Assembly: GCA_035527755.1 (NCBI GenBank) | Contig: DATKZX010000014.1 | Span: 1 to 64,000, forward strand | Direction of reading: 5' to 3' | From: Methanomassiliicoccales archaeon | GTDB lineage: Archaea; Thermoplasmatota; Thermoplasmata; Methanomassiliicoccales; UBA472 | DNA: 64,000 bases | Shown here: piece by piece, positions 1-64,000 of the stretch | Layout: the number at the start of each line of letters is the position of its first letter | Position numbering within the stretch: the first letter of the stretch is position 1 | Notes under the pieces: generated by a model | What the model saw: only the letters and a program-made list of their open reading frames with translations | What the model was told of the DNA's origin: nothing | Database searches by the model: none | Position numbers and translations under genes: made by a program

Positions 1-2
1 TC

Positions 3-1172
3 CATCAGGCAAGGGGGCAGGGATATTCCGGGACCCGTCTGATCATGGACGTGCCCGAGGAGCTCGCTGAACAAATACCAGAGGAGGGAACGTGGCGAAA
101 GTTGGACCGGATCAGGGACGAGCTGGAGATCACCGTGGTATGCATGTACGACCACACCACCCTCTCACCGAAGCTGTTGATGCGGTCGCTGACCTCTTAC
201 CCTATCATCATCGAGCAGGGGATGCTTTGTCAGAACTACTTCCATCTTCCACCATCTGATGGTGGGTCCACAGACATCTCCCGCGATCTCTTCCAGCAAT
301 TGAACACGATACGCACGGAGAACGTCCAGAGGATGATGATGGTGGAGGAACGCTCCCAGCTCATTCTCGCGAACGAGCGCCTTCACGAGGAGATCGTCCG
401 ACGCAAGATGGTGGAGTTCGCCCTTTTACAGGCGGAGAACAATCAAAGGATCATGCTGGACGCCATGGCGGAAATGGTGTTTATGGTGGACCGGGGGCTG
501 AAGGTCACCCAGGGCAATAGCGCCTTCGTGAAGTTCTTGGAAGGTCTAGGGTTGGACACCGCACTCGAGGGGAAGACGATCTTCGAGCTTTTCATCGGAC
601 TTCCCGCCGAGAGCTGGTACCTATACGAGGAGATATTCCGATATGGATACACCACGGTCACCGAGGAATCGGTCCCGGTAATACATGACCGAATGGAATT
701 CCAGGTTCACCGGGTGCCGGTCTTCAAGGGTGACATGGTGGACCGTATCGTGGTCATATTCCGGCAGCAGCCGGTGACCGAGTTTCCCCAGACCGGAATT
801 TGGGAGTTGGCCCCGAAGTTGAAGGCGGCGGTCCGAGATCCCCAAGGTCCCTTGGACGCAACGCTAAACAAATACCCCCGTCCAGTGCTGGTCCACGATA
901 TCGATGGTAACCTGTACCTCTATAATGAATCGATCTGTTCCGAGCTGGGATATTCGTGGGAGGAGCTGGCCGCTTTGGGGAACACCCGGGAAATCATCAT
1001 CCCTTCGCCCGAGTATAAAGAGCCATACCGCCGGTTCAACATCGGAGGGCGCATCTCTGCGCCCGCCACTTTACAGCGCAAGGACGGGACCAGGGTCGAT
1101 GTCATGCGTTACCTGATCTTCATGGGTAAAGGAAAAGAGCGCCGCATCATCTCAGTTCTTCGGCCGTTGTAG
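3..1172 (+). CDS. MEDS/PAS sensory protein, 5' truncated by window edge
   Basis: The reading frame is open to the first bases of the window, and residues encoded before the first ATG (position 45) read like the end of a MEDS (DcmR-type) sensory domain (GYSGTRLIMD). The gene therefore begins upstream. The MEDS tail continues through ITVVCMYDHTTLSP and YPIIIEQG. A likely coiled-coil linker and two PAS-like segments follow (LDAMAEMVFMVDRGLKV and later YPRPVLVHDIDGNLYLYNES). No histidine-kinase H box or ATPase domain is visible and the frame stops after the second PAS. This is therefore a sensor without its own transmitter, possibly passing its signal to a partner. The ligand is unknown. Confidence 0.75.
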   Translation, partial: HQARGQGYSGTRLIMDVPEELAEQIPEEGTWRKLDRIRDELEITVVCMYDHTTLSPKLLMRSLTSYPIIIEQGMLCQNYFHLPPSDGGSTDISRDLFQQLNTIRTENVQRMMMVEERSQLILANERLHEEIVRRKMVEFALLQAENNQRIMLDAMAEMVFMVDRGLKVTQGNSAFVKFLEGLGLDTALEGKTIFELFIGLPAESWYLYEEIFRYGYTTVTEESVPVIHDRMEFQVHRVPVFKGDMVDRIVVIFRQQPVTEFPQTGIWELAPKLKAAVRDPQGPLDATLNKYPRPVLVHDIDGNLYLYNESICSELGYSWEELAALGNTREIIIPSPEYKEPYRRFNIGGRISAPATLQRKDGTRVDVMRYLIFMGKGKERRIISVLRPL

Positions 1173-1220
1173 GAATTTCCGAGCAATTGGTTTATCTTCC
1201 TTCAGCTATTCCCTCACTAG

Positions 1221-1646
1221 ATGGACCACATTGTTTACCTTGACAAGCCGGCAGGCGCCCTGGAGGCCATGCGCCGAGGCGACAAGACCATGGTGGGTCG
1301 GGCGGCAATGGGACGTCGTTCACCGTATGGCAAGGTCAACGTAGGCGACATGCTGTACTTCACCGAGAACGACGGGAAGCAGATCGTCCACGGCCGGGGA
1401 AAGGTCACCCGGGTCTACGACTCCCCCAAACTGACGCACGATGAGAGCGTCTCCCTGATGGAAAGCTACCGCCGCATCCTCTGGCTTTCTGAAAAACAGT
1501 TCCTGCGCATGGCCGGCAAGCGCTACGTGGTGCTGGTCACCGTCGCCGGTTTCGAGGAACTGCCGGAGTTCCGGTTCACCCGCGCACATTTCACCAACAT
1601 GGACGATTGGTTGCTGGTCGAAGAGATCGGCAAGGTGCTTAAATAG
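1221..1646 (+). CDS. Small ASCH/PUA-like domain protein
   Basis: The 141-residue protein starts at an ATG about 25-35 nt after a TATA-like stretch (gtttatctt). A lysine/arginine-rich N-terminal half contains VNVGDMLYF, followed by alternating beta strands (VHGRGKVTRVYD, YVVLVTVAGF). That layout resembles ASCH/PUA-like barrels, which often bind RNA or modified nucleic acids. No catalytic residues can be assigned. It stands alone between the sensor and a membrane protein, with gaps of about 45 nt on both sides. The family call rests on fold-like pattern only. Confidence 0.5.
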   Translation: MDHIVYLDKPAGALEAMRRGDKTMVGRAAMGRRSPYGKVNVGDMLYFTENDGKQIVHGRGKVTRVYDSPKLTHDESVSLMESYRRILWLSEKQFLRMAGKRYVVLVTVAGFEELPEFRFTRAHFTNMDDWLLVEEIGKVLK

Positions 1647-1690
1647 GTCCGGATGCGAGAGTTAAAATAATCAATACTGAATTTAATAAC

Positions 1691-2077
1691 ATGGAGCCGC
1701 TCTCTGCCATCAGCGTTTTCTTGGGGTCGGTCAGCTCGTTCCTCCTGCTTTCCATGAGGGTCTTCCCTGGAAGGTGGGCGAGAATGTTCGCCGACGCTGG
1801 ACGGGAGAGAGGACGCCCGAAATGGGCGTGGCTGACCATGACCGGATCTCTGTCCGGCATCATCTTGTTCTGGTACCTTCATTTCATTGAGCCGAGGTCG
1901 CTCTCCCTGGCCATGGCCGTTCTGGCCACATTCGTGCTGGGGCGTACGCTCCAGTCGCTATGGGTGAAGAAAGGGCTCAGGGAAGGCGTTCAGATGTTCC
2001 TGCGAGGCAAGGTCGCGGCGACGTTCCTACCCTACACGATCGCCGGGATGGCACTGATCGTCCTCGGACTGCTGTGA
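1691..2077 (+). CDS. Hypothetical small membrane protein
   Basis: The 128-residue protein has four hydrophobic stretches (SAISVFLGSVSSFLLLSM, SLSGIILFWYL, SLAMAVLATFVLG, IAGMALIVLGLL) separated by basic loops, so it is probably a four-helix inner membrane protein. A TATA-like box (gttaaaataatc, about 1662-1673) sits about 25 nt before the ATG, suggesting a nearly leaderless transcript. It converges on the ABC exporter genes with a 30-nt gap. I do not recognise a family. Confidence 0.55.
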   Translation: MEPLSAISVFLGSVSSFLLLSMRVFPGRWARMFADAGRERGRPKWAWLTMTGSLSGIILFWYLHFIEPRSLSLAMAVLATFVLGRTLQSLWVKKGLREGVQMFLRGKVAATFLPYTIAGMALIVLGLL

Positions 2078-2107
2078 ACAGCTCTCAAAGGAGTGTCGGA
2101 AAGGTGT

Positions 2108-2902
2108 CTAGAACACATCCAAGGACCCATTCTTGAGGGCCAGCTTTTCGAAGAAACAGAAGAGGAAATAGGCAGCCACGTAAGCGGCGATGCCCAGGGC
2201 GAGCATGGCCACCAGCAGCCCGGAGACGTCACCTAACGATCCCCCGATGGCGACCTCCCTCACCGCCTCCACGCCGTAGGTGAGGGGGAAGGCATATGAT
2301 ATCGGCTGGACCCAACCCGGCAGGTACGAAATGGGGAAGTTCACTCCGCACAGCAGCAGTCCCAGATAGAGCACGATGGAACCTAGCACCATCGAGGAGC
2401 GCAGATATACGCCGACGCTGCCGATGATCAGACCGAAGCCCACCATGCTGAAGCAGGTGACCAGCAGCACTGCGGCCAAGGTGAACGGTTCGGCGGCGGA
2501 TAGGTCCACGCCGAAGAACACCGAGGCGAAGAACAGGGACATGCTCACGGTGAACAGACCTATGAACGACTGGTAGACCCCCTTTCCCAGGAACACGTAG
2601 TACATCCGTGTCGGTGTGGACATTATGGTCGCCATGGTGCCGATGTGCTTCTCCGCCCCCGCCGACATGCAGACGCCGTATATCGCGGCATAGGTCAGCG
2701 AGGCCACGGCGTTCCCCAGGGCCACGTATCCTGGGCTGGCTCCCGGATCACCGGCGAAATCGCTGACCAGCACGAAGAACCACATCTGGAACAGGGAGGT
2801 CGCCAAGATCTGCATAAGCCACAGCGTCGGACCCACGACGGCGAACTGCGACCGCATGGCCACCAGGCTCGAGGCCTTGACACCGATGATGTCGCGCAGC
2901 AT
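2108..2902 (-). CDS. ABC-2 type transporter permease (second subunit)
   Basis: This 264-residue membrane protein has about six helices and the ABC-2 permease pattern. An N-terminal cytoplasmic helix is followed by paired helices, and near the C-terminus comes the family turn NFPISYLPGWVQPISYAFPLTYGVEAVRE. It is the last gene of a three-gene exporter operon and lies 1 nt after the preceding permease. It resembles that permease in length and layout, so the two probably form a heterodimeric channel driven by the upstream ATPase. The substrate is unknown; drug, lipid and metal-chelate export are all possible. Confidence 0.85.
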   Translation of the reverse strand: MLRDIIGVKASSLVAMRSQFAVVGPTLWLMQILATSLFQMWFFVLVSDFAGDPGASPGYVALGNAVASLTYAAIYGVCMSAGAEKHIGTMATIMSTPTRMYYVFLGKGVYQSFIGLFTVSMSLFFASVFFGVDLSAAEPFTLAAVLLVTCFSMVGFGLIIGSVGVYLRSSMVLGSIVLYLGLLLCGVNFPISYLPGWVQPISYAFPLTYGVEAVREVAIGGSLGDVSGLLVAMLALGIAAYVAAYFLFCFFEKLALKNGSLDVF

Positions 2903-2903
2903 G

Positions 2904-3689
2904 TCAGTACCTCACCAGGGTGCCGTTGATCTTGGCCCTTTTCTCCAGATAGGTGAAGAGCTGGAATGATATCAACAGGTAGACGATGGTCGTCAAGGCG
3001 GTCAGCCCCAATGCGCCCGGCAAGCCGATGCTCAGGGAATCATAGCCAGTGAAGGCGGATATCTTGAGGGCCTCGGCGCCCCAGGTCGCCGGGATGGCGT
3101 AGGAGAACGGACGGGTCCACTCCGGCAGTATGACCAGCGGGAACACCGCGCCCGAGAGGACGTAGATGGGGAACTCCAACATTTGGAAGAAGGCGCTGGA
3201 AGCCCTCGTCACCACGTAGAAGGCTCCGAATATCATGCCCAGGACGGCGAGGGAGAGAAGAGTGAGGAAAAGTGCGGTCACGAAACCCAATGGGTCGCGC
3301 ACGGACACGTCGATGCCGAAGGCGAAATGAGCGACGATGAAGACCGCTAGGGCGTTCAGCAGACCCAGGAACGCGTTCCACAGGCAGCGGCCGAAGACCA
3401 CGGAGGAGAGGGGCGCAGGAGTGACCATGATGGATTCCAGCGTCCCGTTCATTCTATCGTATCCAATGGACCAACTGCTGCTGTGAATGGTGTTCCCCCA
3501 CATCCCCAGGACGCCTCCGCCAAGCACGGCGTACAACAGAAGGTCCCCTCCGGCATGTCGGAACAGAAAAAGGGTGACGGTGGTGAAGATGAAGGGGGCG
3601 ATGATGCTGGGAATGATCCACTGGGGGTCCACGAAGAAGTGGATGGACTGCTGCTTGAGGGCGGCCTTCATGGCCCGCAGGCTGATCAT
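2904..3689 (-). CDS. ABC-2 type transporter permease (first subunit)
   Basis: The 261-residue permease begins at the ATG at 3689-3687, which overlaps the ATPase stop as ATGA. The open frame runs further upstream, but there it is a charged, glycine/arginine-rich shadow of the ATPase gene and not part of this protein. The sequence after MISLRAMKAALKQQ shows a membrane-entry segment (QWIIPSIIAPFIFTTVTLFL), several further helices, and the ABC-2 signature region FPIYVLSGAVFPLVILPEWT. It is translationally coupled to the ATPase and followed within 1 nt by its partner permease. Confidence 0.85.
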   Translation of the reverse strand: MISLRAMKAALKQQSIHFFVDPQWIIPSIIAPFIFTTVTLFLFRHAGGDLLLYAVLGGGVLGMWGNTIHSSSWSIGYDRMNGTLESIMVTPAPLSSVVFGRCLWNAFLGLLNALAVFIVAHFAFGIDVSVRDPLGFVTALFLTLLSLAVLGMIFGAFYVVTRASSAFFQMLEFPIYVLSGAVFPLVILPEWTRPFSYAIPATWGAEALKISAFTGYDSLSIGLPGALGLTALTTIVYLLISFQLFTYLEKRAKINGTLVRY

Positions 3690-4669
3690 TTTCCGTTCAC
3701 CATCTTGATGTAGGCGTCCTCCAGGGTGGGCTGGTCCACCCGGATGCTGATGACCTTGCGGCCTTCGAGCAGCGCGGCCACCTTGGGTATGAGCGATCCC
3801 GCCTCCTCCACGACCATCCTGGCCAGCTGACGCCCCTCTAGAAATTCCATGGATACGGCTGAAACGCCTGGTAGGCCGGCAAGTCCCTGCCGCTGTCCTT
3901 CTCCGATATCGCGGGCCTCCACCTCGATGACCGTATCGTTGCGCACCGATTCCTTCATGGAGAAAGGGGATCCCAGGGCCTTTATCTGACCATCTGAAAT
4001 GATGGCCAGGCGATCGCAAAGCTCGTCCGCCTCGAACATGTAGTGGGTCGTCAGCATGATGGTCATGCCTTTACGCGACAGCTCACGTATGAGCGCACGG
4101 GTCTCCCGGGCTATCTCCGGGTCCAGACCCAAGGTGGGCTCGTCCAGGAAGAGCATCTCCGGATCGTTGACCAGCCCCCTCGCCAAATGCAATCGCTGCT
4201 TCATCCCCCGAGAATAGTTCTCCACCCGAATGTCCGCCGCGTCGCTCAGACCGACCTGGTCCAGCAGCTCCTGGACCTTGGTCTTCTTCCTTTCCCTCGG
4301 CACTCTGTACATGTCCGAGAAGAAATCCAGGTTCTGTCTTCCGGTCAGGCGAAAGTACAACCCCCGCTCACCCCCGGACACCAGATTGATCCTCGGCCGC
4401 AGCTTGACCGCGTCCTTGACGACGTCCAACCCCAGGACGGTGGCCTTGCCGGAGGTGGGTATCAGCAGGGTGGAGAGCATCTTGATGGTGGTGGTCTTGC
4501 CGGCACCATTGGGTCCGAGCAGCCCGAATATCTCACCACGGCGGACCTCGAAGTCCACTCGGTCCACCGCAAGTTTCTCTCTCCCTCCGTCCCCGAGGAG
4601 ACGCCTCGCCGCCGGATAGACCTTGGTGAGGTCCTTCACGGAGATGACCGTCTCGCTCCCATCGTTCAT
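3686..4669 (-). CDS. ABC transporter ATP-binding protein (DrrA/CcmA type)
   Basis: The 327-residue ATPase powers the two downstream ABC-2 permeases. Walker A is GPNGAGKTT (about residues 52-60), the signature is YSRGMKQRLHLARG (about 153-166), and Walker B with D-loop is MLFLDEPTLGLDP. TTHYMFEADELCDRL forms the H-loop region. A C-terminal tail of about 100 residues follows, as in drug-exporter ATPases. The start lies 7 nt from a palindrome (4676-4692) that matches operators before cobalamin genes. This suggests that the exporter responds to the same signal as corrinoid synthesis. Confidence 0.88.
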   Translation of the reverse strand: MNDGSETVISVKDLTKVYPAARRLLGDGGREKLAVDRVDFEVRRGEIFGLLGPNGAGKTTTIKMLSTLLIPTSGKATVLGLDVVKDAVKLRPRINLVSGGERGLYFRLTGRQNLDFFSDMYRVPRERKKTKVQELLDQVGLSDAADIRVENYSRGMKQRLHLARGLVNDPEMLFLDEPTLGLDPEIARETRALIRELSRKGMTIMLTTHYMFEADELCDRLAIISDGQIKALGSPFSMKESVRNDTVIEVEARDIGEGQRQGLAGLPGVSAVSMEFLEGRQLARMVVEEAGSLIPKVAALLEGRKVISIRVDQPTLEDAYIKMVNGK

Positions 4670-4675
4670 GGGGGG

Positions 4676-4692
4676 ATGGATGATATATCCAA
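4676..4692. promoter_or_regulatory. Candidate corrinoid-regulon operator before ABC exporter
   Basis: ATGGAT-GATAT-ATCCAA is a 17-bp inverted repeat with one mismatch from TTGGAT-N5-ATCCAA. It lies 6 nt 5' of the exporter ATPase start (minus strand), between that gene and the end of aconitase. It equals the reverse complement of the core of the btuF-proximal site at 10175-10193 apart from the first base. See the operator series at 7403, 10153, 10175, 19086 and 20243. Confidence 0.55.
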
Positions 4693-4702
4693 TATAATGA
4701 CC

Positions 4703-7315
4703 TTACCCCTGACTGGTCAGCTTCCGCAGCACGGCCTGTAATATGCCCCCGTTGCGGTAATAGTCCACCTCTACCGGGGTGTCCAGACGGGCCTCGGCCT
4801 GGAACTCGATCACTTTCGCCCCCTTCATGGCCTTGACGGTGACCACGGCCCTGGGCCTAAGTTCGTCGATCTCCACATCGTACTCCTCGCTGCCATCTAA
4901 GCCTAACGACGAAGCGCTCTGTCCAGAGGTGAACTGCAAGGGCAGTACGCCCATCCCCACCAGGTTGCTGCGGTGTATGCGCTCGAAGGATTCGGCGATG
5001 ACCGCTTTCACTCCCAGTAAATGCGGGCCTTTGGCCGCCCAGTCCCGGGAACTGCCGGTGCCGTACTCCTTTCCGGCCAGGACGATCAACGGCACGTTCC
5101 TCCGCCGATATTCCCGGGCAGCGGAGAAGATGTCCATGACCTGGTCCTCAGGCTGAAGGGCGGTAAGGTCTCCCTCCCTGCCTTTGGCCATGGCGTTCTT
5201 GAGACGGATGTTGGCGAACGTCCCCCGCATCATGACCTCGTGGTTGCCGCGCCGGGAACCGTAGGAGTTGAACGCATTCTCCTTCACTCCCAATGACAAC
5301 AGGTACTTGCCCGCTACACTTGCGGCCGAAAACCCTCCCGCCGGAGAGATGTGATCGGTGGTTATGCTGTCACCTAGTACCGCCAGCGCCCTGGCCCCGC
5401 GTATCTTCTTCGGTTCCTTGGCCTTGGCGGTCATACCCTCGAAGAAAGGTACCTTCCGGATATAGGTCGAGTATGGCTCCCATTTGAACGTTTTACCTTT
5501 CGGCGCCGGTACCTTGTTCCAGAGATCGCTGCCCTGGAAGACGGTGGAGTAGGCTTGGCGATACATCCTCTCGTCAACATTGGTCAAGGCGGCGTTCACC
5601 TCTTTCGGCGAGGGCCAAATATCGTTCAGGTAGACCGGGTCGCCGTTGGGGTCGGTGCCCAGCGGGTCCTTCTCCATATTCAGGTCGACGCGTCCGGCGA
5701 TGGCGAAAGCGACAACCAGGGGCGGGGACGCCAGGTAATTGGCCTTGACGTAGGGAGAGATGCGTCCCTCGAAGTTGCGGTTTCCCGAAAGCACCGCCGC
5801 CACGGTTAGGTCGTGCTTGACGATGTCCGCCGCCAGATCGTCCCGGGTCGGTCCGCTGTTGCCGATGCAGGTCAGGCAGCCGTATCCCACCACATGGAAG
5901 CCCATGGCCTCCAGGTAGGGCATCAGGCCGGCCTTCTGTAAATACGCGGTCACGGCCCGGCTGCCCGGCGCCAGACTGGTCTTGACATTGGGGTTAGGTC
6001 TCAGACCCCGTTCCACCGCCTTCTTGGCCAGCAGCCCAGCGGTCATCATGACCGACGGGTTGGACGTATTGGTGCAGGAGGTGATGGAGGCGATGAGCAC
6101 GTCGCCGTCCTTCATCACCTCACCTTTCTTCGCTCCTCCCTGCTTGCTGACCAGTTCATCGAACTTTTCCTTCATCATGCTGAGATCGATGCGGTCCTGC
6201 GGCCTCTTCGGCCCGGCCAAGGACCTGACCACCCTGCTGAGGTCCAGCTCCAGATAGTCGCTGTAATCCGGTTCCTGCCCTTCGTAGAAAAGCCCCTGTT
6301 CCCGGCAATAGGTCTCGACCAGCTCGCAAAGGTCCTTCCTGCCGGTCTTCCGCAGATAGGCCACGGTCACCTCGTCCACCGGGAAGAATCCCATGGTGGC
6401 ACCGTACTCAGGCGCCATGTTGGCCAAGGTCGCCCTGTCCGGCAGGGATAGGTTCTTGATCCCCGGTCCGTAGAACTCCACAAATTTGCCTACGACCCCT
6501 TCCTTGCGCAGCATCTCCACCACTGTCAGCACCATATCGGTGGCGGTGACCCCCTTCGGTAGCTTGCCCTTCAGTTTGAACCCCACGACCTGAGGCAAGG
6601 GCATATAATAGGGCTGGCCCAGCATGACCGCCTCGGCCTCGATGCCGCCGACGCCCCATCCCACCACTCCCAATCCGTTTATCTGGGTGGTGTGGGAGTC
6701 AGTGCCGAATACGGAATCGGGATAGGCAACGCCTTTTCGCTTCCATACCACCGGCGCCAGGCACTCCAGGTTTACCTGGTGGATGATGCCGTTCCCCGGG
6801 GGCACCACACGGAAGTTGTCGAAGCTTCCCTGGGCCCACTTCAATAGGGAATAGCGCTCGCGGTTCCGCTGCATCTCCACTTCCTCGTTCCGCTCCTGGG
6901 CGTAACAGGTGCCATGGTAATCGGTCTGCACCGAGTGGTCTATGGTGAGGTCTACAGGTACCATCGGATTGATGAGGGAGGGATCGCCGCCCAGCTCTTT
7001 CATGGCGTCCCGCATGGCGGCGAGATCGACGACCGAAGGCACCCCGGTGAAATCCTGCAGCACCACCCGGGCGGGAATGAACGGTATGTCCACTCCTTCG
7101 TCCCCGGCGGGTGTCCAGGACATGATCTTTCGGATGTCGTCCGCGGTGACGAGCACTCCGTCCTCCTGTCTCAGCAGCGATTCTAAAATGACCTTGATGG
7201 AGAAGGGGAAACCTTCCACCTTCTCTCCCATCTTCTTCAGGGAATAGAACTGTAGCGTCCCGTCGTTCAGTTGAAGCGCGCTCTTGGTCTTAAAGGAGTC
7301 AACAGGTGGTACCAT
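4703..7315 (-). CDS. acnA: Aconitate hydratase, AcnA/IRP type
   Basis: The enzyme interconverts citrate and isocitrate through cis-aconitate in the cytoplasm. At 870 residues it is full length for the AcnA family. QDFTGVP (87-93) and DSHTT (206-210) are in place. The [4Fe-4S] cysteines are C414 in [10 protein letters not shown] and C480/C483 in [10 protein letters not shown]. The C-terminal swivel domain carries [13 protein letters not shown] with the substrate-binding serine and arginine. It is a single-gene unit: a TATA box (7341-7350) lies about 30 nt before the ATG, and the exporter operon runs away downstream in the same direction. No citrate synthase or isocitrate dehydrogenase is in the window. 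Confidence 0.96.
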
Positions 7316-7340
7316 TTTGCTCTATTGGCAGTAAGCGGTC

Positions 7341-7350
7341 ATGCTTTTAA
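7341..7350. promoter_or_regulatory. TATA box between acnA and cbiP
   Basis: The stretch cttttaaagg is nearly self-complementary and lies about 30 nt before the acnA start (minus), giving a 5-10 nt leader. In the plus direction it could also serve cbiP, but a second AT-rich box (gaatattat, about 7374-7382) would put a cbiP transcript start close to the palindrome at 7403-7421. Confidence 0.5.
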
Positions 7351-7402
7351 AGGATTGCAAGGGGACGGGCAAAGAATATTATGGCGATAGAGGGGTTCAC
7401 CG

Positions 7403-7421
7403 ATTGGATGATTAATCCAAT
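7403..7421. promoter_or_regulatory. Candidate corrinoid-regulon operator before cbiP
   Basis: ATTGGAT-GATTA-ATCCAAT is a perfect inverted repeat with 7-bp arms and a 5-bp spacer, the same architecture as the sites before btuF. It lies inside the longest open frame of cbiP (possible ATG at 7381) but before the ATG at 7486, where the conserved protein begins. This supports the later start and places the operator in the promoter/leader. Confidence 0.65.
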
Positions 7422-7485
7422 TGAGCCGGTCCAGAACGATTCTGAGGGCAATTACAATGACCACGTCGGTGTTTTACGCTCACAG

Positions 7486-9255
7486 ATGACCAGGGGGCTC
7501 ATCCGCGGGGATAGGGAGTGCGCCAACTTCCCCTGTCATCACGCCGATCAGAACTGCACCTTCTGTTTCTGTCCACTATATCCCTGTGAGGACCCACTGT
7601 TGGGTACGTTCGTCACATCCCGCCGGACCGGTGGCCGGGTGTGGTCATGCCAGAGCTGTCTTTGGATGCACCGGGACGACGTGGCCGCCTCGCTCTTCGA
7701 GATCATGCCGGAGGTGGGACCCGCAGGTCTGGACCTGGCGACACGAAGGGACCTGAAGGCATCGTTAGATAGGAAGCACCGCCGCCGGGCCAAGGCCATC
7801 ATGGTGCTCGGCGCGACGTCAGGCGCCGGAAAATCGTTGATGGTGACGGCGTTATGTAGGGCGTTCCGCAACCGCGGTCTCACCGTCGCCCCGTTCAAGT
7901 CCCAGAACATGTCCCTGAACTCCATGGTGACCGAGCGCGGGGAAGAGATCGCCCGCATACAGGAACTGCAGGCTCGGGCGGCGGGAACGAGGCCCAGGGG
8001 AGAACTCAACCCCATATTGCTGAAGCCCAAGGGGGGCGTAATCTCTCAGGTAGTGGTCGAAGGCCGCCCCTACCGGGACACCACCGTGCAAGAATACTAT
8101 TCAAAGTTCGTGCCCGATGAAGCGCCAGCCATCATAGCCAGGAACCTGGAGCGCCTGATGCGGTCCAATGATGTGGTGGTCATCGAGGGCGCCGGTTCTC
8201 CGGCGGAGATCAATCTGCGCGGAAGGGACGTAGCGAACATGTACGTGGCCAAGCTGGTCGATGCGACATGTCTGTTGGTGGTCAACATCGATTGGGGCGG
8301 CGCGTTCGCTTACACCGTAGGTACGTTGGCGCTGTTGGACGATGAGGAACGAAGGCTATTTCGAGGCGTTATCATCAACAACATGTGCGGCGGAGGCGGC
8401 ACTATAGGTCCCGCCCTGAAGATCGTGGAGGAGATGACCGGGGTGCCGGTCATCGCGGTCATGCCCCATCTGCCATCGCTCTATCTGCCGGTGGAGGACT
8501 CCATGGACCTGGAGCTGAAGGAGATGAAGGCCGGCGAAACGGTGGTGGCGGTGGTACGTCTGCCCATGATATCCAATTTCACCGACCTCGACGCTTTGAG
8601 CCTCGAAGAAGACGTGCGCGTTGTGTACGTACACCATCCTTCGGAGCTGAACGGGGTGAGCGCCATGATCGTGCCTGGAACCAAGAACTCGGTGCAGGAC
8701 CTTCAGTGGTTGAGAGAGACGGGAATGGCCGAGGCCATCATGGAGAGGGCCGGAAAGATGCCCATCCTGGGCATTTGCGGCGGTTACCAGATGTTGGGAC
8801 GGAGCATCGTGGACGTTCACGGGTTGGAAGGGGGAGCGTCGGCCGAAGTTCCCGGTCTGGGTCTGCTAAACGTCGTGACACATTTCGATTCCTATGATAA
8901 AAGGACGGTGCAGGTGACCGGCTCTCTCGTCCCCGCTCCAGGCGGACCTGTGCGAGGATACGAGATACATATGGGCCGGACGGAAGTGGGCGACGGCCAG
9001 CCGCTGTTCAGCATGGGTCCGGACGGACATGGGGAAGGCCTTTTCGACCCAGAAGGTCTGGTCATGGGCACCTATCTTCACGGCCTGTTCGATCTCCCGG
9101 CCTTTCGCCGCTTCTTCCTATCGCTCACCAGGGGCTCGTCCGATGACAGGGTGATGGACATCGATCACGATGCCGCCGTGGAGATATCGCTGGAAAGGTT
9201 GGCCAAAGAGATCGAGAGGTATCTGGACCTGAACGATCTGCTTGGAGGTGAGTGA
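7486..9255 (+). CDS. cbiP: Adenosylcobyric acid synthase with N-terminal Cys-rich domain
   Basis: The enzyme amidates corrin side chains b, d, e and g of adenosylcobyrinate a,c-diamide, using glutamine and ATP. From the 7486 start, residues 1-60 form a cysteine-rich small domain (C12, C17, C24, C27, C29, C34, C55, C58; pattern PCHH...CTFCFCPLYPC...WSCQSC), likely metal-binding. Residues about 103-325 are the CobQ ATPase domain with P-loop GATSGAGKS (109-117) and SQNMSLNS. Residues about 350-545 are the class I glutaminase, with C431 in GICGGYQ and H532 in TYLHGLF. An in-frame ATG at 7381 would add 35 residues unlike the family and would cover the palindrome, so I prefer 7486. A CobQ-like gene follows after 1 nt. 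Confidence 0.9.
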   Translation: MTRGLIRGDRECANFPCHHADQNCTFCFCPLYPCEDPLLGTFVTSRRTGGRVWSCQSCLWMHRDDVAASLFEIMPEVGPAGLDLATRRDLKASLDRKHRRRAKAIMVLGATSGAGKSLMVTALCRAFRNRGLTVAPFKSQNMSLNSMVTERGEEIARIQELQARAAGTRPRGELNPILLKPKGGVISQVVVEGRPYRDTTVQEYYSKFVPDEAPAIIARNLERLMRSNDVVVIEGAGSPAEINLRGRDVANMYVAKLVDATCLLVVNIDWGGAFAYTVGTLALLDDEERRLFRGVIINNMCGGGGTIGPALKIVEEMTGVPVIAVMPHLPSLYLPVEDSMDLELKEMKAGETVVAVVRLPMISNFTDLDALSLEEDVRVVYVHHPSELNGVSAMIVPGTKNSVQDLQWLRETGMAEAIMERAGKMPILGICGGYQMLGRSIVDVHGLEGGASAEVPGLGLLNVVTHFDSYDKRTVQVTGSLVPAPGGPVRGYEIHMGRTEVGDGQPLFSMGPDGHGEGLFDPEGLVMGTYLHGLFDLPAFRRFFLSLTRGSSDDRVMDIDHDAAVEISLERLAKEIERYLDLNDLLGGE

Positions 9256-9256
9256 A

Positions 9257-10114
9257 ATGGTCCATAGGATAATGGTCCAGGGGGTTACGTCAGGCGCGGG
9301 AAAGACCACGCTCACCGCTGCGATATGCCGTCATCTCTCCCAAAAAGGCGTGGACGTGGTTCCTTTCAAATCACAGAACGTATCCCTGAACTCGTTCGTT
9401 ACCGACGACGGCGGAGAGATGGCCATCTCCCAAGCGTATCAGGCCTGGGCCAGTGGCGTCGAGCCGTCCTCGGATATGAACCCCATACTGGTCAAGCCCA
9501 AGGGCAACGGGCTATGTCAGATCGTTCTCCGAGGACGTCCATGGAAGGACCTGGGACCGGGAGACAGCACCACAGAAGTGATCGAAGAACTGAGACAGCA
9601 GGTCATGCGTTCGTTCGAGGAGGACATCCTTGGTCATGAAGTGGTGGTGATAGAGGGCATGGGTTCTCCGGTGGAGATGAACCTGAAGGACAAGGACGTC
9701 TCCAACATGTGGCTGGCCAAGACCACCCGTTCCCCGGTCATTTTGGTGGGGGACATCGAGAAGGGAGGCGTCTTCGCTGGCATATTCGGTACATATCTGC
9801 TTTTGAACGATGAGGAGAAGGATCTCCTGAAAGGTTTCGTCATCAACCGTTTCCGCGGGGACAGCACCATCCTAAAGAACGGGATCGAGGAACTGGAATC
9901 CCGCATGGGCGTCCCTTGCCTGGGCGTTCTGCCCTACGTTCGCTTCACCGCTCCTCAGGAGGACTCCATGGACCTGGACCGTGGTACCGGTCCAGGTTCG
10001 AAAGAGAACGACGTGCGGGAAAGATGGATGAAGGACCTCGACCTGCTCCTACAGCAATGGGAAGGACATCTGAACTGGGCTGGCATCGAAGCAATCGTAC
10101 ATTCATCCAGGTGA
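9257..10114 (+). CDS. CobQ-like ATPase lacking the glutaminase domain
   Basis: The ATG at 9257 follows a strong ribosome site (ggaggtgag) that overlaps the end of cbiP. The 285-residue protein is clearly a CbiP/CobQ paralogue: P-loop GVTSGAGKTT, PFKSQNVSLNS, NPILVKPKG, EGMGSPVEMNL, PQEDSMDLD. Immediately after PQEDSMDLD the whole glutaminase region (about 200 residues in its neighbour) is missing. The sequence goes straight to the family's C-terminal helix (WMKDLDLLLQQWEGHLNW). It could use ammonia released by the cbiP glutaminase in trans, use a different amine, or form a hetero-oligomer with CbiP. Both ends look intact, so it is not a frameshifted fragment. Exact reaction unknown. Confidence 0.85.
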   Translation: MVHRIMVQGVTSGAGKTTLTAAICRHLSQKGVDVVPFKSQNVSLNSFVTDDGGEMAISQAYQAWASGVEPSSDMNPILVKPKGNGLCQIVLRGRPWKDLGPGDSTTEVIEELRQQVMRSFEEDILGHEVVVIEGMGSPVEMNLKDKDVSNMWLAKTTRSPVILVGDIEKGGVFAGIFGTYLLLNDEEKDLLKGFVINRFRGDSTILKNGIEELESRMGVPCLGVLPYVRFTAPQEDSMDLDRGTGPGSKENDVRERWMKDLDLLLQQWEGHLNWAGIEAIVHSSR

Positions 10115-10140
10115 ACGTTCCCTTCAGATCCTGAAGAAAA

Positions 10141-10193
10141 GTCAATATATACTTGGATGTATTATCCAACTCGAATTGGATATATCATCCAAT
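10141..10193 (+). promoter_or_regulatory. btuF promoter with two tandem candidate operators
   Basis: A TATA box (caatatatac, 10143-10152) is followed by two palindromes: TTGGAT-GTATT-ATCCAA (10153-10169) and ATTGGAT-ATATC-ATCCAAT (10175-10193). Their centres are 23 bp apart, about two helical turns. A transcript start expected near 10170 falls between them, so a bound protein should block initiation. The btuF ATG is at 10216. Confidence 0.7.
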
Positions 10194-10215
10194 TACTACC
10201 ATTGAGAGTGTTCGA

Positions 10216-11442
10216 ATGGATCGTAAAATGATCATAGCTATCTTACTGGCATTGATAATCGTAAGTGCCGGTGTTCTGATCGTACTGAATAATGACAACG
10301 GCGGGGAGACCGCTGGACCGGTGACCGTGTTGGACGCCGAGGGAAGGAACGTGACGACCGCTGAAGCTCCGTTGCGCATAGTTTCCTGTTCGCCATCTCT
10401 AACTGAGATCGTCTATGCCCTGGGCATAGGCGAACGTTTGGTGGCCGTCACTGATTACTGTGACTGGCCCGCTGACGTCGACGTCAGGAAGAACGACGGT
10501 TCTTTGACAAGCATCGGCGGTTACTGGACTCCCAGCATCGAGGCCATCGTAGAGGCGGATGCCAACATCATCCTGGTGGACCAGGGTGTGCAGGCCCAGC
10601 TGGATATGCTGCCTCAGATGGAGGACCTGCAGCTGAACGTCATCGTGCTGAACAAGGGCCAGAGCTTTGCTGAGGTGTATGAGAACATCGCCATGATCGG
10701 TGAGATATGCTGGCAGGACGAGAACGCCACTCAGCTGATCGATTCCATGAACGACCGTTTGGATGAGATCCAGGCGACCATGTCCGAAATCGAGGAGGAA
10801 CCTACCCTGGCCTTCTGTGTCTGGCTGGAACCGATATACCTGAGCGGCAACGGCACCTTCGTTAGCGAAATAATGTACAAGGCCATGGGCGAGAACGCCT
10901 ATGACGACATGACCTCCTATCCCGAGATCGCCATGGAATCCATGCTGGAGCGTGATCCCGAATATCTGTTCGTCACCGGTATGATGATGGAGACCTCGGG
11001 CCAGGCAGTGCTGGACATGTTGAAGAACGACACGCTGTGGTCCGAGACATCAGCGGTACAGAACGATAAGGTGTACGTGCTCGTAGGCCAGGCCGAGAAT
11101 CTCTTCAATCGCCCCGGTCCCCGCATGGTGGACGGCGTGGAACTGATGGCCAAGATACTGCACAGCGATGTCTTCAACGTCACCATACCCTATGTGTTGG
11201 AGAACGATTACGTGGACTGGGTCTCAGGATCGGCCTCTTTCGAAGCTCCAGCCAACGCGATCCTTCTGGTGAACAACGATCTCATCAACGCATTGACCGG
11301 ACCAGCGGCGAACATTTTCGATACTGCCTCCGAGTACGTTGCCCAGGGCGTTATTTTATTACCCCCCCGGCCATACCTGGAACAGTTCGGAATCGAGCCG
11401 CTGTCCTCGGTCATCGGCGATGATCACCTGAAGAACCTGTGA
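10216..11442 (+). CDS. btuF: Corrinoid ABC transporter substrate-binding protein
   Basis: This is a surface-anchored binding protein for cobalamin or cobinamide. A TTG 63 nt upstream would extend the frame across both operator palindromes, so the ATG at 10216 (MDRKMIIAILLA) is the start. The first 25 residues are a single hydrophobic membrane anchor. A TroA/BtuF-type fold follows with SPSLTEIVYALG, VAVTDYCDWPADV, GGYWTPSIEAIVEADANIIL and the late NRPGPRMVDGVELMAKIL. About 75 extra residues follow that last domain helix, ending in PPRPYLEQFG, which is longer than usual. It heads the btuFCD-cob cluster. The substrate assignment rests on the neighbours. Confidence 0.88.
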   Translation: MDRKMIIAILLALIIVSAGVLIVLNNDNGGETAGPVTVLDAEGRNVTTAEAPLRIVSCSPSLTEIVYALGIGERLVAVTDYCDWPADVDVRKNDGSLTSIGGYWTPSIEAIVEADANIILVDQGVQAQLDMLPQMEDLQLNVIVLNKGQSFAEVYENIAMIGEICWQDENATQLIDSMNDRLDEIQATMSEIEEEPTLAFCVWLEPIYLSGNGTFVSEIMYKAMGENAYDDMTSYPEIAMESMLERDPEYLFVTGMMMETSGQAVLDMLKNDTLWSETSAVQNDKVYVLVGQAENLFNRPGPRMVDGVELMAKILHSDVFNVTIPYVLENDYVDWVSGSASFEAPANAILLVNNDLINALTGPAANIFDTASEYVAQGVILLPPRPYLEQFGIEPLSSVIGDDHLKNL

Positions 11443-11452
11443 GGACGAAACC

Positions 11453-12496
11453 ATGGAGGGTACCAAGGCTAGCCGGGCGAAGTTCAAGCTGATCATGATA
11501 CTCGGTCTGGGCTCGGTAAGCCTGGTCCTTCTTTTTTTCTTATCTCTTACTTTGGGCACCATGGACATCTCCTTCCAGGATGCCATGGAGTCCACCTGGA
11601 ACCTCATCGTCAACGGTGGGGAGCACCATAACGTCCAGGAACTGGTAATTCTCAATCTCAGGATACCTAGGGCCTTGGCGGTCATCGCCGTAGGGGTCGG
11701 TCTCTCGGTGGCCGGGGTGGTCATGCAGGCCTTGATACGCAATCCCATGGTCGATCCCTATATCACCGGTGTCTCCTCCGGGGCCGCCCTGGGCGCCACC
11801 CTGGCGGTGTTGGCCGGGGTGACCTTGCTCGAAATATCCAACTATGCCCTGCCCATCATGGCCTTCGTCGGCGCCAGCGCGGCCTTCCTGATAACCATGC
11901 TCCTGGCCGAATCCGCCGGAGGAAGACCCATAAGCTATGTGCTGGGCGGGGTCATCGTGAGCATAGCCTTGTCCGCCGGCACCACCCTGCTGATGTACTT
12001 CAACAGCGACAAGCTGCATGGGGTGCTTTTCTGGCTCTTCGGCTCCTTCGCCTATCTGACCTGGGAATCGACGCTCATCATTCTGTTCACGGTGCTGGCA
12101 TTGACCACGGCCATGCTTTTCTACGCCAAAGAGTTCAACGTCATCCTGTTGGGGGACGAGCAGGCACGGCAGCTGGGCATGAACGTCAAGCGATTCAAGA
12201 CCACGATGTTCATGTTGGTGTCGGCGCTCGCGTCGGTCTGCGTGGCCTTTACCGGTATCATCGGATTCGTGGGATTGATCGTCCCGCACCTGGCGAGGAT
12301 GATCGTCGGCGGTGACCATCGTTTATTATTGCCCGCGTCCATGATGCTCGGGGCAAACATTCTATTGGTGGCAGACATTGTATGTAAGACTGCAGTGGCC
12401 CCGCAGGAGCTTCCTATCGGTGCCATAATCTCGGTCATCGGGGCGCCGTTCTTCGGTTACCTGATGATCAGAATGGGAAAAGAATATGTCATGTGA
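11453..12496 (+). CDS. btuC: Corrinoid ABC transporter permease
   Basis: The 347-residue FecCD/BtuC-family permease has about ten hydrophobic segments. Recognisable family stretches are LNLRIPRALAVIAVGVGLSV, VMQALIRNPMVDPYITGVSSG and, near the end, FIGLIVPHLARM-like GFVGLIVPHLARMIVGGDHR. It forms the membrane channel with BtuD and receives substrate from BtuF. It lies 10 nt after btuF and overlaps btuD by 11 nt, so the three are one transcription unit. Confidence 0.92.
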   Translation: MEGTKASRAKFKLIMILGLGSVSLVLLFFLSLTLGTMDISFQDAMESTWNLIVNGGEHHNVQELVILNLRIPRALAVIAVGVGLSVAGVVMQALIRNPMVDPYITGVSSGAALGATLAVLAGVTLLEISNYALPIMAFVGASAAFLITMLLAESAGGRPISYVLGGVIVSIALSAGTTLLMYFNSDKLHGVLFWLFGSFAYLTWESTLIILFTVLALTTAMLFYAKEFNVILLGDEQARQLGMNVKRFKTTMFMLVSALASVCVAFTGIIGFVGLIVPHLARMIVGGDHRLLLPASMMLGANILLVADIVCKTAVAPQELPIGAIISVIGAPFFGYLMIRMGKEYVM

Positions 12497-13349
12497 GGAT
12501 GAGCTAGTGGTGAAGGTAGACAACATATCCTTCAGCTACGGCACCAAGCGCAATCTTTGCTCCAAGACGTTGAAGGACATAACCATCCATGCTGGAAAGG
12601 GGCAGTTCATAGGTATCATGGGTCCCAATGGCTGCGGGAAGACCACCTTCATGCGCTGCATCAACAAGGTGCTGAAACCACAGGAGGGGGCCATCTACAT
12701 AGACGGAAAGGACGTCGACCGACTGAAGATGATGGAGATCGCCAAGATCTGCGCCAACATCCCGGCGGACGTCCCTGACGATTTTCATCTGTCCGTGGAG
12801 GAGTTCGTGGCGCTGGGGCGTTATCCTTACGTCACCGGCATCTGGTGGGAAGGGGAAAAGGACGAGCTGCTGGTGCGTGAGGCCATGGACTCCTACCATG
12901 TCACCCATCTTCGGGACCGGAAGCTGGGGGAGCTCAGCAGCGGAGAGAAGGCCCGGGTGTTATTGGCGAAGGGGGCGGTCCAACAGCCAAGGATACTGTT
13001 GGCGGACGAACCCAGCGCCCATCTGGACCTTAAGTTCAAGCTTCAGGTCATGCAGGCATTGAAGGACCTGTCCCGTCAAGGCGTCACAGTCATCACCGCC
13101 TCGCACGACATCAATCTCATCACCAAATACTGTGATCTTGTAATAGTCATCAGCGAAGGGTCGATCCTGAGCTACGGACCTCCTGCCGATATCATCAACG
13201 AGGAGATCATACGTTCCGTCTACGGCGTGGAGGTCTCGGTGGTGCGGCAGGGCGAGGACATTTACGTCATTCCATTAAGACCAGTGGATTCGGAGAGAAC
13301 CAAAGATGAGGATCCAAGACCTTGTGAAAAGGGAATTGTTGCCGATTAA
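12486..13349 (+). CDS. btuD: Corrinoid ABC transporter ATPase
   Basis: The 287-residue ATPase of the FepC/BtuD group has Walker A GPNGCGKTT, Q-loop NIPADVPDDFHLSVEEFVALG, signature LSSGEKARVLLAKG, Walker B ILLADEPSAHLD and the switch histidine in TASHDINLI. It drives import through BtuC. The 3' end overlaps the start of cobD by 44 nt in another frame, an unusually long overlap for this cluster, which suggests fixed gene order and coupled translation. Confidence 0.92.
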   Translation: MSCEDELVVKVDNISFSYGTKRNLCSKTLKDITIHAGKGQFIGIMGPNGCGKTTFMRCINKVLKPQEGAIYIDGKDVDRLKMMEIAKICANIPADVPDDFHLSVEEFVALGRYPYVTGIWWEGEKDELLVREAMDSYHVTHLRDRKLGELSSGEKARVLLAKGAVQQPRILLADEPSAHLDLKFKLQVMQALKDLSRQGVTVITASHDINLITKYCDLVIVISEGSILSYGPPADIINEEIIRSVYGVEVSVVRQGEDIYVIPLRPVDSERTKDEDPRPCEKGIVAD

Positions 13350-14451
13350 GCGACCGGTGCACGGTGGCCAAGGTTGGAAGATCTCCGGTGTGGAGGACTT
13401 CAGCCACAACCTCAATCCATACGGACCGCCGGCCGCACTTCCACAGCTGGTCATGGAGGCCGTTGACCAACTGGGCCATTATCCGGACGATACCTCGGCG
13501 CACTTCCGCCAAGCGGTGGCGTCATTGCATCACGTCGACCCGGAGAACGTCATCGCCGGTGCCGGTTCCGCCGAACTGATACGATTGTATCCAGAGGTCT
13601 TCATAGCGCGCAAGGCCCGGGTCATCATCCCCCGGCCGACCTTCTCGGAATACTCGCACGCCTGCCGGATGCAGGGGGCCAACATCATGGACGTTCCGCT
13701 GTGCGAGGGCGAGGGCTTCCGTCTGGACATGAACGCCATTCTCGAGAAGTTGCCGCTGGCAAAAGCGGTCTACGTCTGCAATCCCAACAATCCCACCGGG
13801 ACGGTGGAACCTCGGCGAAGGATGCTGGAACTGATCGAGGAATGCGAACGCGCCGGGAAGCTGTTCTTCCTGGACGAGACATTGCTGGACCTGGTGGAAG
13901 GACACGAGAACATCTCCTGCATGTCCGAGGTAAAGAACCACAGTAACCTTTTCGTAATATCCTCACTGACGAAATCCTTCGCCATCCCGGGCATGAGGGT
14001 CGGCTACGGCGTCGGAAGCCGGGAGATCGTGGACATGATGGACCGGGCCCGCCTTTCCTGGAACCTGGGTGTGATAGAGCAGTATGTCGGCGCCCGCTTG
14101 CTGAAGGAGCATATGGGTCATGTTCAAAGAGCGGCGGAGATGATGGCTAGGGAAAGCGGACGGATCAAGAAGGCGGTCGATGGGACCGGTCTTTTCTCCC
14201 CGCTCTCGGACCAGGCCTTCTTCTTCTTCACCCGGGTGAACAACGTCCGCCTGAACGCGGTGGATGTCATGGAACATCTGCTGCCGCGCAAGGTGTTGGT
14301 ACGGGATTGTTCCACCTTTGGCCGCCCCTTCGACAAGTTCGTCCGTTTCAGCATCAAGACCCCGGAGAAGAACGATATGCTGATCAATGCCATAGAGGAG
14401 ACGGCGCAGGAGATACGCAGCACCGCTTTTGGAGTTAGGATGCATGTTTGA
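13306..14451 (+). CDS. cobD: L-threonine-O-3-phosphate decarboxylase
   Basis: This PLP enzyme makes (R)-1-amino-2-propanol phosphate, the linker of the nucleotide loop. The 381-residue protein belongs to aminotransferase fold type I and is close to HisC. The early RPVHGGQGW and DFSHNLNPYGPP are CobD hallmarks. CNPNNPTG binds cofactor phosphate, FLDETLLDL carries the pyridine-nitrogen aspartate, and SSLTKSFAIPGMRVGYG holds the Schiff-base lysine. The start follows from the short spacing to HGG. The gene sits between the corrinoid importer and cbiB, which uses its product. Confidence 0.9.
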   Translation: MRIQDLVKRELLPIKRPVHGGQGWKISGVEDFSHNLNPYGPPAALPQLVMEAVDQLGHYPDDTSAHFRQAVASLHHVDPENVIAGAGSAELIRLYPEVFIARKARVIIPRPTFSEYSHACRMQGANIMDVPLCEGEGFRLDMNAILEKLPLAKAVYVCNPNNPTGTVEPRRRMLELIEECERAGKLFFLDETLLDLVEGHENISCMSEVKNHSNLFVISSLTKSFAIPGMRVGYGVGSREIVDMMDRARLSWNLGVIEQYVGARLLKEHMGHVQRAAEMMARESGRIKKAVDGTGLFSPLSDQAFFFFTRVNNVRLNAVDVMEHLLPRKVLVRDCSTFGRPFDKFVRFSIKTPEKNDMLINAIEETAQEIRSTAFGVRMHV

Positions 14452-15439
14452 GCTGTTGTTCTACGCGCTCCTTACGCTGACGGTGGCCGTTCTGGTGGAC
14501 CTTTTACTAGGCGAGCCTCCGAACCGTTTGCATCCGGTGGTCTGGATGGGCAAGGTGATATCCTTCCTCGATCGGAGGGTCTCTCGCGGGAGGCCGCGCC
14601 GGGAAAGGGCGGCCGGGGTGGCGCTGGCGATGATCACCATTCTGCTCTTCTCCTTCCTATCGTTGCTTCTGCTCGCTGCGCTGAGGAACTCGCTGGGACC
14701 ACTTGCCTGGGCCATCGTCGGCGGCATATTGCTCAAGACCATGTTCGCCATCAATGCCATGTCCCGGCATACCGAGCCGGTGCGCAAGGCGCTGCTGGAG
14801 GACGATCTGGAACTGGCTAGGGAAAAGGCCGCCATGATGGTCAGTCGGGACGTGAGCCAATTGGACAAGGGGCACGTCATCTCCTGTGCCGCGGAGAGCG
14901 CCGCGGAGAACACCGTGGACAGTATCTTTTCCCCACTGTTCTACTTCGGTCTGCTGGGCCTGCCGGCGGCCGTCGCTTATCGCGCGTCCAACACCCTGGA
15001 CGCCATGGTAGGTTACCTGAACGACCGGTACCGCAATGTGGGATGGTTCTCGGCCAAGCTGGACGACGCTACCAACTGGTTGATGGCCCGCGTTGCCGTA
15101 CCCTTCATACTGCTGGCGTTGGCCTTGTTAGGGAAGGACGGAAAGGCAGGCTGGGCGTCCTCCAAGAAGTATCACGATCAGACCCTTTCTCCCAACAAGG
15201 GGTGGCACATGTCAGCTTTCGCCGGAGGACTGGGCATTCGATTCGAAAAGATAGGATGGTACGTCATGGGCGACGGGCCGCTGCCCTCCGATCCGGAGGT
15301 CTTGCGGGACACCATAAAGATCATGACCCTGGCATCATATCTCTTCCTGTTCGCGGCGGTGATACCCTTATACCTTCTGGTGGGGGTGCACATACAGATC
15401 TACATGGAAGATCTTCTCTGGAACTTCATAGGTGGTTGA
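14444..15439 (+). CDS. cbiB: Adenosylcobinamide-phosphate synthase
   Basis: This membrane enzyme joins adenosylcobyric acid to aminopropanol phosphate. The ATG at 14444 has a ribosome site (ggagttagg) ahead of it and overlaps the cobD stop by 8 nt; a TTG 15 nt earlier is the longer alternative. The protein carries the family marks LLGEPPNRLHPVVWMG, SRDVSQLDKGHVISCAAESAAENTVDSI (whose central part is diagnostic) and ASNTLDAMVGYLNDRY, with about five hydrophobic helices. The next gene, cbiS, begins 5 nt after the stop. Confidence 0.93.
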   Translation: MFELLFYALLTLTVAVLVDLLLGEPPNRLHPVVWMGKVISFLDRRVSRGRPRRERAAGVALAMITILLFSFLSLLLLAALRNSLGPLAWAIVGGILLKTMFAINAMSRHTEPVRKALLEDDLELAREKAAMMVSRDVSQLDKGHVISCAAESAAENTVDSIFSPLFYFGLLGLPAAVAYRASNTLDAMVGYLNDRYRNVGWFSAKLDDATNWLMARVAVPFILLALALLGKDGKAGWASSKKYHDQTLSPNKGWHMSAFAGGLGIRFEKIGWYVMGDGPLPSDPEVLRDTIKIMTLASYLFLFAAVIPLYLLVGVHIQIYMEDLLWNFIGG

Positions 15440-15443
15440 TCAT

Positions 15444-16580
15444 ATGCGTTTGAACGAGATCAAGATCGAGCAGGGCAATGTGAAGGGGCATAATTACGTG
15501 GCGATACGACTGGCCCGCCGCATGAGGATGCTCGGTTCGACTATCCTGAACGGGGGATTGGGCGAGGGCGATTCCGTTCTTATGCTTCAGGTCCCCATGC
15601 ATTATGATCACAAGGACCCGATCGCCCACATGAAGGAGCTGCTGCTGGAGCTCGGCCTTCCACAGGACACCGTCTGTTTCATGACCGCCGCAGACCTGCA
15701 TCGGGCCTTTTCGGTGGAGGAGGTGGCGCACAACGGCACGAACGCCATCGCCATGGTGAGCGCCGGCATCTCCAATGCCATCAACGCCGGGGAATCGTCA
15801 CGGGAGGGGATGGTGCCTCATCGGCAGGTGGGTACGATAAATATCATGGTGATCACGGACAAACCGTTGGACGATTGCGGTCTGGCAAACGCCATAATGA
15901 CCGTGACCGAAGCGAAGACCGCGGCCTTGCGCGATCACAGCGTACCGGGGACCGGGACGACGAGCGACGCGGTGCTCATCGTCTGTCCCGCAGACGGGGA
16001 AAGATGCCTGTGGTCCGGGACCGGTTCCGATCACGGGATCTCCATGGCCATGGCCGTTCGGCGAGGGGTGGGGGCGTCCATATCCAAGTGGAACGGGGGC
16101 AACGGCGATTCCAAGAACTTCCTGCGTTCATTGGCCATCAGAGGGATCACCCTCGACCACATGTGGTCGGCGGTGAAAGGCATGAACGCCCTGGACCCTG
16201 CCTGGGACGAGTCGGCCATCAGGAAGAGGTTCGAGGACAAGCTGGTGGCGTTGGCCAAGGACATCAATGTCAACGCCATGATCCAGGCGGCCATCGCCCT
16301 GGAGGAGAAAGGCCGCTACGGTCAACTGTACGGTCTGGACGTCAAGAAGTTCGAGGAGGACCCGGTGCACCTGCTGGCCGACGAACTGCTGGGCATCGCG
16401 CTCGCCGAATACATCGGTGGCAGCAAATGTGTCTTCGAGTACATTCGTTACGACAAAAAGAAGCCCGGGGTGCTCTCCGAGCTGGGACCGTTCATGGACG
16501 ACATCGTGGCTTCGCTCATCGGCGCTACCATGTCCACAATCTATTCTGATCTACTGGAGGGAGAAGGACGAATATCGTAG
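15444..16580 (+). CDS. cbiS: Fused adenosylcobinamide amidohydrolase / alpha-ribazole phosphatase (CbiS)
   Basis: The protein joins two domains. Residues about 1-205 are CbiZ-type adenosylcobinamide amidohydrolase (MTAADLHRAF, MVSAGISNAINAG, VGTINIMVIT, TEAKTAAL, GTGTTSDAVLIV), which lets the cell salvage incomplete corrinoids by cutting back to cobyric acid. Residues about 265-375 match the PgpA/YutG-like fold used by CobZ alpha-ribazole-phosphate phosphatases (GRYGQLYGLD, FEYIRYDKKKPGVL, FMDDIVASLIGA). This fusion is known as CbiS from Methanopyrus. ATG 15444 follows the site aggtgg; a GTG 12 nt earlier overlaps the cbiB stop. It supplies both the salvage step and the phosphatase step of this cluster. 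Confidence 0.87.
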   Translation: MRLNEIKIEQGNVKGHNYVAIRLARRMRMLGSTILNGGLGEGDSVLMLQVPMHYDHKDPIAHMKELLLELGLPQDTVCFMTAADLHRAFSVEEVAHNGTNAIAMVSAGISNAINAGESSREGMVPHRQVGTINIMVITDKPLDDCGLANAIMTVTEAKTAALRDHSVPGTGTTSDAVLIVCPADGERCLWSGTGSDHGISMAMAVRRGVGASISKWNGGNGDSKNFLRSLAIRGITLDHMWSAVKGMNALDPAWDESAIRKRFEDKLVALAKDINVNAMIQAAIALEEKGRYGQLYGLDVKKFEEDPVHLLADELLGIALAEYIGGSKCVFEYIRYDKKKPGVLSELGPFMDDIVASLIGATMSTIYSDLLEGEGRIS

Positions 16581-16585
16581 GCGCG

Positions 16586-17353
16586 TTGAAGGCGGCACTG
16601 ACCTTATTTACCATATTGCCGGCGAAGAACGATGGCAGGGACGTGGAGGATCTCTCCCGCAACTTCCAGCTGATCCTTTTCGTAGGCCTGTTCTACGGAC
16701 TGCTGGTCGGAGGGATCATGTACCTTTCCGATGGATGGCTCTCCCGGTTGGTGGCGGCGGCCCTGGCCATCGCCGCGCTGCACCTGCTCAACCGCTTCCT
16801 TCATCTGGACGGGCTGAGCGATCTGGGAGACGGCATGGTCTGTGGCGGGGACGCCGAGCGGAAGCTCAGCGCCATGAAGGACTCCAAGACCGGTGCCGGC
16901 GGCGTTGGTTATGTAATGGTCTTCAGCCTTCTCAGCTTCGCCACCCTGGGCTCGCTATGGGGCGTCGGATTGCTGTTCCTCCCGCTTATCGCCGAGATCA
17001 TGAACAAGAACGCCGTGGTGTTCTGCGCCTTCGGCGGAAAGGCCCGCCAGGGACTGGGCAACCTGTTCATTTCCAATACCGGGGAGAAGCAGGCAGTGAT
17101 ATCGCTTCTTCTCTCCCTGCTTCTGAGCATCGGCCTGGTCTTCATCATCGACCTCCTGTTCTTTCAGACCTGGGGCATCGAGAGGATGATCGTTCTGGTG
17201 GTCGCCGCGGCATTCGTGAGCGCTTTGACCGGGCTGGGCATGAGCCGCCTGGCGGAAAAGAACTTCGGAGCGGTGAATGGTGACGTGCTCGGGGCGACGA
17301 ACGAGATCGCCCGGCCGTTGGTGCTCATCGCCATGTTGTTGGTGCTAGCATGA
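16586..17353 (+). CDS. cobS: Adenosylcobinamide-GDP ribazoletransferase (cobalamin synthase)
   Basis: This integral membrane enzyme attaches alpha-ribazole (phosphate) to adenosylcobinamide-GDP. The 255-residue protein shows the CobS pattern LTLFTILPAKN at the start, NRFLHLDGLSDLGDGMVCGG (the catalytic acidic motif) in the middle, and KDSKTGAGGVGYVM, plus about six helices. The start codon is uncertain. TTG at 16586 gives the expected N-terminus, while the nearest ribosome-site-like sequence (ggaggga, about 16556) is rather far upstream. It overlaps cobY as ATGA. Confidence 0.9.
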   Translation: MKAALTLFTILPAKNDGRDVEDLSRNFQLILFVGLFYGLLVGGIMYLSDGWLSRLVAAALAIAALHLLNRFLHLDGLSDLGDGMVCGGDAERKLSAMKDSKTGAGGVGYVMVFSLLSFATLGSLWGVGLLFLPLIAEIMNKNAVVFCAFGGKARQGLGNLFISNTGEKQAVISLLLSLLLSIGLVFIIDLLFFQTWGIERMIVLVVAAAFVSALTGLGMSRLAEKNFGAVNGDVLGATNEIARPLVLIAMLLVLA

Positions 17354-17976
17354 GCGTGGTCGCGCTGATCACCGCCGGTGGTAAGGGGACCCGCATCAGG
17401 GAGCTGGGCATCGAGAAGCCCATGGCCCCCATCCTCGGCGAACCGATGATAGATCGGGTGCTGGAACAGCTCCTGGCGGTGGATGAGATATCCTCCGTCT
17501 ACGTATCGGTCAGCGATAATGTGCCGAAGACCAGGGAGCATCTCATGAGCATAGGGGTCAAGGTGCTGGAGACCTCAGGAACTGAATACTGCCACGATCT
17601 CATCCAAGCGGCCGAAGGCATCACGGAACAGCACATATTCATCTGCCCGGCGGACCTGCCTTTGATAACGGCAGAACTCGTGGGCGAGGTGGTCCGGGAC
17701 TATCTATCGCGCCAGGAGTCATCGTTGACCGTCGGCATCCCCCTGGAAAAAGCGCTGGAGTTCGGCGTGGACGTCACCTTCTATGAAAATGTCGACGGCC
17801 AACCGGTCATACCCTGCGGGGTCAGCGTGGTCAACAAGGCTAGCATGCTGACCCGGGAGTATCTGTCCGGAGGTTACATCCTCGTGGGGACGCCCGATGT
17901 GGTCGTCAACGTCAACACGGTGAAGGACCTGAAGCAGGCGGAGGCCGTTCTGCGCGAACGGCTCACTTCCCCATGA
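17350..17976 (+). CDS. cobY: GTP:adenosylcobinamide-phosphate guanylyltransferase, archaeal type
   Basis: This 208-residue nucleotidyltransferase is the archaeal replacement for bacterial CobU. It activates adenosylcobinamide phosphate with GMP for CobS. The N-terminal ALITAGGKGTRIRELGIEKPM is the nucleotide-binding loop with the conserved lysine, and ICPADLPLIT carries the metal-binding aspartate. It shares ATGA with cobS, and its last 14 nt overlap the convergent cobT. Confidence 0.9.
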   Translation: MSVVALITAGGKGTRIRELGIEKPMAPILGEPMIDRVLEQLLAVDEISSVYVSVSDNVPKTREHLMSIGVKVLETSGTEYCHDLIQAAEGITEQHIFICPADLPLITAELVGEVVRDYLSRQESSLTVGIPLEKALEFGVDVTFYENVDGQPVIPCGVSVVNKASMLTREYLSGGYILVGTPDVVVNVNTVKDLKQAEAVLRERLTSP

Positions 17977-19066
17977 TGGCCATCAGACGGACGTAGTTCG
18001 ACTCGACCGCTTCCAGCATCTCCCGGGCGCCGATCCTTCCCTGGGTCTGGAGGAAGGTGGCCACGGATATTCCGCCCGCGCCCACACCCTCCTTGACCAG
18101 CCCCTTTTCATAGATGCTCAGCCCGTCATGGGCGGAAGCGGAGAAATCCAGATCGGCGGCCAATATCGGTACCTTGCCGATCTGCTCGACTATGCCCCGT
18201 ATGTCCGAAGAACGGTCCTGCACGATCCATTTGGTGGTTCCCAATGCGAGGTTGCTCAACGTTCCGGGGGCCATACCTTTGACGATGGCCATGACCGCGG
18301 CCATCTGCGTACCGCCGGCCATCAGGACAGGGATGGTCTCCGCGGCTCCGGCGACGACACCGGCGGCGGCCGGCATCATGGGGTCGCCCACGGCCTGCAG
18401 CGCTTTCATCGGATCGGTCCTCATATCCTCTTGGCTGAAAGGTGAGTTGGAAACGCCTTCCAAAGCGATATCGGTCTTCACGGAATGAGGATTGTCGATC
18501 ATGCTGCTGGAGACCTTTCCCTTTCCGTCGTAGCCCATGGCCAACAGTGTGGCCAAAGCGGTGGTGGTGCCGCCAGCGATGCTTTCCCCTATCACCAGGT
18601 ATGGATTGTTCTTCGCCAGTTCCCTGCCCAAGAGCACCGAGTTCTCGTATACCCGTCGGGGGTCCTTCAGCGCCCTTCCGGTGCGTATGTCCTCGCCCGG
18701 CGTACCCTCCACATCGAAGAAGGGGGTGTGCGGTCTGACCCGAACACCGCCGTTGATGGCGTACAGAGGCACGGATGCCAGTTGTAAAGCGCTCATGGTG
18801 ATTATGCCTGGAGTGGGTACGCCCGTCGGGGTCACTGGAACACCGTCGATGCATTTGCATCTCCCGTAGAAAAGAAGCTCCACGTCGGCCGCCGGAGTGA
18901 AATCGGTGATCTCGGGGACCGCGCCTGCGGCAGATACGCCAGGGATCTTGGCCGTTTCCGTATTGCCGATCACCACGGCGTAGGTCGGGCGCTTGCCCCA
19001 TAACCTTTCCGTGAACTGTCTCCCTGCCGGTTCCTCCGATGCGTAGATTATGTCCGCTTTGAACAT
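17963..19066 (-). CDS. cobT: Nicotinate-nucleotide--base phosphoribosyltransferase, archaeal CobT (UPF0284)
   Basis: This enzyme makes alpha-ribazole phosphate from the lower-ligand base and nicotinate mononucleotide. The 367-residue protein belongs to the archaeal CobT branch: CIDGVPVTPTGVPTPGIIT, NGGVRVRPHTPF, VIGESIAGGTTTALATL and DLDFSASAHDGLSIYEKG, the last with the terminal catalytic acidic region. It is transcribed against the rest of the cob cluster, from its own promoter with a palindrome (19086-19102). TATA sequence ttaaatatttt on the minus strand (about 19114-19124) puts the start of transcription in that palindrome. Confidence 0.88.
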   Translation of the reverse strand: MFKADIIYASEEPAGRQFTERLWGKRPTYAVVIGNTETAKIPGVSAAGAVPEITDFTPAADVELLFYGRCKCIDGVPVTPTGVPTPGIITMSALQLASVPLYAINGGVRVRPHTPFFDVEGTPGEDIRTGRALKDPRRVYENSVLLGRELAKNNPYLVIGESIAGGTTTALATLLAMGYDGKGKVSSSMIDNPHSVKTDIALEGVSNSPFSQEDMRTDPMKALQAVGDPMMPAAAGVVAGAAETIPVLMAGGTQMAAVMAIVKGMAPGTLSNLALGTTKWIVQDRSSDIRGIVEQIGKVPILAADLDFSASAHDGLSIYEKGLVKEGVGAGGISVATFLQTQGRIGAREMLEAVESNYVRLMAIMGK

Positions 19067-19085
19067 TATGTGACCTCAAGAACTA

Positions 19086-19102
19086 TTGGTTGTATCATCC
19101 AA
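19086..19102. promoter_or_regulatory. Candidate corrinoid-regulon operator before cobT
   Basis: TTGGTT-GTATC-ATCCAA has the same 6-5-6 layout as the btuF sites, with one arm mismatch. It lies 20-36 nt before the cobT ATG and is centred about 25 bp from the minus-strand TATA box, directly over the expected transcription start. Confidence 0.65.
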
Positions 19103-19145
19103 CTCAATGCTAAGAAAATATTTAACCTATTGCCAATGCCTGGGA

Positions 19146-20195
19146 TCATTCTTCAAGAATGGTCTCCAGCAGCTTTCCGAGAGGGAAATGTTCCCCTCCG
19201 TTCTCGTGGAAGGAGTCACCGCCGCCTCCCACCCACTTGCCACCGTGGACCGCGAAAGGAACCTTCATGCGCATGTGCTCCCCGGTCACCGACGATGCTC
19301 CGTGATCGATCAGCAATGCCACCTGGCATTCGTGGAGACGTTTACCATAACGGCTCAGCTCACGGTCGATCTCCTCGATCAAACGCAGCTTGTTCTTGGG
19401 GTTGCACTTATGGCTGACGTCGTCCGTCTCCTCGATGTGCAGGAAGACGTCTTCTTTTTCGATCATCTGGCTGGCGACCTTGATCCCCTCTTTGAATCCG
19501 GGAACGCGTACCGTTTCCATGCCCAGGAACTTCCCCACGCCCAAAGCGGAAGGGCTCTTGGATATGACCGCCAGGTCCGGAACCTTGGTGATCTCCCGTC
19601 GGACGTCGACGGCGACGCGGCCACGCCCTCCTCCCCAGGGGATCAAGGTGATGCCGCCAGTGCTCTCGCTGACGCCTTGGGCGAACTCCTGGAACGGTCC
19701 CAGCTCATCGGTGGAAAGCATCGCCGGGCCAGGAGGTTTCGGCAGGTCCAGTATGTCCTCCCCCTTCACGGTGAGCACTCCCTTTCCACCTTGGTAGGCC
19801 AGCATCCTGGGTTCCATCTGGGATAGCTTGGACCGGTTCTTGATTATGGCGCGCTGCAGGAACATTTCCTCGTCACAGCTGATATTGTAATACCATTCCA
19901 CATGACCGTCGCGCACCTTGGCCGGGGTCATGCGGTAGGCTACTCGGTCCTCCCCGATGGGAAGCTCCAGGCCGTAGGCTTCGATCACCCCGCGCGGGAT
20001 GTCATACGGCTTTCCGGTAAGCAGCTCGACCAGGAAGGTGTGGGTGTAGTCCTTCCCATCGGTGGTGCCCACCTTGCCCTCGCGGGCCAGCCCGTCCATG
20101 AACTCCTTATGGGCCGCCTCCAGGGGGGTGCGGTTATTGAAGATGGATATGCGCTCGTCGGCTGCGCCGTCCAGTAAAATGATGAGCTTCCTCAT
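19146..20195 (-). CDS. iPGM-like (ApgM-related) phosphohydrolase, altered active site
   Basis: The 349-residue protein belongs to the alkaline phosphatase superfamily and resembles archaeal cofactor-independent phosphoglycerate mutase (ApgM). Retained parts include LIILLDGAADE near the N-terminus, TPLEAA, the metal-site block HIEETDDVSHKC with KLRLIEEID, and LIDHGASSVTGEHMRMKVP. The segment that in ApgM carries the nucleophilic serine (SDxA followed by lsifGYdP) reads YTHTFLVELLTGKPYD instead, so the nucleophile is changed, perhaps to threonine, and the protein is shorter than ApgM. It sits beside cobT, with a weak copy of the corrinoid palindrome upstream. A role in cofactor or phosphate-ester metabolism is likelier than glycolysis. 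Function unknown. Confidence 0.7.
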   Translation of the reverse strand: MRKLIILLDGAADERISIFNNRTPLEAAHKEFMDGLAREGKVGTTDGKDYTHTFLVELLTGKPYDIPRGVIEAYGLELPIGEDRVAYRMTPAKVRDGHVEWYYNISCDEEMFLQRAIIKNRSKLSQMEPRMLAYQGGKGVLTVKGEDILDLPKPPGPAMLSTDELGPFQEFAQGVSESTGGITLIPWGGGRGRVAVDVRREITKVPDLAVISKSPSALGVGKFLGMETVRVPGFKEGIKVASQMIEKEDVFLHIEETDDVSHKCNPKNKLRLIEEIDRELSRYGKRLHECQVALLIDHGASSVTGEHMRMKVPFAVHGGKWVGGGGDSFHENGGEHFPLGKLLETILEE

Positions 20196-20242
20196 TCGTC
20201 AGGCCTTGCCAGTTCCGGATGGCATTGGCCATATAATATGTG

Positions 20243-20259
20243 TTGGTCGTATCGTCCAA
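20243..20259. promoter_or_regulatory. Weak copy of corrinoid-regulon operator
   Basis: TTGGTC-GTATC-GTCCAA is self-complementary in its arms except for the spacer, but differs from the consensus at arm positions 5 and 6. It lies between the iPGM-like gene (minus, 48 nt) and the deoxyinosine glycosylase (plus, 42 nt). AT-rich boxes on both sides (atataatat at 20231-20239; acaaataacgtt read on the minus strand, about 20267-20278) could place either transcript start at or near it. Confidence 0.4.
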
Positions 20260-20300
20260 TCTGAGAACGTTATTTGTGCCAGTAGGTATCTCTGAACCTC

Positions 20301-20840
20301 ATGCCGGTCTCAGGAGATGATGCGAGCGAGGGACTAGATCATAGGGTCGGCCTACCGCTCATAATCGGCGACGGTCCGAAGGTCCTCATCCTCGGGACCA
20401 TACCAAGCGTATTGTCCGATAGGAAGCAGGAATATTATGGCAATCCTCAAAATCATTTTTGGAGGATCATCTACCAGGTGTTCGATTCGGAGCTCGATCC
20501 TGTCTATGGGAGGAGGTTGACATACCTCAAGGAAAAGGAGATCGCCCTCTGGGACGTGCTCGGTGAATGCGACATTGATAAGAGCAAGGACCACTCCATA
20601 ATCAATCCGGTGGCCAATGATCTGGCTTCCTTGTTCCGGAGACATACCAGCATCGGCCATGTGTTCCTCAATGGAAAGAAGGCCTATGGGTGCTATGAAA
20701 GATTGGTACAGAAAAAGCTACCGCCGGGTCTCGATGGACCGATCGTCGCAACGCTCCCCTCATCATCGCCAGCGAACGCGGTCAGGATATCCGAAAAGGT
20801 GAATGCCTGGAAGGTCGTTCGGGAAGTCCTTGAAAACTGA
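20301..20840 (+). CDS. DNA-deoxyinosine glycosylase (UDG superfamily, HDG family)
   Basis: The 179-residue protein has the uracil-DNA-glycosylase fold of the hypoxanthine-DNA glycosylase group. KVLILGTIPSVLSDRKQEYY is the catalytic loop, GNPQNHFWRII the second marker, and ATLPSSSPAN the DNA-intercalation loop (usually LPSTSPAN). It should remove deaminated bases in base excision repair. It stands alone, divergent from the iPGM-like gene and convergent with hypF. Confidence 0.85.
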   Translation: MPVSGDDASEGLDHRVGLPLIIGDGPKVLILGTIPSVLSDRKQEYYGNPQNHFWRIIYQVFDSELDPVYGRRLTYLKEKEIALWDVLGECDIDKSKDHSIINPVANDLASLFRRHTSIGHVFLNGKKAYGCYERLVQKKLPPGLDGPIVATLPSSSPANAVRISEKVNAWKVVREVLEN

Positions 20841-20861
20841 TGTGCTGGCGCTCAGGGAGCA

Positions 20862-23063
20862 TCAGTTCCCGGTCCTCGAAAGCGCTACCGCGCATTGTCC
20901 CGTGGAAATGCATCCGTCCCCGTTGGGGGTACGATCGTGGCAGACGAACTCCAGGCCCCGTCTTTCAACGAGCATCTTGCTCCAGCGGGAGATGGGACGA
21001 TTGTAGCTGACGCCACCGCTCAGACCGATGTGCTTTACCCCTTCGTCCTCGGCCGCCTCGACGGCGATGTCCACCAGTCCAGAGAGCATGGCATAGGTCA
21101 TGCTTCCCGCCCTATCGGCGACGGAACCGGACGAATCCATCATGCAGCGGAACATCTCCGGTGTGTCGATGACGTTTCCCTTGCGGACGGTCGGCACCAG
21201 GTCCGACCGCTTCGCCTTCTCCAGCCACTTCTCCAGCTTCATGGCCGGTTCGCCGTCGTAGCTGCGATACTGGCATATGTCGTGATAATATGAGATGGCG
21301 TCCAGGACCCGGCCGAACGAAGTGCTGGTACCGGCCCGGGGCATCATCTTACGGAACAGTTCGGCGTCCTTCTCCGGGAAGTGGTCCAGTCCCCCTCCGG
21401 TAAGCTCGGCCATGGCGAAGGCCAATCTCCGGACGTCATAGACGGCCTTCTCGCCGCCCAACAGCGGTATCTCCCTCAGGTGTCCGATGCGCCGGTAATC
21501 CTTGAGGTCCGAGAAGAGCACTTCCCCTCCCCAGGCCACACCGTCATCGCCGTATCCCGTGCCATCCAGGGTCAGGACCACCATCTCCGGCAGCTGTGAT
21601 TCGACGAGCAGGGCGGCGGCGTGGGCGTGGTGATGCTGAACCTCCACCGCCTCTATCCCAGCCTCCTCGGCCAACCTCTTGGCCAGCCTCCGAGCGGAGT
21701 GTCCGGGATGAAGGTCCATGCCGATGGCGTTCAGTCCCTCCGCTCCCAGCAATCGCCTCAGGTACTTCAAGCCCTCATCCAGGAATTCCAGCACCCCGGG
21801 CGAGGTGGCATCGCCGATGTACTGGGTGGCGTAAAGGCGGCCATCGAAGGCCAAAGCGCCGGCCAGTCCTTCCTGGGCACCCACGCCGATGGCCGTTCCC
21901 TTCAATGGAAGCTCTATGTAACTGGGGATATGTCCTCTGGACTTGCGCAGATAGTAGGTCTTGCTCCCGAATGAACGCACCACCGAATCGTCGCAGCGGT
22001 TGATGATCTCCCGGTCATGCATCAGATACATGTCCGCTCCCAGCATCAATGCGTCCTTCTCCCGCAGCACCATCGGCTCCCCGGGAACGTTGGCCGATGT
22101 CATCACCAAGGCGTCCTCCTTCAGGTAATGGAACAGCAGGTGCTGCATGGAGGTGTAGGGAAGGAATACGCCGATGTTCCCCAGTCCAGGCGATACCAGT
22201 TCCGTGATATCGTTCTCTATCTTGTCCACCAGCACTATCGGCCTATGGCTGGATGTGAGCAGCTCCAGATCATGAGCGGTAGGCCGGGCGTATCGCTTGA
22301 GCGCTTCCAGGTCCCGCACCATTACGGCGAAAGGTTTCTCTTTCCTCCGATACCATTCTCTCAGAGGTCGCAAACGGTCCAGGGAACAGCATAGATGCAT
22401 GCCTCCCCAGCTCTTGGCCACTCCGATCCTTCCCTGTTGTAATCCCCAGGCGAACTTGGCTATGGGGTCCTCGTAGTCCCTGCGCCCTTCCGCGTCCAGA
22501 AGGTAATAGCGGGGACCACAGACCGGGCAGGTGATGGTCTGATGATGGAAGCGTCTGTCATCCGGGTCCTCATATTCCCGCTGGCATTCCGGGCACATGG
22601 GGAACGGTCGCATGGAGGTCTTCTCCCGGTCGTACGGAAGGTCCTCGATGACCGTGAATCGTGCACCACAATCAGTGCAGTTGGTGAACGGATAAAGGTA
22701 ACGCCTGTTCCCCGAACTAAGCATCTCTTCGAGACAGGATGGACAGACCGCCGTGTCGTTGGGGATACCAACTCCCCTCGACCCTTCCTGGCTAGGCACG
22801 ATGACGAAACCCATCTCCTTCAAACGCCGATCGGGCAGCCCTTCAGAGATGACCATGTCATCCAAACGGGCCAGGGGCGGCAGCGCCGCCTTCAATCGAG
22901 AAATGAACTCCTGGGGGTCCCCGTCGATCTCGATGACCACGTTGGAACCGTTGTTCTGCACGTAACCGTGTAAACCCATTGATCTGGCCAGGCGGTGGAC
23001 CGTGGGACGAAAACCGACTCCCTGGACCACTCCTCGCACGGTGACGCGCATACCCCTTTCCAT
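20862..23063 (-). CDS. hypF: Carbamoyltransferase HypF ([NiFe]-hydrogenase maturation)
   Basis: HypF converts carbamoyl phosphate and ATP to carbamoyl-adenylate, then moves the carbamoyl group to HypE for CN ligand synthesis. The order of domains in the 733-residue protein is complete. An acylphosphatase domain comes first (VRGVVQGVGFRPTVHRLA, YVQNNGS). Zinc fingers follow (CPSCLEEM, CTDCGARF, CPECQREY, CPVCGPRYY), then a YrdC-like domain (about 200-370, ending near LRKSRGHIPSYIEL) and a Kae1-like carbamoyltransferase (VEVQHHHAHAAALL, LTLDGTGYGDDGVAWGGE, HIGLSGGVSYNRP). No other hyp or hydrogenase genes are nearby. The start could be this ATG or the ATG 12 nt later (MRVTVRG). Confidence 0.95.
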   Translation of the reverse strand: MERGMRVTVRGVVQGVGFRPTVHRLARSMGLHGYVQNNGSNVVIEIDGDPQEFISRLKAALPPLARLDDMVISEGLPDRRLKEMGFVIVPSQEGSRGVGIPNDTAVCPSCLEEMLSSGNRRYLYPFTNCTDCGARFTVIEDLPYDREKTSMRPFPMCPECQREYEDPDDRRFHHQTITCPVCGPRYYLLDAEGRRDYEDPIAKFAWGLQQGRIGVAKSWGGMHLCCSLDRLRPLREWYRRKEKPFAVMVRDLEALKRYARPTAHDLELLTSSHRPIVLVDKIENDITELVSPGLGNIGVFLPYTSMQHLLFHYLKEDALVMTSANVPGEPMVLREKDALMLGADMYLMHDREIINRCDDSVVRSFGSKTYYLRKSRGHIPSYIELPLKGTAIGVGAQEGLAGALAFDGRLYATQYIGDATSPGVLEFLDEGLKYLRRLLGAEGLNAIGMDLHPGHSARRLAKRLAEEAGIEAVEVQHHHAHAAALLVESQLPEMVVLTLDGTGYGDDGVAWGGEVLFSDLKDYRRIGHLREIPLLGGEKAVYDVRRLAFAMAELTGGGLDHFPEKDAELFRKMMPRAGTSTSFGRVLDAISYYHDICQYRSYDGEPAMKLEKWLEKAKRSDLVPTVRKGNVIDTPEMFRCMMDSSGSVADRAGSMTYAMLSGLVDIAVEAAEDEGVKHIGLSGGVSYNRPISRWSKMLVERRGLEFVCHDRTPNGDGCISTGQCAVALSRTGN

Positions 23064-23146
23064 CCTACCCCAGATATATATCTCTTCGGTTGAAAACGGA
23101 ACGCACGATGCATAAATATCCGTATCCCGTTCCTACCAGGGATAAC

Positions 23147-23530
23147 ATGAGCGAGGTACCTGAGGGACTCCATTACACCAAGGACCACGAATGGACGAAG
23201 GTCGAGGGCGATGTTGCCACCGTGGGCATCACCGACCATGCCCAAGAGGAACTGACCGAGTTCGTTTACGTACAATTGCCCAAGAAAGGGGTCCAGGTCA
23301 AGAAGGGAGACGTTCTGGCGATCGTAGAGAGCGTCAAGAACACCGCCGACGTCTACGCTCCGGTCTCCGGCGAGGTCGTCGATGTCAACGCCCCCGTGGA
23401 CGACGATCCGGCGCTCATCAATGGATCACCTTACGAAAATGGATGGCTGGCCAAAATAAAGATGTCCGACCCGTCGGAGCCCGGCAAGCTCATGGACGCC
23501 GCCGCCTACCGTCAGCACATCGGTGAGTGA
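23147..23530 (+). CDS. gcvH: Glycine cleavage system H protein
   Basis: This 127-residue lipoyl carrier starts at ATG 23147 (MSEVPEGLHYTKDHEW). The longer open frame upstream crosses the probable TATA box (cataaatatcc, about 23110-23120) and is not family-like. The lipoyl lysine is in IVESVKNTADVYAPVSGEV. No gcvT, gcvP or lipoate genes are in the window, so this is an orphan copy. It could serve a glycine cleavage system encoded elsewhere or act in lipoate relay. It abuts the convergent small gene at 23531 with no gap. Confidence 0.93.
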   Translation: MSEVPEGLHYTKDHEWTKVEGDVATVGITDHAQEELTEFVYVQLPKKGVQVKKGDVLAIVESVKNTADVYAPVSGEVVDVNAPVDDDPALINGSPYENGWLAKIKMSDPSEPGKLMDAAAYRQHIGE

Positions 23531-23761
23531 TCAGTACTCCAGATATATGTTCTGGGCTAGACAGGCCTCTCGCAGACGCTGCGTGAAACCCTCCTCGTCC
23601 TCTAGCAAAACCTTGAGCGCCTTCCAGGTCTCGGTGCAATTCTTGTATTCTATGCCGACCATATCATGGATGATGAGATCGACCCGCTTTCGATTGTCTA
23701 CGTCGATGGTCAGACCGGCCCTTTTAAAAACAGCGTCAAGGTGCCGGAAATAGCAGGTCAT
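23531..23761 (-). CDS. Conserved archaeal small protein, MTCYFRHL family
   Basis: The 76-residue protein begins MTCYFRHLDAVFKRAG and contains DLIIHDMVGIEYKNCTETWK. I recall very similar small proteins from methanogens (pattern MTCYFRHL...VGVEYKNC), annotated only as hypothetical. The conserved Cys, Tyr and His at the start, plus a second Cys, could bind a metal or cofactor, which is inference. It is convergent with gcvH and divergent from the peroxiredoxin, with a TATA-like sequence (tttttattctt on the minus strand, about 23786-23796). Confidence 0.7.
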   Translation of the reverse strand: MTCYFRHLDAVFKRAGLTIDVDNRKRVDLIIHDMVGIEYKNCTETWKALKVLLEDEEGFTQRLREACLAQNIYLEY

Positions 23762-23852
23762 GCTGAATAGAATGGACGTGCTAAGAATAAAAATGTTTCA
23801 TCTCACTGATACAACATTTAATCAGCTTTCAAACGCAACTTGATAGGATAAC

Positions 23853-24308
23853 ATGACGACGAAGTTGCAGGTGGGGGACGCGGCCCCGGACTTTGAGATG
23901 CTTGACCAAGATGGAAGGACCGTGAGTTCCAAGGACATACGCGGGGAGAAGGTGCTAGCTTTGTACTTCTATCCCAAGGATTTCACCAAGGTGTGCACCA
24001 TGGAGGCGGTGGCGTTCCGTCAGATGCACGAACAGTTCCAGGCCGCCGGGGCCGAGGTCATAGGCGTTTCGGCGGACGATGTCCAGACGCACAAGGAGTT
24101 CGCCACGGAGCACGAACTGACCTTCCGTCTCCTGAGCGATGAGAAGAACGTGCTGCGCAAGGCGTTCGGCGCCTTCGGCATCGGCGGTACCGCCGCTCGC
24201 ACCACCTACGTCATCGATCGCGAGTGGAAGATACGTCTGGTCTACAGTTCCCCGCTGCGCTCCAAGGAGCACGCCGAGGAGGCGTTGAGGGCGATCAAGG
24301 CGCTGTGA
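23853..24308 (+). CDS. bcp: Peroxiredoxin, BCP/PrxQ family, 1-Cys
   Basis: This 151-residue thiol peroxidase reduces hydroperoxides. ALYFYPKDFTKVCTMEAVAF carries the peroxidatic cysteine (residue 48), with the family TxxC written TKVC. It is the only cysteine, so a resolving thiol must come from a partner. GIGGTAARTTYVIDREWKI is the usual strand region near the conserved arginine. Its stop abuts the convergent MTA phosphorylase. Confidence 0.92.
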   Translation: MTTKLQVGDAAPDFEMLDQDGRTVSSKDIRGEKVLALYFYPKDFTKVCTMEAVAFRQMHEQFQAAGAEVIGVSADDVQTHKEFATEHELTFRLLSDEKNVLRKAFGAFGIGGTAARTTYVIDREWKIRLVYSSPLRSKEHAEEALRAIKAL

Positions 24309-25094
24309 TCAGGCGCCCGCCGCTTCCAGCACGTTCCCGCACTGGCACTTCTTCCTCTCCACCGGTATCTTCGGCAAGGTGTTCGCCAGAAGTGTCCTGA
24401 TCTTGTCCATGTTGTCCGCCATGGTCTTCAGGATGGTGGCGGTATCCACGGGGTGGTCCGCCCACACGTCGTAATCGGTGATCATGGCCAAGCTCGTGTA
24501 GCACATCTCCATCTCTATGGCAAGTGCGCATTCGGGCGCCAATGTCATTCCGATCACGTCGGCGAACGCCCGGTACATCCTGCTCTCCGCTCTGGTGGAG
24601 AATCGTGGGCCTTCGATGCACACGTAGGTTCCCGCATCATGGCAAGGTATCTTGGCCTTCTTGGCCTCCTTAACGAAAAGGGAGCCGACCTCGGGGCAGA
24701 AGGGGTCGGCCGCCCCTACGTGCACCGTCCTTGGCCCATCGAAGAAGGTATAATCGCGGCTCTTGGTGAGATCGATGAACTGGTCGATGATGGCGATCTC
24801 CCCTGGCTTGTACTCTTCCTGCAGGGACCCGACGGCGCAAGGGGATATCACCCTCTCCACGCCCAATTGCTTCAATGCATAGATATTGGCGCGATAGTTG
24901 ATCATGTGCGGAGGGATGATGTGCCCGCGACCGTGCCGGGGCAGGAAGGCGACGGGAACCCCCTTCAGCTCACCGATCTGTATCTCGTCCGAAGCCGCCC
25001 CGTAGGGGGTATGCGGACGCACGGTCTCCTTCAACTCGAACATCTCGGGGTCGTATACCCCAGTACCGCCGATGATCCCTATCCTGGCCTTCAT
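24309..25094 (-). CDS. mtnP: S-methyl-5'-thioadenosine (or thioinosine) phosphorylase
   Basis: This enzyme splits methylthioadenosine (or methylthioinosine) with phosphate, recycling the by-product of polyamine and SAM reactions. The 261-residue protein starts at ATG 25094; the open frame upstream is a non-coding extension of about 200 codons. Family marks are IGIIGGTGVYDPE, LPRHGRGHIIPPHMINYRAN, CIEGPRFSTRAESRMYR and TDYDVWADHPVD. TDYDxW favours adenine over hypoxanthine. CQCGNVLEAA near the C-terminus is the usual CxC tail. Confidence 0.92.
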   Translation of the reverse strand: MKARIGIIGGTGVYDPEMFELKETVRPHTPYGAASDEIQIGELKGVPVAFLPRHGRGHIIPPHMINYRANIYALKQLGVERVISPCAVGSLQEEYKPGEIAIIDQFIDLTKSRDYTFFDGPRTVHVGAADPFCPEVGSLFVKEAKKAKIPCHDAGTYVCIEGPRFSTRAESRMYRAFADVIGMTLAPECALAIEMEMCYTSLAMITDYDVWADHPVDTATILKTMADNMDKIRTLLANTLPKIPVERKKCQCGNVLEAAGA

Positions 25095-25250
25095 TTTACT
25101 CCGTTGAGATACGGTCATCGGGATTATTAAATTGCGCATGCGCGGACCGATCTTATGGATGTGGATAGGCTTCGAATAAAAGCTTCCGTTACTACGAACC
25201 AAGCGACCATATCTTATTTTATATCCACATAATTCCCTTTCAGGAAAGTT

Positions 25251-25778
25251 ATGTTGGAGAAGAACGAGGTTAACCCTATATGGGCCTGTCGGGCCTTTCC
25301 AGCCTTCCCCGTGGTATTGGCCGCGGTCGGCGACGGTAACGGTAACAATAATGTTCTGACCATAGCGCTGGTGCACATGTTCTCCTTCAACCCTCCCGTA
25401 CTGGGCATAGGTGTCTCCCCGGCACGGCACAGCTTCGAGTTGATGGAGTCGAGCGATGATTTCTCCATCAACATACCTGGAAAGGATCTCGTGGAGGAGG
25501 TCCTTTATTGCGGGCAACGTTCCGGGCGAGAGGTGGACAAGTTCGAGGACTGCGGTTTCGTGGCCTCTCCTGGCAAGAAGATCAAGTCTCCGACCATCGC
25601 GGAATGCATGGTCAACCTGGAATGCATCAAGCGGCAGAGGATCGACGCCGGGGACCATATATGGTATCTGGGCGAGGTCGTGCACGCCGAAATGGCCAAG
25701 GATGCCGACCGGGAGAAATCCCTCATGTACTGGTCCGGTGAGTTCCGGGTCCTGGGCGATGTCATCCGCCGCCGTTAA
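25251..25778 (+). CDS. Flavoredoxin-type flavin reductase domain protein (copy 1)
   Basis: This 175-residue FMN-binding split-barrel protein is of the flavoredoxin group. FPVVLAAVGDGNGNNNVLTI and NPPVLGIGVSPARHSFELM match the flavin pocket, and FSINIPGKDLVEEVLYCG follows. A TATA-like stretch (ttattttatatcc, about 25215-25227) sits about 30 nt before the ATG. It is followed 45 nt later by a second copy of the same family, so the pair is probably a tandem duplication that has diverged. The electron donor and acceptor are unknown. Confidence 0.82.
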   Translation: MLEKNEVNPIWACRAFPAFPVVLAAVGDGNGNNNVLTIALVHMFSFNPPVLGIGVSPARHSFELMESSDDFSINIPGKDLVEEVLYCGQRSGREVDKFEDCGFVASPGKKIKSPTIAECMVNLECIKRQRIDAGDHIWYLGEVVHAEMAKDADREKSLMYWSGEFRVLGDVIRRR

Positions 25779-25823
25779 AAAGCTTTATTAGCGCCCAATC
25801 CCAAGGTTTACCCAGGTGTTTCA

Positions 25824-26360
25824 ATGGTAAACATGGACGACAAGGTCGATATCGACCATATGGGCGCCTTGATGTCCCTGCCTCCGGCACCGGTGGTGCT
25901 GGTGGGGGTGGGGGGCAAGGAGATCAACGTCATCACCGTAGGAATGTTCAACGTGTTCTCGGTGCGGCCGCCGATCGTCGGCATAGCCGTCACCACCTCT
26001 CGTCAGAGCTACAAGTTCCTGGAGGAGAACGATGAGTTCACCATCAACATTCCGGGGAAGGAACTCCTGGAGCAGGTCATCATCTGTGGGGAGAAGAGCG
26101 GAGCGGACACTGACAAGTTCGAGCTCACCGGGCTCACCCCGGTCAAAGGCAAGCGTACCAAGGCTCCGCGCATAGCCGAGTGCCTGCTGAACATGGAACT
26201 GAAGAAGACACAGTCCTTCGAGATCGGGGACCACACCTGGTATTTAGGCGAGATCAAGCACACCGACATCACTTCCGATTACGATCGCAGCAAGGCGTTG
26301 CTGTATCGGGACGGGGAATATTGGACCGCTGGTGAGCGACCGATCAAGAAAAGAGAGTGA
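25824..26360 (+). CDS. Flavoredoxin-type flavin reductase domain protein (copy 2)
   Basis: The 178-residue paralogue of the preceding gene has PAPVVLVGVGGKEINVITVG, RPPIVGIAVTTSRQSYKFL, FTINIPGKELLEQVIICGEKSG and GDHTWYLGEIKHTDI. It shares the IPGK(D/E)L and GDH(I/T)WYLGE segments with copy 1 but differs in the loop around the flavin edge. Its own TATA-like box (gctttatta) lies before it. It is convergent with and abuts pheA. Confidence 0.82.
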   Translation: MVNMDDKVDIDHMGALMSLPPAPVVLVGVGGKEINVITVGMFNVFSVRPPIVGIAVTTSRQSYKFLEENDEFTINIPGKELLEQVIICGEKSGADTDKFELTGLTPVKGKRTKAPRIAECLLNMELKKTQSFEIGDHTWYLGEIKHTDITSDYDRSKALLYRDGEYWTAGERPIKKRE

Positions 26361-27179
26361 TCACGACGGCAAGGACGCCTTGAGGAACGAGCCGAACACC
26401 TTGACGCAGGAAGCGCTCTGGCGCAGGTCCTCCAGGGCCTCGGCCACCTTATCGTCCTTCACATCCCCGTCAAGGTCCAGGTAGAACACGTACTCCCAGG
26501 TCCTTCCGCGCCATGGTCGGGATTCCAACTTGGTGATGTTGACACCGTGAACGGCGAAGGTCTTCAAGCAATCGAAAAGCGCTCCAGGCTGGTTCCGGGT
26601 GGTGAACGCCAGGGCGGTCTTGTTGCCAGCTACCGGCGAGCCTTTCCTGGACAGCACGAAGAAGCGGGTGATGTTGTCCTGTACGCTCTGAACGTCCTCC
26701 AGCAATACCTTCATGCCGTAGGCGCTGGCGGCGCGTCGGCTGGCGATCGCCGCCTCTTCGATGAGGCCGCGCTCCCGCACCATTCGCACCGATCCGGCCG
26801 TGTCGAACGCCGGCACCTTCTGCCATTCCGGGTGTGAGGACAACAGGTCCCGGCATTGTGCCAGTGCCTGAGGGTGACTGTAAACTAGCTGAACGTCCTG
26901 CAGTTCCGCGTCCGGATGTCCGATGAGACAATGCCTTATCCGCACCATGACCTCACCGACCACCCGCAGGTCGCTTTGGAACAGCAGGTCGTTGGCGGTA
27001 GTGACGCTGCCCTCGATGGAATTTTCCACCGGCAGCATTCCCAGGTCCGCACGTCCGCTCTTCACCGCATCGAAGAGGTCCATGAACTCGGCGCACTCCG
27101 AGGTGGTGGCGCTCTTATCGTAGGCGAAGACCGCGTCCTCGCTGTAAGCTCCCTTGACCCCTTGGAACGAAACGATCAT
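26361..27179 (-). CDS. pheA: Prephenate dehydratase
   Basis: The 272-residue enzyme converts prephenate to phenylpyruvate for phenylalanine. The catalytic domain begins VSFQGVKGAYSEDAVFAY, and the active-site TRF triad is in DNITRFFVLSRKG. The C-terminal ACT domain has ESRPWRGRTWEYVFYLDLDG, the phenylalanine-sensing ESRP motif. There is no chorismate mutase domain; that activity is fused to TyrA at 38676-39752. It is the last gene of the his-lysC-pheA operon, 1 nt after lysC. Confidence 0.93.
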   Translation of the reverse strand: MIVSFQGVKGAYSEDAVFAYDKSATTSECAEFMDLFDAVKSGRADLGMLPVENSIEGSVTTANDLLFQSDLRVVGEVMVRIRHCLIGHPDAELQDVQLVYSHPQALAQCRDLLSSHPEWQKVPAFDTAGSVRMVRERGLIEEAAIASRRAASAYGMKVLLEDVQSVQDNITRFFVLSRKGSPVAGNKTALAFTTRNQPGALFDCLKTFAVHGVNITKLESRPWRGRTWEYVFYLDLDGDVKDDKVAEALEDLRQSASCVKVFGSFLKASLPS

Positions 27180-27180
27180 C

Positions 27181-28539
27181 TCAGCACCCGAAAAGTTCTT
27201 CGTGCACCGCCCTGGTGGCCTTTTCCAGGTCCGCCTCGTCCACGGTGAAGTGGTAGGCGACCAGTGAAGCGCCGGCGGAGATAAGTCCGACGTTCACGTT
27301 CTCCTTGGCCACGGCATTGAAGACCCTGGAGGCCAATCCCTTATGGTGGCCCAGACCTTCGCCGACGATGCACATCAGGGCGAAATTGGCGTGCGTCTCC
27401 ATGCGGGTGACGCCTCCCTCGGTCAGCACCTTCTGGGCCTTGGCCACGTCCTTCTTGTCCACCAGCAGCGCGATGCAGGTCAGCGACGTGACCACGCTGT
27501 ATATGTTGACCTCCGCTTCCCGGAGCAAGGAGGCGATGTCCGCCAGTACGCCTAGCTTGTAGCCAGTGCCTTCGCCGAAGACCTTGACCAAAGAGAGGTT
27601 CTTCATACAGGAGATGGACTTGATGCTCCGATCGCCGTTCTTTCCGGAATCCTTGATGGCCGTTCCCGGCGCTTCCGGACGGAAGACGTTCTTCACCCGT
27701 ATCTCGATGTTGCCCGAACGGGCCGGTTCCATGGTCATGGGGTGGACGACCTTGGCACCGAAGTAAGCCAGTTCCGCCGCTTCGTCGTAGCTCAACTGCG
27801 GTATCGATCGGGCGGAGGGAACGATCTTGGGGTCCACGCTCATGAACCCGTCCACGTCCTTCCATATCTCCAGCACGGAAGCGCCCATGGCATTGGCGAC
27901 GGCGGCGGCGCTGTAATCGCTGCCGTTGCGACCGAAGACGGTGACGCTGCCTTCCGGCGCTCTGCCGAAGAACCCGGTGATGACCGGCGTCACACCATCC
28001 TGCAGCCCCTTCATGAGCTTGGGGCGTATGGTCGAACGCGTGGCCTCCATGTTCACCATGGCGGTCCCGTACTCACCATCGGTGATGATGCCCAGTTCAT
28101 CCGCGTCCACGGGCTTGGCCTTCATGCCCATTTCGTTGAGCAGGGCGGCCACGATGATGACGGACAGGCGTTCCCCGAAGCATTGCACGTAATCACGGAT
28201 GCGAGGGTTCACCTCCTCGATGTAGCAGGAGCCGTAGAGCATACGTTCTAGCTTGACCAGCTTTGCCACCAGCTCTTCCACGGCCTGGGCCTGGCACTTC
28301 TCAGTGGTAAGGGCATCGTCGACCAGATCGGTGTGCACCTTGCTGACGGCCTTCATGAAGGAATCCACGTCCTCCTCGGTATGGGTACAGGAGATGAACT
28401 GCACCAGCATCTCGGTGACGCCGGAGACGGCGCTCAGAACGACGGCCTTCTTCTCCTTCTCCGCGACGATGATGCCGGCCACCTGGCGCATGGACTCCCC
28501 GGTCTTCAGCGAGGACCCGCCGAACTTGAGGACCTTCAG
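27181..28539 (-). CDS. lysC: Aspartate kinase, probable CTG start
   Basis: The kinase phosphorylates aspartate, the first step toward aspartate semialdehyde and thus threonine, homocysteine and, in this organism, aromatics. The first ATG (28491) would cut off the nucleotide-binding segment KVLKFGGSSLKTGES, which is open upstream in frame. The only suitable initiation codon is CTG at 28539. It gives MKVLKFGGSS, is preceded by gaggagggg, and overlaps the PHP gene stop as CTGA, in keeping with the NTGA junctions of this operon. NGSDYSAAAVANAMG and WKDVDGFMSVDPKIV mark the catalytic domain, and two ACT repeats (about 315-450) suggest feedback control. Confidence 0.9.
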   Translation of the reverse strand: MKVLKFGGSSLKTGESMRQVAGIIVAEKEKKAVVLSAVSGVTEMLVQFISCTHTEEDVDSFMKAVSKVHTDLVDDALTTEKCQAQAVEELVAKLVKLERMLYGSCYIEEVNPRIRDYVQCFGERLSVIIVAALLNEMGMKAKPVDADELGIITDGEYGTAMVNMEATRSTIRPKLMKGLQDGVTPVITGFFGRAPEGSVTVFGRNGSDYSAAAVANAMGASVLEIWKDVDGFMSVDPKIVPSARSIPQLSYDEAAELAYFGAKVVHPMTMEPARSGNIEIRVKNVFRPEAPGTAIKDSGKNGDRSIKSISCMKNLSLVKVFGEGTGYKLGVLADIASLLREAEVNIYSVVTSLTCIALLVDKKDVAKAQKVLTEGGVTRMETHANFALMCIVGEGLGHHKGLASRVFNAVAKENVNVGLISAGASLVAYHFTVDEADLEKATRAVHEELFGC

Positions 28540-29195
28540 GCGCGACCCCTCCTCTTCACTATCTCCTGGGGCGTCTCGATCAGGGCGCGGTCCGCTTCTT
28601 GCTGGCTAAGTCCCGCGGCCAAGGCTATCTGCATCGCCGTTGCCAGGTCCATAAGGTCCCCCGGTGCGTGAGCGTCGGTGTTGACCACCATACGCGCTCC
28701 GGCCTGCTGGGCCATTCTGGCCACGTGTCCGTTGGTCTTGCAGTGCGATCCCCTGGAGGTGATCTCCAGGACCACACCGTTGTCCCTGGCCAATTGCGCC
28801 TCCTCCAAGGTGATGAACCCGGGGTGGGCCAATATGTCCACATCAGGGTTCTTGACCGCGGCCAGGTTGGTCCCCCTCTCCACAGGTTCGCTGATGGTCT
28901 CTCCGTGGATCACCACTATCTCCGCTCCCAGCTTTCGGGCGCGGAGGACGACATCGTCGATGCGGCGCGCTGGTACGTGGGTTATCTCCACACCGCATAG
29001 CACCTTCATGCCCCAATCCGCTGCCAGCTCCGCGTCCCTACGAGCTTCTTGAATGATCCGCTCCATGTTGCTCAGGGAGGCGTGATCGGTGAAGGCCAAG
29101 GTCTTGGTCCCCTTGACCAAGGCGCGGCGGGCCAGCTCGATGGGCAGCAGTTCGCCGTCGCTCAATAGGGTGTGGGTGTGCAGTTCGGCTCTCAT
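28536..29195 (-). CDS. PHP-domain phosphatase, likely histidinol-phosphatase
   Basis: The 219-residue PHP protein has metal-ligand motifs ELHTHTLLSDGELLPIELA, LAFTDHASL, CGVEITHV, DILAHPGFI and VVNTDAHAPGDL. It lies between hisIE and lysC with 4-nt overlaps on both sides. The window has no HisN or bifunctional HisB phosphatase, and the HisB here is dehydratase only. By position, it is the likely histidinol-phosphate phosphatase. It is shorter than the classic HisK, closer to the compact PHP group found in methanogens. Confidence 0.8.
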   Translation of the reverse strand: MRAELHTHTLLSDGELLPIELARRALVKGTKTLAFTDHASLSNMERIIQEARRDAELAADWGMKVLCGVEITHVPARRIDDVVLRARKLGAEIVVIHGETISEPVERGTNLAAVKNPDVDILAHPGFITLEEAQLARDNGVVLEITSRGSHCKTNGHVARMAQQAGARMVVNTDAHAPGDLMDLATAMQIALAAGLSQQEADRALIETPQEIVKRRGRA

Positions 29196-29791
29196 TTCCT
29201 CCTCTCCGCTAACTTACGATAAACGTCCTCCCAGCCGATCTCCATGCCCTCCACTGCCACCATCAGGTGATAGATGAGGTCGGCGACCTCCCAGGACTGC
29301 TCCTTCGTCTGGTGGTTCTTGGCGGCCAAGAGCACCTCGGCCGCTTCTTCCACCACCTTCTTCAGGCGCTTGTCCTCGTCGGCGAACAGTTTACTGGTGT
29401 AACTTCCTTCGACCGGGTTCGTCCTCCGGTCCCGAACGACCCTGAGCAGTTCGGGCAGCACGGCCATGGTACCATCCACGTCGCCGTAGACAACTTCGTC
29501 AAAACAGGACATGCGGTCCAGGTGGCAGGCCACGCCGGTCTGCTTCACCCGGACCAGCAAGGTGTCCTGATCGCAATCCAGCTGTATCGATACGATCTCC
29601 TGCACATGGCCGGAGGTCTCCCCTTTCATCCACTGTTGCTGTCGGGAACGGGAATAAAAATGGGTGTACCCGGTCTTCAGCATCTTTCGGTACGCTTCCT
29701 CGTTGGCGTAGGCCAGCATCAGGACCTCGTTGGTCTCGTGGTCCTGCACGATGACTGGCAACAGACCGTTGGCATCGAACTTCGGGTTCAT
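29192..29791 (-). CDS. hisIE: Phosphoribosyl-AMP cyclohydrolase / phosphoribosyl-ATP pyrophosphatase fusion
   Basis: The enzyme carries out steps 2 and 3 of histidine synthesis. ATG 29791 overlaps the hisF stop as ATGA; the long open frame upstream is a hisF shadow. Residues 1-115 are HisI ([58 protein letters not shown], with metal-binding Asp/Cys residues). Residues about 118-199 are HisE ([32 protein letters not shown]). The fusion order is as in enteric HisIE. Confidence 0.95.
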
Positions 29792-30543
29792 CTCACTTCC
29801 ACCCCTTTTTCCCTCAGATATTGTTTGACGTCCTTTACGGTGCACTGCCCGTAGTGGAATATGGACGCAGCCAAGGCCGCCTCGGCCTTGGTCTGCTGTA
29901 ATACCTCTAGAATGTGCTCCGGGGAACCGCATCCTCCAGAGGCTATGACCGGGATGTTCACCGCTTCGGCCACCGCCTTGGTCATGGCGATGTCGTAACC
30001 GTCCTTGGTACCATCGGCGTCCATGCTGGTCAGGAGTATCTCTCCGGCGCCGCGGTCCTCTACCTCTCTGGCCCACTGCAGCATGTCCAGATCGGCGTTC
30101 TTCCTTCCGCCGTGGGTATAGACCGTCCAGGAGCCCCCCTGGCGTTTGGCGTCTATGGCAACGACGACGCACTGGCTGCCGAAGTCCTTGGCGCATTCGG
30201 AGATGATCTCCGGCTGCTGCACCGCCACCGTGTTCATCGAGACCTTGTCCGCCCCGGCGTTAAGCGCGGCCCGCATGTCGCTCTTCTCACGAATACCGCC
30301 ACCGACGGTCAGCGGGACGAAGAGCTGTTTGGCCGTCTCCTCGACGATATCAAGCAGAGTGCGTCTCCCTTCGGCGCTGGCAGAGATGTCCAGGAAGACG
30401 ATCTCGTCCGCTCCCTGCTTCTCGTACGCCGAGGCCAGTTCCGGTGGGTAGCCCACATCCTTCAGGTCCAGGAACTTGACGCCCTTGACCACAGTGCCGT
30501 TCCTCACGTCCAGACAGGGAATGATCCTCTTGGTCAAACTCAT
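29788..30543 (-). CDS. hisF: Imidazole glycerol phosphate synthase cyclase subunit
   Basis: HisF pairs with HisH to make imidazole glycerol phosphate and AICAR. The 251-residue TIM barrel begins [20 protein letters not shown], with catalytic aspartates in PCLDV and [28 protein letters not shown] and [13 protein letters not shown] bind the phosphates. It overlaps hisB and hisIE by 4 nt each. Confidence 0.97.
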
Positions 30544-31091
30544 TTTCCGCTCACCTTAGGCCGGTCCTTGGTGCTCAGCTCGCTGCCCCTCGGCCTAACC
30601 GCCGATCGCAGAGCTTTGCCCAGGGCCTTGAAGGTGGCCTCGATGATGTGGTGTTCGTCGCTGCCCCGTATGATCATCACGTGCAAGGTTATGCCCGAGG
30701 ACATGGCGAAGCTGCGAAAGAAGTGAGTGTAGAGCGTGTCGGGGCAATCGATGTCCGCGTACGGCCGCTCGATTATGTCCACCGCCACCTGGACCAGGGC
30801 ATCGTCCATGGGGACCAGTGAGGAGGCCATCCGCTCGATGGGGCTATCGCCCAGACATTGCCTCAGGGTCTTCCCGAGCACGATGGCCACGTCCTCCACC
30901 AGGTGGTGCTCGTCATCGCCCTCGGCGCTGATCGTCAGATCGAAATTGGCATATCGCCCTAGGGTCTCCAGCATATGGCACAGGAACTGTTCCTCGCACT
31001 CCACCTTCGTCTCGCCCTTGCCATCCAGGTCCAGCTTGAGGCGCACCTCGGTCTCCCGTGTCTTGCGAACCACTTCGGCTTTCCTGTCCAT
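30540..31091 (-). CDS. hisB: Imidazoleglycerol-phosphate dehydratase
   Basis: The 183-residue protein is the dehydratase only, with no HAD phosphatase domain. The manganese-site blocks are present: [32 protein letters not shown], and the second copy [20 protein letters not shown]. It is coupled to hisF by ATGA and follows hisA after 4 nt. Confidence 0.96.
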
Positions 31092-31095
31092 GCCA

Positions 31096-31803
31096 TCATC
31101 TCCAGATAACTTGATGATTCAATTTTCCAGTATAAAGTGCTAATCCCACCACGGACTCCTTTACGCCCATCCCGTTCAGCAGATCGATGTCCCGTTGGTC
31201 GGTCACGCCGCCGGAAACTATGGTCAGGTGCGGGCATTCGGTGATGAACCCACTGACCGCCTGGGCGTCGATGCCTCTGACCTGACCTTCCACGTCCACA
31301 TTGGTGTAGAGCACCCCGGCCAGAGGCATATCGGCAATGTCGGCGAAGACATCTTTCAGCTCCAGGCCGGAATCCTTCTTCCAACCGTGCGTCTGGATCC
31401 TGCCGCCCTTCATATCCATGGCCAGGACCATACTTCCGGGGTGCTTGAGGGACATCATCCTCAGCCAGGCAAGGTCCTTCAAACCCTTCGTGCCGACGAT
31501 GACGCGGTCCGCGCCGCAATCCAGGTAGTATTCGGCCACTTCGGTGGAACGGATGCCCCCGCCCACCTGCACTGGCACTTTGGAAGCGGAGATCACCCTG
31601 CGGATGATCTGGGCGTTATGTCCCCGGCCCAGGGCCGAGTCAAGGTCTATCAGGTGCAGGCGGGGGGCGCCCTTGCCCTCCCAGTCCCTGGCCACGTTCA
31701 GGGGATAGGGCAGCACCACCTGCTCCGTGCCCGGAACGCCGCCGACCAGCTGTACCACGCGGTGGTCCAGGATGTCCACGGCGGGAATGATCATCATCGG
31801 CAT
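31096..31803 (-). CDS. hisA: ProFAR isomerase
   Basis: The 235-residue (beta-alpha)8 isomerase is paralogous to HisF. It begins MMIIPAVDILDHRVVQLVGG with the catalytic aspartate in PAVDI, then VGGGIRSTEVAEYYLDCGAD, and the second catalytic region LYTNVDVEGQVRGIDAQAV, where the usual TDI is TNV. VSGGVTDQRDIDLLNGMGV binds phosphate. It overlaps hisH by 10 nt. ATG codons at 31803, 31797 and 31794 are alternatives. Confidence 0.94.
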   Translation of the reverse strand: MPMMIIPAVDILDHRVVQLVGGVPGTEQVVLPYPLNVARDWEGKGAPRLHLIDLDSALGRGHNAQIIRRVISASKVPVQVGGGIRSTEVAEYYLDCGADRVIVGTKGLKDLAWLRMMSLKHPGSMVLAMDMKGGRIQTHGWKKDSGLELKDVFADIADMPLAGVLYTNVDVEGQVRGIDAQAVSGFITECPHLTIVSGGVTDQRDIDLLNGMGVKESVVGLALYTGKLNHQVIWR

Positions 31804-32393
31804 CCCTCCGCAAAGCTCAGGAAATTTGAAAGGAACTTCAGGCCGGCGGTGGAGCTCTTCTCCGGGTGGAACTGGGTGCCGTAGGTGTTGCCCTTGCGGA
31901 ACAGCGTGGGTATCTTCCCGTAGAAATCGGTGTGGCCGATATCGGAGTAATCCTCCGGTTGACCATGGAACGAGTGGGCGAAGTAGAAGTGCGGGTCGTC
32001 TATGCCGTTCATGATGGCGTCGTCTGAGACCACCTGGTTCCAGCCCATGTGCGGTATGCGGGGAGTGTGCAATCGGACGACCTTCCCCTGCAGGTACCCG
32101 AGCCCGGGATTCTCACCCTCCTCGCTTTCCTGGAAAAGGACCTGCATGCCGATGCAGACGCCCAGGCAAGGTACTCCGGCCTGCAGTCTGGAGACTATGC
32201 GCTCCCTGAAAGGCTGCATCCGCTCCATCGTCTTATCGAACGCCCCGACCCCGGGAAGCACGATGCAGTCCGCTTCCGATAACAGGGACATGTCCTCGAT
32301 CACGTCGACCTTGGCCCCGCAAAGCTCCATGGCCTTGCGGATGCTGTGCAGGTTGCCCACACCGTAATCGGCCAGGGTGACCTTCAGCGACAT
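31794..32393 (-). CDS. hisH: Imidazole glycerol phosphate synthase glutaminase subunit
   Basis: The 199-residue class I glutaminase supplies ammonia to HisF. VTLADYGVGNLHSIRKAMEL opens the protein. The nucleophile is in GVPCLGVCIGMQVLF, and the His-Glu pair is in GTQFHPEKSS. FAHSFHGQPEDY is the expected loop near the HisF interface. It overlaps hisC and hisA by 10 nt each. Confidence 0.95.
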   Translation of the reverse strand: MSLKVTLADYGVGNLHSIRKAMELCGAKVDVIEDMSLLSEADCIVLPGVGAFDKTMERMQPFRERIVSRLQAGVPCLGVCIGMQVLFQESEEGENPGLGYLQGKVVRLHTPRIPHMGWNQVVSDDAIMNGIDDPHFYFAHSFHGQPEDYSDIGHTDFYGKIPTLFRKGNTYGTQFHPEKSSTAGLKFLSNFLSFAEGCR

Positions 32394-33436
32394 TCCTCCA
32401 GCACCTCCCTCGTTTTGCTCAGCAGGGTGGCGTTCATCTCCCTGGTGCCTATGGTCGTCCTGACGCAGTTCTCCAGGCGGCGTACCTTGCCGAAATCGCG
32501 TATGAGGACGTTCTTGTCAGAGAGCTTCCTGGTAAGATCGTCCGAAGGTATCGTGGAACGGAAGAGCACATAGTTGGCCTCGGAGGGGTAGACATGGAAG
32601 CCCAGATCTCTCAAGCCCTCTTCCAGATAGGGTCTCTCCTCCTTGACGACATTGACGCTGCGCTCCAGGAACTCCCGGTCCTTAAGGGCGGCCATGGCCA
32701 CCCTCTCGCCGATGGCGTTCAGCGAGTAGGGGATCTTCACCCGTTGCATGGCGTCGGCCATATCCAGCCCGGCGGCCAGATAGCCGATGCGCATTCCGGC
32801 CAGGCCATAGGCCTTGGAGAACGTCCTGGTAACGATCAGATTGTCGTACTTCTCCACCAATGGTATGAACGAGGCGCCGGTGTACTCTCCGTAGGCCTCG
32901 TCCACCACTACCGGGCGGTCGCTTCCCTCGATGATCGCCCTGACGTCGTCCATGCGAAAGGTGTTGGAAGTGGGATTGTTCGGGGTGCATATCAGCACCA
33001 CCTTGCCCTTGGTGGAGTTGATGGCCTCGACGTCCAACTGGAAATCATCGTCCAGGTCCACCGTCACGGTATTCCCGCCGTTGATCTTGACGAAGAAGGA
33101 GTGCAATACATAGGCCGGGTGCGCCGTGATGACCGTCTCGCCCGGTTCCACGAAGGTCTTGATGATGATGTCAAGGGCCTCGTCGGAACCGTTGCCGACC
33201 ACGAAATTGTCAATTTTCAATCGGTAGAGGTCGGCCAAAGCGCTGCGCAGACCATCTCCGTAGGTGCTGGGATACTGTCCCATGTCCAGGTTCAAGCATT
33301 CCTGCAGAGCCTTCCGTCCGGCGGGGTTGGTGCCCAGGGCGTTGGTGCTGGTGTCCATGCGGAGCTTGCTCCCCACCTTGGGGTTGTAGTAGAGCTGCAG
33401 GTCCCGGCAGGTGGACCGTATCCAATTCTTGTCCAT
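32384..33436 (-). CDS. hisC: Histidinol-phosphate aminotransferase
   Basis: The 350-residue PLP aminotransferase converts imidazole-acetol phosphate to histidinol phosphate. STNALGTNPAGRKAL and QYPSTYGDGLRSALADLY match the N-terminal substrate region. ICTPNNPTSNTFRMDD, VVVDEAYGEY and RTFSKAYGLAGMRIGYL (Schiff-base lysine) form the cofactor site, and FRSTIPSDDL with RDFGKVRRLENCVRTTIG closes it. It follows hisG after 9 nt. Confidence 0.94.
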   Translation of the reverse strand: MDKNWIRSTCRDLQLYYNPKVGSKLRMDTSTNALGTNPAGRKALQECLNLDMGQYPSTYGDGLRSALADLYRLKIDNFVVGNGSDEALDIIIKTFVEPGETVITAHPAYVLHSFFVKINGGNTVTVDLDDDFQLDVEAINSTKGKVVLICTPNNPTSNTFRMDDVRAIIEGSDRPVVVDEAYGEYTGASFIPLVEKYDNLIVTRTFSKAYGLAGMRIGYLAAGLDMADAMQRVKIPYSLNAIGERVAMAALKDREFLERSVNVVKEERPYLEEGLRDLGFHVYPSEANYVLFRSTIPSDDLTRKLSDKNVLIRDFGKVRRLENCVRTTIGTREMNATLLSKTREVLEECR

Positions 33437-33445
33437 CAGGGCACC

Positions 33446-34309
33446 TCAGGGGACCATGCGGTCGATGGGGATGAGCAGTATTCCCGTCGCCCCCATGCGC
33501 TTCAAGCGGTTGATGGCCTCGTAGGCGTCCGATTTTTCGATGACCACGTGCACCGCGACCACGTCATCCCGGCCGATGATGTTCATGATGGTCGGTCCAG
33601 CGATCCCCGGGAAGGCCTTCCGTACCTCCTCCAGAGAGGTCTTTGGAACGTCCGCCATGAGATACTTCTTGTTCTCGGCCTCGGTGACGCTGTGCATGGC
33701 GGAAATGATCTCCTCCACCTGCTGCCCGCAACCTTCGTACGCTTTACGGTTAGCTATCACCACTGCCTGGGATTCGGCGATGACCGCCAGCTCCCGCAGG
33801 TGGTTCATCTTCAGCGTGGAACCGCTGGATACCAGGTCGACGATGATGTCCGCCACGCCCAGGTGGGGCGCTATCTCCGCCGCACCGGCGATGTAGGCGA
33901 TCTCCACCCTCTTTCCCAGCTTATCAAAGAACTTGCGGGTCATGTTGGGGAACGAGGTGGCGACGATGATGTCGTCCGGCAGGTCCTCCGGCGTCTTGAC
34001 CTTCATAGCATCGGGCACTGCGATCGACAGACGGCAGCGGCCGAAGTTGAGCTTGTAGGGAACGACCACGTCCAGGCCAGATTCCAACACCAGGTCCAAA
34101 CCGGTGATGCCCACGTCCACCGCGCCGCTGTGCACGAACTTGACGATGTCCTGGGCCCGGAGGAACATGACCGCCAGGTCTTGGCGTTTGATATTGGCGT
34201 AGAGCCTGCGCTCATCGCCGTTCTCGATCTCCAGTCCAGCGTGTTCGAGGATCTCTACGGACCGCTCGCTCAGCCTTCCTTTGTTGGGTATGGCCAGCCT
34301 GAGTGTCAT
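33446..34309 (-). CDS. hisG: ATP phosphoribosyltransferase, long form
   Basis: This first enzyme of histidine synthesis is the committed, feedback-controlled step. At 287 residues it is the long form, with a C-terminal ACT-like regulatory domain (about 210-287, ADVPKTSLEEVRKAFPGIAGPTIM), so no HisZ is needed. RLAIPNKGRLSERSVEILEHAG and DVGITGLDLVLE mark the catalytic lobes, and DIIVDLVSSGSTLKMNHL is the PRPP loop. It is the first gene of the operon; a TATA box lies at 34351-34360. Confidence 0.95.
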   Translation of the reverse strand: MTLRLAIPNKGRLSERSVEILEHAGLEIENGDERRLYANIKRQDLAVMFLRAQDIVKFVHSGAVDVGITGLDLVLESGLDVVVPYKLNFGRCRLSIAVPDAMKVKTPEDLPDDIIVATSFPNMTRKFFDKLGKRVEIAYIAGAAEIAPHLGVADIIVDLVSSGSTLKMNHLRELAVIAESQAVVIANRKAYEGCGQQVEEIISAMHSVTEAENKKYLMADVPKTSLEEVRKAFPGIAGPTIMNIIGRDDVVAVHVVIEKSDAYEAINRLKRMGATGILLIPIDRMVP

Positions 34310-34350
34310 ATGATAACCCTTGGCAATACCACTTCAATGGACAATTGCTA

Positions 34351-34360
34351 CTTATATTTA
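34351..34360 (-). promoter_or_regulatory. TATA box of the his-lysC-pheA operon
   Basis: On the minus strand the sequence is TAAATATAAG, about 45 nt before the hisG ATG. It predicts a transcript start near 34330 and a leader of about 20 nt. No hairpin or leader peptide is visible in that leader, so transcriptional attenuation looks unlikely. Control probably rests on a DNA-binding protein and on HisG feedback. Confidence 0.6.
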
Positions 34361-34487
34361 CTGACATTCTGGTCATGTACGCGCGCCCGTCCTGGACAAG
34401 TGTCAGGAATGGCTGTATTTCGTTCCTTCTCCTCTTAGGCGGTATCAGTAATAATTTTCAAATAATCATAACACTCATGCCCGCGGC

Positions 34488-35336
34488 ATGAAAACGGACT
34501 TCGATTGGCATTCTGCTTGGGAGTCCGCTCGTTCCCGGCTTCCATACCACGCCTTCCCGGTGGAACGTTCCCGCCTGGTCCAGCATTGGGACCGCATCTC
34601 CACCTATTACGATTCCGAGGCCATGGGGCTTATCGATCAGCGTCTCTGGGACATATTATGCCAGGATGGGGTAGTTCCGTCGAAGGGAAGGGTGCTGGAC
34701 ATCGGCTGCGGCACCGGCGCGCTGACGGAAAGGTTCGCTTCCCTGGGGGGAGTCGTCGTCGGCCTGGACATATCCCCTGGTATGCTGTCGATGGCGCGTG
34801 AGAGATGCTCGCCCTGGAACAACGTGGAACTGACCTGCCAGGACTGGACATCCTTCTCCGGCGGGAGGGATTTTGACCTGGTGTTCTCATCGTTCTGTCC
34901 GGCGGTGGACGGCCTCGACTCGATCCTCAGGATGGAGGCGTTGAGCAGAGGCGGATGTTGCCTGGTCTCGCTCGGCGGTCATTCGGGGGACACCATGGCC
35001 TTCGAGATCTGGGAGGAACTGGGATATGCCGGCATGTCCATGGAGGGTTTCGACCCCCTCTTCCCGTACTTCGCCCTGAAGGACATGGGTCGGTGCCCGG
35101 TGCTCAAGAGCTTCGATGTATGCGAGGAATCACGGATCTCCCGGGAGGGCATGATGGAACACCTGGTCTCCTACTTCTCATTGTTCCAGGACGTCACCCC
35201 CCAGATGTTGCTGGCGATAGAGGAAGGCGTATCGCGCCGGGTCCGGGGCGATCATCTGACCCTTAGGGAGGAGAGGACCGTGAGCGTTCTCCACTGGTCT
35301 CCTTTCGGCCCTAGCGGCCGTACCATACCCGGGTGA
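34488..35336 (+). CDS. Class I SAM-dependent methyltransferase, unknown substrate
   Basis: The 282-residue protein has motif I VLDIGCGTGALTERFA, the acidic end of strand 2 in VVVGLDISPGMLSMARERC, and motif IV FDLVFSSFCPAVDG. The N-terminal 60 residues (WDRISTYYDSEAMG) resemble enzymes acting on small molecules or tRNA. The last 26 nt overlap the convergent UPF0280 gene. A TATA-like sequence (ataataattttc, about 34449-34460) lies before the ATG. Substrate not identifiable. Confidence 0.85.
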   Translation: MKTDFDWHSAWESARSRLPYHAFPVERSRLVQHWDRISTYYDSEAMGLIDQRLWDILCQDGVVPSKGRVLDIGCGTGALTERFASLGGVVVGLDISPGMLSMARERCSPWNNVELTCQDWTSFSGGRDFDLVFSSFCPAVDGLDSILRMEALSRGGCCLVSLGGHSGDTMAFEIWEELGYAGMSMEGFDPLFPYFALKDMGRCPVLKSFDVCEESRISREGMMEHLVSYFSLFQDVTPQMLLAIEEGVSRRVRGDHLTLREERTVSVLHWSPFGPSGRTIPG

Positions 35337-36036
35337 TCTTGTCCTCGGGGACGGTGCACTTGATCAGGCGGGGGACATCGCCGGCCATGCCGAGCTTCCC
35401 ATTGATCATCGTCAGGGCGCCGCGGACGCCCTCTATGCTGAGGACCTTGCGCAAAGCCCTCTCTATCGTCTCATGGTCATCGTCCACGATCATGTTGCCC
35501 AGCTTCGTGGCGCAGGCATCGGCCAGGGCGACCTCCGTCGAGATGACCGTGGCCAGGTCCGCCTTGCCCAATGAAATGGACGGTCCGACGGTACCGGAGG
35601 AGGTGCATATGCCCAGCATCCCCCGTGTCGGCGGCACGTCGAGCGCGATGTACTTGGGCGATATCTCTCCGGCGTACAGTCCTACGGTGATCGTCTTGGA
35701 GGACCGCATGGCGATGTCCCCTCCGTTATCCACCATACAGTGGGTGCAGCCGGCCTTCGTCATGGCCAGCACGGCCTCCTCGCCTATCGCCCCGGCCACC
35801 GTGGCCATCGGTCCTACGTTGGCCTTCTCCGCTGCCAGGCACATACGTCTGATGATCGGGGCCATCTCCGGGCGTGGGGGATATGGGTCAAAGGTGGTGC
35901 GGAAGAAGGGGTCCAGGGCGATATAGGACTCGATATTCTTTCTGGCGTCAAGGATGGCCCTTTCCGCGATCGGTATGTAATCATCCGCCGCTTCGATGGT
36001 CACGGCGCTCTCGCGATACTCAAAATGTTTTCTCAT
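35311..36036 (-). CDS. UPF0280 / COG2122 family protein (ApbE-like fold)
   Basis: The 241-residue protein starts at ATG 36036 (MRKHFEYRESAVTIEA), which overlaps the ferredoxin stop as ATGA; the longer frame is a shadow. The pattern MATVAGAIGEEAVLAM, VDNGGDIAM and GICTSSGTVGPSISLGKAD is that of UPF0280, related to ApbE flavin transferases. The Methanosarcina homologue (MA1715) has been linked to sulfide-dependent homocysteine synthesis. Its place behind the HcyBio and ferredoxin genes supports a role in that sulfur transfer. The chemical role is unknown. Confidence 0.85.
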   Translation of the reverse strand: MRKHFEYRESAVTIEAADDYIPIAERAILDARKNIESYIALDPFFRTTFDPYPPRPEMAPIIRRMCLAAEKANVGPMATVAGAIGEEAVLAMTKAGCTHCMVDNGGDIAMRSSKTITVGLYAGEISPKYIALDVPPTRGMLGICTSSGTVGPSISLGKADLATVISTEVALADACATKLGNMIVDDDHETIERALRKVLSIEGVRGALTMINGKLGMAGDVPRLIKCTVPEDKITRVWYGR

Positions 36037-36437
36037 ATGCGGAACGTCATTGCTCCAGGGGGACAGGCGTCGATGCACATGCCGCAGGCGATGCACTTGT
36101 CCGCGTCATAATGCACCTTCCACGTGATCCTATCCACGGTGAGCGCTTCCACGGGGCAGATGGAGATGCACATGCCACAGTGGGTGCATCGCTCCTCGTT
36201 CTTCTCCACGTAGTTGACCAGTTCCTTGACATCGACCTTGCTCTCGTTCAGGAAGCGGACGGCGTCCTTGATGTTGGGCGTTTTCCCTTCCACTTCCATA
36301 AGCAGACGACCTCCCATTTCCTTGACCTCGGCGCGCAGGATGTTGATCTTAAGATCGTAATCCCTTACCAGCCGGTAGACGAGAGGCTCGTTGACGAGCT
36401 CAGGGCTGAATCCCAGCATGAACTTCTTCCTGGCCAT
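36033..36437 (-). CDS. NIL-domain ferredoxin of homocysteine synthesis
   Basis: The 134-residue protein has an N-terminal NIL domain (about 1-75) and two [4Fe-4S] clusters: CTHCGMCISICPVEAL and CIACGMCIDACPPGAM. It corresponds to MA1822 of Methanosarcina, the ferredoxin partner of the HcyBio protein in making homocysteine from aspartate semialdehyde and sulfide. Its ATG overlaps the stop of the HcyBio gene by 1 nt (TGATG), and its stop overlaps UPF0280 as ATGA, so all three are coupled. Confidence 0.92.
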   Translation of the reverse strand: MARKKFMLGFSPELVNEPLVYRLVRDYDLKINILRAEVKEMGGRLLMEVEGKTPNIKDAVRFLNESKVDVKELVNYVEKNEERCTHCGMCISICPVEALTVDRITWKVHYDADKCIACGMCIDACPPGAMTFRI

Positions 36438-37603
36438 CAGATCGCCTCCTCTTTAGAGCGGACTTCCAAGGTGCCCATTCCCCTTTCCCGGGGCAGCGGG
36501 GCCACCGGCTCCGTCAATGTGAACTCACCGTTCTCGATGCGCTGAGCTAGCGTCTCGGCGATCTGCTTGGCCTTTAGATAACTGGAAAGCGAGGACGTGC
36601 GAATCTCCTTGCCGAACAGTTCGATCTTACCGGAACGCAGTTCAGCGTAGGAGGCGTGCTTGATCGGTTTCCGGTTCCGGGATTGAACGGAATAGTCGAT
36701 TATGGGGGCGAAGATCTGCTCGTCGCTGATCGTCGTGGCCTTCAGCACATTTTCGTCCAGGATAGGGATAGGTAATCCAACGCCCACGGCCAGTGAGACA
36801 CCGTAACCGGGGAACCGCAGCGCCCGGATGAAATCGGATGACATCCCCCGCAGGTCGCCGATGGTGGCCAGGGTCCTAGCCCCGCCCATGGGCACGTCGG
36901 ACTGCGTCTCCACGTTGGTCTTGAACTGCGTCCCCTCCCAGGCGACGTAGCCCGTACCCCCGCCCAAGAAGATGCGGGTGCCGATGCCAACGGTGCGCAG
37001 CGTGGGGTCGTTCAGCAGCGGGGACAGCTGTCCGGCGCTGGAATAGGTGATGTTGCCGTAGTTAGGCAGCAACTTGCCCATGTAGGTGAACAGGGTCCGC
37101 TCGGAGGAGTTCGTTCCCGCGCCGTAGTTCTGGTAGCCGTTCCTGGGATTGAAAAGGTAGGCCTGGTTGATGCTGTTCAAAGAAACGTAGGTATCGATGT
37201 CCTTTCGGGGATAGCAGTCGCTCCCGCTGGACCTGGCCTTCAACCGGACCGGTCTTCCGGATATGAGGTCCTCGATGACATGCGCCCCGCCGTACTCGGC
37301 GTGGTCGTCCTCCTTGAGCTCCGTGGCGCCGATGTAAGCGTCCACCGCGGCGATGCCAGAGTAGGCGGGAACGTCGTTCAACGTCACTTTCTGCATACGG
37401 ATCGGCGGTTCAGAATGGCCGAAGTTCAGGAAAGCTCCCGAGGAGCACATGGCGCCGAAGGTGCCGGTCGTAACAACGTCCACTTCCTTGGCCGCTCGCT
37501 CCAATCCCTCGCTCTGGACGAATGGTATGACCTCTTCAGCGGTCATGACCACCACGTCTCCGTCCTTGATCTTCTGATTGATCTCCGCGACCGTCCGCTT
37601 CAT
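36437..37603 (-). CDS. Aspartate-semialdehyde sulfurtransferase (HcyBio, DUF39)
   Basis: The 388-residue protein matches the DUF39/HcyBio domain (MA1821 type): INQKIKDGDVVVMTAEE, VTTGTFGAMCSSGAFLNFGH, GGGTGYVAWEGTQF and MGGARTLATIGDLRGMS. With its ferredoxin partner it inserts sulfide-derived sulfur into aspartate semialdehyde to give homocysteine, replacing O-acetylhomoserine chemistry in many anaerobes. Catalytic cysteines include that in GAMCSSG and one near SSGSDCYPR. It follows asd, which makes its substrate, by only 11 nt. The CBS domain pair found in some homologues is absent. Confidence 0.9.
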   Translation of the reverse strand: MKRTVAEINQKIKDGDVVVMTAEEVIPFVQSEGLERAAKEVDVVTTGTFGAMCSSGAFLNFGHSEPPIRMQKVTLNDVPAYSGIAAVDAYIGATELKEDDHAEYGGAHVIEDLISGRPVRLKARSSGSDCYPRKDIDTYVSLNSINQAYLFNPRNGYQNYGAGTNSSERTLFTYMGKLLPNYGNITYSSAGQLSPLLNDPTLRTVGIGTRIFLGGGTGYVAWEGTQFKTNVETQSDVPMGGARTLATIGDLRGMSSDFIRALRFPGYGVSLAVGVGLPIPILDENVLKATTISDEQIFAPIIDYSVQSRNRKPIKHASYAELRSGKIELFGKEIRTSSLSSYLKAKQIAETLAQRIENGEFTLTEPVAPLPRERGMGTLEVRSKEEAI

Positions 37604-37614
37604 CCGGAACCTCC

Positions 37615-38679
37615 TCAGAGGAGCTTGCGGGCTACGGCCAGCTCCGCGTTCAGAACGGATCCGCCAGCCCCGCCCCTCAGGGTGTTATGGGAAAGCAACC
37701 AGAGCTTGATATATCCTTTGCTCTCGCGCACCCTTCCGACGCTGACGGCCATTCCCCTGGCCCTTTCCGGCTCACCAGCCAACGCATCGGTCGATGGCTG
37801 AGGTCGGTTCTCCTCTTGACGTACTATGATGGGGTGTATCGGCGCCGAAGGCAGCTTCAGTCTCTGCGGTTCCGGCCTGAACTCCTCCAAGGCCTTGGCC
37901 ACATCCTTGGCCGGCGCTTCCTTTCCGAGCTTGAGCACCACTGACTCCAGGTGACCGTCTATGACCGGTACGCGGGCGCAACTGGCGATCATATCGAAGT
38001 CGGCCAGGCGGACCTTTCCGTCCTCCAAGGCACCGAGCATCTTGTAGATCTCGGCCTCCATCTTCTCCTCCTCTCCCCTGATGAACGGAACGACGTTCCC
38101 CAGAATGTCCATCGAAGGCACGCCGGGGTAACCGGCGCCGGATAACGCCTGGTAGGTCGAGACGTAACAGGCCTTCAATCCGAACTTCTGATAGATCGCC
38201 TGCAGCGGTACGGCCAACCCGGTCGTTGAGCAGTTGGCGTTGGTGACGATGAAACCACCGCTGGGGAACGTCGGCTGCGATCGGACCAGTTCCAGGTGGT
38301 CCGGGTTCACTTCAGGGATGAGAAGCGGCACGTCCTCTCTCATACGGTGCGAAGCGGCGTTCGAGAACACCGCCACTCCGGCGGCCGCCAGCGAGGACTC
38401 GGCGTCCTTGGCCACTTCCGTCGGCAACCCGGAGAACGCTGCCCTGCAGCGTTTGGAGATAGCCTTCACGTCCAGCTGCTCGATCCTGGTATCCAGCGTC
38501 CTCTGCTGGAAACGAACGTCCTTGACCCTGAGCACTTCGTTCAAGGTCTTGCCCTCCGACCTCTCGGAGGCGTAAAGGCCTCCTATCTCGAAGTAGGGAT
38601 GGTCTTCCAGCAACTGCACGAATCTCTGCCCGATCATTCCTGTGGCGCCTAGCACCGCCACCTTTATCTTCGTCATCAT
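37615..38679 (-). CDS. asd: Aspartate-semialdehyde dehydrogenase
   Basis: The 354-residue NADP enzyme reduces aspartyl phosphate. VAVLGATGMIGQRFVQLL is the dinucleotide fold, IVTNANCSTTGLAVPLQ carries the catalytic cysteine, and CARVPVIDGHLESV the catalytic histidine. The sequence is of the archaeal/fungal branch. Its product is the shared precursor for the ADH synthase at the head of this operon and the HcyBio enzyme just downstream, so the operon brackets the metabolite. ATG 38679 overlaps the tyrA stop as ATGA. Confidence 0.95.
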   Translation of the reverse strand: MMTKIKVAVLGATGMIGQRFVQLLEDHPYFEIGGLYASERSEGKTLNEVLRVKDVRFQQRTLDTRIEQLDVKAISKRCRAAFSGLPTEVAKDAESSLAAAGVAVFSNAASHRMREDVPLLIPEVNPDHLELVRSQPTFPSGGFIVTNANCSTTGLAVPLQAIYQKFGLKACYVSTYQALSGAGYPGVPSMDILGNVVPFIRGEEEKMEAEIYKMLGALEDGKVRLADFDMIASCARVPVIDGHLESVVLKLGKEAPAKDVAKALEEFRPEPQRLKLPSAPIHPIIVRQEENRPQPSTDALAGEPERARGMAVSVGRVRESKGYIKLWLLSHNTLRGGAGGSVLNAELAVARKLL

Positions 38680-39752
38680 TTCACCTCGAAGTATTTTCGG
38701 CCTTCCTGCATGATCCTGAACATATGGGCCCGGTCATCCTCCGAACCGGCCTCCTTTACCTCCTTGAGGGCGGAGATCAGGATATCGAGCACCTCCGCGT
38801 TGTAGGGGTTCAGGTGCTGTATCTCATAGTAAAGGTCCGGGCTTTCCTGGGAGACACTGCTGCTGGTGTTCATCTGCTTTTCGAACGTCGTCGATGAGGC
38901 CGGTCGCAGTTCATTGTACTTGAAACCGCTGTTGTGCAAGGCTTCGAAGAACGCCAGGTTCAAAGCGTGGCTCATTCCCAGCACCACGGCGATGAGCTTG
39001 TCGTGGTCCTCCACCAACGATTCCATGACGTTCGCGCCAGTGCCATTCAGCAAAGGCATGAACTTGGATATCGCCTGGTCGGAGCCACAATTGCACAGGA
39101 TCAGGTTGCGCGCGAAAATGAACGAGGCATCTGGACCGAACAGAGGGTGCACGCTGCACACCAGCAATCCCTGGTCCGCCCCCTCTTTCAGTATATCGAT
39201 GATAGGGGACTTCACCGACGATATGTCAAAGACCAATCCCTTCGGCTTCAGCCGGAAGATCTTGTGCAGAACGTCGGCGGTGATCGATATGGGCGTAGCT
39301 ACGCAGATGACCTCGGCCTCCTTCACTCCCTGTTCCAATGAGGCGACCATCGGGAACCCGCCCTTCCGGTGCATGTCCCATACTTTCACGTCGTGACCGC
39401 GGGAAGCGAAGAAGCGGCAGAACCACTGACCCATTTTCCCGGCTCCGCCTACCACCAGCACCTTGCGGGGTTTCATAGGGCGGGGCAATCGGGCCTGGGC
39501 CTCCACCGATTCCCGGACCAGCAAGGCCGATAGCTCGATGGCCGCAGCCTCGCTGATGCCCACGTCCTTGGCCCGTGCCAGATAGCGGGTGCGTACCTGC
39601 TCCTCCACGCGAAGATCGCGAACAGGCAAGGCCTTGTCCACCTTCTCATGTCCCATCGAAAGGGCGATATCCATGCGCCTCCTGATCAGGTCCAGTATCT
39701 CGTTATCGATCTCCTCGATCTTCCAGCGGATGCCTTCAACGGCGTCAGTCAA
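38676..39752 (-). CDS. tyrA: Chorismate mutase / prephenate dehydrogenase fusion, TTG start
   Basis: Residues about 5-90 form an AroQ-type chorismate mutase (WKIEEIDNEILDLIRRRMDIA, DLRVEEQVRTRYLARAK). Residues about 95-358 form a prephenate dehydrogenase (KVLVVGGAGKMGQWFCRFF, HPLFGPDAS, MSHALNLAFFEAL). It feeds tyrosine and supplies prephenate for PheA. The GTG at 39761 lies inside the ribosome site (gagaggtgg). TTG at 39752, spaced correctly behind it and overlapping the aroC stop by 8 nt, is the better start. Confidence 0.92.
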   Translation of the reverse strand: MTDAVEGIRWKIEEIDNEILDLIRRRMDIALSMGHEKVDKALPVRDLRVEEQVRTRYLARAKDVGISEAAAIELSALLVRESVEAQARLPRPMKPRKVLVVGGAGKMGQWFCRFFASRGHDVKVWDMHRKGGFPMVASLEQGVKEAEVICVATPISITADVLHKIFRLKPKGLVFDISSVKSPIIDILKEGADQGLLVCSVHPLFGPDASFIFARNLILCNCGSDQAISKFMPLLNGTGANVMESLVEDHDKLIAVVLGMSHALNLAFFEALHNSGFKYNELRPASSTTFEKQMNTSSSVSQESPDLYYEIQHLNPYNAEVLDILISALKEVKEAGSEDDRAHMFRIMQEGRKYFEVK

Positions 39753-40818
39753 TAGTACCACCTCTCATTCCTAGATCGGCCAGCACCAGGGCGGCGCCGG
39801 CCTCGATCACCGGCACTGCCCGGGGTGCGATACAGGGGTCATGTCGTCCCTCTATCTTAAGTTCGGTCTGCTTGCCGGTCTCCACGTTCAACGACCGTTG
39901 CCCCCTGGCGATGGATGCCGTGGGCTTGATGGCCACGCGGAACACCAATGGCATGCTGTTGGTTATCCCTCCGAGAATGCCGCCGGCGTCGTTCTTGGCC
40001 GTTCGAACCTTCCCGTCCACCAGAACAAAAGGGTCATTATGCTTAGAACCGCGCATTCCGGCGGCGGCGAAGCCCGAACCGAACTCGATGCCTTTCACTC
40101 CTGGCACAGCGAAGATCATCTTGGAGATCTCTCCTTCCACAGTGTCGAAGAACGGTTCTCCCAGTCCTATGGGCAGACCGTCCACGACACACTGGACGAT
40201 GCCGCCTACACTGTCACCATCCTCCTTGGCACGCATGATCTCCTCTCTCATCCTCTCGACCATCTCGGGATCGGCGGCGCGTATCTCGTTGGAGCGGGAG
40301 AGCAAGGCCTCGGTGACGTCACGTTCCACCTCGTCCCGGACACTTCCTATCTGGCGCACATAGGCGGCCACGCGTATGCCTCTCTCCTCAAGGAGCATCT
40401 TGGCGATGGCTCCCGCGGCGACGAGGCCCACGGTCATGCGTCCGGAGAACTGGCCCCCTCCCCGAAGGTCCACGCACTCTGCGTACTTGCTGCGGGCGGT
40501 AAGGTCCGCGTGCCCGGGTCTAGGCACGTTCTTGAACTTTTCATACTTCCTGGAATCAGTGTCCTGGTTGACCACCATCAGAGTGATGGGTGCGCCGGTG
40601 CTCCGATCGTTTACGATGCCGGAGATCACCTCCACCCGGTCCTCCTCGGCGCGAGGGGTGCCGATCCCCGCGGACGGTCTCCGCAGGTCCACCTCGTTCT
40701 GTATCCTGCCGATGTCTATCTGCATGCCTGGAGGCACCCCATCCAGCACCGCACCTACACAAGGTCCGTGGCTGGCGCCGAAAATAGTGAGGCGCAACTC
40801 ACTGCCTATGGTGTTCAT
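39745..40818 (-). CDS. aroC: Chorismate synthase
   Basis: The 357-residue enzyme makes chorismate from EPSP with reduced FMN. FGASHGPCVGAVLDGVPPG is the family N-terminus, RPGHADLT and GGGQFSGRMTVGLVAAGAIA the central signatures, and RGSKHNDPFVL the C-terminal one. It is coupled to aroA upstream by ATGA and overlaps tyrA by 8 nt. Confidence 0.96.
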   Translation of the reverse strand: MNTIGSELRLTIFGASHGPCVGAVLDGVPPGMQIDIGRIQNEVDLRRPSAGIGTPRAEEDRVEVISGIVNDRSTGAPITLMVVNQDTDSRKYEKFKNVPRPGHADLTARSKYAECVDLRGGGQFSGRMTVGLVAAGAIAKMLLEERGIRVAAYVRQIGSVRDEVERDVTEALLSRSNEIRAADPEMVERMREEIMRAKEDGDSVGGIVQCVVDGLPIGLGEPFFDTVEGEISKMIFAVPGVKGIEFGSGFAAAGMRGSKHNDPFVLVDGKVRTAKNDAGGILGGITNSMPLVFRVAIKPTASIARGQRSLNVETGKQTELKIEGRHDPCIAPRAVPVIEAGAALVLADLGMRGGTID

Positions 40819-42080
40819 GATATCATCTCCATCTTCGCCCCCAGCGACCTCATGTCCTTCACGAAGTCGGGGTATGAGATGCGATGGCAGTCGCCATCGC
40901 TGATGAACGTATCCCCCTCGGCCACCAAGGCCGCCACCGCCGCGGCCATGAGTATGCGGTGGTCCTTCAACGAGCTGACCGTCGCACCCTTCAGGGCGGT
41001 ATGTCCTCGAACGACGCAGCCGTCCTCCTTCTCTATGACGTCGGCGCCCATGGCCTTAAGGAACGTAGTGGTGGCTGAAATGCGGTCGCTCTCCTTCAGA
41101 CGCACATGTGCCGCATTGAATATCCGGCTCTCACCTTCCGCCTGAGTGCATAATACGGCTACTATGGGGAACAGGTCCGGGGCGTCGCCCAGGTCGATCT
41201 CTCGACCGATCAATCGGCCGCGGGCGCAACGCAGGTCGCCCTTGTTCCAAAGCACCTCCGCCCCCAGTTCCTGAAGGATGTCCAGGAAGCGGCGGTCTCC
41301 CTGCCGGTCGTTCGGGTCCAGGTTCCTTACGGTCACCTCTCCGGTGAGAGCCCCCGCCGCCAGCGGAAAGGCCGCCGATGAGAAATCACCCGGTACGGTA
41401 TAGTCCCGCGGTCGGTACCTTTGACCTCCGGGCACGAAGAAGCCATCGGAGGTGCTCTCCGCCTTGGCGCCAAAGAGCGACATCATATCCATGGTGATGT
41501 CCACATATGGTCTGGACTTAAGCGGCGTGGTGAGACGTATGGTGGTGTCCACATCCTTGGCCGCCGAGGAGATGAGCAGGGAAGAGATGAACTGTGAGCT
41601 GACATCGCCCCTGATGCTCGTTTCCTCTCCTTTGTTAGGACCTTTGACGATGAGCGGCGCCAGCCCGTTGCCGCGGGTGGACTCGCACCTGACGTCCATC
41701 ATCGTCAGCGCCTCGATGAGCGGTTGCATCGGCCGACGACGTATGCTCTCGTCCCCGGTCAGCACGGTGGCGCAGGGGATCAGGGAAGCGATACCGGCCA
41801 TCAGCCTGATGGTGGTCCCGGAGTTCTTGGCGTCGACCACGTCGTCCGGGCATCTCAGATGACCGCCCTCGATGTTCAGTTCGCCCTCCTCTTTCACGAT
41901 CCCGCCGAAGGACCTCACCGCATCCAGGGTGGCCAACGTGTCCGCGCCTCGCAACGGCCGGCGCAGAACGCTGATCCCTTCGGACAGTAATGCAAGTGTC
42001 ATGGCCCGGTGGGTATAGCTCTTGGAGGGGGAGGCCAAGACCCGCCCCTCGGTGCGCGATCCGCAGACCTTCAATCTCAT
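40815..42080 (-). CDS. aroA: 3-phosphoshikimate 1-carboxyvinyltransferase (EPSP synthase)
   Basis: The 421-residue enzyme joins shikimate-3-phosphate and PEP. SPSKSYTHRAMTLALLSEG is the substrate-binding N-terminus (SKSxxxR). VKNSGTTIRLM-like DAKNSGTTIRLMAGI is the PEP loop, and RGDVSSQFISSLLISS and KESDRISATTTFLKAMG complete the pattern. It overlaps both aroC and the shikimate kinase by 4 nt. Confidence 0.96.
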   Translation of the reverse strand: MRLKVCGSRTEGRVLASPSKSYTHRAMTLALLSEGISVLRRPLRGADTLATLDAVRSFGGIVKEEGELNIEGGHLRCPDDVVDAKNSGTTIRLMAGIASLIPCATVLTGDESIRRRPMQPLIEALTMMDVRCESTRGNGLAPLIVKGPNKGEETSIRGDVSSQFISSLLISSAAKDVDTTIRLTTPLKSRPYVDITMDMMSLFGAKAESTSDGFFVPGGQRYRPRDYTVPGDFSSAAFPLAAGALTGEVTVRNLDPNDRQGDRRFLDILQELGAEVLWNKGDLRCARGRLIGREIDLGDAPDLFPIVAVLCTQAEGESRIFNAAHVRLKESDRISATTTFLKAMGADVIEKEDGCVVRGHTALKGATVSSLKDHRILMAAAVAALVAEGDTFISDGDCHRISYPDFVKDMRSLGAKMEMIS

Positions 42081-42916
42081 GATATCTCCCCCTGGAAGAC
42101 ATCGACCGTCAAGGCCCCCGGTCCCAGGGACTCGGCGACCTTCCTCTCGTCTTCCCGGCTCACCAGGGCGGCCACCGCCGGACCGGTGCCTGAGAGTCCG
42201 GCGGCCAGCGAGCCCGCCTCCATGGCCCTGACGGCCATTTCCTGGTCCAATCCCAGGGCGGCGCCGTAGCAGAGAGCGTTCAGCATCATGGCCTTGGCAT
42301 GCTCCCCCTCCCAGGCCAGTTGAAAGGCCTTCTCCACCAATGGACGGTAGAGGGCGATGCGGGCCCTGGGCAAAGAGCCCTTGCGGATCATACGTTCAGG
42401 AACGTGAATGACCACACGGTCGCAAAGGGTCCACTCGTCCCTTCTCAGTAGGACCCTCGCCCCGTTATCGGTGTATACCACCCCTCCCAGAAGCGAGGCC
42501 GCGGCGTCGTCCATGGCACCGGTGACCGAAGCGCCGGCCCTGATGGAAACGTCGGCGTTCAATCGCAATATCTCCAGGTCGTCCATCTTTTCCCCCAGGG
42601 CGTCCAGGGTGGCCAATATGACGGCGTTGGCGGCGGCGCTGCTGCTCTTGAGGCCGCGGGACACCGGTATCTGGGAACGAGTGCGGATGACCGCCCTTCG
42701 TGCGATGGAAAATCGATCCATCACCGCCGAGGCGCACATGGCCGCCAGGTCCGCCGGTTCACCCGGAAGTCCTTCCATCTCCACTTCCGTTCCCTTCCCC
42801 GGGAGCAGTTCGACCTCGGCCCAGGTGCGCAGGTCGACGCCGACGGCGCAGCCCTTCCCGGCGGCTATGGCGTTCACGATGGTGATGGCTCCCCTCGCTT
42901 CACCGTGGCCTATCAA
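42077..42916 (-). CDS. aroK: Shikimate kinase, archaeal GHMP type, TTG start
   Basis: Archaea use a GHMP-superfamily shikimate kinase unrelated to bacterial AroK. The protein begins at TTG 42916 (MIGHGEARGAITIVNAIAAGKG), which overlaps the aroDE stop as TTGA; upstream residues in the frame are a shadow. SRGLKSSSAAANAVILATLDALG is the GHMP phosphate loop, and LSGTGPAVAAL is the C-terminal glycine loop. The 279-residue length is normal. It acts between AroE and AroA, its neighbours in the operon. Confidence 0.93.
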   Translation of the reverse strand: MIGHGEARGAITIVNAIAAGKGCAVGVDLRTWAEVELLPGKGTEVEMEGLPGEPADLAAMCASAVMDRFSIARRAVIRTRSQIPVSRGLKSSSAAANAVILATLDALGEKMDDLEILRLNADVSIRAGASVTGAMDDAAASLLGGVVYTDNGARVLLRRDEWTLCDRVVIHVPERMIRKGSLPRARIALYRPLVEKAFQLAWEGEHAKAMMLNALCYGAALGLDQEMAVRAMEAGSLAAGLSGTGPAVAALVSREDERKVAESLGPGALTVDVFQGEIS

Positions 42917-44373
42917 GGCAGGGCCTCCCGGAAGGCCCTTTCCATGACGTCGTACTCGGCGACCTTTCCGGTCCACAGCTCGAAGGAGGCCAGGGCCTGG
43001 TAGATGAGCATGTCCTTTCCGTTCACGGCCACCGCACCTTTTCTAGAGGCTTCGGCCAACAGCGGTGTCACCGCTGGATTGTAGACCGTGTCCATGACGA
43101 ACTGCCCCTCACGCAGCACGTGGGGGGATATGGACATCTCCTGCGGGAACCCCTTCATGCCCAAGGGTGTGCAGTTGACTATGATATCGTATTGCTTCTC
43201 CTCGACCACGCGTCTTCCTACGGCGGTGGTCCCGGAGAACGCCTTGGCCAGTGATTCCGCCTTGCCCATGGTGCGGTTGGTGATGTCCACCTCCGCCCCT
43301 TTGGATGCCAGGAAGGAGCATACCGAGCGGGACGCACCTCCGGCGCCGAGCACCAGGGCCATCTTTCCGTTGATGTCCACGCCGTTCTTCTCGAAGGTCC
43401 TCTCCACCCCGATCACGTCGGTGTTCCGGCCGATCAGCTTCCCGCCTTCATTGATGACCGTGTTCACCGCACCGATCTTCTCGGCCACAGGGTCCAGGCG
43501 GTCCAGGTTCGGTATGATGGTCTCCTTGTGCGGTATGGTGACGTTGAACCCCTTCACGCCCAGGGCGTCCACCACGTCCAGGAACTCGTCCAGTTCATCG
43601 CTGAGCGCCACCCATTTAAGATAGATCCCCCGCACTCCCGCGGCATGGAAGGCGGCATTGTGCAGCGACGGAGAGATGGAGTGGTCCACCGGGTATCCCA
43701 CCAGTCCGGTCACCAGCGGTTCCTTGCCCAGCCACTTCATCGTCTCCAGGTCCAGCTGTCCCGGGGCGGTCTCCTTTCCCGGCCCGGTAGAGGCATAGGC
43801 CAAGGTGCACCCCATATTATGCGCCAGGACCCGAGTGACCGTTCCCAGCTCCCCCATGCCTATGATGGTGAAGCGTTCTCGGCTCAGTCCGAACCACATC
43901 GCCCCCTCGACCACCTGGTCCAGGTCCTTCATCGTCCGCACGGTGAAGGCCGCCTTGGCCATGTCGGCACGGGCGGAGCATTCCACCAAGGTCTCGATGA
44001 CCCTGGCCGTGGAAGGGGTCTTCTTAAGGTCGTGGTAGGAGACGATGATCCTGGACGGTTTGAGAAGGTGCGCCCTGGCGATCAAAGGGTGACCGAACTC
44101 CAGGTCCACGTCGAAGTCGGCCTCGGCCGCCCTCCAAAGGAACTCCCACTTCTTTTCGATATTTCCCTCCCAGAAGCCTCCCTGGTCCTTCTCCCTCAGG
44201 GTGGCGATGCGTCTGACGGGCAGCTCCTTGAAAGGTGTAAGGTCGTCCGGCAGGACCGGCATGGCATCGAATCGGAACTCCAGGGATTCCGCGCCTCTGG
44301 TAATGGCGTCCTTGGCCACCGCCAATGCCGAGGCCACGTCGACCTCCGATATAGCCACGCATATCTTGGTCAT
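42913..44373 (-). CDS. aroDE: 3-dehydroquinate dehydratase (type I) / shikimate dehydrogenase fusion
   Basis: The 486-residue protein has a type I dehydratase (residues about 1-215: SLEFRFDAMP, RIIVSYHDLKKTPS with the catalytic His, and KAAFTVRTMKDL with the Schiff-base Lys). A shikimate dehydrogenase follows (about 220-486: GYPVDHSISPSLHNAAFH, FNVTIPHKETIIPN with the catalytic Lys, RNTDVIGVERTFE, VLGAGGASRSVCSF, VNCTPLGMKG). The fusion performs consecutive steps. It is coupled by ATGA to aroB' and by TTGA to aroK. Confidence 0.94.
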   Translation of the reverse strand: MTKICVAISEVDVASALAVAKDAITRGAESLEFRFDAMPVLPDDLTPFKELPVRRIATLREKDQGGFWEGNIEKKWEFLWRAAEADFDVDLEFGHPLIARAHLLKPSRIIVSYHDLKKTPSTARVIETLVECSARADMAKAAFTVRTMKDLDQVVEGAMWFGLSRERFTIIGMGELGTVTRVLAHNMGCTLAYASTGPGKETAPGQLDLETMKWLGKEPLVTGLVGYPVDHSISPSLHNAAFHAAGVRGIYLKWVALSDELDEFLDVVDALGVKGFNVTIPHKETIIPNLDRLDPVAEKIGAVNTVINEGGKLIGRNTDVIGVERTFEKNGVDINGKMALVLGAGGASRSVCSFLASKGAEVDITNRTMGKAESLAKAFSGTTAVGRRVVEEKQYDIIVNCTPLGMKGFPQEMSISPHVLREGQFVMDTVYNPAVTPLLAEASRKGAVAVNGKDMLIYQALASFELWTGKVAEYDVMERAFREALP

Positions 44374-45407
44374 CTTTCCACTACGCTCTCCTTCACAGCG
44401 TGACCGAAGTGCCTTCCTCCTCTCTCCAGGCGGACGAGCACCTTGTCACCTTCCTTAATGTCGGAAATCGATATGGAACCTTCCTTGGTACAAAGACGGA
44501 TGGTCTCGGCGTTCTGCAGTATGGTGGTGTAACGTCCACCCTCCGCCTCCGCCTCCAACAGCAGCAACGGTCGCACTTCGACCTTGGCCCGGCCGACCAC
44601 TACCGGTCTGGTTCGTCCGGAAGAATCTACGGCCAGCAGTTCGTCCCCTCCCTTCACTTCAGAGAGGTATTTGGTACGTCCGTCCGATCCCAGCACGTAG
44701 GCATGCACCGCTCCGGCGTTGACACGGAACGGTCGGGATGAAACGTATTGCGAGTCCATGGCCTCGCTCTGCACCAGGAACAGGCAGGCCGATTGCGAAC
44801 CGACCAGCATTCCTTCGCCAACGCTCAGCAGGGAGCAGGTGTCCACGCAAACGCGGTCCCCGACGCTCACCGGACGAACGCTCCTGACCATCGCTTCCAT
44901 CAACGACACTTCAGAGATCCCCGATCGCCCTAGCACACCGAACTGGTTCAGCTGAGATGGGTCGTTCACCGTTATGGCCAGCCCGTCCACCCCCGTCTCC
45001 AGCGTGGTGGCGAACAGTTTGGCCTCCTCCAAAGAGGAGCAAGAGGCGATGACCTTGGTGCTGGTTCCCTGGAACTCGGCGATGAGGTTCTCCAAAGGGA
45101 TGACCTTCCAATCGTGCGATTCCACCAGCACGTACTCGTGCTTGCCCTTGAACACGGATGCCTTCTCTGAATCCTTGTGGCTCCGTATGGTCAGCACCAC
45201 GCCTATCTGCTTACCCTCGGCCAGGAGAACGTCGCCCTGTCGTATGATGGGAAAGTACCTGCCGACCTTCTGCAAGGCGGCGTCCTCTTCCCTGAGCACG
45301 ATGTCGGCGAATCCGGACTCCAAGGCGGAGGTGACCATGCGCTTCCTATCCGTAGCGGACGGAAGATGGTCGGTCCTCACCCAGATGATCTTGCCCTTTC
45401 CGGACAT
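44370..45407 (-). CDS. aroB': 3-dehydroquinate synthase II
   Basis: The 345-residue NAD-dependent enzyme deaminates and cyclises ADH to 3-dehydroquinate. It is the archaeal replacement for classical AroB. WVRTDHLPSATDRKRMVTSAL, GVDGLAITVNDPSQ, DTCSLLSVGEGMLVGSQSAC, FRVNAGAVHAYVLG and VKGGDELLAVDSSGRTR are family stretches. It follows the ADH synthase by 4 nt. Confidence 0.94.
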   Translation of the reverse strand: MSGKGKIIWVRTDHLPSATDRKRMVTSALESGFADIVLREEDAALQKVGRYFPIIRQGDVLLAEGKQIGVVLTIRSHKDSEKASVFKGKHEYVLVESHDWKVIPLENLIAEFQGTSTKVIASCSSLEEAKLFATTLETGVDGLAITVNDPSQLNQFGVLGRSGISEVSLMEAMVRSVRPVSVGDRVCVDTCSLLSVGEGMLVGSQSACLFLVQSEAMDSQYVSSRPFRVNAGAVHAYVLGSDGRTKYLSEVKGGDELLAVDSSGRTRPVVVGRAKVEVRPLLLLEAEAEGGRYTTILQNAETIRLCTKEGSISISDIKEGDKVLVRLERGGRHFGHAVKESVVER

Positions 45408-45411
45408 GTGA

Positions 45412-46203
45412 TCACTTCAGCAATTGCATGGCCTCTTCGACCTCCATATCCTCAAGCACGATGCCGCTCACGGCCTTGGTGATGCCGATGACGTTCTTGT
45501 GCTGGAAGATATTTCGGCCGATGGAGACCCCCTTGCCTCCGGCATCGATGGAATCTCGTACCATCTGCAGAAGCTTCTCGTCAGAATCCATCTTAGGCCC
45601 GCCGGCGATGACCACAGGGGCCTGGGCCCCGCGCACCACTTCGCGGAAGGTGTCGATATCGCCGGTGTAACTGGTCTTGATGATGTCCGCCCCCAGTTCC
45701 GCCCCCACCCGAGCGCATACCTTGAGCGCGTCGGGATCGTAGGCGTTCTTCATATCCTTGCCCCGGGGGTAGATCATCACTAACAGCGGCATCCCCCATT
45801 CATTGCATATCCGGGAGATGTCGCCGAAGTCGGCCAACATATCGTTCTCGTAATCATTACCGATGTTAACGTGTATGGAGACGGCGTCGGCCCCGATCTT
45901 CAGCGCCTCTTCGACAGTGGTCACTAGTATCTTCTGGTCAGCGCGCTTGCTGAACTTGGTGCTGGCGGAGAGATGCACGATCAGGCCGATATCTCGGCCA
46001 AAGGACCGGTGGCTGTAGGGTATGATCCCCTTGTGCAGAACCACCGCGGTGGCGCCTCCCTGTGCCACCTTGTCTATGGTCGACCTCATGTCAACTAATC
46101 CTTCGATGGGGCCATTTGTGATACCGTGGTCCATGGGGACGATGACCGCCCTCCCGGTGCCCCGGTCCATTATGCGCTCCATCCTCACGCTCTTTCCTAG
46201 CAC
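45412..46203 (-). CDS. aroA': 2-amino-3,7-dideoxy-D-threo-hept-6-ulosonate (ADH) synthase, GTG start
   Basis: This class I aldolase relative condenses aspartate semialdehyde with a deoxyketohexose phosphate to start aromatic synthesis in archaea. VIVPMDHGITNGPIEGL, DAVSIHVNIGNDYEN, MIYPRGKDMKNAYDP, DIIKTSYTGDIDTFREV (Schiff-base Lys) and VVIAGGPKMDSDEKLLQM align closely with the Methanocaldococcus enzyme MJ0400. The frame's first possible start (TTG 46227) lies before the transcript start predicted from the TATA box at 46238-46246. GTG 46203, behind ggaaggtga, gives the normal N-terminus. It heads an eleven-gene operon. Confidence 0.94.
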   Translation of the reverse strand: MLGKSVRMERIMDRGTGRAVIVPMDHGITNGPIEGLVDMRSTIDKVAQGGATAVVLHKGIIPYSHRSFGRDIGLIVHLSASTKFSKRADQKILVTTVEEALKIGADAVSIHVNIGNDYENDMLADFGDISRICNEWGMPLLVMIYPRGKDMKNAYDPDALKVCARVGAELGADIIKTSYTGDIDTFREVVRGAQAPVVIAGGPKMDSDEKLLQMVRDSIDAGGKGVSIGRNIFQHKNVIGITKAVSGIVLEDMEVEEAMQLLK

Positions 46204-46235
46204 TTTTTCACCTTCCTGCCGTGTCAATTAATAGC

Positions 46236-46254
46236 ACGCATATAAGATTTGCGT
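46236..46254 (-). promoter_or_regulatory. Promoter of the aromatic/homocysteine operon with palindrome
   Basis: The minus-strand TATA box CTTATATGC (46238-46246) is framed by an inverted repeat ACGCA-N9-TGCGT (46236-46240 and 46250-46254). The predicted transcript start is near 46217, 14 nt before the GTG start of aroA'. A protein bound to the repeat would cover the TATA box. The candidate regulator is unknown; an ACT-domain regulator is encoded 2.5 kb away at 48801. Confidence 0.5.
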
Positions 46255-46718
46255 CATTAACGGATATGTATGGCATGAGATATAAATCACTGGTAGGTCG
46301 GCTCATTCATCATAAGTCCCGAAATATACTGCATTGAGGCCTTAAATCAAACCTTGAACACCAAAGAATGGTGTCAATTCCAAAATGATAGATCGTGGAC
46401 CGAAAACGTCGGGCCAAAGATGAATACCAGATATTACGAGTCTAGTATCAATCCCTCCATATTGGCCAACGAGAAGAAGTGTGACGATGATCATCAACTA
46501 CTGTCTGTATGTTTAGCCAACCATTTCCAGGGAGAATCCAATTCACTAATAATTGATGAACGTGATGAGTCCCACGACCATCTGATCGAACCACGACCGT
46601 GGATCAAAGGCCGCTTGACCTTTGATACGCATATAACAGAATGCATCAATGATGTGTGGGGATCCATAAACAAGGCCTATATGATGTCTCTCAGGCCATT
46701 TTTTATATCCCAGGATCA
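46255..46718. other. Lower-GC spacer with no clear gene
   Basis: This 460-bp stretch separates the aromatic operon promoter from the RloA/RloB-like pair. Its GC content is visibly lower than in neighbouring genes. A plus-strand frame (46354-46755, TTG start, 133 codons, first ATG 46420) runs through it, but has no recognisable domain, an odd composition, no ribosome site, and overlaps the 3' end of the RloB-like gene by 37 nt. I treat it as doubtful: either chance or a decayed gene that arrived with the insert. Confidence 0.4.
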
Positions 46719-47324
46719 TCAAACCGAGTCAAGTATGCTCTGTACCAGGAGATGAACACTCGTACAAGGGTTGCCCCCACGAACGTGTGGACCAAAGCCC
46801 AATCCATTACGTCTTCTCTCTAACCTATCCGCATTGCTCACGGCCATCGGGAGGGCGGGTTGTAACCGTTCGAAGAGGTCCATTGATTTTTCGTACCTTG
46901 GGATATAGCGGCGTAGTTCAGAAACAACGTCCGAACAGCTATCCATCCAATTTTCCGTGAAAGTATAATGCAGGAGGAACCATAGTTCGAAACAGGGATT
47001 GGATACTGCCAAAAACATTTTGCTACCAGCAAGTTCCACCGCTTTATGTAATTCATCATCAGTACAATCATCGACATCAAAGACGCACCATGCAGCGTCT
47101 CCGTTCACCTTCCCGATATCCATCTCCCGCATTCGCTCGAGAGAATGACTCACTATCTGTCTGGGCGTTTTTCCCGGGGATTCATAGACTTTAATGATTA
47201 CATTACGATGTGTGCGTCGAAACCCCTCAAAATAGTAAGGTTCTGTGCATTTACCCTCGCATATGATGAGGAGGCGCGGCTTAACAGTCTTTGGAATACG
47301 CTCTCTGCCCCTTGACCGTTTCAT
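46719..47324 (-). CDS. RloB-like protein (TOPRIM-like nuclease candidate)
   Basis: The 201-residue protein matches the RloB family known from restriction-modification-linked and abortive-infection loci. RLLIICEGKCTEPYYFEGF carries the glutamates (E23, E28), and AWCVFDVDDCTDDE has acidic residues D83, D85 and D86, together a TOPRIM-like metal site. SNPCFELWFLLHY is a further family mark. It overlaps the ATPase upstream by 4 nt (ATGA), so the two are one unit. The likely role is an effector nuclease controlled by the ATPase in antiphage defence, by family precedent only. Codon use and GC are lower than in the flanking biosynthetic operons, suggesting transfer. Confidence 0.82.
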   Translation of the reverse strand: MKRSRGRERIPKTVKPRLLIICEGKCTEPYYFEGFRRTHRNVIIKVYESPGKTPRQIVSHSLERMREMDIGKVNGDAAWCVFDVDDCTDDELHKAVELAGSKMFLAVSNPCFELWFLLHYTFTENWMDSCSDVVSELRRYIPRYEKSMDLFERLQPALPMAVSNADRLERRRNGLGFGPHVRGGNPCTSVHLLVQSILDSV

Positions 47325-48598
47325 TCCACGATTCTCCCACCTTCCACAAACGGTACCGCTCCGAAACGCCCCAGTTCATACGCCTTCTGAGCCCTCAGGT
47401 CCTTGCGTACTTTGAAGTCTGACAGGGAATACATGTGAGTGCGTCCTTGTTCATCCTTTTCCATGAACCATATCTGGTCTCGACGAAACAGGTCCAGATC
47501 GATAAGGTTGGTGTTATGGGTGGTGAATACGAACTGGGCATTTTTCGGGTTCTGCTTGGGATCATTGATCACGTCGATCGTAAATCGGGCGATTAAGAGG
47601 TGGAGATGGAGGTCCATCTCGTCCATTACCAGCACTTTCCCCGCCTCCATCGCCTCAATGATGAGGGCTATGACAGCGAAAGTCTTCTGTGTGCCTAAGG
47701 ACTCCTCGCCATGAAAATCCATCTCCTGTTGGATTGGCGCTCCGTGCTCATCGATAACCTGATGCACTGTCTTGATGTCCACTCTGCGCCATTGCTCGAT
47801 CTTGCCGTTTACAATGCTGCGCATCTGCTCTTGAACCTCCGGAGGCATCCTGCCCAGTTCATCCTGGTCCATATGGACGACCTTCCCACGTAGGTCGACG
47901 ATGCCCATGTCCGCTTTCTTTAGTGCCCCGAGAACAAAGGCGCGGAACCGATCGTCCTGCTGCATCCGGGCCAGGGCTCGCTCCTCCACGACTATCGAAT
48001 TGATGTCCAGGATCACCATAAGACGCTCCCTGAACCAATTGAAGGCCGGAATCGCCTTGCCATAATTATCCTGGACGGCCTTGGATAAGAACAGAGCATT
48101 TGTCAGCGTCTTCTCAGCTATGCTCCGAAGGGTTCCAGCGTCCTGTGTGAACTTATAGGGGTGGCCATCGATCCTTTCGAAAATTATTGCTTTTCGGTTC
48201 TTCGGATAATAATTCAGGGATTCCTCAAGGACATGGGTAGCATCGTGCTTGAGTATGTACTCATACTCAATGCCATCCATTAGAAAGGCCACTCTATAGC
48301 AGGTCGGCTTACCCTTGAACGCCTTGTCGAATTTAAAAGGCATAAAAGGCATGGCTTCTCCCATCTGAGCCAGATGTGACCTTAAGACCATGGACTGCAG
48401 GAGACCCATCGCCATGATCAGGTTGGATTTACCAGATGCGTTCGCCCCATAGATCGATGCAGACCGGATGGTGCGGTCCTTCGATCCCTCTATGTTGATT
48501 AAGCGGTCTTGATGGCTCTTATCGGATGTAGCGATCATGCTGAAGGTCACCGGTTGGGCGAAGGATCGAAAATTTTCCACCTCGAATTCTAGCAACAT
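47321..48598 (-). CDS. RloA-like AAA/ABC-type ATPase
   Basis: The 425-residue ATPase is of the AAA_15 (SMC/OLD-like) group. It begins MLLEFEVENFRSFAQPVTFS, Walker A is GANASGKSN (51-59), and Walker B is GKVLVMDEMDLHLH. The switch region is VFTTHNTNLID, preceded by the signature-like ESLGTQKTFAVI. Such ATPases pair with RloB, OLD-type or TOPRIM effectors in defence loci. The RloB-like gene follows with ATGA. A palindrome (48626-48640) lies 28 nt before the start. Confidence 0.85.
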   Translation of the reverse strand: MLLEFEVENFRSFAQPVTFSMIATSDKSHQDRLINIEGSKDRTIRSASIYGANASGKSNLIMAMGLLQSMVLRSHLAQMGEAMPFMPFKFDKAFKGKPTCYRVAFLMDGIEYEYILKHDATHVLEESLNYYPKNRKAIIFERIDGHPYKFTQDAGTLRSIAEKTLTNALFLSKAVQDNYGKAIPAFNWFRERLMVILDINSIVVEERALARMQQDDRFRAFVLGALKKADMGIVDLRGKVVHMDQDELGRMPPEVQEQMRSIVNGKIEQWRRVDIKTVHQVIDEHGAPIQQEMDFHGEESLGTQKTFAVIALIIEAMEAGKVLVMDEMDLHLHLLIARFTIDVINDPKQNPKNAQFVFTTHNTNLIDLDLFRRDQIWFMEKDEQGRTHMYSLSDFKVRKDLRAQKAYELGRFGAVPFVEGGRIVE

Positions 48599-48625
48599 GT
48601 TCTCATGTCTCCCAATTAAGAAGTT

Positions 48626-48640
48626 GTGAAATAATCACAT
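48626..48640. promoter_or_regulatory. Palindrome before the RloA/RloB-like pair
   Basis: TGTGA-AATAA-TCACA is a perfect 5-bp inverted repeat 28 nt 5' of the ATPase start. TATA-like sequences (catataaaaag on the minus strand, about 48672-48682) lie further upstream, so the repeat falls near the expected transcription start and could bind a repressor. Confidence 0.35.
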
Positions 48641-48800
48641 ATTTTACATCATAATGCCTGTATATAACTTTTTATATGCCAATAATTACGCATCGCATAT
48701 CCGGATTATCCTGATTGAGGTTATACGTTAAGCAACAAATTAGGACATCAATCCACGTTATTGTCAATGATTATATTCTCACAATACATCCCTCTCCATC

Positions 48801-49301
48801 ATGTGGAAGTCGTTGGCCAAGCATTTCGGCAGGTACCCCTCTCAGGCCAAGGTGGCCAAGCTGCTTCTGGAGCACGGACTGCGTGTGGACGAGGGGCGGG
48901 TGTTCTGCGGAGACATCGAGGTCGCCGACATGGCCATCGGCCGCGCCGCCGGCGTGGACCGCCGCATAGTGCGCTCGGCGGTCATGACCATCGAGGAGAG
49001 CAACGAGCTCAGGACCGTCTTCTCCAAGCTGGTCCCCATAGCTCTGCTGACAGAGGTGGCGCCGGTCATGGGGTGGACGTCCCTGGAGATCGTTCCCACC
49101 GACGCCCAGACCCCCGGGATCATCGCCGAGGTCACCGGGGTGATCGCCCGGGAGGGGATATCCGTGCGCCAGGCGGTGGTCAGCGATCCCGTGCTGTCCT
49201 CCGACCCCCGATTGTTCGTCATCACCGAGGGCGTGGTCCCCCCGGAGCTGATACCTCAGATACGTGCATGCAAGGGCGTGCGCTCCATAATCATTCACTG
49301 A
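48801..49301 (+). CDS. ACT-domain regulator of amino acid metabolism (COG2061-like)
   Basis: The 166-residue protein has an N-terminal helix-turn-helix-like part (PSQAKVAKLLLEHGLRVDEG, AIGRAAGVDRRIVRSAV) and a C-terminal ACT domain (EIVPTDAQTPGIIAEVTGVI to the C-terminus). This matches the archaeal family annotated as regulators of amino acid metabolism. A box gattatattc (about 48764-48773) predicts a leaderless transcript. It is separated from the next transporter by 4 nt. The targets are unknown; the nearby aromatic, his and car operons are plausible. Confidence 0.82.
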   Translation: MWKSLAKHFGRYPSQAKVAKLLLEHGLRVDEGRVFCGDIEVADMAIGRAAGVDRRIVRSAVMTIEESNELRTVFSKLVPIALLTEVAPVMGWTSLEIVPTDAQTPGIIAEVTGVIAREGISVRQAVVSDPVLSSDPRLFVITEGVVPPELIPQIRACKGVRSIIIH

Positions 49302-49305
49302 TCCC

Positions 49306-50187
49306 ATGAGCGAGGAGCATCGTTTAGCCTACCCGGCCCTCATCGTGGCCATACTGGCGGTGTCCTTCGCCTCCATATTCATCCGGTGGAGCGATTCCGA
49401 CCCGCTGGTCATCGCCGGCTACCGAATGCTCTTCGCCGCGCTCATACTGGCGCCCTTCGCCTTTCAGGAGAGGAGGGTCGCCGAGCCGTTGGAACGGCGT
49501 ACTATCATGACCGTGGTCATGACAGGCGTCGTGCTCGCCGTGCATTTCTTCGCCTTCATCTCCTCGCTCCGGTATACGTCGGTAGCATCCAGCACCCTGC
49601 TGGTCAACTGTCATCCCCTCATCGTCGGCGCGGCCTCGGTCTTTCTGCTGAGAGAATCCTCCAGAAGGACGATCGTGGGCGTGACCATCGGTTTCGTGGG
49701 CGTGGCGGTCATCGCCCTTTCGGGGATCGGTTCCGGACAGGCCATCGGTGATTCGCTTGCTTTGCTGGGCGGGGTCATGGCGGCCATATACATACTGGCC
49801 GGCAGATTGATCAGGCGCTCCCTGGGCATATTCACCTATGCCTTCCTGGTGTACATCACCGCCGCCGTCGTCCTTATGACCGCCGCCCTGCTCAACGGCG
49901 TACCCCTATGGCCGTACCCCGTCGATGAGATATTGATCTTCCTGGCCCTGGCGGTGGTATGCACCATATTCGGACACACCATCTACAATTGGTCGCTGAG
50001 GTACCTTTCAGCACCGGTGATAAGCACGTCGCTGCTGGGAGAGCCGATAATCGCCAGCATGCTGGCGTTCATCATCCTCAGCGAGGTCCCCGGTTGGACG
50101 GTCATAATGGCCGCACCCCTGGTCCTGATAGGGGTGCTGCTCACCGTTCAGGACCGTGCCTGGAAAAAGGTCGAGAGCGGAAAATGA
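49306..50187 (+). CDS. EamA/DMT-family transporter
   Basis: This 293-residue membrane protein has ten helices arranged as two EamA repeats (first about 8-140, second about 155-290). RWSDSDPLVIAGYRMLFAALIL and HFFAFISSLRYTSVASSTLL are typical of the first repeat, and IYNWSLRYLSAPVISTSLLGEPI of the second. Such proteins usually export amino acids or related metabolites. Its tight link to an ACT regulator suggests an amino-acid-linked substrate, which is inference. Confidence 0.87.
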   Translation: MSEEHRLAYPALIVAILAVSFASIFIRWSDSDPLVIAGYRMLFAALILAPFAFQERRVAEPLERRTIMTVVMTGVVLAVHFFAFISSLRYTSVASSTLLVNCHPLIVGAASVFLLRESSRRTIVGVTIGFVGVAVIALSGIGSGQAIGDSLALLGGVMAAIYILAGRLIRRSLGIFTYAFLVYITAAVVLMTAALLNGVPLWPYPVDEILIFLALAVVCTIFGHTIYNWSLRYLSAPVISTSLLGEPIIASMLAFIILSEVPGWTVIMAAPLVLIGVLLTVQDRAWKKVESGK

Positions 50188-50193
50188 TCCGTC

Positions 50194-53381
<3,188 letters not shown>

Positions 53382-53385
<4 letters not shown>

Positions 53386-54461
53386 CGACAGGCCTCCAGC
53401 ATCTTCACGAAATCATCGAAGAGGAAGCCCGTGTCCCTTGGTCCCGGGGAAGCCTCCGGATGATATTGTACGGAGAATATCGGCAGCTCCTTGTGCCGCA
53501 TGCCCTCCACCGTCCCGTCGTTGACGTTGGTCTGGTCCACCACAAGTCCGGAGTCCTGGAGGCTCTCGGGGTCGACCGCGTATCCGTGGTTCTGGGAGGT
53601 GATGAACACCCGGTCCCTATACTTCACCGGCTGATTGGCCCCGCGGTGCCCGAACTTTAATTTATAGGTGGTCCCTCCAAACACTTGGCAGAGAAGCTGG
53701 TTGCCCAGGCAGATGCCCATGATCGGATAATCGTCCTTCAACGTTCGCAAGTTCCTGATGATGGTGTCCTGGACCACAGGGTGGGCAGGATCGCCCGGTC
53801 CATTGGATAGGAAAAGCCCGTCGATCTCATGGTCCCGGAAGAACTTCACCGGGGTGTCGTACGGTAACTGGTAAAGGTCGAAACGTTTCCTCAGCTCTCT
53901 GACGATGTTGTTCTTTACCCCGCAGTCGAACAGCGCCACCTTCTTGGCGCCTTCCTTGGGGAAATGAAGGATATCGGGAGTGCTCACCTCTCCCACCAGG
54001 TTGCTGTCCGATGGATACGGCATCCTGCGCAGCTCCTCCAAACGTTCCACCGGGTCCTCATCGTAGACTATGGCACCTTTCATGGTCCCGGCGGTCCTGA
54101 TCCTAATGATGAGGGAACGGGTGTCCACACCGGCTATGCCGGGGATGTCGTTCTCTTCCAAGAACGAATTAAGGTCCTTCCCTCCGTAACCCGGGGAAGG
54201 TGAATCGCAAAGCTCCCTCACCACGAAGCCTCGGACCTGAACCTTGTCCGACTCCATGTCTTGGGAGTTAATACCATAATTACCGATGAGCGGATAGGAC
54301 ATCGTCAGAATTTGGCCGCGGAATGAGGGGTCGGTCAAGCCTTCCTGATAGCCGGTCATTCCGGTGCTGAACACGACCTCGCCCGAGGCGGTCTTCATGG
54401 AACCAAATCCCGTGCCCTCCATGATCGTCCCGTCCTCGAGAACCAGAAAGCACTTTGCCAT
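53382..54461 (-). CDS. carA: Carbamoyl-phosphate synthase small (glutaminase) subunit
   Basis: The 359-residue glutaminase supplies ammonia to CarB. FLVLEDGTIMEGTGFGS and FSTGMTGYQEGLTDPSF are N-terminal domain marks. MGICLGNQLLCQVFG carries the nucleophilic cysteine, and SVQYHPEASPGPRD the His-Glu pair. TSQNHGYAVD is the expected loop. A weak TATA-like sequence (minus strand, about 54490-54500) places the transcript start within about 10-15 nt of the ATG. Confidence 0.97.
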
Positions 54462-54552
54462 CAGAAAATCACGGTAGCGTTATGGGATACTTAATCCTTA
54501 CTGAATGCCCAAAACTAACTGGCATGATAATGTCTGGATAACAACAGGAAGT

Positions 54553-54569
54553 CGATATTTTTTATATCG
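54553..54569. promoter_or_regulatory. Inverted repeat in the carA-pelota intergenic region
   Basis: CGATAT-TTTTT-ATATCG is a perfect 6-bp inverted repeat within the 180-bp divergent spacer of carA and pelA, and a CG-rich patch (gccgggggtttt) follows it. It could be an operator, a hairpin or part of the pelA promoter. The spacer holds no gene. Confidence 0.35.
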
Positions 54570-54641
54570 CCGGGGGTTTTCTGTCCATCTGCGGACTAAT
54601 ATTGAGACAACCATAAATCCTGGGTAGGACATCCCTCGACG

Positions 54642-55676
54642 ATGAAGGTACTGCACCAGGACCGCTTCAAGGGAGAGATCAAGATGCAGGTGGAGGTCGC
54701 CGACGATCTATGGCACCTCTACAACATACTGTCCCCAGGGGACCTGGTCTACGCTTCGACGTATCGTCGCGAGGAGGCCAAGAGCGACAAGATCCGGGCG
54801 GAACGGGGCGAGAAGAAGCGCATGACCCTGGGCATACGCCTCGAAAAGATCGAGTTCGGAGAGTTCGACAATCGATTGCGTCTTCTGGGCGTGATCGAGG
54901 AGGGGCAGCAGGACGTTGGCTCCCATCACACCCTTATCATGGAGGAGGGGGAGGTGCTCTCGGTCATCAAGTCGCAATGGAAGCCCTCGCAGCTGGAACG
55001 GGTGCGGAGGGCGGTAGAGGATTCCAAGAAGCCTTCGGTCATATTCGTCTCCCTGGACGACGACGAGGCGACGGTGGCCGTCATGCGGCAGTTCGGCGTG
55101 CAGCGCCTGGCGGACATAATCGCCAGCGGGCACGGCAAGATGTACGCCACCAAGGAAGAGGGCGACTACTATGGTGAGATCATCGCCAAGATCAAGCAGG
55201 CCTGTTCCCCCGGTGTCCCCATCCTCGTTCTTGGACCCGGTTTCGCCAAGGAGACCTTGCTGGCGAAGGGGAAGGAAAAGGAGCCGGAGATGTTCTCTCG
55301 TTCATTCCTATACCACACCGGACAATCGGGCATGACCGGGATCCAGGAGCTGATGAAGAGGGGCATGGGCGCAGAGGTGCTCAAGGACTCCCGCGTGGCG
55401 GAGGAGACGGAGATGGTCGAAAAGCTCCTGGAGGCGGTGGGGAAGGACGGTCTTGCCACCTACGGACCCAAGGAGGTCCGGGAGGCGGTCAAGGTCGGGG
55501 CGGTGGAGCTGCTGCTCATACTCGACTCCATGGTCCGGGAGAAGGACGTGGAATCACTGATGCGCTCCGTCGAGGATTCCCGCGGACGGGTCACCGTGGT
55601 CAGCGAGATGCACGAGGGCGGCAAGAAGCTGGAATCGCTAGGTGGGATGGCGGCGCTGCTCCGCTATCGTATGTGA
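54642..55676 (+). CDS. pelA: Pelota, archaeal ribosome-rescue factor
   Basis: The 344-residue protein is the archaeal Dom34/pelota. With aEF1A and ABCE1 it frees stalled ribosomes. The N-terminal Sm-like domain (about 1-130) includes DLWHLYNILSPGDLV and TLGIRLEKIEF. The central domain (about 131-255) has FVSLDDDEATVAV, and the C-terminal eL30-like domain (about 256-344) includes EAVKVGAVELLLILDSM. It is an archaeal marker and full length. Confidence 0.95.
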   Translation: MKVLHQDRFKGEIKMQVEVADDLWHLYNILSPGDLVYASTYRREEAKSDKIRAERGEKKRMTLGIRLEKIEFGEFDNRLRLLGVIEEGQQDVGSHHTLIMEEGEVLSVIKSQWKPSQLERVRRAVEDSKKPSVIFVSLDDDEATVAVMRQFGVQRLADIIASGHGKMYATKEEGDYYGEIIAKIKQACSPGVPILVLGPGFAKETLLAKGKEKEPEMFSRSFLYHTGQSGMTGIQELMKRGMGAEVLKDSRVAEETEMVEKLLEAVGKDGLATYGPKEVREAVKVGAVELLLILDSMVREKDVESLMRSVEDSRGRVTVVSEMHEGGKKLESLGGMAALLRYRM

Positions 55677-56082
55677 TCTTGAAGAGACCTGCTCGATCGG
55701 GAACGGGCTCGATGGCTGAACACGAAGCACACGTCCTCGAAGTAAGATGACCCTCGTCCGTGATACGATGCCACACTTTCTAGGAAGTATCTCCTGTCAT
55801 CAATGGAGGGGCTAGGGAACTTGATGAATGAAATCGATATTTACTAAGTATTATTTTATAAATAATGTAGTATATTATCCTGTTTGGACCTATACAATTG
55901 AAAAATTATATATTTGTTACAAGCGTCGCACACCCGACGATCGATAAAAGGTGCAGGGGATCGTCAATATCCAGGCCAGAAGATACAGGTGGATTTCTGT
56001 CTTCACGGTCGCGACCCGTATTTAAGATCGCATCACAAGTGACCATCGTCTAGAAGGGAACGGACTTAACGATTGAAATAGA
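55677..56082. other. Intergenic region with AT-rich block
   Basis: This 400-bp non-coding stretch lies between pelA and the sensor kinase. Positions about 55830-55920 are strongly AT-rich in a GC-rich neighbourhood (runs such as tattattttataaataatg). Nearer the kinase, gtatttaagatc (about 56018-56029) looks like its TATA box, with a predicted start near 56048. No tRNA, conserved hairpin or short gene was recognised. Confidence 0.5.
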
Positions 56083-56100
56083 ATGGACCAGGTGCTTACA

Positions 56101-58692
56101 ATGAACCGCTCTCCGATAAGGGTACTATGCGTGGACGACGAACCGGACGTGTGTGTTGTATCCAAGGAAATGTTGGAGGCTCTGTGGGACATGGAAGTGG
56201 ATACCGCACACTCCGCCATGGAGGCCGAGAAGGCGCTGTCCTGTAAAAAGTACGACGCGATAGTGTCCGACTACCAGATGCCCGGGACCAACGGCATCGA
56301 GTTCGTTCGTCAGCTACGCCTGATAGGAAATCACACCCCCTTCATTCTTTTCACTGGAAAAGGCCGGGAGGAGGTGGTCATCGAGGTCATAGATAGCGGT
56401 GCGGACTCCTACGCGCAGAAGGGCGGGGACGTCAGGTCGGTGTTCGCCGAACTGGCGCAGAAGATACGCAACGCCGTGGCTCGAACGAGGGCGGAATCGG
56501 CCCTACGGGAGAGCGAGGCTCGTTACCGTTCCTTGATAGACAATTCCACAGTGGGGATATTCCTGGTCGACCTCGATGGCAAATGCATATACTCCAACCG
56601 CAAATGGCTGGAGATCACCTCCTTGAGCGAGGAGGATGCAAAGGGGAAGGGGTGGACCCACGGCATACACCCCGACGATCGTATCATCCTCGATGAAAGC
56701 TGGCATAATGCTTTGAAGGAAGGGGGCAAGGCCAACTTCGAATACAGATATTCAGGGAATGGAAAGGACATCAGGTGGATATGGGGTGATGTCACAGCGA
56801 TGCGTGATTCCGAGGGAAATGTCGTCGGATACATGAGCACCAACGTCGACGTCACCGTGAGGAAGAGGGCTGAACAAGCGGTCCTGGAGAAGGAGAAGGC
56901 TATAGTCAGGGCATCCAGCATGGCTCGGATGGGCTACTGGGTCTGGAGGGTGAACGAGGAGGAGCTAGCGTTCTCCGACGGACTGGCAAATATTCTGGGC
57001 ATACCTCCCGGGTCGGCCACACATCACGATCAGTTCTTTGACATGGTGCATCCGGACGACCGTCTCGCGGTGACGGACGCATTGTCCTTGACCATGCTTC
57101 ATCAGAAGGAGTTCGACATGGAGCATCGCATGGTTCGGGTGGACGGTTCGGTCATCACCGTCCGGGACATCGTGGAGGTGAGCACCTCCCAAGAGGGTCG
57201 ACCTGTATATGTGCTCGGAATGGTCCAGGACATCACCGAGTCCAAAGCGGTCAGTCGGTCCCTGCGGGAGAGGGAGGACCTGTACCAGATCGTGTTCGAG
57301 ACCATGGCCGAGGGACTGATGGTCAGGGACAGCACCGGGGAGATAATCCTATGCAACGATGAGGCGGCCATGATGTTCGATCTCCCCCACGGTGAGCTCC
57401 TCATGGCAAGATCAATAGCTGAATCGGAGGTGGTGATGGAAGATGGGTCGCCCTGTACCTTCGATAACCTGCCCTCGTCCATCACTTTTCGTACCGGTCT
57501 TCCCCTGACCAATACCCTGCGGGGCATCAAGGCCCGTGACGGGGAGATAAGATGGGTGTCGAACAACACCCGGCCTTACATGAAAGGGGAAAAGATCCAC
57601 GCCGCGGTGGTATCGTTCTCCGACGTCACCAGTAGGATCCGGTCGGAGAGAGAGCTGCAGGAGAAGGAGAAGCGGTACCGACTGATCGCGGAGAACATGG
57701 CCGATGTCATCACCGTTTTGGGCATGGACCTGAATATCACATATGTCAGCCCTTCCACCGTGAAGCTCAGGGGATTCACCAGCCATGAGGTCATGAACCA
57801 GAAAATGAGGGAGATATTCACTCCCGAATCCCTGATCATGGTCAGGGACAGCTTAAAAAGGGAGCTGGAGGAGGACCCGAAGGAAGACACCGACCCCGAA
57901 CGCGTCCTATATTTGGAACTAGAGGAATATCGCAAGGACGGTTCTACCATGTGGGTGGGCAATTCCATCCGCATCATACGGGACGATGAAGGAAATCCCG
58001 ATTCCATCGTATGCCTGTCCAGGGATGTTACGGAACGCCGGGCGAGTCTACTGGCCCTGCAGGAGGCCAACAACAAGCTGGCAATGCTCTCCCGTCTCAC
58101 CAGGCATGACCTGATGAACCAACTGCAGGTCCTGGGCGGATGGCTGCAACTGATGCGCCTGGAGGATAAAAAGAACATTGAGATGAGGAACAAGGTCCTC
58201 AAGACCTTGGACAATACTAAGTTCCTGATCGATTTCACCGCCGAATACGAGGGACTGGGATCGGTCACTCCCTATCTCATAAATGTTCGAAACGAGGTAG
58301 AGAAGATGGCCCGATCCTTGCCCTCGGGCATCATGCGGATGGAGGACCATCTAGATACAGAAACGGTCCTTGCGGACCCGCTGTTCCATAAGGCCCTTTA
58401 CAATCTCGTGGAGAACGCCGTTCGTCATTCTAATGGCGCTAGCATTATCCGTTTCCGATCCGAGGTGGATGGGCGGTCCCTTAATATCATCTGCGAGGAC
58501 GATGGCAGAGGGGTGGACGAGAAGGACAAGGAGAAAATTTTCGAGCGTGGGGTGGGCAATAACACCGGTGAGGGCCTGTTCTTCGTCCGTACAATATTGG
58601 CCATCACTGGCATGACCATCAGGGAGGTAGGTGGACCCGATGAAGGGGCCCGTTTCATCATCAACGTTCCCGAGGGCAACTGGCGCAAATAG
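56101..58692 (+). CDS. Receiver-PAS histidine kinase
   Basis: ATG 56101 follows the site aggtg by 7 nt; an ATG 18 nt earlier is the alternative. The order is a receiver domain (about 5-120, phosphoacceptor Asp57 in AIVSDYQMP), four PAS segments (about 140-260, 270-385, 395-515, 520-645, each beginning near ESEARYRSLIDN, MARMGYWVWRVN, LYQIVFETMAEG and RYRLIAENMADV), and a kinase core. The H box is SRLTRHDLMNQLQVL, the N box NLVENAVRHS and the G box EDDGRGVDEKDKEKIFERG. There is no membrane segment, so it is a cytoplasmic sensor. An N-terminal receiver suggests that it is the second stage of a phosphorelay. Confidence 0.92.
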   Translation: MNRSPIRVLCVDDEPDVCVVSKEMLEALWDMEVDTAHSAMEAEKALSCKKYDAIVSDYQMPGTNGIEFVRQLRLIGNHTPFILFTGKGREEVVIEVIDSGADSYAQKGGDVRSVFAELAQKIRNAVARTRAESALRESEARYRSLIDNSTVGIFLVDLDGKCIYSNRKWLEITSLSEEDAKGKGWTHGIHPDDRIILDESWHNALKEGGKANFEYRYSGNGKDIRWIWGDVTAMRDSEGNVVGYMSTNVDVTVRKRAEQAVLEKEKAIVRASSMARMGYWVWRVNEEELAFSDGLANILGIPPGSATHHDQFFDMVHPDDRLAVTDALSLTMLHQKEFDMEHRMVRVDGSVITVRDIVEVSTSQEGRPVYVLGMVQDITESKAVSRSLREREDLYQIVFETMAEGLMVRDSTGEIILCNDEAAMMFDLPHGELLMARSIAESEVVMEDGSPCTFDNLPSSITFRTGLPLTNTLRGIKARDGEIRWVSNNTRPYMKGEKIHAAVVSFSDVTSRIRSERELQEKEKRYRLIAENMADVITVLGMDLNITYVSPSTVKLRGFTSHEVMNQKMREIFTPESLIMVRDSLKRELEEDPKEDTDPERVLYLELEEYRKDGSTMWVGNSIRIIRDDEGNPDSIVCLSRDVTERRASLLALQEANNKLAMLSRLTRHDLMNQLQVLGGWLQLMRLEDKKNIEMRNKVLKTLDNTKFLIDFTAEYEGLGSVTPYLINVRNEVEKMARSLPSGIMRMEDHLDTETVLADPLFHKALYNLVENAVRHSNGASIIRFRSEVDGRSLNIICEDDGRGVDEKDKEKIFERGVGNNTGEGLFFVRTILAITGMTIREVGGPDEGARFIINVPEGNWRK

Positions 58693-58861
58693 CCTCCACA
58701 GTCTCGGTGTTCTCCGAAACGCTTTTGTACGGTTTTTAGTATTGACGGTCTGTCAGCCATTTATCTAATTCCTGGGTATAAATGAGGGAATATGTCGACA
58801 GGGGGACGTTCATTTTGTCACTCTGTCCGATATTGAGCGCCTGGGAGAAATAAAGCGTTCG

Positions 58862-58927
58862 ATGTGGGGTGGGGATGTCCCATCGGCATCCGAAGGATGG
58901 CGACGAAGTAGAGGGTATGAGAGATGA
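58862..58927 (+). CDS. Possible 21-residue leader peptide
   Basis: A short frame beginning at ATG 58862 (MWGGDVPSASEGW...) ends with TGA at 58925-58927, overlapping the start of the homocitrate-synthase-family gene as ATGA, the same junction used throughout the window. A TATA box (gggtataaatg, about 58774-58784) implies a leader of about 115 nt, long for this genome, and a small hairpin CATCC-GAA-GGATG (58887-58899) sits in it. It may be a translational coupler or chance. Confidence 0.25.
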   Translation: MWGGDVPSASEGWRRSRGYER

Positions 58928-60102
58928 GAGACCGGTCCGAGATCCTTGCCAAGTTCGATAAGAGCCCCCTGATCACTTGCGATACTACGCTGCGTGACGG
59001 TGAACAGGCAGCGGGGATAGTCTTCGCCAACTTGGAAAAGATGCGCATAGCCAAGCTTCTGGATGAGCTGGGGGTGCAGCAGATAGAAGCTGGCATCCCT
59101 GCAATGGGCGGGGACGAGAAGAAGGCGGTCAAAAGCATCGCCTCGTTGAAATTGGACGCCTCAATCCTGGGATGGAACCGCGCCAACGTGGAGGATATCG
59201 CTCAATCCATCGACTGCGATGTCGATTCCGTGGCCATATCCATGTCCTCCTCGGACATTCATATCAAGAACAAGCTGATGAAGACCAGGGAATGGGTCCT
59301 GGAAAAGGTCGTTGAGAGCGTGGAGTACGCCAAGGACCATGGGCTGTACATATCTTGCAATGCCGAGGACGCCTCCAGGGCCGATCCAGCATTTCTTATC
59401 GAGTTCGGCAAGGCGGCCAAGGACGCTGGGGCCAACCGCCTGCGATACTGCGATACCATCGGCCTGCTGGAGCCGCGCCGGGCGTACGATGAGATCAAGG
59501 CGCTCAGGGAGGCGGTGGACATCGACATCGAGATGCACACCCACAACGATTTCGGAATGGCCACCGCTAACTCGGTGGCCGGCATGCAGGCCGGGGCCAA
59601 GTTCGTCAGCACCACCATCCTGGGCATAGGCGAGCGCACCGGCAACACTCCCCTGGAGGAGATCGTCATGGCCTCCAAGCACCTGCTGCACATGGACGTG
59701 GATTTCAGGACCGAACGCTTCCGGGAGGTGGCCGAGTACGTAGCAAGGGCGGCCAACCGGGACATCCCCGGATGGAAACCTATCGTTGGTCTGAACTGCT
59801 TCGCCCACGAGGCGGGCATCCATACGGACGGCGTGATCAAATACCTGAGCAACTACGAGCCCTATACTCCCGAGGAGGTCGGTCTCTCCCGCAGGATCGT
59901 CATAGGCAAGCACTCCGGCCGTCATACCATAAAGCAGATATTGGCCAATAAGGGCATCGAGGTCAGTGACGATCTGGCCGGAGATATTTTGGCCCAAGTG
60001 CGAGCCAACTCCATCGCCCTGAAGAGGTCCCTGTCGGAGAACGAACTGATATACATCTACCAGGACTTCCAGGCTGGCGACAGCGACAAGATGCGGGAAT
60101 GA
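58924..60102 (+). CDS. Homocitrate synthase / isopropylmalate synthase family enzyme
   Basis: The 392-residue TIM-barrel enzyme condenses acetyl-CoA with a 2-oxoacid. CDTTLRDGEQAAGIVF carries the metal-binding Asp and catalytic Arg, then IEAGIPAMGGDEKKA. EMHTHNDFGMATANSVAGMQAG has the metal-binding HxH, and GIGERTGNTPLEEIVMA follows. IPAMGGDE and the short C-terminus without a LeuA allosteric domain resemble NifV and AksA-type homocitrate synthases more than LeuA or CimA. In methanogens such an enzyme starts coenzyme B synthesis. No nif genes are near. The substrate is not settled by sequence. Confidence 0.85.
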   Translation: MRDRSEILAKFDKSPLITCDTTLRDGEQAAGIVFANLEKMRIAKLLDELGVQQIEAGIPAMGGDEKKAVKSIASLKLDASILGWNRANVEDIAQSIDCDVDSVAISMSSSDIHIKNKLMKTREWVLEKVVESVEYAKDHGLYISCNAEDASRADPAFLIEFGKAAKDAGANRLRYCDTIGLLEPRRAYDEIKALREAVDIDIEMHTHNDFGMATANSVAGMQAGAKFVSTTILGIGERTGNTPLEEIVMASKHLLHMDVDFRTERFREVAEYVARAANRDIPGWKPIVGLNCFAHEAGIHTDGVIKYLSNYEPYTPEEVGLSRRIVIGKHSGRHTIKQILANKGIEVSDDLAGDILAQVRANSIALKRSLSENELIYIYQDFQAGDSDKMRE

Positions 60103-60162
60103 TGCTTCAGATGTGACCTATTCGGTGTAAGTACCTCGGGATCTTTTGTCCTAGGGGGCTAA

Positions 60163-60169
60163 TTTTTTT
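60163..60169 (+). terminator. Oligo-T terminator after homocitrate synthase gene
   Basis: A run of seven T follows a GC-rich patch (ctagggggct) 60 nt past the stop, the usual form of archaeal intrinsic termination. The next 160 nt, to the end of the convergent micropeptide gene, hold nothing recognisable. Confidence 0.45.
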
Positions 60170-60332
60170 ATCTTGGCATCAACCGATATCCGACATAATG
60201 GCGAGCCGGACAACTTCTTTGAATCGTATCGTACGATCTTGTCGAGGAAGACCATTGTCCACTGCTATTGATGTCCAGGACTGTTCAATTCGATCGGCCG
60301 ATGACGATCCTGGTCAAGGCGTTCAATGCTGG

Positions 60333-60434
60333 TTATTTGGTATTATTCTCGTCCTCGATCTCCTCGAACTTGATATCGCAACATCCTTTCTTTTTCTTCT
60401 CGTCCTTTTTCTTACCAAACAATTTCTTATCCAT
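60333..60434 (-). CDS. 33-residue lysine-rich CC micropeptide
   Basis: A complete small gene lies 12 nt behind the UPF0718 permease. The ATG at 60434-60432 has a near-perfect ribosome site (aaggaggtgg). The product starts MDKKLFGKKKDEKKKKG, continues with an adjacent cysteine pair (GCCDIKFEEIE), and ends acidic, stopping at TAA 60335-60333. The basic first half, vicinal thiols and acidic tail suggest binding of a soft metal or metalloid, perhaps handing it to the permease. Vicinal thiols bind As(III) well. It is too short for ordinary gene finders. Function is inferred from context only. Confidence 0.75.
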   Translation of the reverse strand: MDKKLFGKKKDEKKKKGCCDIKFEEIEDENNTK

Positions 60435-60446
60435 TCGTCCACCTCC

Positions 60447-61334
60447 TTAAAACAATATATCTATCAGATATCCAGTAATTATTGCCACGAACATGATGGT
60501 GAGCAGAAATGCGATGACTAATTTTCTCTTGAAGATACCAGCCAACATGCTCACTTCTGGTATGCTTGCTCCCGCTCCTCCTATTAGCAGGGCTATAGCC
60601 GTGCCCAATCCCATACCTTTATCAATTAATGCCACCCCGATAGGAATTATCGTTTCCGCTCTGATGTACAGCGGTATGCCTATAAAGGCTGCCACAGGAA
60701 TGGATAATGGGTTGCCTGGTCCAGCGACGGCGACGATCATATCATCGGGCACCATCCCATAGATCACAGCCCCTATGATGACCCCGACCAGCAGGTAAGG
60801 TAGCATTCCCCAGAAATTGATCAGGGCGAACTTGGCGGCTTTTTTATATTTCGGATCATCATCGATGGTCGCTTGGTGACCGCCCTTGACGCGTACCCTT
60901 TTAACCTCTTTCACCAGACCAAGCCTGGCCCAGACCCTGCCGGACACTACTGCCAACAAGAAGGCAGTCATTCCGTAAATCACCGCCACCTCCCAGCCCA
61001 TAAAAGCAAAGACCATTCCGAGGATGATCGGGTTCATCAGCGGAGAGGATAGAAGAAAGGACATCGTCGCTCCGAAAGGCGCGCCCGCCTCCAGAAAACC
61101 CATGGTCAGAGGAATGGTGGAACAGGAGCAGAAAGGCGTGATGGCTCCGAATCCAGCCCCGACGAAGTTACCGAGCCATCCCTCCCCGCCCATGGCCTTC
61201 CTGATCTTCTCTGGCGGGATATACTCCAACATCAGTCCTACCAGAAAACTGATTCCGATGAACAGGATGACCAGCTCAATTGTGATTATTACGAAGAACT
61301 CCACCGTCTGTTCCAGACTGTTGATAATGTCCAA
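60447..61334 (-). CDS. UPF0718 permease (ArsP-related)
   Basis: This 295-residue membrane protein has about eight helices. FGAITPFCSCSTIPLTMGFL carries the CSCS motif typical of UPF0718/ArsP permeases, which export organic or trivalent arsenicals. SFLLSSPLMNPIILGMVFAF and AGASIPEVSMLAGIFKRK are further family stretches. A palindrome resembling the ArsR-site consensus sits 20-39 nt before the start, and the CC micropeptide follows, so it looks like part of an arsenic response. Confidence 0.87.
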   Translation of the reverse strand: MDIINSLEQTVEFFVIITIELVILFIGISFLVGLMLEYIPPEKIRKAMGGEGWLGNFVGAGFGAITPFCSCSTIPLTMGFLEAGAPFGATMSFLLSSPLMNPIILGMVFAFMGWEVAVIYGMTAFLLAVVSGRVWARLGLVKEVKRVRVKGGHQATIDDDPKYKKAAKFALINFWGMLPYLLVGVIIGAVIYGMVPDDMIVAVAGPGNPLSIPVAAFIGIPLYIRAETIIPIGVALIDKGMGLGTAIALLIGGAGASIPEVSMLAGIFKRKLVIAFLLTIMFVAIITGYLIDILF

Positions 61335-61353
61335 TATGTCACCAGGTTAGTCT

Positions 61354-61373
61354 ATTTCGAAGAGTTTGGAAAT
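61354..61373. promoter_or_regulatory. Candidate ArsR operator before UPF0718 permease (imperfect)
   Basis: ATTTCGA-AGAGTT-TGGAAAT has the same 7-6-7 layout as the perfect site at 63666-63685, with one difference in each arm at symmetric positions. A minus-strand TATA-like sequence (gtattttttaatac, 61388-61401) predicts a transcript start near 61369, inside this element. Confidence 0.5.
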
Positions 61374-61450
61374 AGATATGAAATTCATGTATTAAAAAAT
61401 ACGTATAACTGCATGCATTGAAACCATCGGTAAAGAAATCGCAACGAAAA

Positions 61451-61849
61451 TTACGGATCAGACATGGCGGTTCGATTCGACCATCCTTTCAGGGTGCGTC
61501 TGCCGTTGTCCGTGATGCAGTATATCCTCCAATTTTTCTCCGGGCGTCCTTTGATCAACCCCGTCCTCTCGAGGACGTCAAGATGATAGGAAAGGGTTGA
61601 ATCATTAACATTTAGGAACTCCTTCAGTACGCACGGGCACATGTCGCAGCAGGCCACTGACCAAAGGATCGTAAGCCGGGTATGGTTGGATACGGCTTTG
61701 TACACTCCCACCTGTTCGGCAATATCTTCAGGACTTGGGATCGAGCAGGCAAGTTTTTCTAAGCCCCCGACGTCCTTTATAGCCTTTGCAATGTAATATG
61801 GCAGGCCATCCCCATCGGTGGAAACGGTGTCATTCCTTTTTCCTCTCAT
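61451..61849 (-). CDS. arsR: ArsR-family metalloregulator
   Basis: The 132-residue winged-helix repressor is of the ArsR/SmtB family. VSNHTRLTILWSVACCDMCP holds the sensor cysteines C67, C68, C71 and C73 at the end of the first DNA-binding helix region, the classical ELCVCDL-type position for As(III)/Sb(III). NDSTLSYHLDVLERTGLI is the recognition helix. Four copies of a TTCAA-N6-TTGAA palindrome surround it. A minus-strand TATA (tgatatatccc, about 61874-61884) would give a leaderless transcript. Confidence 0.92.
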   Translation of the reverse strand: MRGKRNDTVSTDGDGLPYYIAKAIKDVGGLEKLACSIPSPEDIAEQVGVYKAVSNHTRLTILWSVACCDMCPCVLKEFLNVNDSTLSYHLDVLERTGLIKGRPEKNWRIYCITDNGRRTLKGWSNRTAMSDP

Positions 61850-61960
61850 AACATTTCTGGTATGCTCGAATGGGATATATCAGGATTCATCGGTGAGATC
61901 GGTAACCGTCGATAGTTGGTTTGTCAACACATCTCCATTTTCAACCCGGTCCAATCGTAA

Positions 61961-61978
61961 TTTCAAGGTACTTTGAAA
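61961..61978. promoter_or_regulatory. Candidate ArsR operator, distal, between arsR and acr3
   Basis: TTTCAA-GGTACT-TTGAAA is a perfect inverted repeat with 6-bp arms and a 6-bp spacer. It lies 112 nt before arsR and 102 nt before acr3, centred 68 bp from the proximal acr3 site, close to six and a half helical turns. Confidence 0.6.
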
Positions 61979-62029
61979 ATCATATGTAAAAAAGGTTAAG
62001 AAATTATTAATAAGTTCCAAATGAGTTAC

Positions 62030-62045
62030 TTCAATATTATTTGAA
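62030..62045. promoter_or_regulatory. Candidate ArsR operator over the acr3 TATA box
   Basis: TTCAA-TATTAT-TTGAA is a perfect inverted repeat whose spacer forms the likely TATA element (caatattattt), so repressor binding would block promoter recognition. The predicted transcript start is near 62063, 17 nt before the acr3 ATG. Confidence 0.65.
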
Positions 62046-62079
62046 ACATTATAGTACAGTTAAACACGTGAGGGATCCA

Positions 62080-63198
62080 ATGGTCGATGATGCGGGGATG
62101 ATCATGCCGGTCGATACCGTCCCGAAACGTTTGTCCTTTTTGAACAAATACCTGACCATCTGGATATTCGCCGCCATGGCCTTAGGGGTCGGTTTAGGGG
62201 TGCTGATACCGGACCTCGCCAACTACCTGGGCCAATTGAGCATCGGTACCACTTCGATCCCTATCGCTGTGGGGCTCATCCTTATGATGTATCCACCGTT
62301 AGCCAAGGTGAAGTACGAGCAGCTAGGGCGGATAACCAAGCAGAAGGACGCCAAGAAGATGTTCGGGACCTCGCTGATCCTGAACTATATCATAGGCCCC
62401 ATCCTGATGTTCTCCCTGGCATGGATATTCCTGCCGGACCAGCCGGAATACCGCATCGGACTGATATTGACCGGTGTTGCCCGCTGCATCGCCATGGTCC
62501 TCATTTGGAACCAGCTGGCCAGAGGTGATTCGGAATACGCTGCCATGCTTGTGGCCCTGAACTCGGTGTTCCAGATCGTATTGTACTCGTTCTACGCCTA
62601 CTTCCTGATCACCGTGCTCTCCGACGTGGTCTCGCCAGGATCAGGGATCGCCGTGAACATATCGATAGTGTCTGTGGCCATCAGCGTGATCATTTACTTG
62701 GGGATACCGTTCTTCGCCGGCATCCTGACCCGCTACGCTCTCTTGCCCCGCAAGGGTGCCGATTGGTACGACAACAAGTTCATGCCAGTGGCTGGAAAGG
62801 TTTCTCTGTTGGCCCTGCTTTTCACCATCGTGGTCATGTTCTCCTTGAAAGGTGAGTATATAGTGGAGCTACCTTTGGACGTGGTCAGGATAGCGCTCCC
62901 ACTGCTGTCGTATTTCATCATAATGTTCTTGCTGTCGTTCTGGCTTTCGATGCGGTTGAACTTCGATTACCCTCACGCCGCCTCTCAATCATTTACCGCG
63001 GCCAGCAACAACTTCGAACTGGCCATCGCGGTGGCCGTGGGCGTCTTTGGCATTGGGTCCGGGGTGGCCTTCGCTGCCGTCATCGGACCGCTGGTCGAGG
63101 TGCCGGTGCTCATCAGCCTGGTCAACTTATCGCTTTACTTCCGTAGAAAATATTATGATAATAATGGAATAATAAATAAAAAAGTTCGGGGGAATTAG
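62080..63198 (+). CDS. acr3: Arsenite efflux permease Acr3
   Basis: This 372-residue carrier of the Acr3/ArsB2 family expels arsenite. ATG 62080 is preferred because the longer frame from a TTG at 62041 crosses the operator and the predicted transcript start. The conserved cysteine lies in [41 protein letters not shown] is the second diagnostic helix pair, and about ten helices are present. It is followed 4 nt later by an AhpD-like gene. Confidence 0.94.
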
Positions 63199-63202
63199 AA
63201 GC

Positions 63203-63427
63203 ATGGACCCAAGGACCATAGAACTGGTGGCCATGGCCGCATCGGTCGCCGGACATTGCCAGCCCTGTTTCCGTCATCATCTGATGAAGGCGATCGGGTT
63301 GGGAATAGGAGATGAGGACATTAGGGAAGCGATCTCCTTGGCCGCGCGCATCAGTGGGGCCGGAGATAAGCGCATGGCCGAATTCGTAGAGGAGATGATG
63401 ATCGAAAGAACGGAAAAAACGGTGTGA
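63203..63427 (+). CDS. AhpD/carboxymuconolactone decarboxylase-like small protein
   Basis: The 74-residue single-domain protein has GHCQPCFRHHLMKAIGLG, the AhpD-like redox CxxC followed by histidine, and DIREAISLAARI. Small CMD-like proteins often sit in arsenic operons, where they may act in thiol redox or arsenical chemistry. It is co-transcribed with acr3, 4 nt apart. The 260 nt downstream hold no convincing gene. A 41-codon frame from ATG 63569 crosses the operator at 63666 and is probably chance. Confidence 0.82.
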   Translation: MDPRTIELVAMAASVAGHCQPCFRHHLMKAIGLGIGDEDIREAISLAARISGAGDKRMAEFVEEMMIERTEKTV

Positions 63428-63665
63428 TCAGGTTCATTTTCCCACCAGTTGCATTTACTGTTCTGCTCGGTGGTGCAGACGAACCTCTGAATCCAGCATT
63501 GATTCGGTTCCAGTTACTTTTATAGGGCTCCAATGGCGTACAAATCCCATTTATCAGCTCGTCCGTTTGATGAGAACGAAAGGATCGGTGCCGTACGATG
63601 AATTCGATATCAGGTCGGTCATGAACGAGGTATCCAAAGAAAAGTTGAAATACTCGATAATGATT

Positions 63666-63685
63666 ATTTCAAAAATAATTGAAAT
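63666..63685. promoter_or_regulatory. Candidate ArsR operator before second permease
   Basis: ATTTCAA-AAATAA-TTGAAAT is the best copy of the palindrome, with 7-bp perfect arms and a 6-bp spacer. It overlaps the AT-rich promoter of the permease that starts at 63692, so binding would mask the TATA box. Confidence 0.65.
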
Positions 63686-63691
63686 ACGGTC

Positions 63692-64000
63692 GTGATACAA
63701 ACGTCCAATATATTGTTCGACTCATTAAACAGCGGATTGATGGCCGTTCTGGACTATCTTGCTCAGCACGTGGTCACCTGCCTGATCCCCGCGTTCTTCA
63801 TCGCCGGAGCCATCGCAGCCCTGGTGAAGAAGGACGCCATCCTCAAATATTTCGGGCCGCAGGTAAGGAAGTTCAAATCGTATTCCGTGGCGTCGGTATC
63901 AGGTACCATACTGGCCGTTTGCAGCTGTACCATTCTGCCGCTGTTCGCCGGGATATATAAAAAAGGGAGTGGCATCGGGCCAGCCACCACTTTCCTGTTC
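63692..64000 (+). CDS. ArsP-like UPF0718 permease, 3' truncated by window end
   Basis: From GTG 63692 the frame is open to the window end (103 codons). LAQHVVTCLIPAFFIAGAIA is the first helix, then AILKYFGPQVRKFKSYSVAS, and SGTILAVCSCTILPLFAGIY with the CSCT motif of ArsP-type permeases. GSGIGPATTFLF leads to the second helix pair. It is a relative of the permease at 60447 but of a different branch. No ribosome site precedes the GTG; the nearby TATA suggests a leaderless message, and an internal ATG at 63740 is the alternative start. Confidence 0.8.
   Translation, partial: MIQTSNILFDSLNSGLMAVLDYLAQHVVTCLIPAFFIAGAIAALVKKDAILKYFGPQVRKFKSYSVASVSGTILAVCSCTILPLFAGIYKKGSGIGPATTFLF

Follow-up and report, generated by a model that had tools for sequence, protein, structure and literature searches.

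The window, a stretch of 64,000 nucleotides on contig C14 of a Methanomassiliicoccales genome (G000), carries on its reverse strand a gene at 19146-20195 that encodes a protein of 349 residues. This protein and its family are designated X. A previous reading, made from the sequence alone, had placed the open reading frame at these positions and had named cobT as its neighbour; both assignments were recovered, the adjoining gene being a cobT of the archaeal type. The genes and operators surrounding X are the following.

7381-9255, forward strand: CobQ-like protein with an N-terminal cysteine-rich PF04071 domain (PF04071 at 7510-7710).
10153-10192, forward strand: a pair of operator copies ahead of the likely btuF start.
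10153-13349, forward strand: probable BtuF-, BtuC- and BtuD-like corrinoid transport genes, named by sequence and synteny.
13306-14451, forward strand: CobD-type L-threonine-phosphate decarboxylase (TIGR01140, 245.5 bits, under the cut-off of 290.55).
14429-15439, forward strand: CbiB (profile searches).
15432-16580, forward strand: CbiS, with CbiZ and CobZ domains (NF038002, 233.8 bits, just missing the cut-off of 250; TIGR03161, 131.8 bits).
16586-17353, forward strand: CobS (TIGR00317, 155.8 bits).
17350-17976, forward strand: CobY-like guanylyltransferase (TIGR00454, 106.5 bits, and NF045495, 92.2 bits, both under cut-off).
17963-19066, reverse strand: cobT, archaeal-type NaMN-dependent phosphoribosyltransferase (TIGR00303, 381.6 bits), directly downstream of X.
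19086-19102, forward strand: 17-bp palindromic operator TTGGTTGTATCATCCAA, upstream of cobT, within the X-cobT gap.
19146-20195, reverse strand: X, ApgM-derived protein of the alkaline phosphatase superfamily, 349 residues, ATG start.
20243-20259, forward strand: 17-bp palindromic operator TTGGTCGTATCGTCCAA, upstream of X.
20301-20840, forward strand: DNA-deoxyinosine glycosylase gene (TIGR04274, 142 bits), between hypF and X in the window genus.
20862-23063, reverse strand: hypF, neighbour of X on the upstream side throughout the order.

In profile searches, X matched TIGR00306 (ApgM) with 126 bits (125.8; E 2e-36), which does not reach the cut-off of 320 bits, and PF01676 (Pfam Metalloenzyme) with 53.2 bits (E 3.8e-14), which passes the curated cut-off of 24.3. 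The match to TIGR02535 (70 bits) stays below its curated cut-off of 446.3. Weaker matches were also obtained with NF003104 (87 bits), NF003242 (85 bits) and PhpG (53 bits), described in NCBIfam as CMP-5'-phosphonoformate--3-phosphoglycerate phosphonoformyl transferase, and neither TIGR03161 nor PF04608 (CobZ) matched X in these searches. ApgM structures ranked first both in the PDB sequence search (2zkt, E 1.4e-12) and with Foldseek (2zkt_B, E 1.6e-22, TM 0.73/0.67). The next-best fold match was phosphopentomutase (e.g. PDB 3m8w), a member of the same superfamily, at the weaker values of E 5e-10 to 3e-7 and 11-14% identity. Profile-profile alignment of X with the canonical ApgM of Methanomassiliicoccales covered 336 columns at 24% identity. 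These comparisons place X among the relatives of archaeal ApgM, as a diverged one, with a homology far beyond chance. It shares with ApgM (TIGR00306; PDB 2zkt, 3kd8 and 3idd) the fold, the metal ligands and the RG..EA and A[YF]R motifs, and differs from it in being about 50 residues shorter, in the replaced Ser nucleophile, in a shortened loop and in the link to cobT.

The active site was analysed in an alignment of 41 diverse members of the family, which share 30-86% identity with the window protein. Six metal-ligand residues (D9, D258, H262, D297, H298 and H307) are invariant in 41/41 proteins and align, respectively, with D10, D301, H305, D341, H342 and H351 of ApgM. They constitute the two-metal ligand set (D, D..H, DH, H) of the alkaline phosphatase / metalloenzyme superfamily, and the metal-site motifs that had been described as kept, namely D9-G10, the DD.SH block (D258 and H262), D297-H298-G299 and H307, are thus conserved throughout the family. 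Other invariant residues include G10, D13, T45, Y50, T51, R68, E72, R88, P186-W187, H253, E256, K269, D277, G299 and S301. The ApgM block GSDT[A/S]H becomes G[K/R]xYT[H/Q] in X. The column of the ApgM Ser, opposite which Lys48 of X aligns, is variable (K, R, Q, C or S across the family), whereas Tyr50 and Thr51 are invariant; the DRRAGR, TEHRA and LLPRGAG motifs of ApgM are absent.

In the AlphaFold models (mean pLDDT of 94.5 for X and 92.8 for ApgM), Thr51 of X opens the helix 51-60 and Ser57 of ApgM opens the helix 57-64, the loop ahead of the catalytic helix being five residues shorter in X. Since Thr51 occupies the same helix-start position as ApgM Ser57, the Thr of the invariant YT pair is likely the nucleophile, an equivalence drawn from the modelled helix starts. 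The sequence-only reading had the serine block replaced by YTHTF, and the ApgM Ser is indeed gone; a loss of the nucleophile, which was also considered, was revised, as the models suggest that it has probably shifted to Thr51. The nucleophile of phosphopentomutase is a Thr (T85 in B. cereus, T85 variants being named in PDB titles). The disappearance of the ApgM Ser in favour of variable residues, together with that of the DRRAGR and LLPRGAG arginines, would also be compatible with a pseudoenzyme of non-catalytic or regulatory function, binding CobT or a phosphorylated intermediate, but such a role is improbable in view of the invariance of the six metal ligands and of Thr51 across the 41 members. 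X is better described as a putative enzyme which would perform a two-metal phosphoryl transfer with Thr51 acting at the start of the catalytic helix.

The genomic neighbourhood was compared in 41 loci spanning the X-bearing families, where the gene order is hypF, X, cobT on a single strand. In 37/41 loci X immediately precedes cobT on that strand, with a gap of 5-243 nt. Two of the exceptions (L086 and L088) have genes between X and cobT, cobQ-like ones in L086, and in the two others (L087 and L089) cobT lies on a different contig from X. In many family f6 loci the hypF and X genes overlap by 1-4 nt; other genes separate the two in family f5 and in the window genus. In one draft genome (G044), HypF and X share one open frame (L096:7557-10910); this 'fusion' apparently reflects a lost TGA stop, with the intergenic stretch read through. 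Conservation of the cobT neighbourhood had been proposed as a check, and homologues lying mainly away from cob genes had been named as the result that would speak against a corrinoid role; on the contrary, X is found beside cobT almost order-wide.

The palindrome TTGGNNGTATCNTCCAA is present in exact form at 19086-19102 and 20243-20259; two copies that each differ at one position, at 10153 and 10176, precede the btuFCD-cobD-cbiB-cbiS-cobS-cobY run. The number of matches with at most one mismatch expected by chance is 0.04, so that the operator, previously noted as shared by X and cobT, is shared as stated but is not the weak one it had been taken for. Two further species of the genus have the copy upstream of X unaltered, and a third has it with one change. 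The copy in the X-cobT gap was retrieved at the same position, with at most two mismatches, in 16/41 loci, and in none of the shuffled controls; copies ahead of X itself are clearest in the window genus. By operator and neighbourhood, X belongs to the cobamide nucleotide-loop regulon. Operator-like palindromes were also noticed at 7404-7420, at the annotated CobQ start, and at 4676-4692, next to the start of an ABC transporter.

A profile search detected X in 120/147 genomes of Methanomassiliicoccales; 124 matches were counted in the order, of which four (G002, G004, G127 and G128) are ApgM and were left out. Among 390 genomes across the phylum, the X profile scored 417-498 bits in Methanomassiliicoccales; elsewhere it did not exceed 49 bits, in frames of ApgM size, and no relative above 50 bits was found outside the order in the genomes sampled. 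Within this sampling, the X family is confined to Methanomassiliicoccales and represents a variant of a known superfamily that is new and specific to the order. In many genera X occurs together with a canonical full-length ApgM, and in the window genus and several others it occurs alone. ApgM above the cut-off was not found in genera g1, g2, g4, g7 and others, nor in G000, where iPGM_N and His_Phos_1 were not found either; the phosphoglycerate mutase step is therefore left without a recognised enzyme in a genome that is 99.7% complete. X, which could easily be mistaken in annotation for a phosphoglycerate mutase, including in genomes where no mutase is recognised, is the only superfamily candidate found in G000 and could in principle be the mutase of the window genus. 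This is nevertheless highly improbable: full-length ApgM coexists with X in many genera, X has neither the Ser nor the substrate-site arginines of ApgM and is tied to cob genes, and one genome (G038) is devoid of both X and ApgM.

The fate of X was followed in the 74 genomes that are at least 90% complete, with counts compiled by hand and Fisher p values that ignore the relatedness of the genomes. X and CbiB were both present in 67 genomes and both absent from 6, X alone never occurring and CbiB alone once, in G038 (p 4e-8). With CobT, the counts were 65 for both, 2 for X only, 1 for CobT only and 6 for neither (p 1e-6), the two cases of X without CobT being X genes at contig ends. With HypF, both were present in 67 genomes, X only in 0, HypF only in 5 and neither in 2 (p 8e-3). 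Family f3, genus g3 and G133 are without X, CobT, CobS, CbiB, CobZ and PF04071, and all of them except G007 still possess HypF. The retention of HypF where X and the cob genes are gone indicates that X tracks the nucleotide loop and not hydrogenase maturation, and a partnership with HypF as the main functional link was set aside for this reason. The cobT neighbourhood, the shared operator and the co-occurrence with CbiB and CobT all link X to the nucleotide loop, and X is very probably a cobamide nucleotide-loop enzyme and not a phosphoglycerate mutase. The proposal of a corrinoid phosphatase or phosphotransferase outside glycolysis is upheld in part, for the pathway. Methanogenesis in Methanomassiliicoccales depends on corrinoid methyltransferases, and X marks an order-specific step of the B12 pathway that has no assigned reaction. 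A link between the B12 metabolism of these organisms and the methane yield of ruminants has been described (PMC10804542).

CobT forms alpha-ribazole phosphate, and the position of X next to cobT could designate X as a nucleotide-loop phosphatase acting on alpha-ribazole phosphate or on adenosylcobamide phosphate (5'-phosphate), i.e. an analogue of CobZ/CobC, and metalloenzymes with a Thr nucleophile can be phosphatases. CbiS had been put forward as the candidate for the alpha-ribazole phosphatase step. The window CbiS does contain a CobZ domain, but this domain was not detected in many X-carrying genomes, those of genera g17-g19, g22, g25, g27, g28 and g30, and four CbiZ proteins checked in or near these genera were without a CobZ/PgpA match. 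The CobZ/CbiS phosphatase, which would then catalyse the same step as X and shares its neighbourhood in the window, has a PgpA-like profile (PF04608) unrelated to X and is present alongside it in G000. This coexistence, found also in families f1, f2, f4 and f5, would make X redundant. Moreover, three genomes of genus g20 (G028-G030) have neither X nor CobZ and yet keep CobT, CobS and CobY, which need a phosphatase. Such a function is accordingly considered unlikely. With TIGR03161, the CobZ domain of CbiS escaped detection in genera g17-g20, g22, g25, g27, g28 and g30, where CobT and CobS remain; CbiZ genes examined include L085:2864-4144, L082:1098-3149 and L086:14149-15111, and the proteins checked match only PF01955. 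The alpha-ribazole phosphatase of these genera is thus unassigned, and in the many f6 genera among them that carry X it may be X that acts as the phosphatase.

The same three genomes, where CobT, CobS and CobY are present and X, CbiB and CobZ are absent, are informative in another respect. No CbiB was found anywhere in them, and neither CobD nor CbiZ within their cob cluster. As X was lost together with CbiB whereas CobT, CobS and CobY were kept, X is grouped with the aminopropanol arm of the pathway, in preference to the base arm and the final phosphatase. An assignment to the aminopropanol-phosphate arm favours in turn a threonine kinase, the step without another candidate there; no other candidate for an L-threonine kinase was seen in the cob cluster of the window. 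A paralogue of ApgM would have left glycolysis to become a dedicated nucleotide-loop enzyme in Methanomassiliicoccales, and X could be making L-threonine O-3-phosphate for CobD, after which CobD and CbiB would join aminopropanol phosphate with the corrin ring. The supply of L-threonine phosphate is our best single guess for X, and a tentative one. More doubtful is the full proposal, according to which X would be a lineage-specific L-threonine kinase whose scaffold is that of phosphoglycerate mutase and whose Thr nucleophile has been re-registered. If this were true, it would add another non-homologous solution for threonine kinase to PduX, BluE and the CobD of Methanosarcina mazei.

Several observations weaken the threonine-phosphate role. 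CobD and CbiB are kept without X in G038 and G039, although these two genomes also lack CobT and HypF, and G027 has CobD and CbiB with no detected X. No kinase is established within this superfamily, BT2402 having failed to complement an E. coli thrB mutant (PMC7311316), and X scores best against ApgM and not against TIGR02535 (126 versus 70 bits). Published precedents, on the other hand, speak for the role. TIGR02535 proteins were proposed to phosphorylate homoserine, and mutants of BT2402 need threonine (PMC7311316). In Dehalobacter restrictus, the TIGR02535-like Dehre_1608 ('cbiU'), encoded in a nucleotide-loop operon, was proposed to be an L-threonine kinase (PMC4285132), and no later test of CbiU function was found in the literature searched. 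TIGR02535 and CbiU are, like X, relatives of phosphoglycerate mutase, both with proposed and unproven functions, and CbiU resembles X in its nucleotide-loop gene context in a cobamide maker (PMC4285132). Together with these proteins, X offers a case in which to test the capacity of phosphoglycerate-mutase-like proteins to phosphorylate the hydroxyls of amino acids.

The threonine kinase step might instead be performed by CobD alone or by the PF04071-CobQ protein. The CobD of Methanosarcina mazei, whose C-terminal cysteine-rich domain is said to resemble PF04071, reportedly has threonine kinase activity; the window CobD (13306-14451) has no C-terminal cysteine-rich extension and no PF04071 match. 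PF04071 was found in 126/147 genomes of the order, fused throughout to a CobQ-like protein. PF04071-CobQ is present across the genomes that make cobamides, for which reason a simple substitution of X by PF04071 in genus g20 was rejected.

The neighbourhood, operator and profile evidence would also fit if X catalysed some other phosphoryl or phosphodiester step, as yet undescribed, in the synthesis or salvage of cobamides, with substrates such as NaMN, alpha-ribotides, aminopropanol phosphate or GDP-cobinamide. The PhpG match suggests in addition that the scaffold may be reused on nucleotide donors. This reading is rather unlikely, the threonine kinase being the only known gap of the pathway that requires filling. 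The functions can be ranked with threonine phosphorylation by X first, followed by another unassigned phosphoryl step and then by a phosphatase.

The genomes with CobD and CbiB and without X were inspected further. In G038 and G039, CobD, CbiB, CbiZ, CobS and CobY are present and HypF, X and CobT were not detected. An assembly gap at the usual site of X in G038 is unlikely, as the usual upstream neighbour is intact and lies within a contig, where hypF does not come next. The loss of HypF from G038 (L144, L138) and G039 (L139) is odd for an order of H2-dependent methanogens. In G027, an 84% complete draft of genus g20, the cob cluster includes CobD and CbiB, and X was not found beside hypF. A broken cobY in G038 was also rejected, the stop being an in-frame TAG. 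In-frame TAG codons occur inside conserved cobT, cobY, hypF and cbiB genes of several genomes of family f6 and in a CbiS of genus g1; the TAG was confirmed in one cobY (L138:6991-7350), and the pattern is consistent with TAG being read as pyrrolysine.
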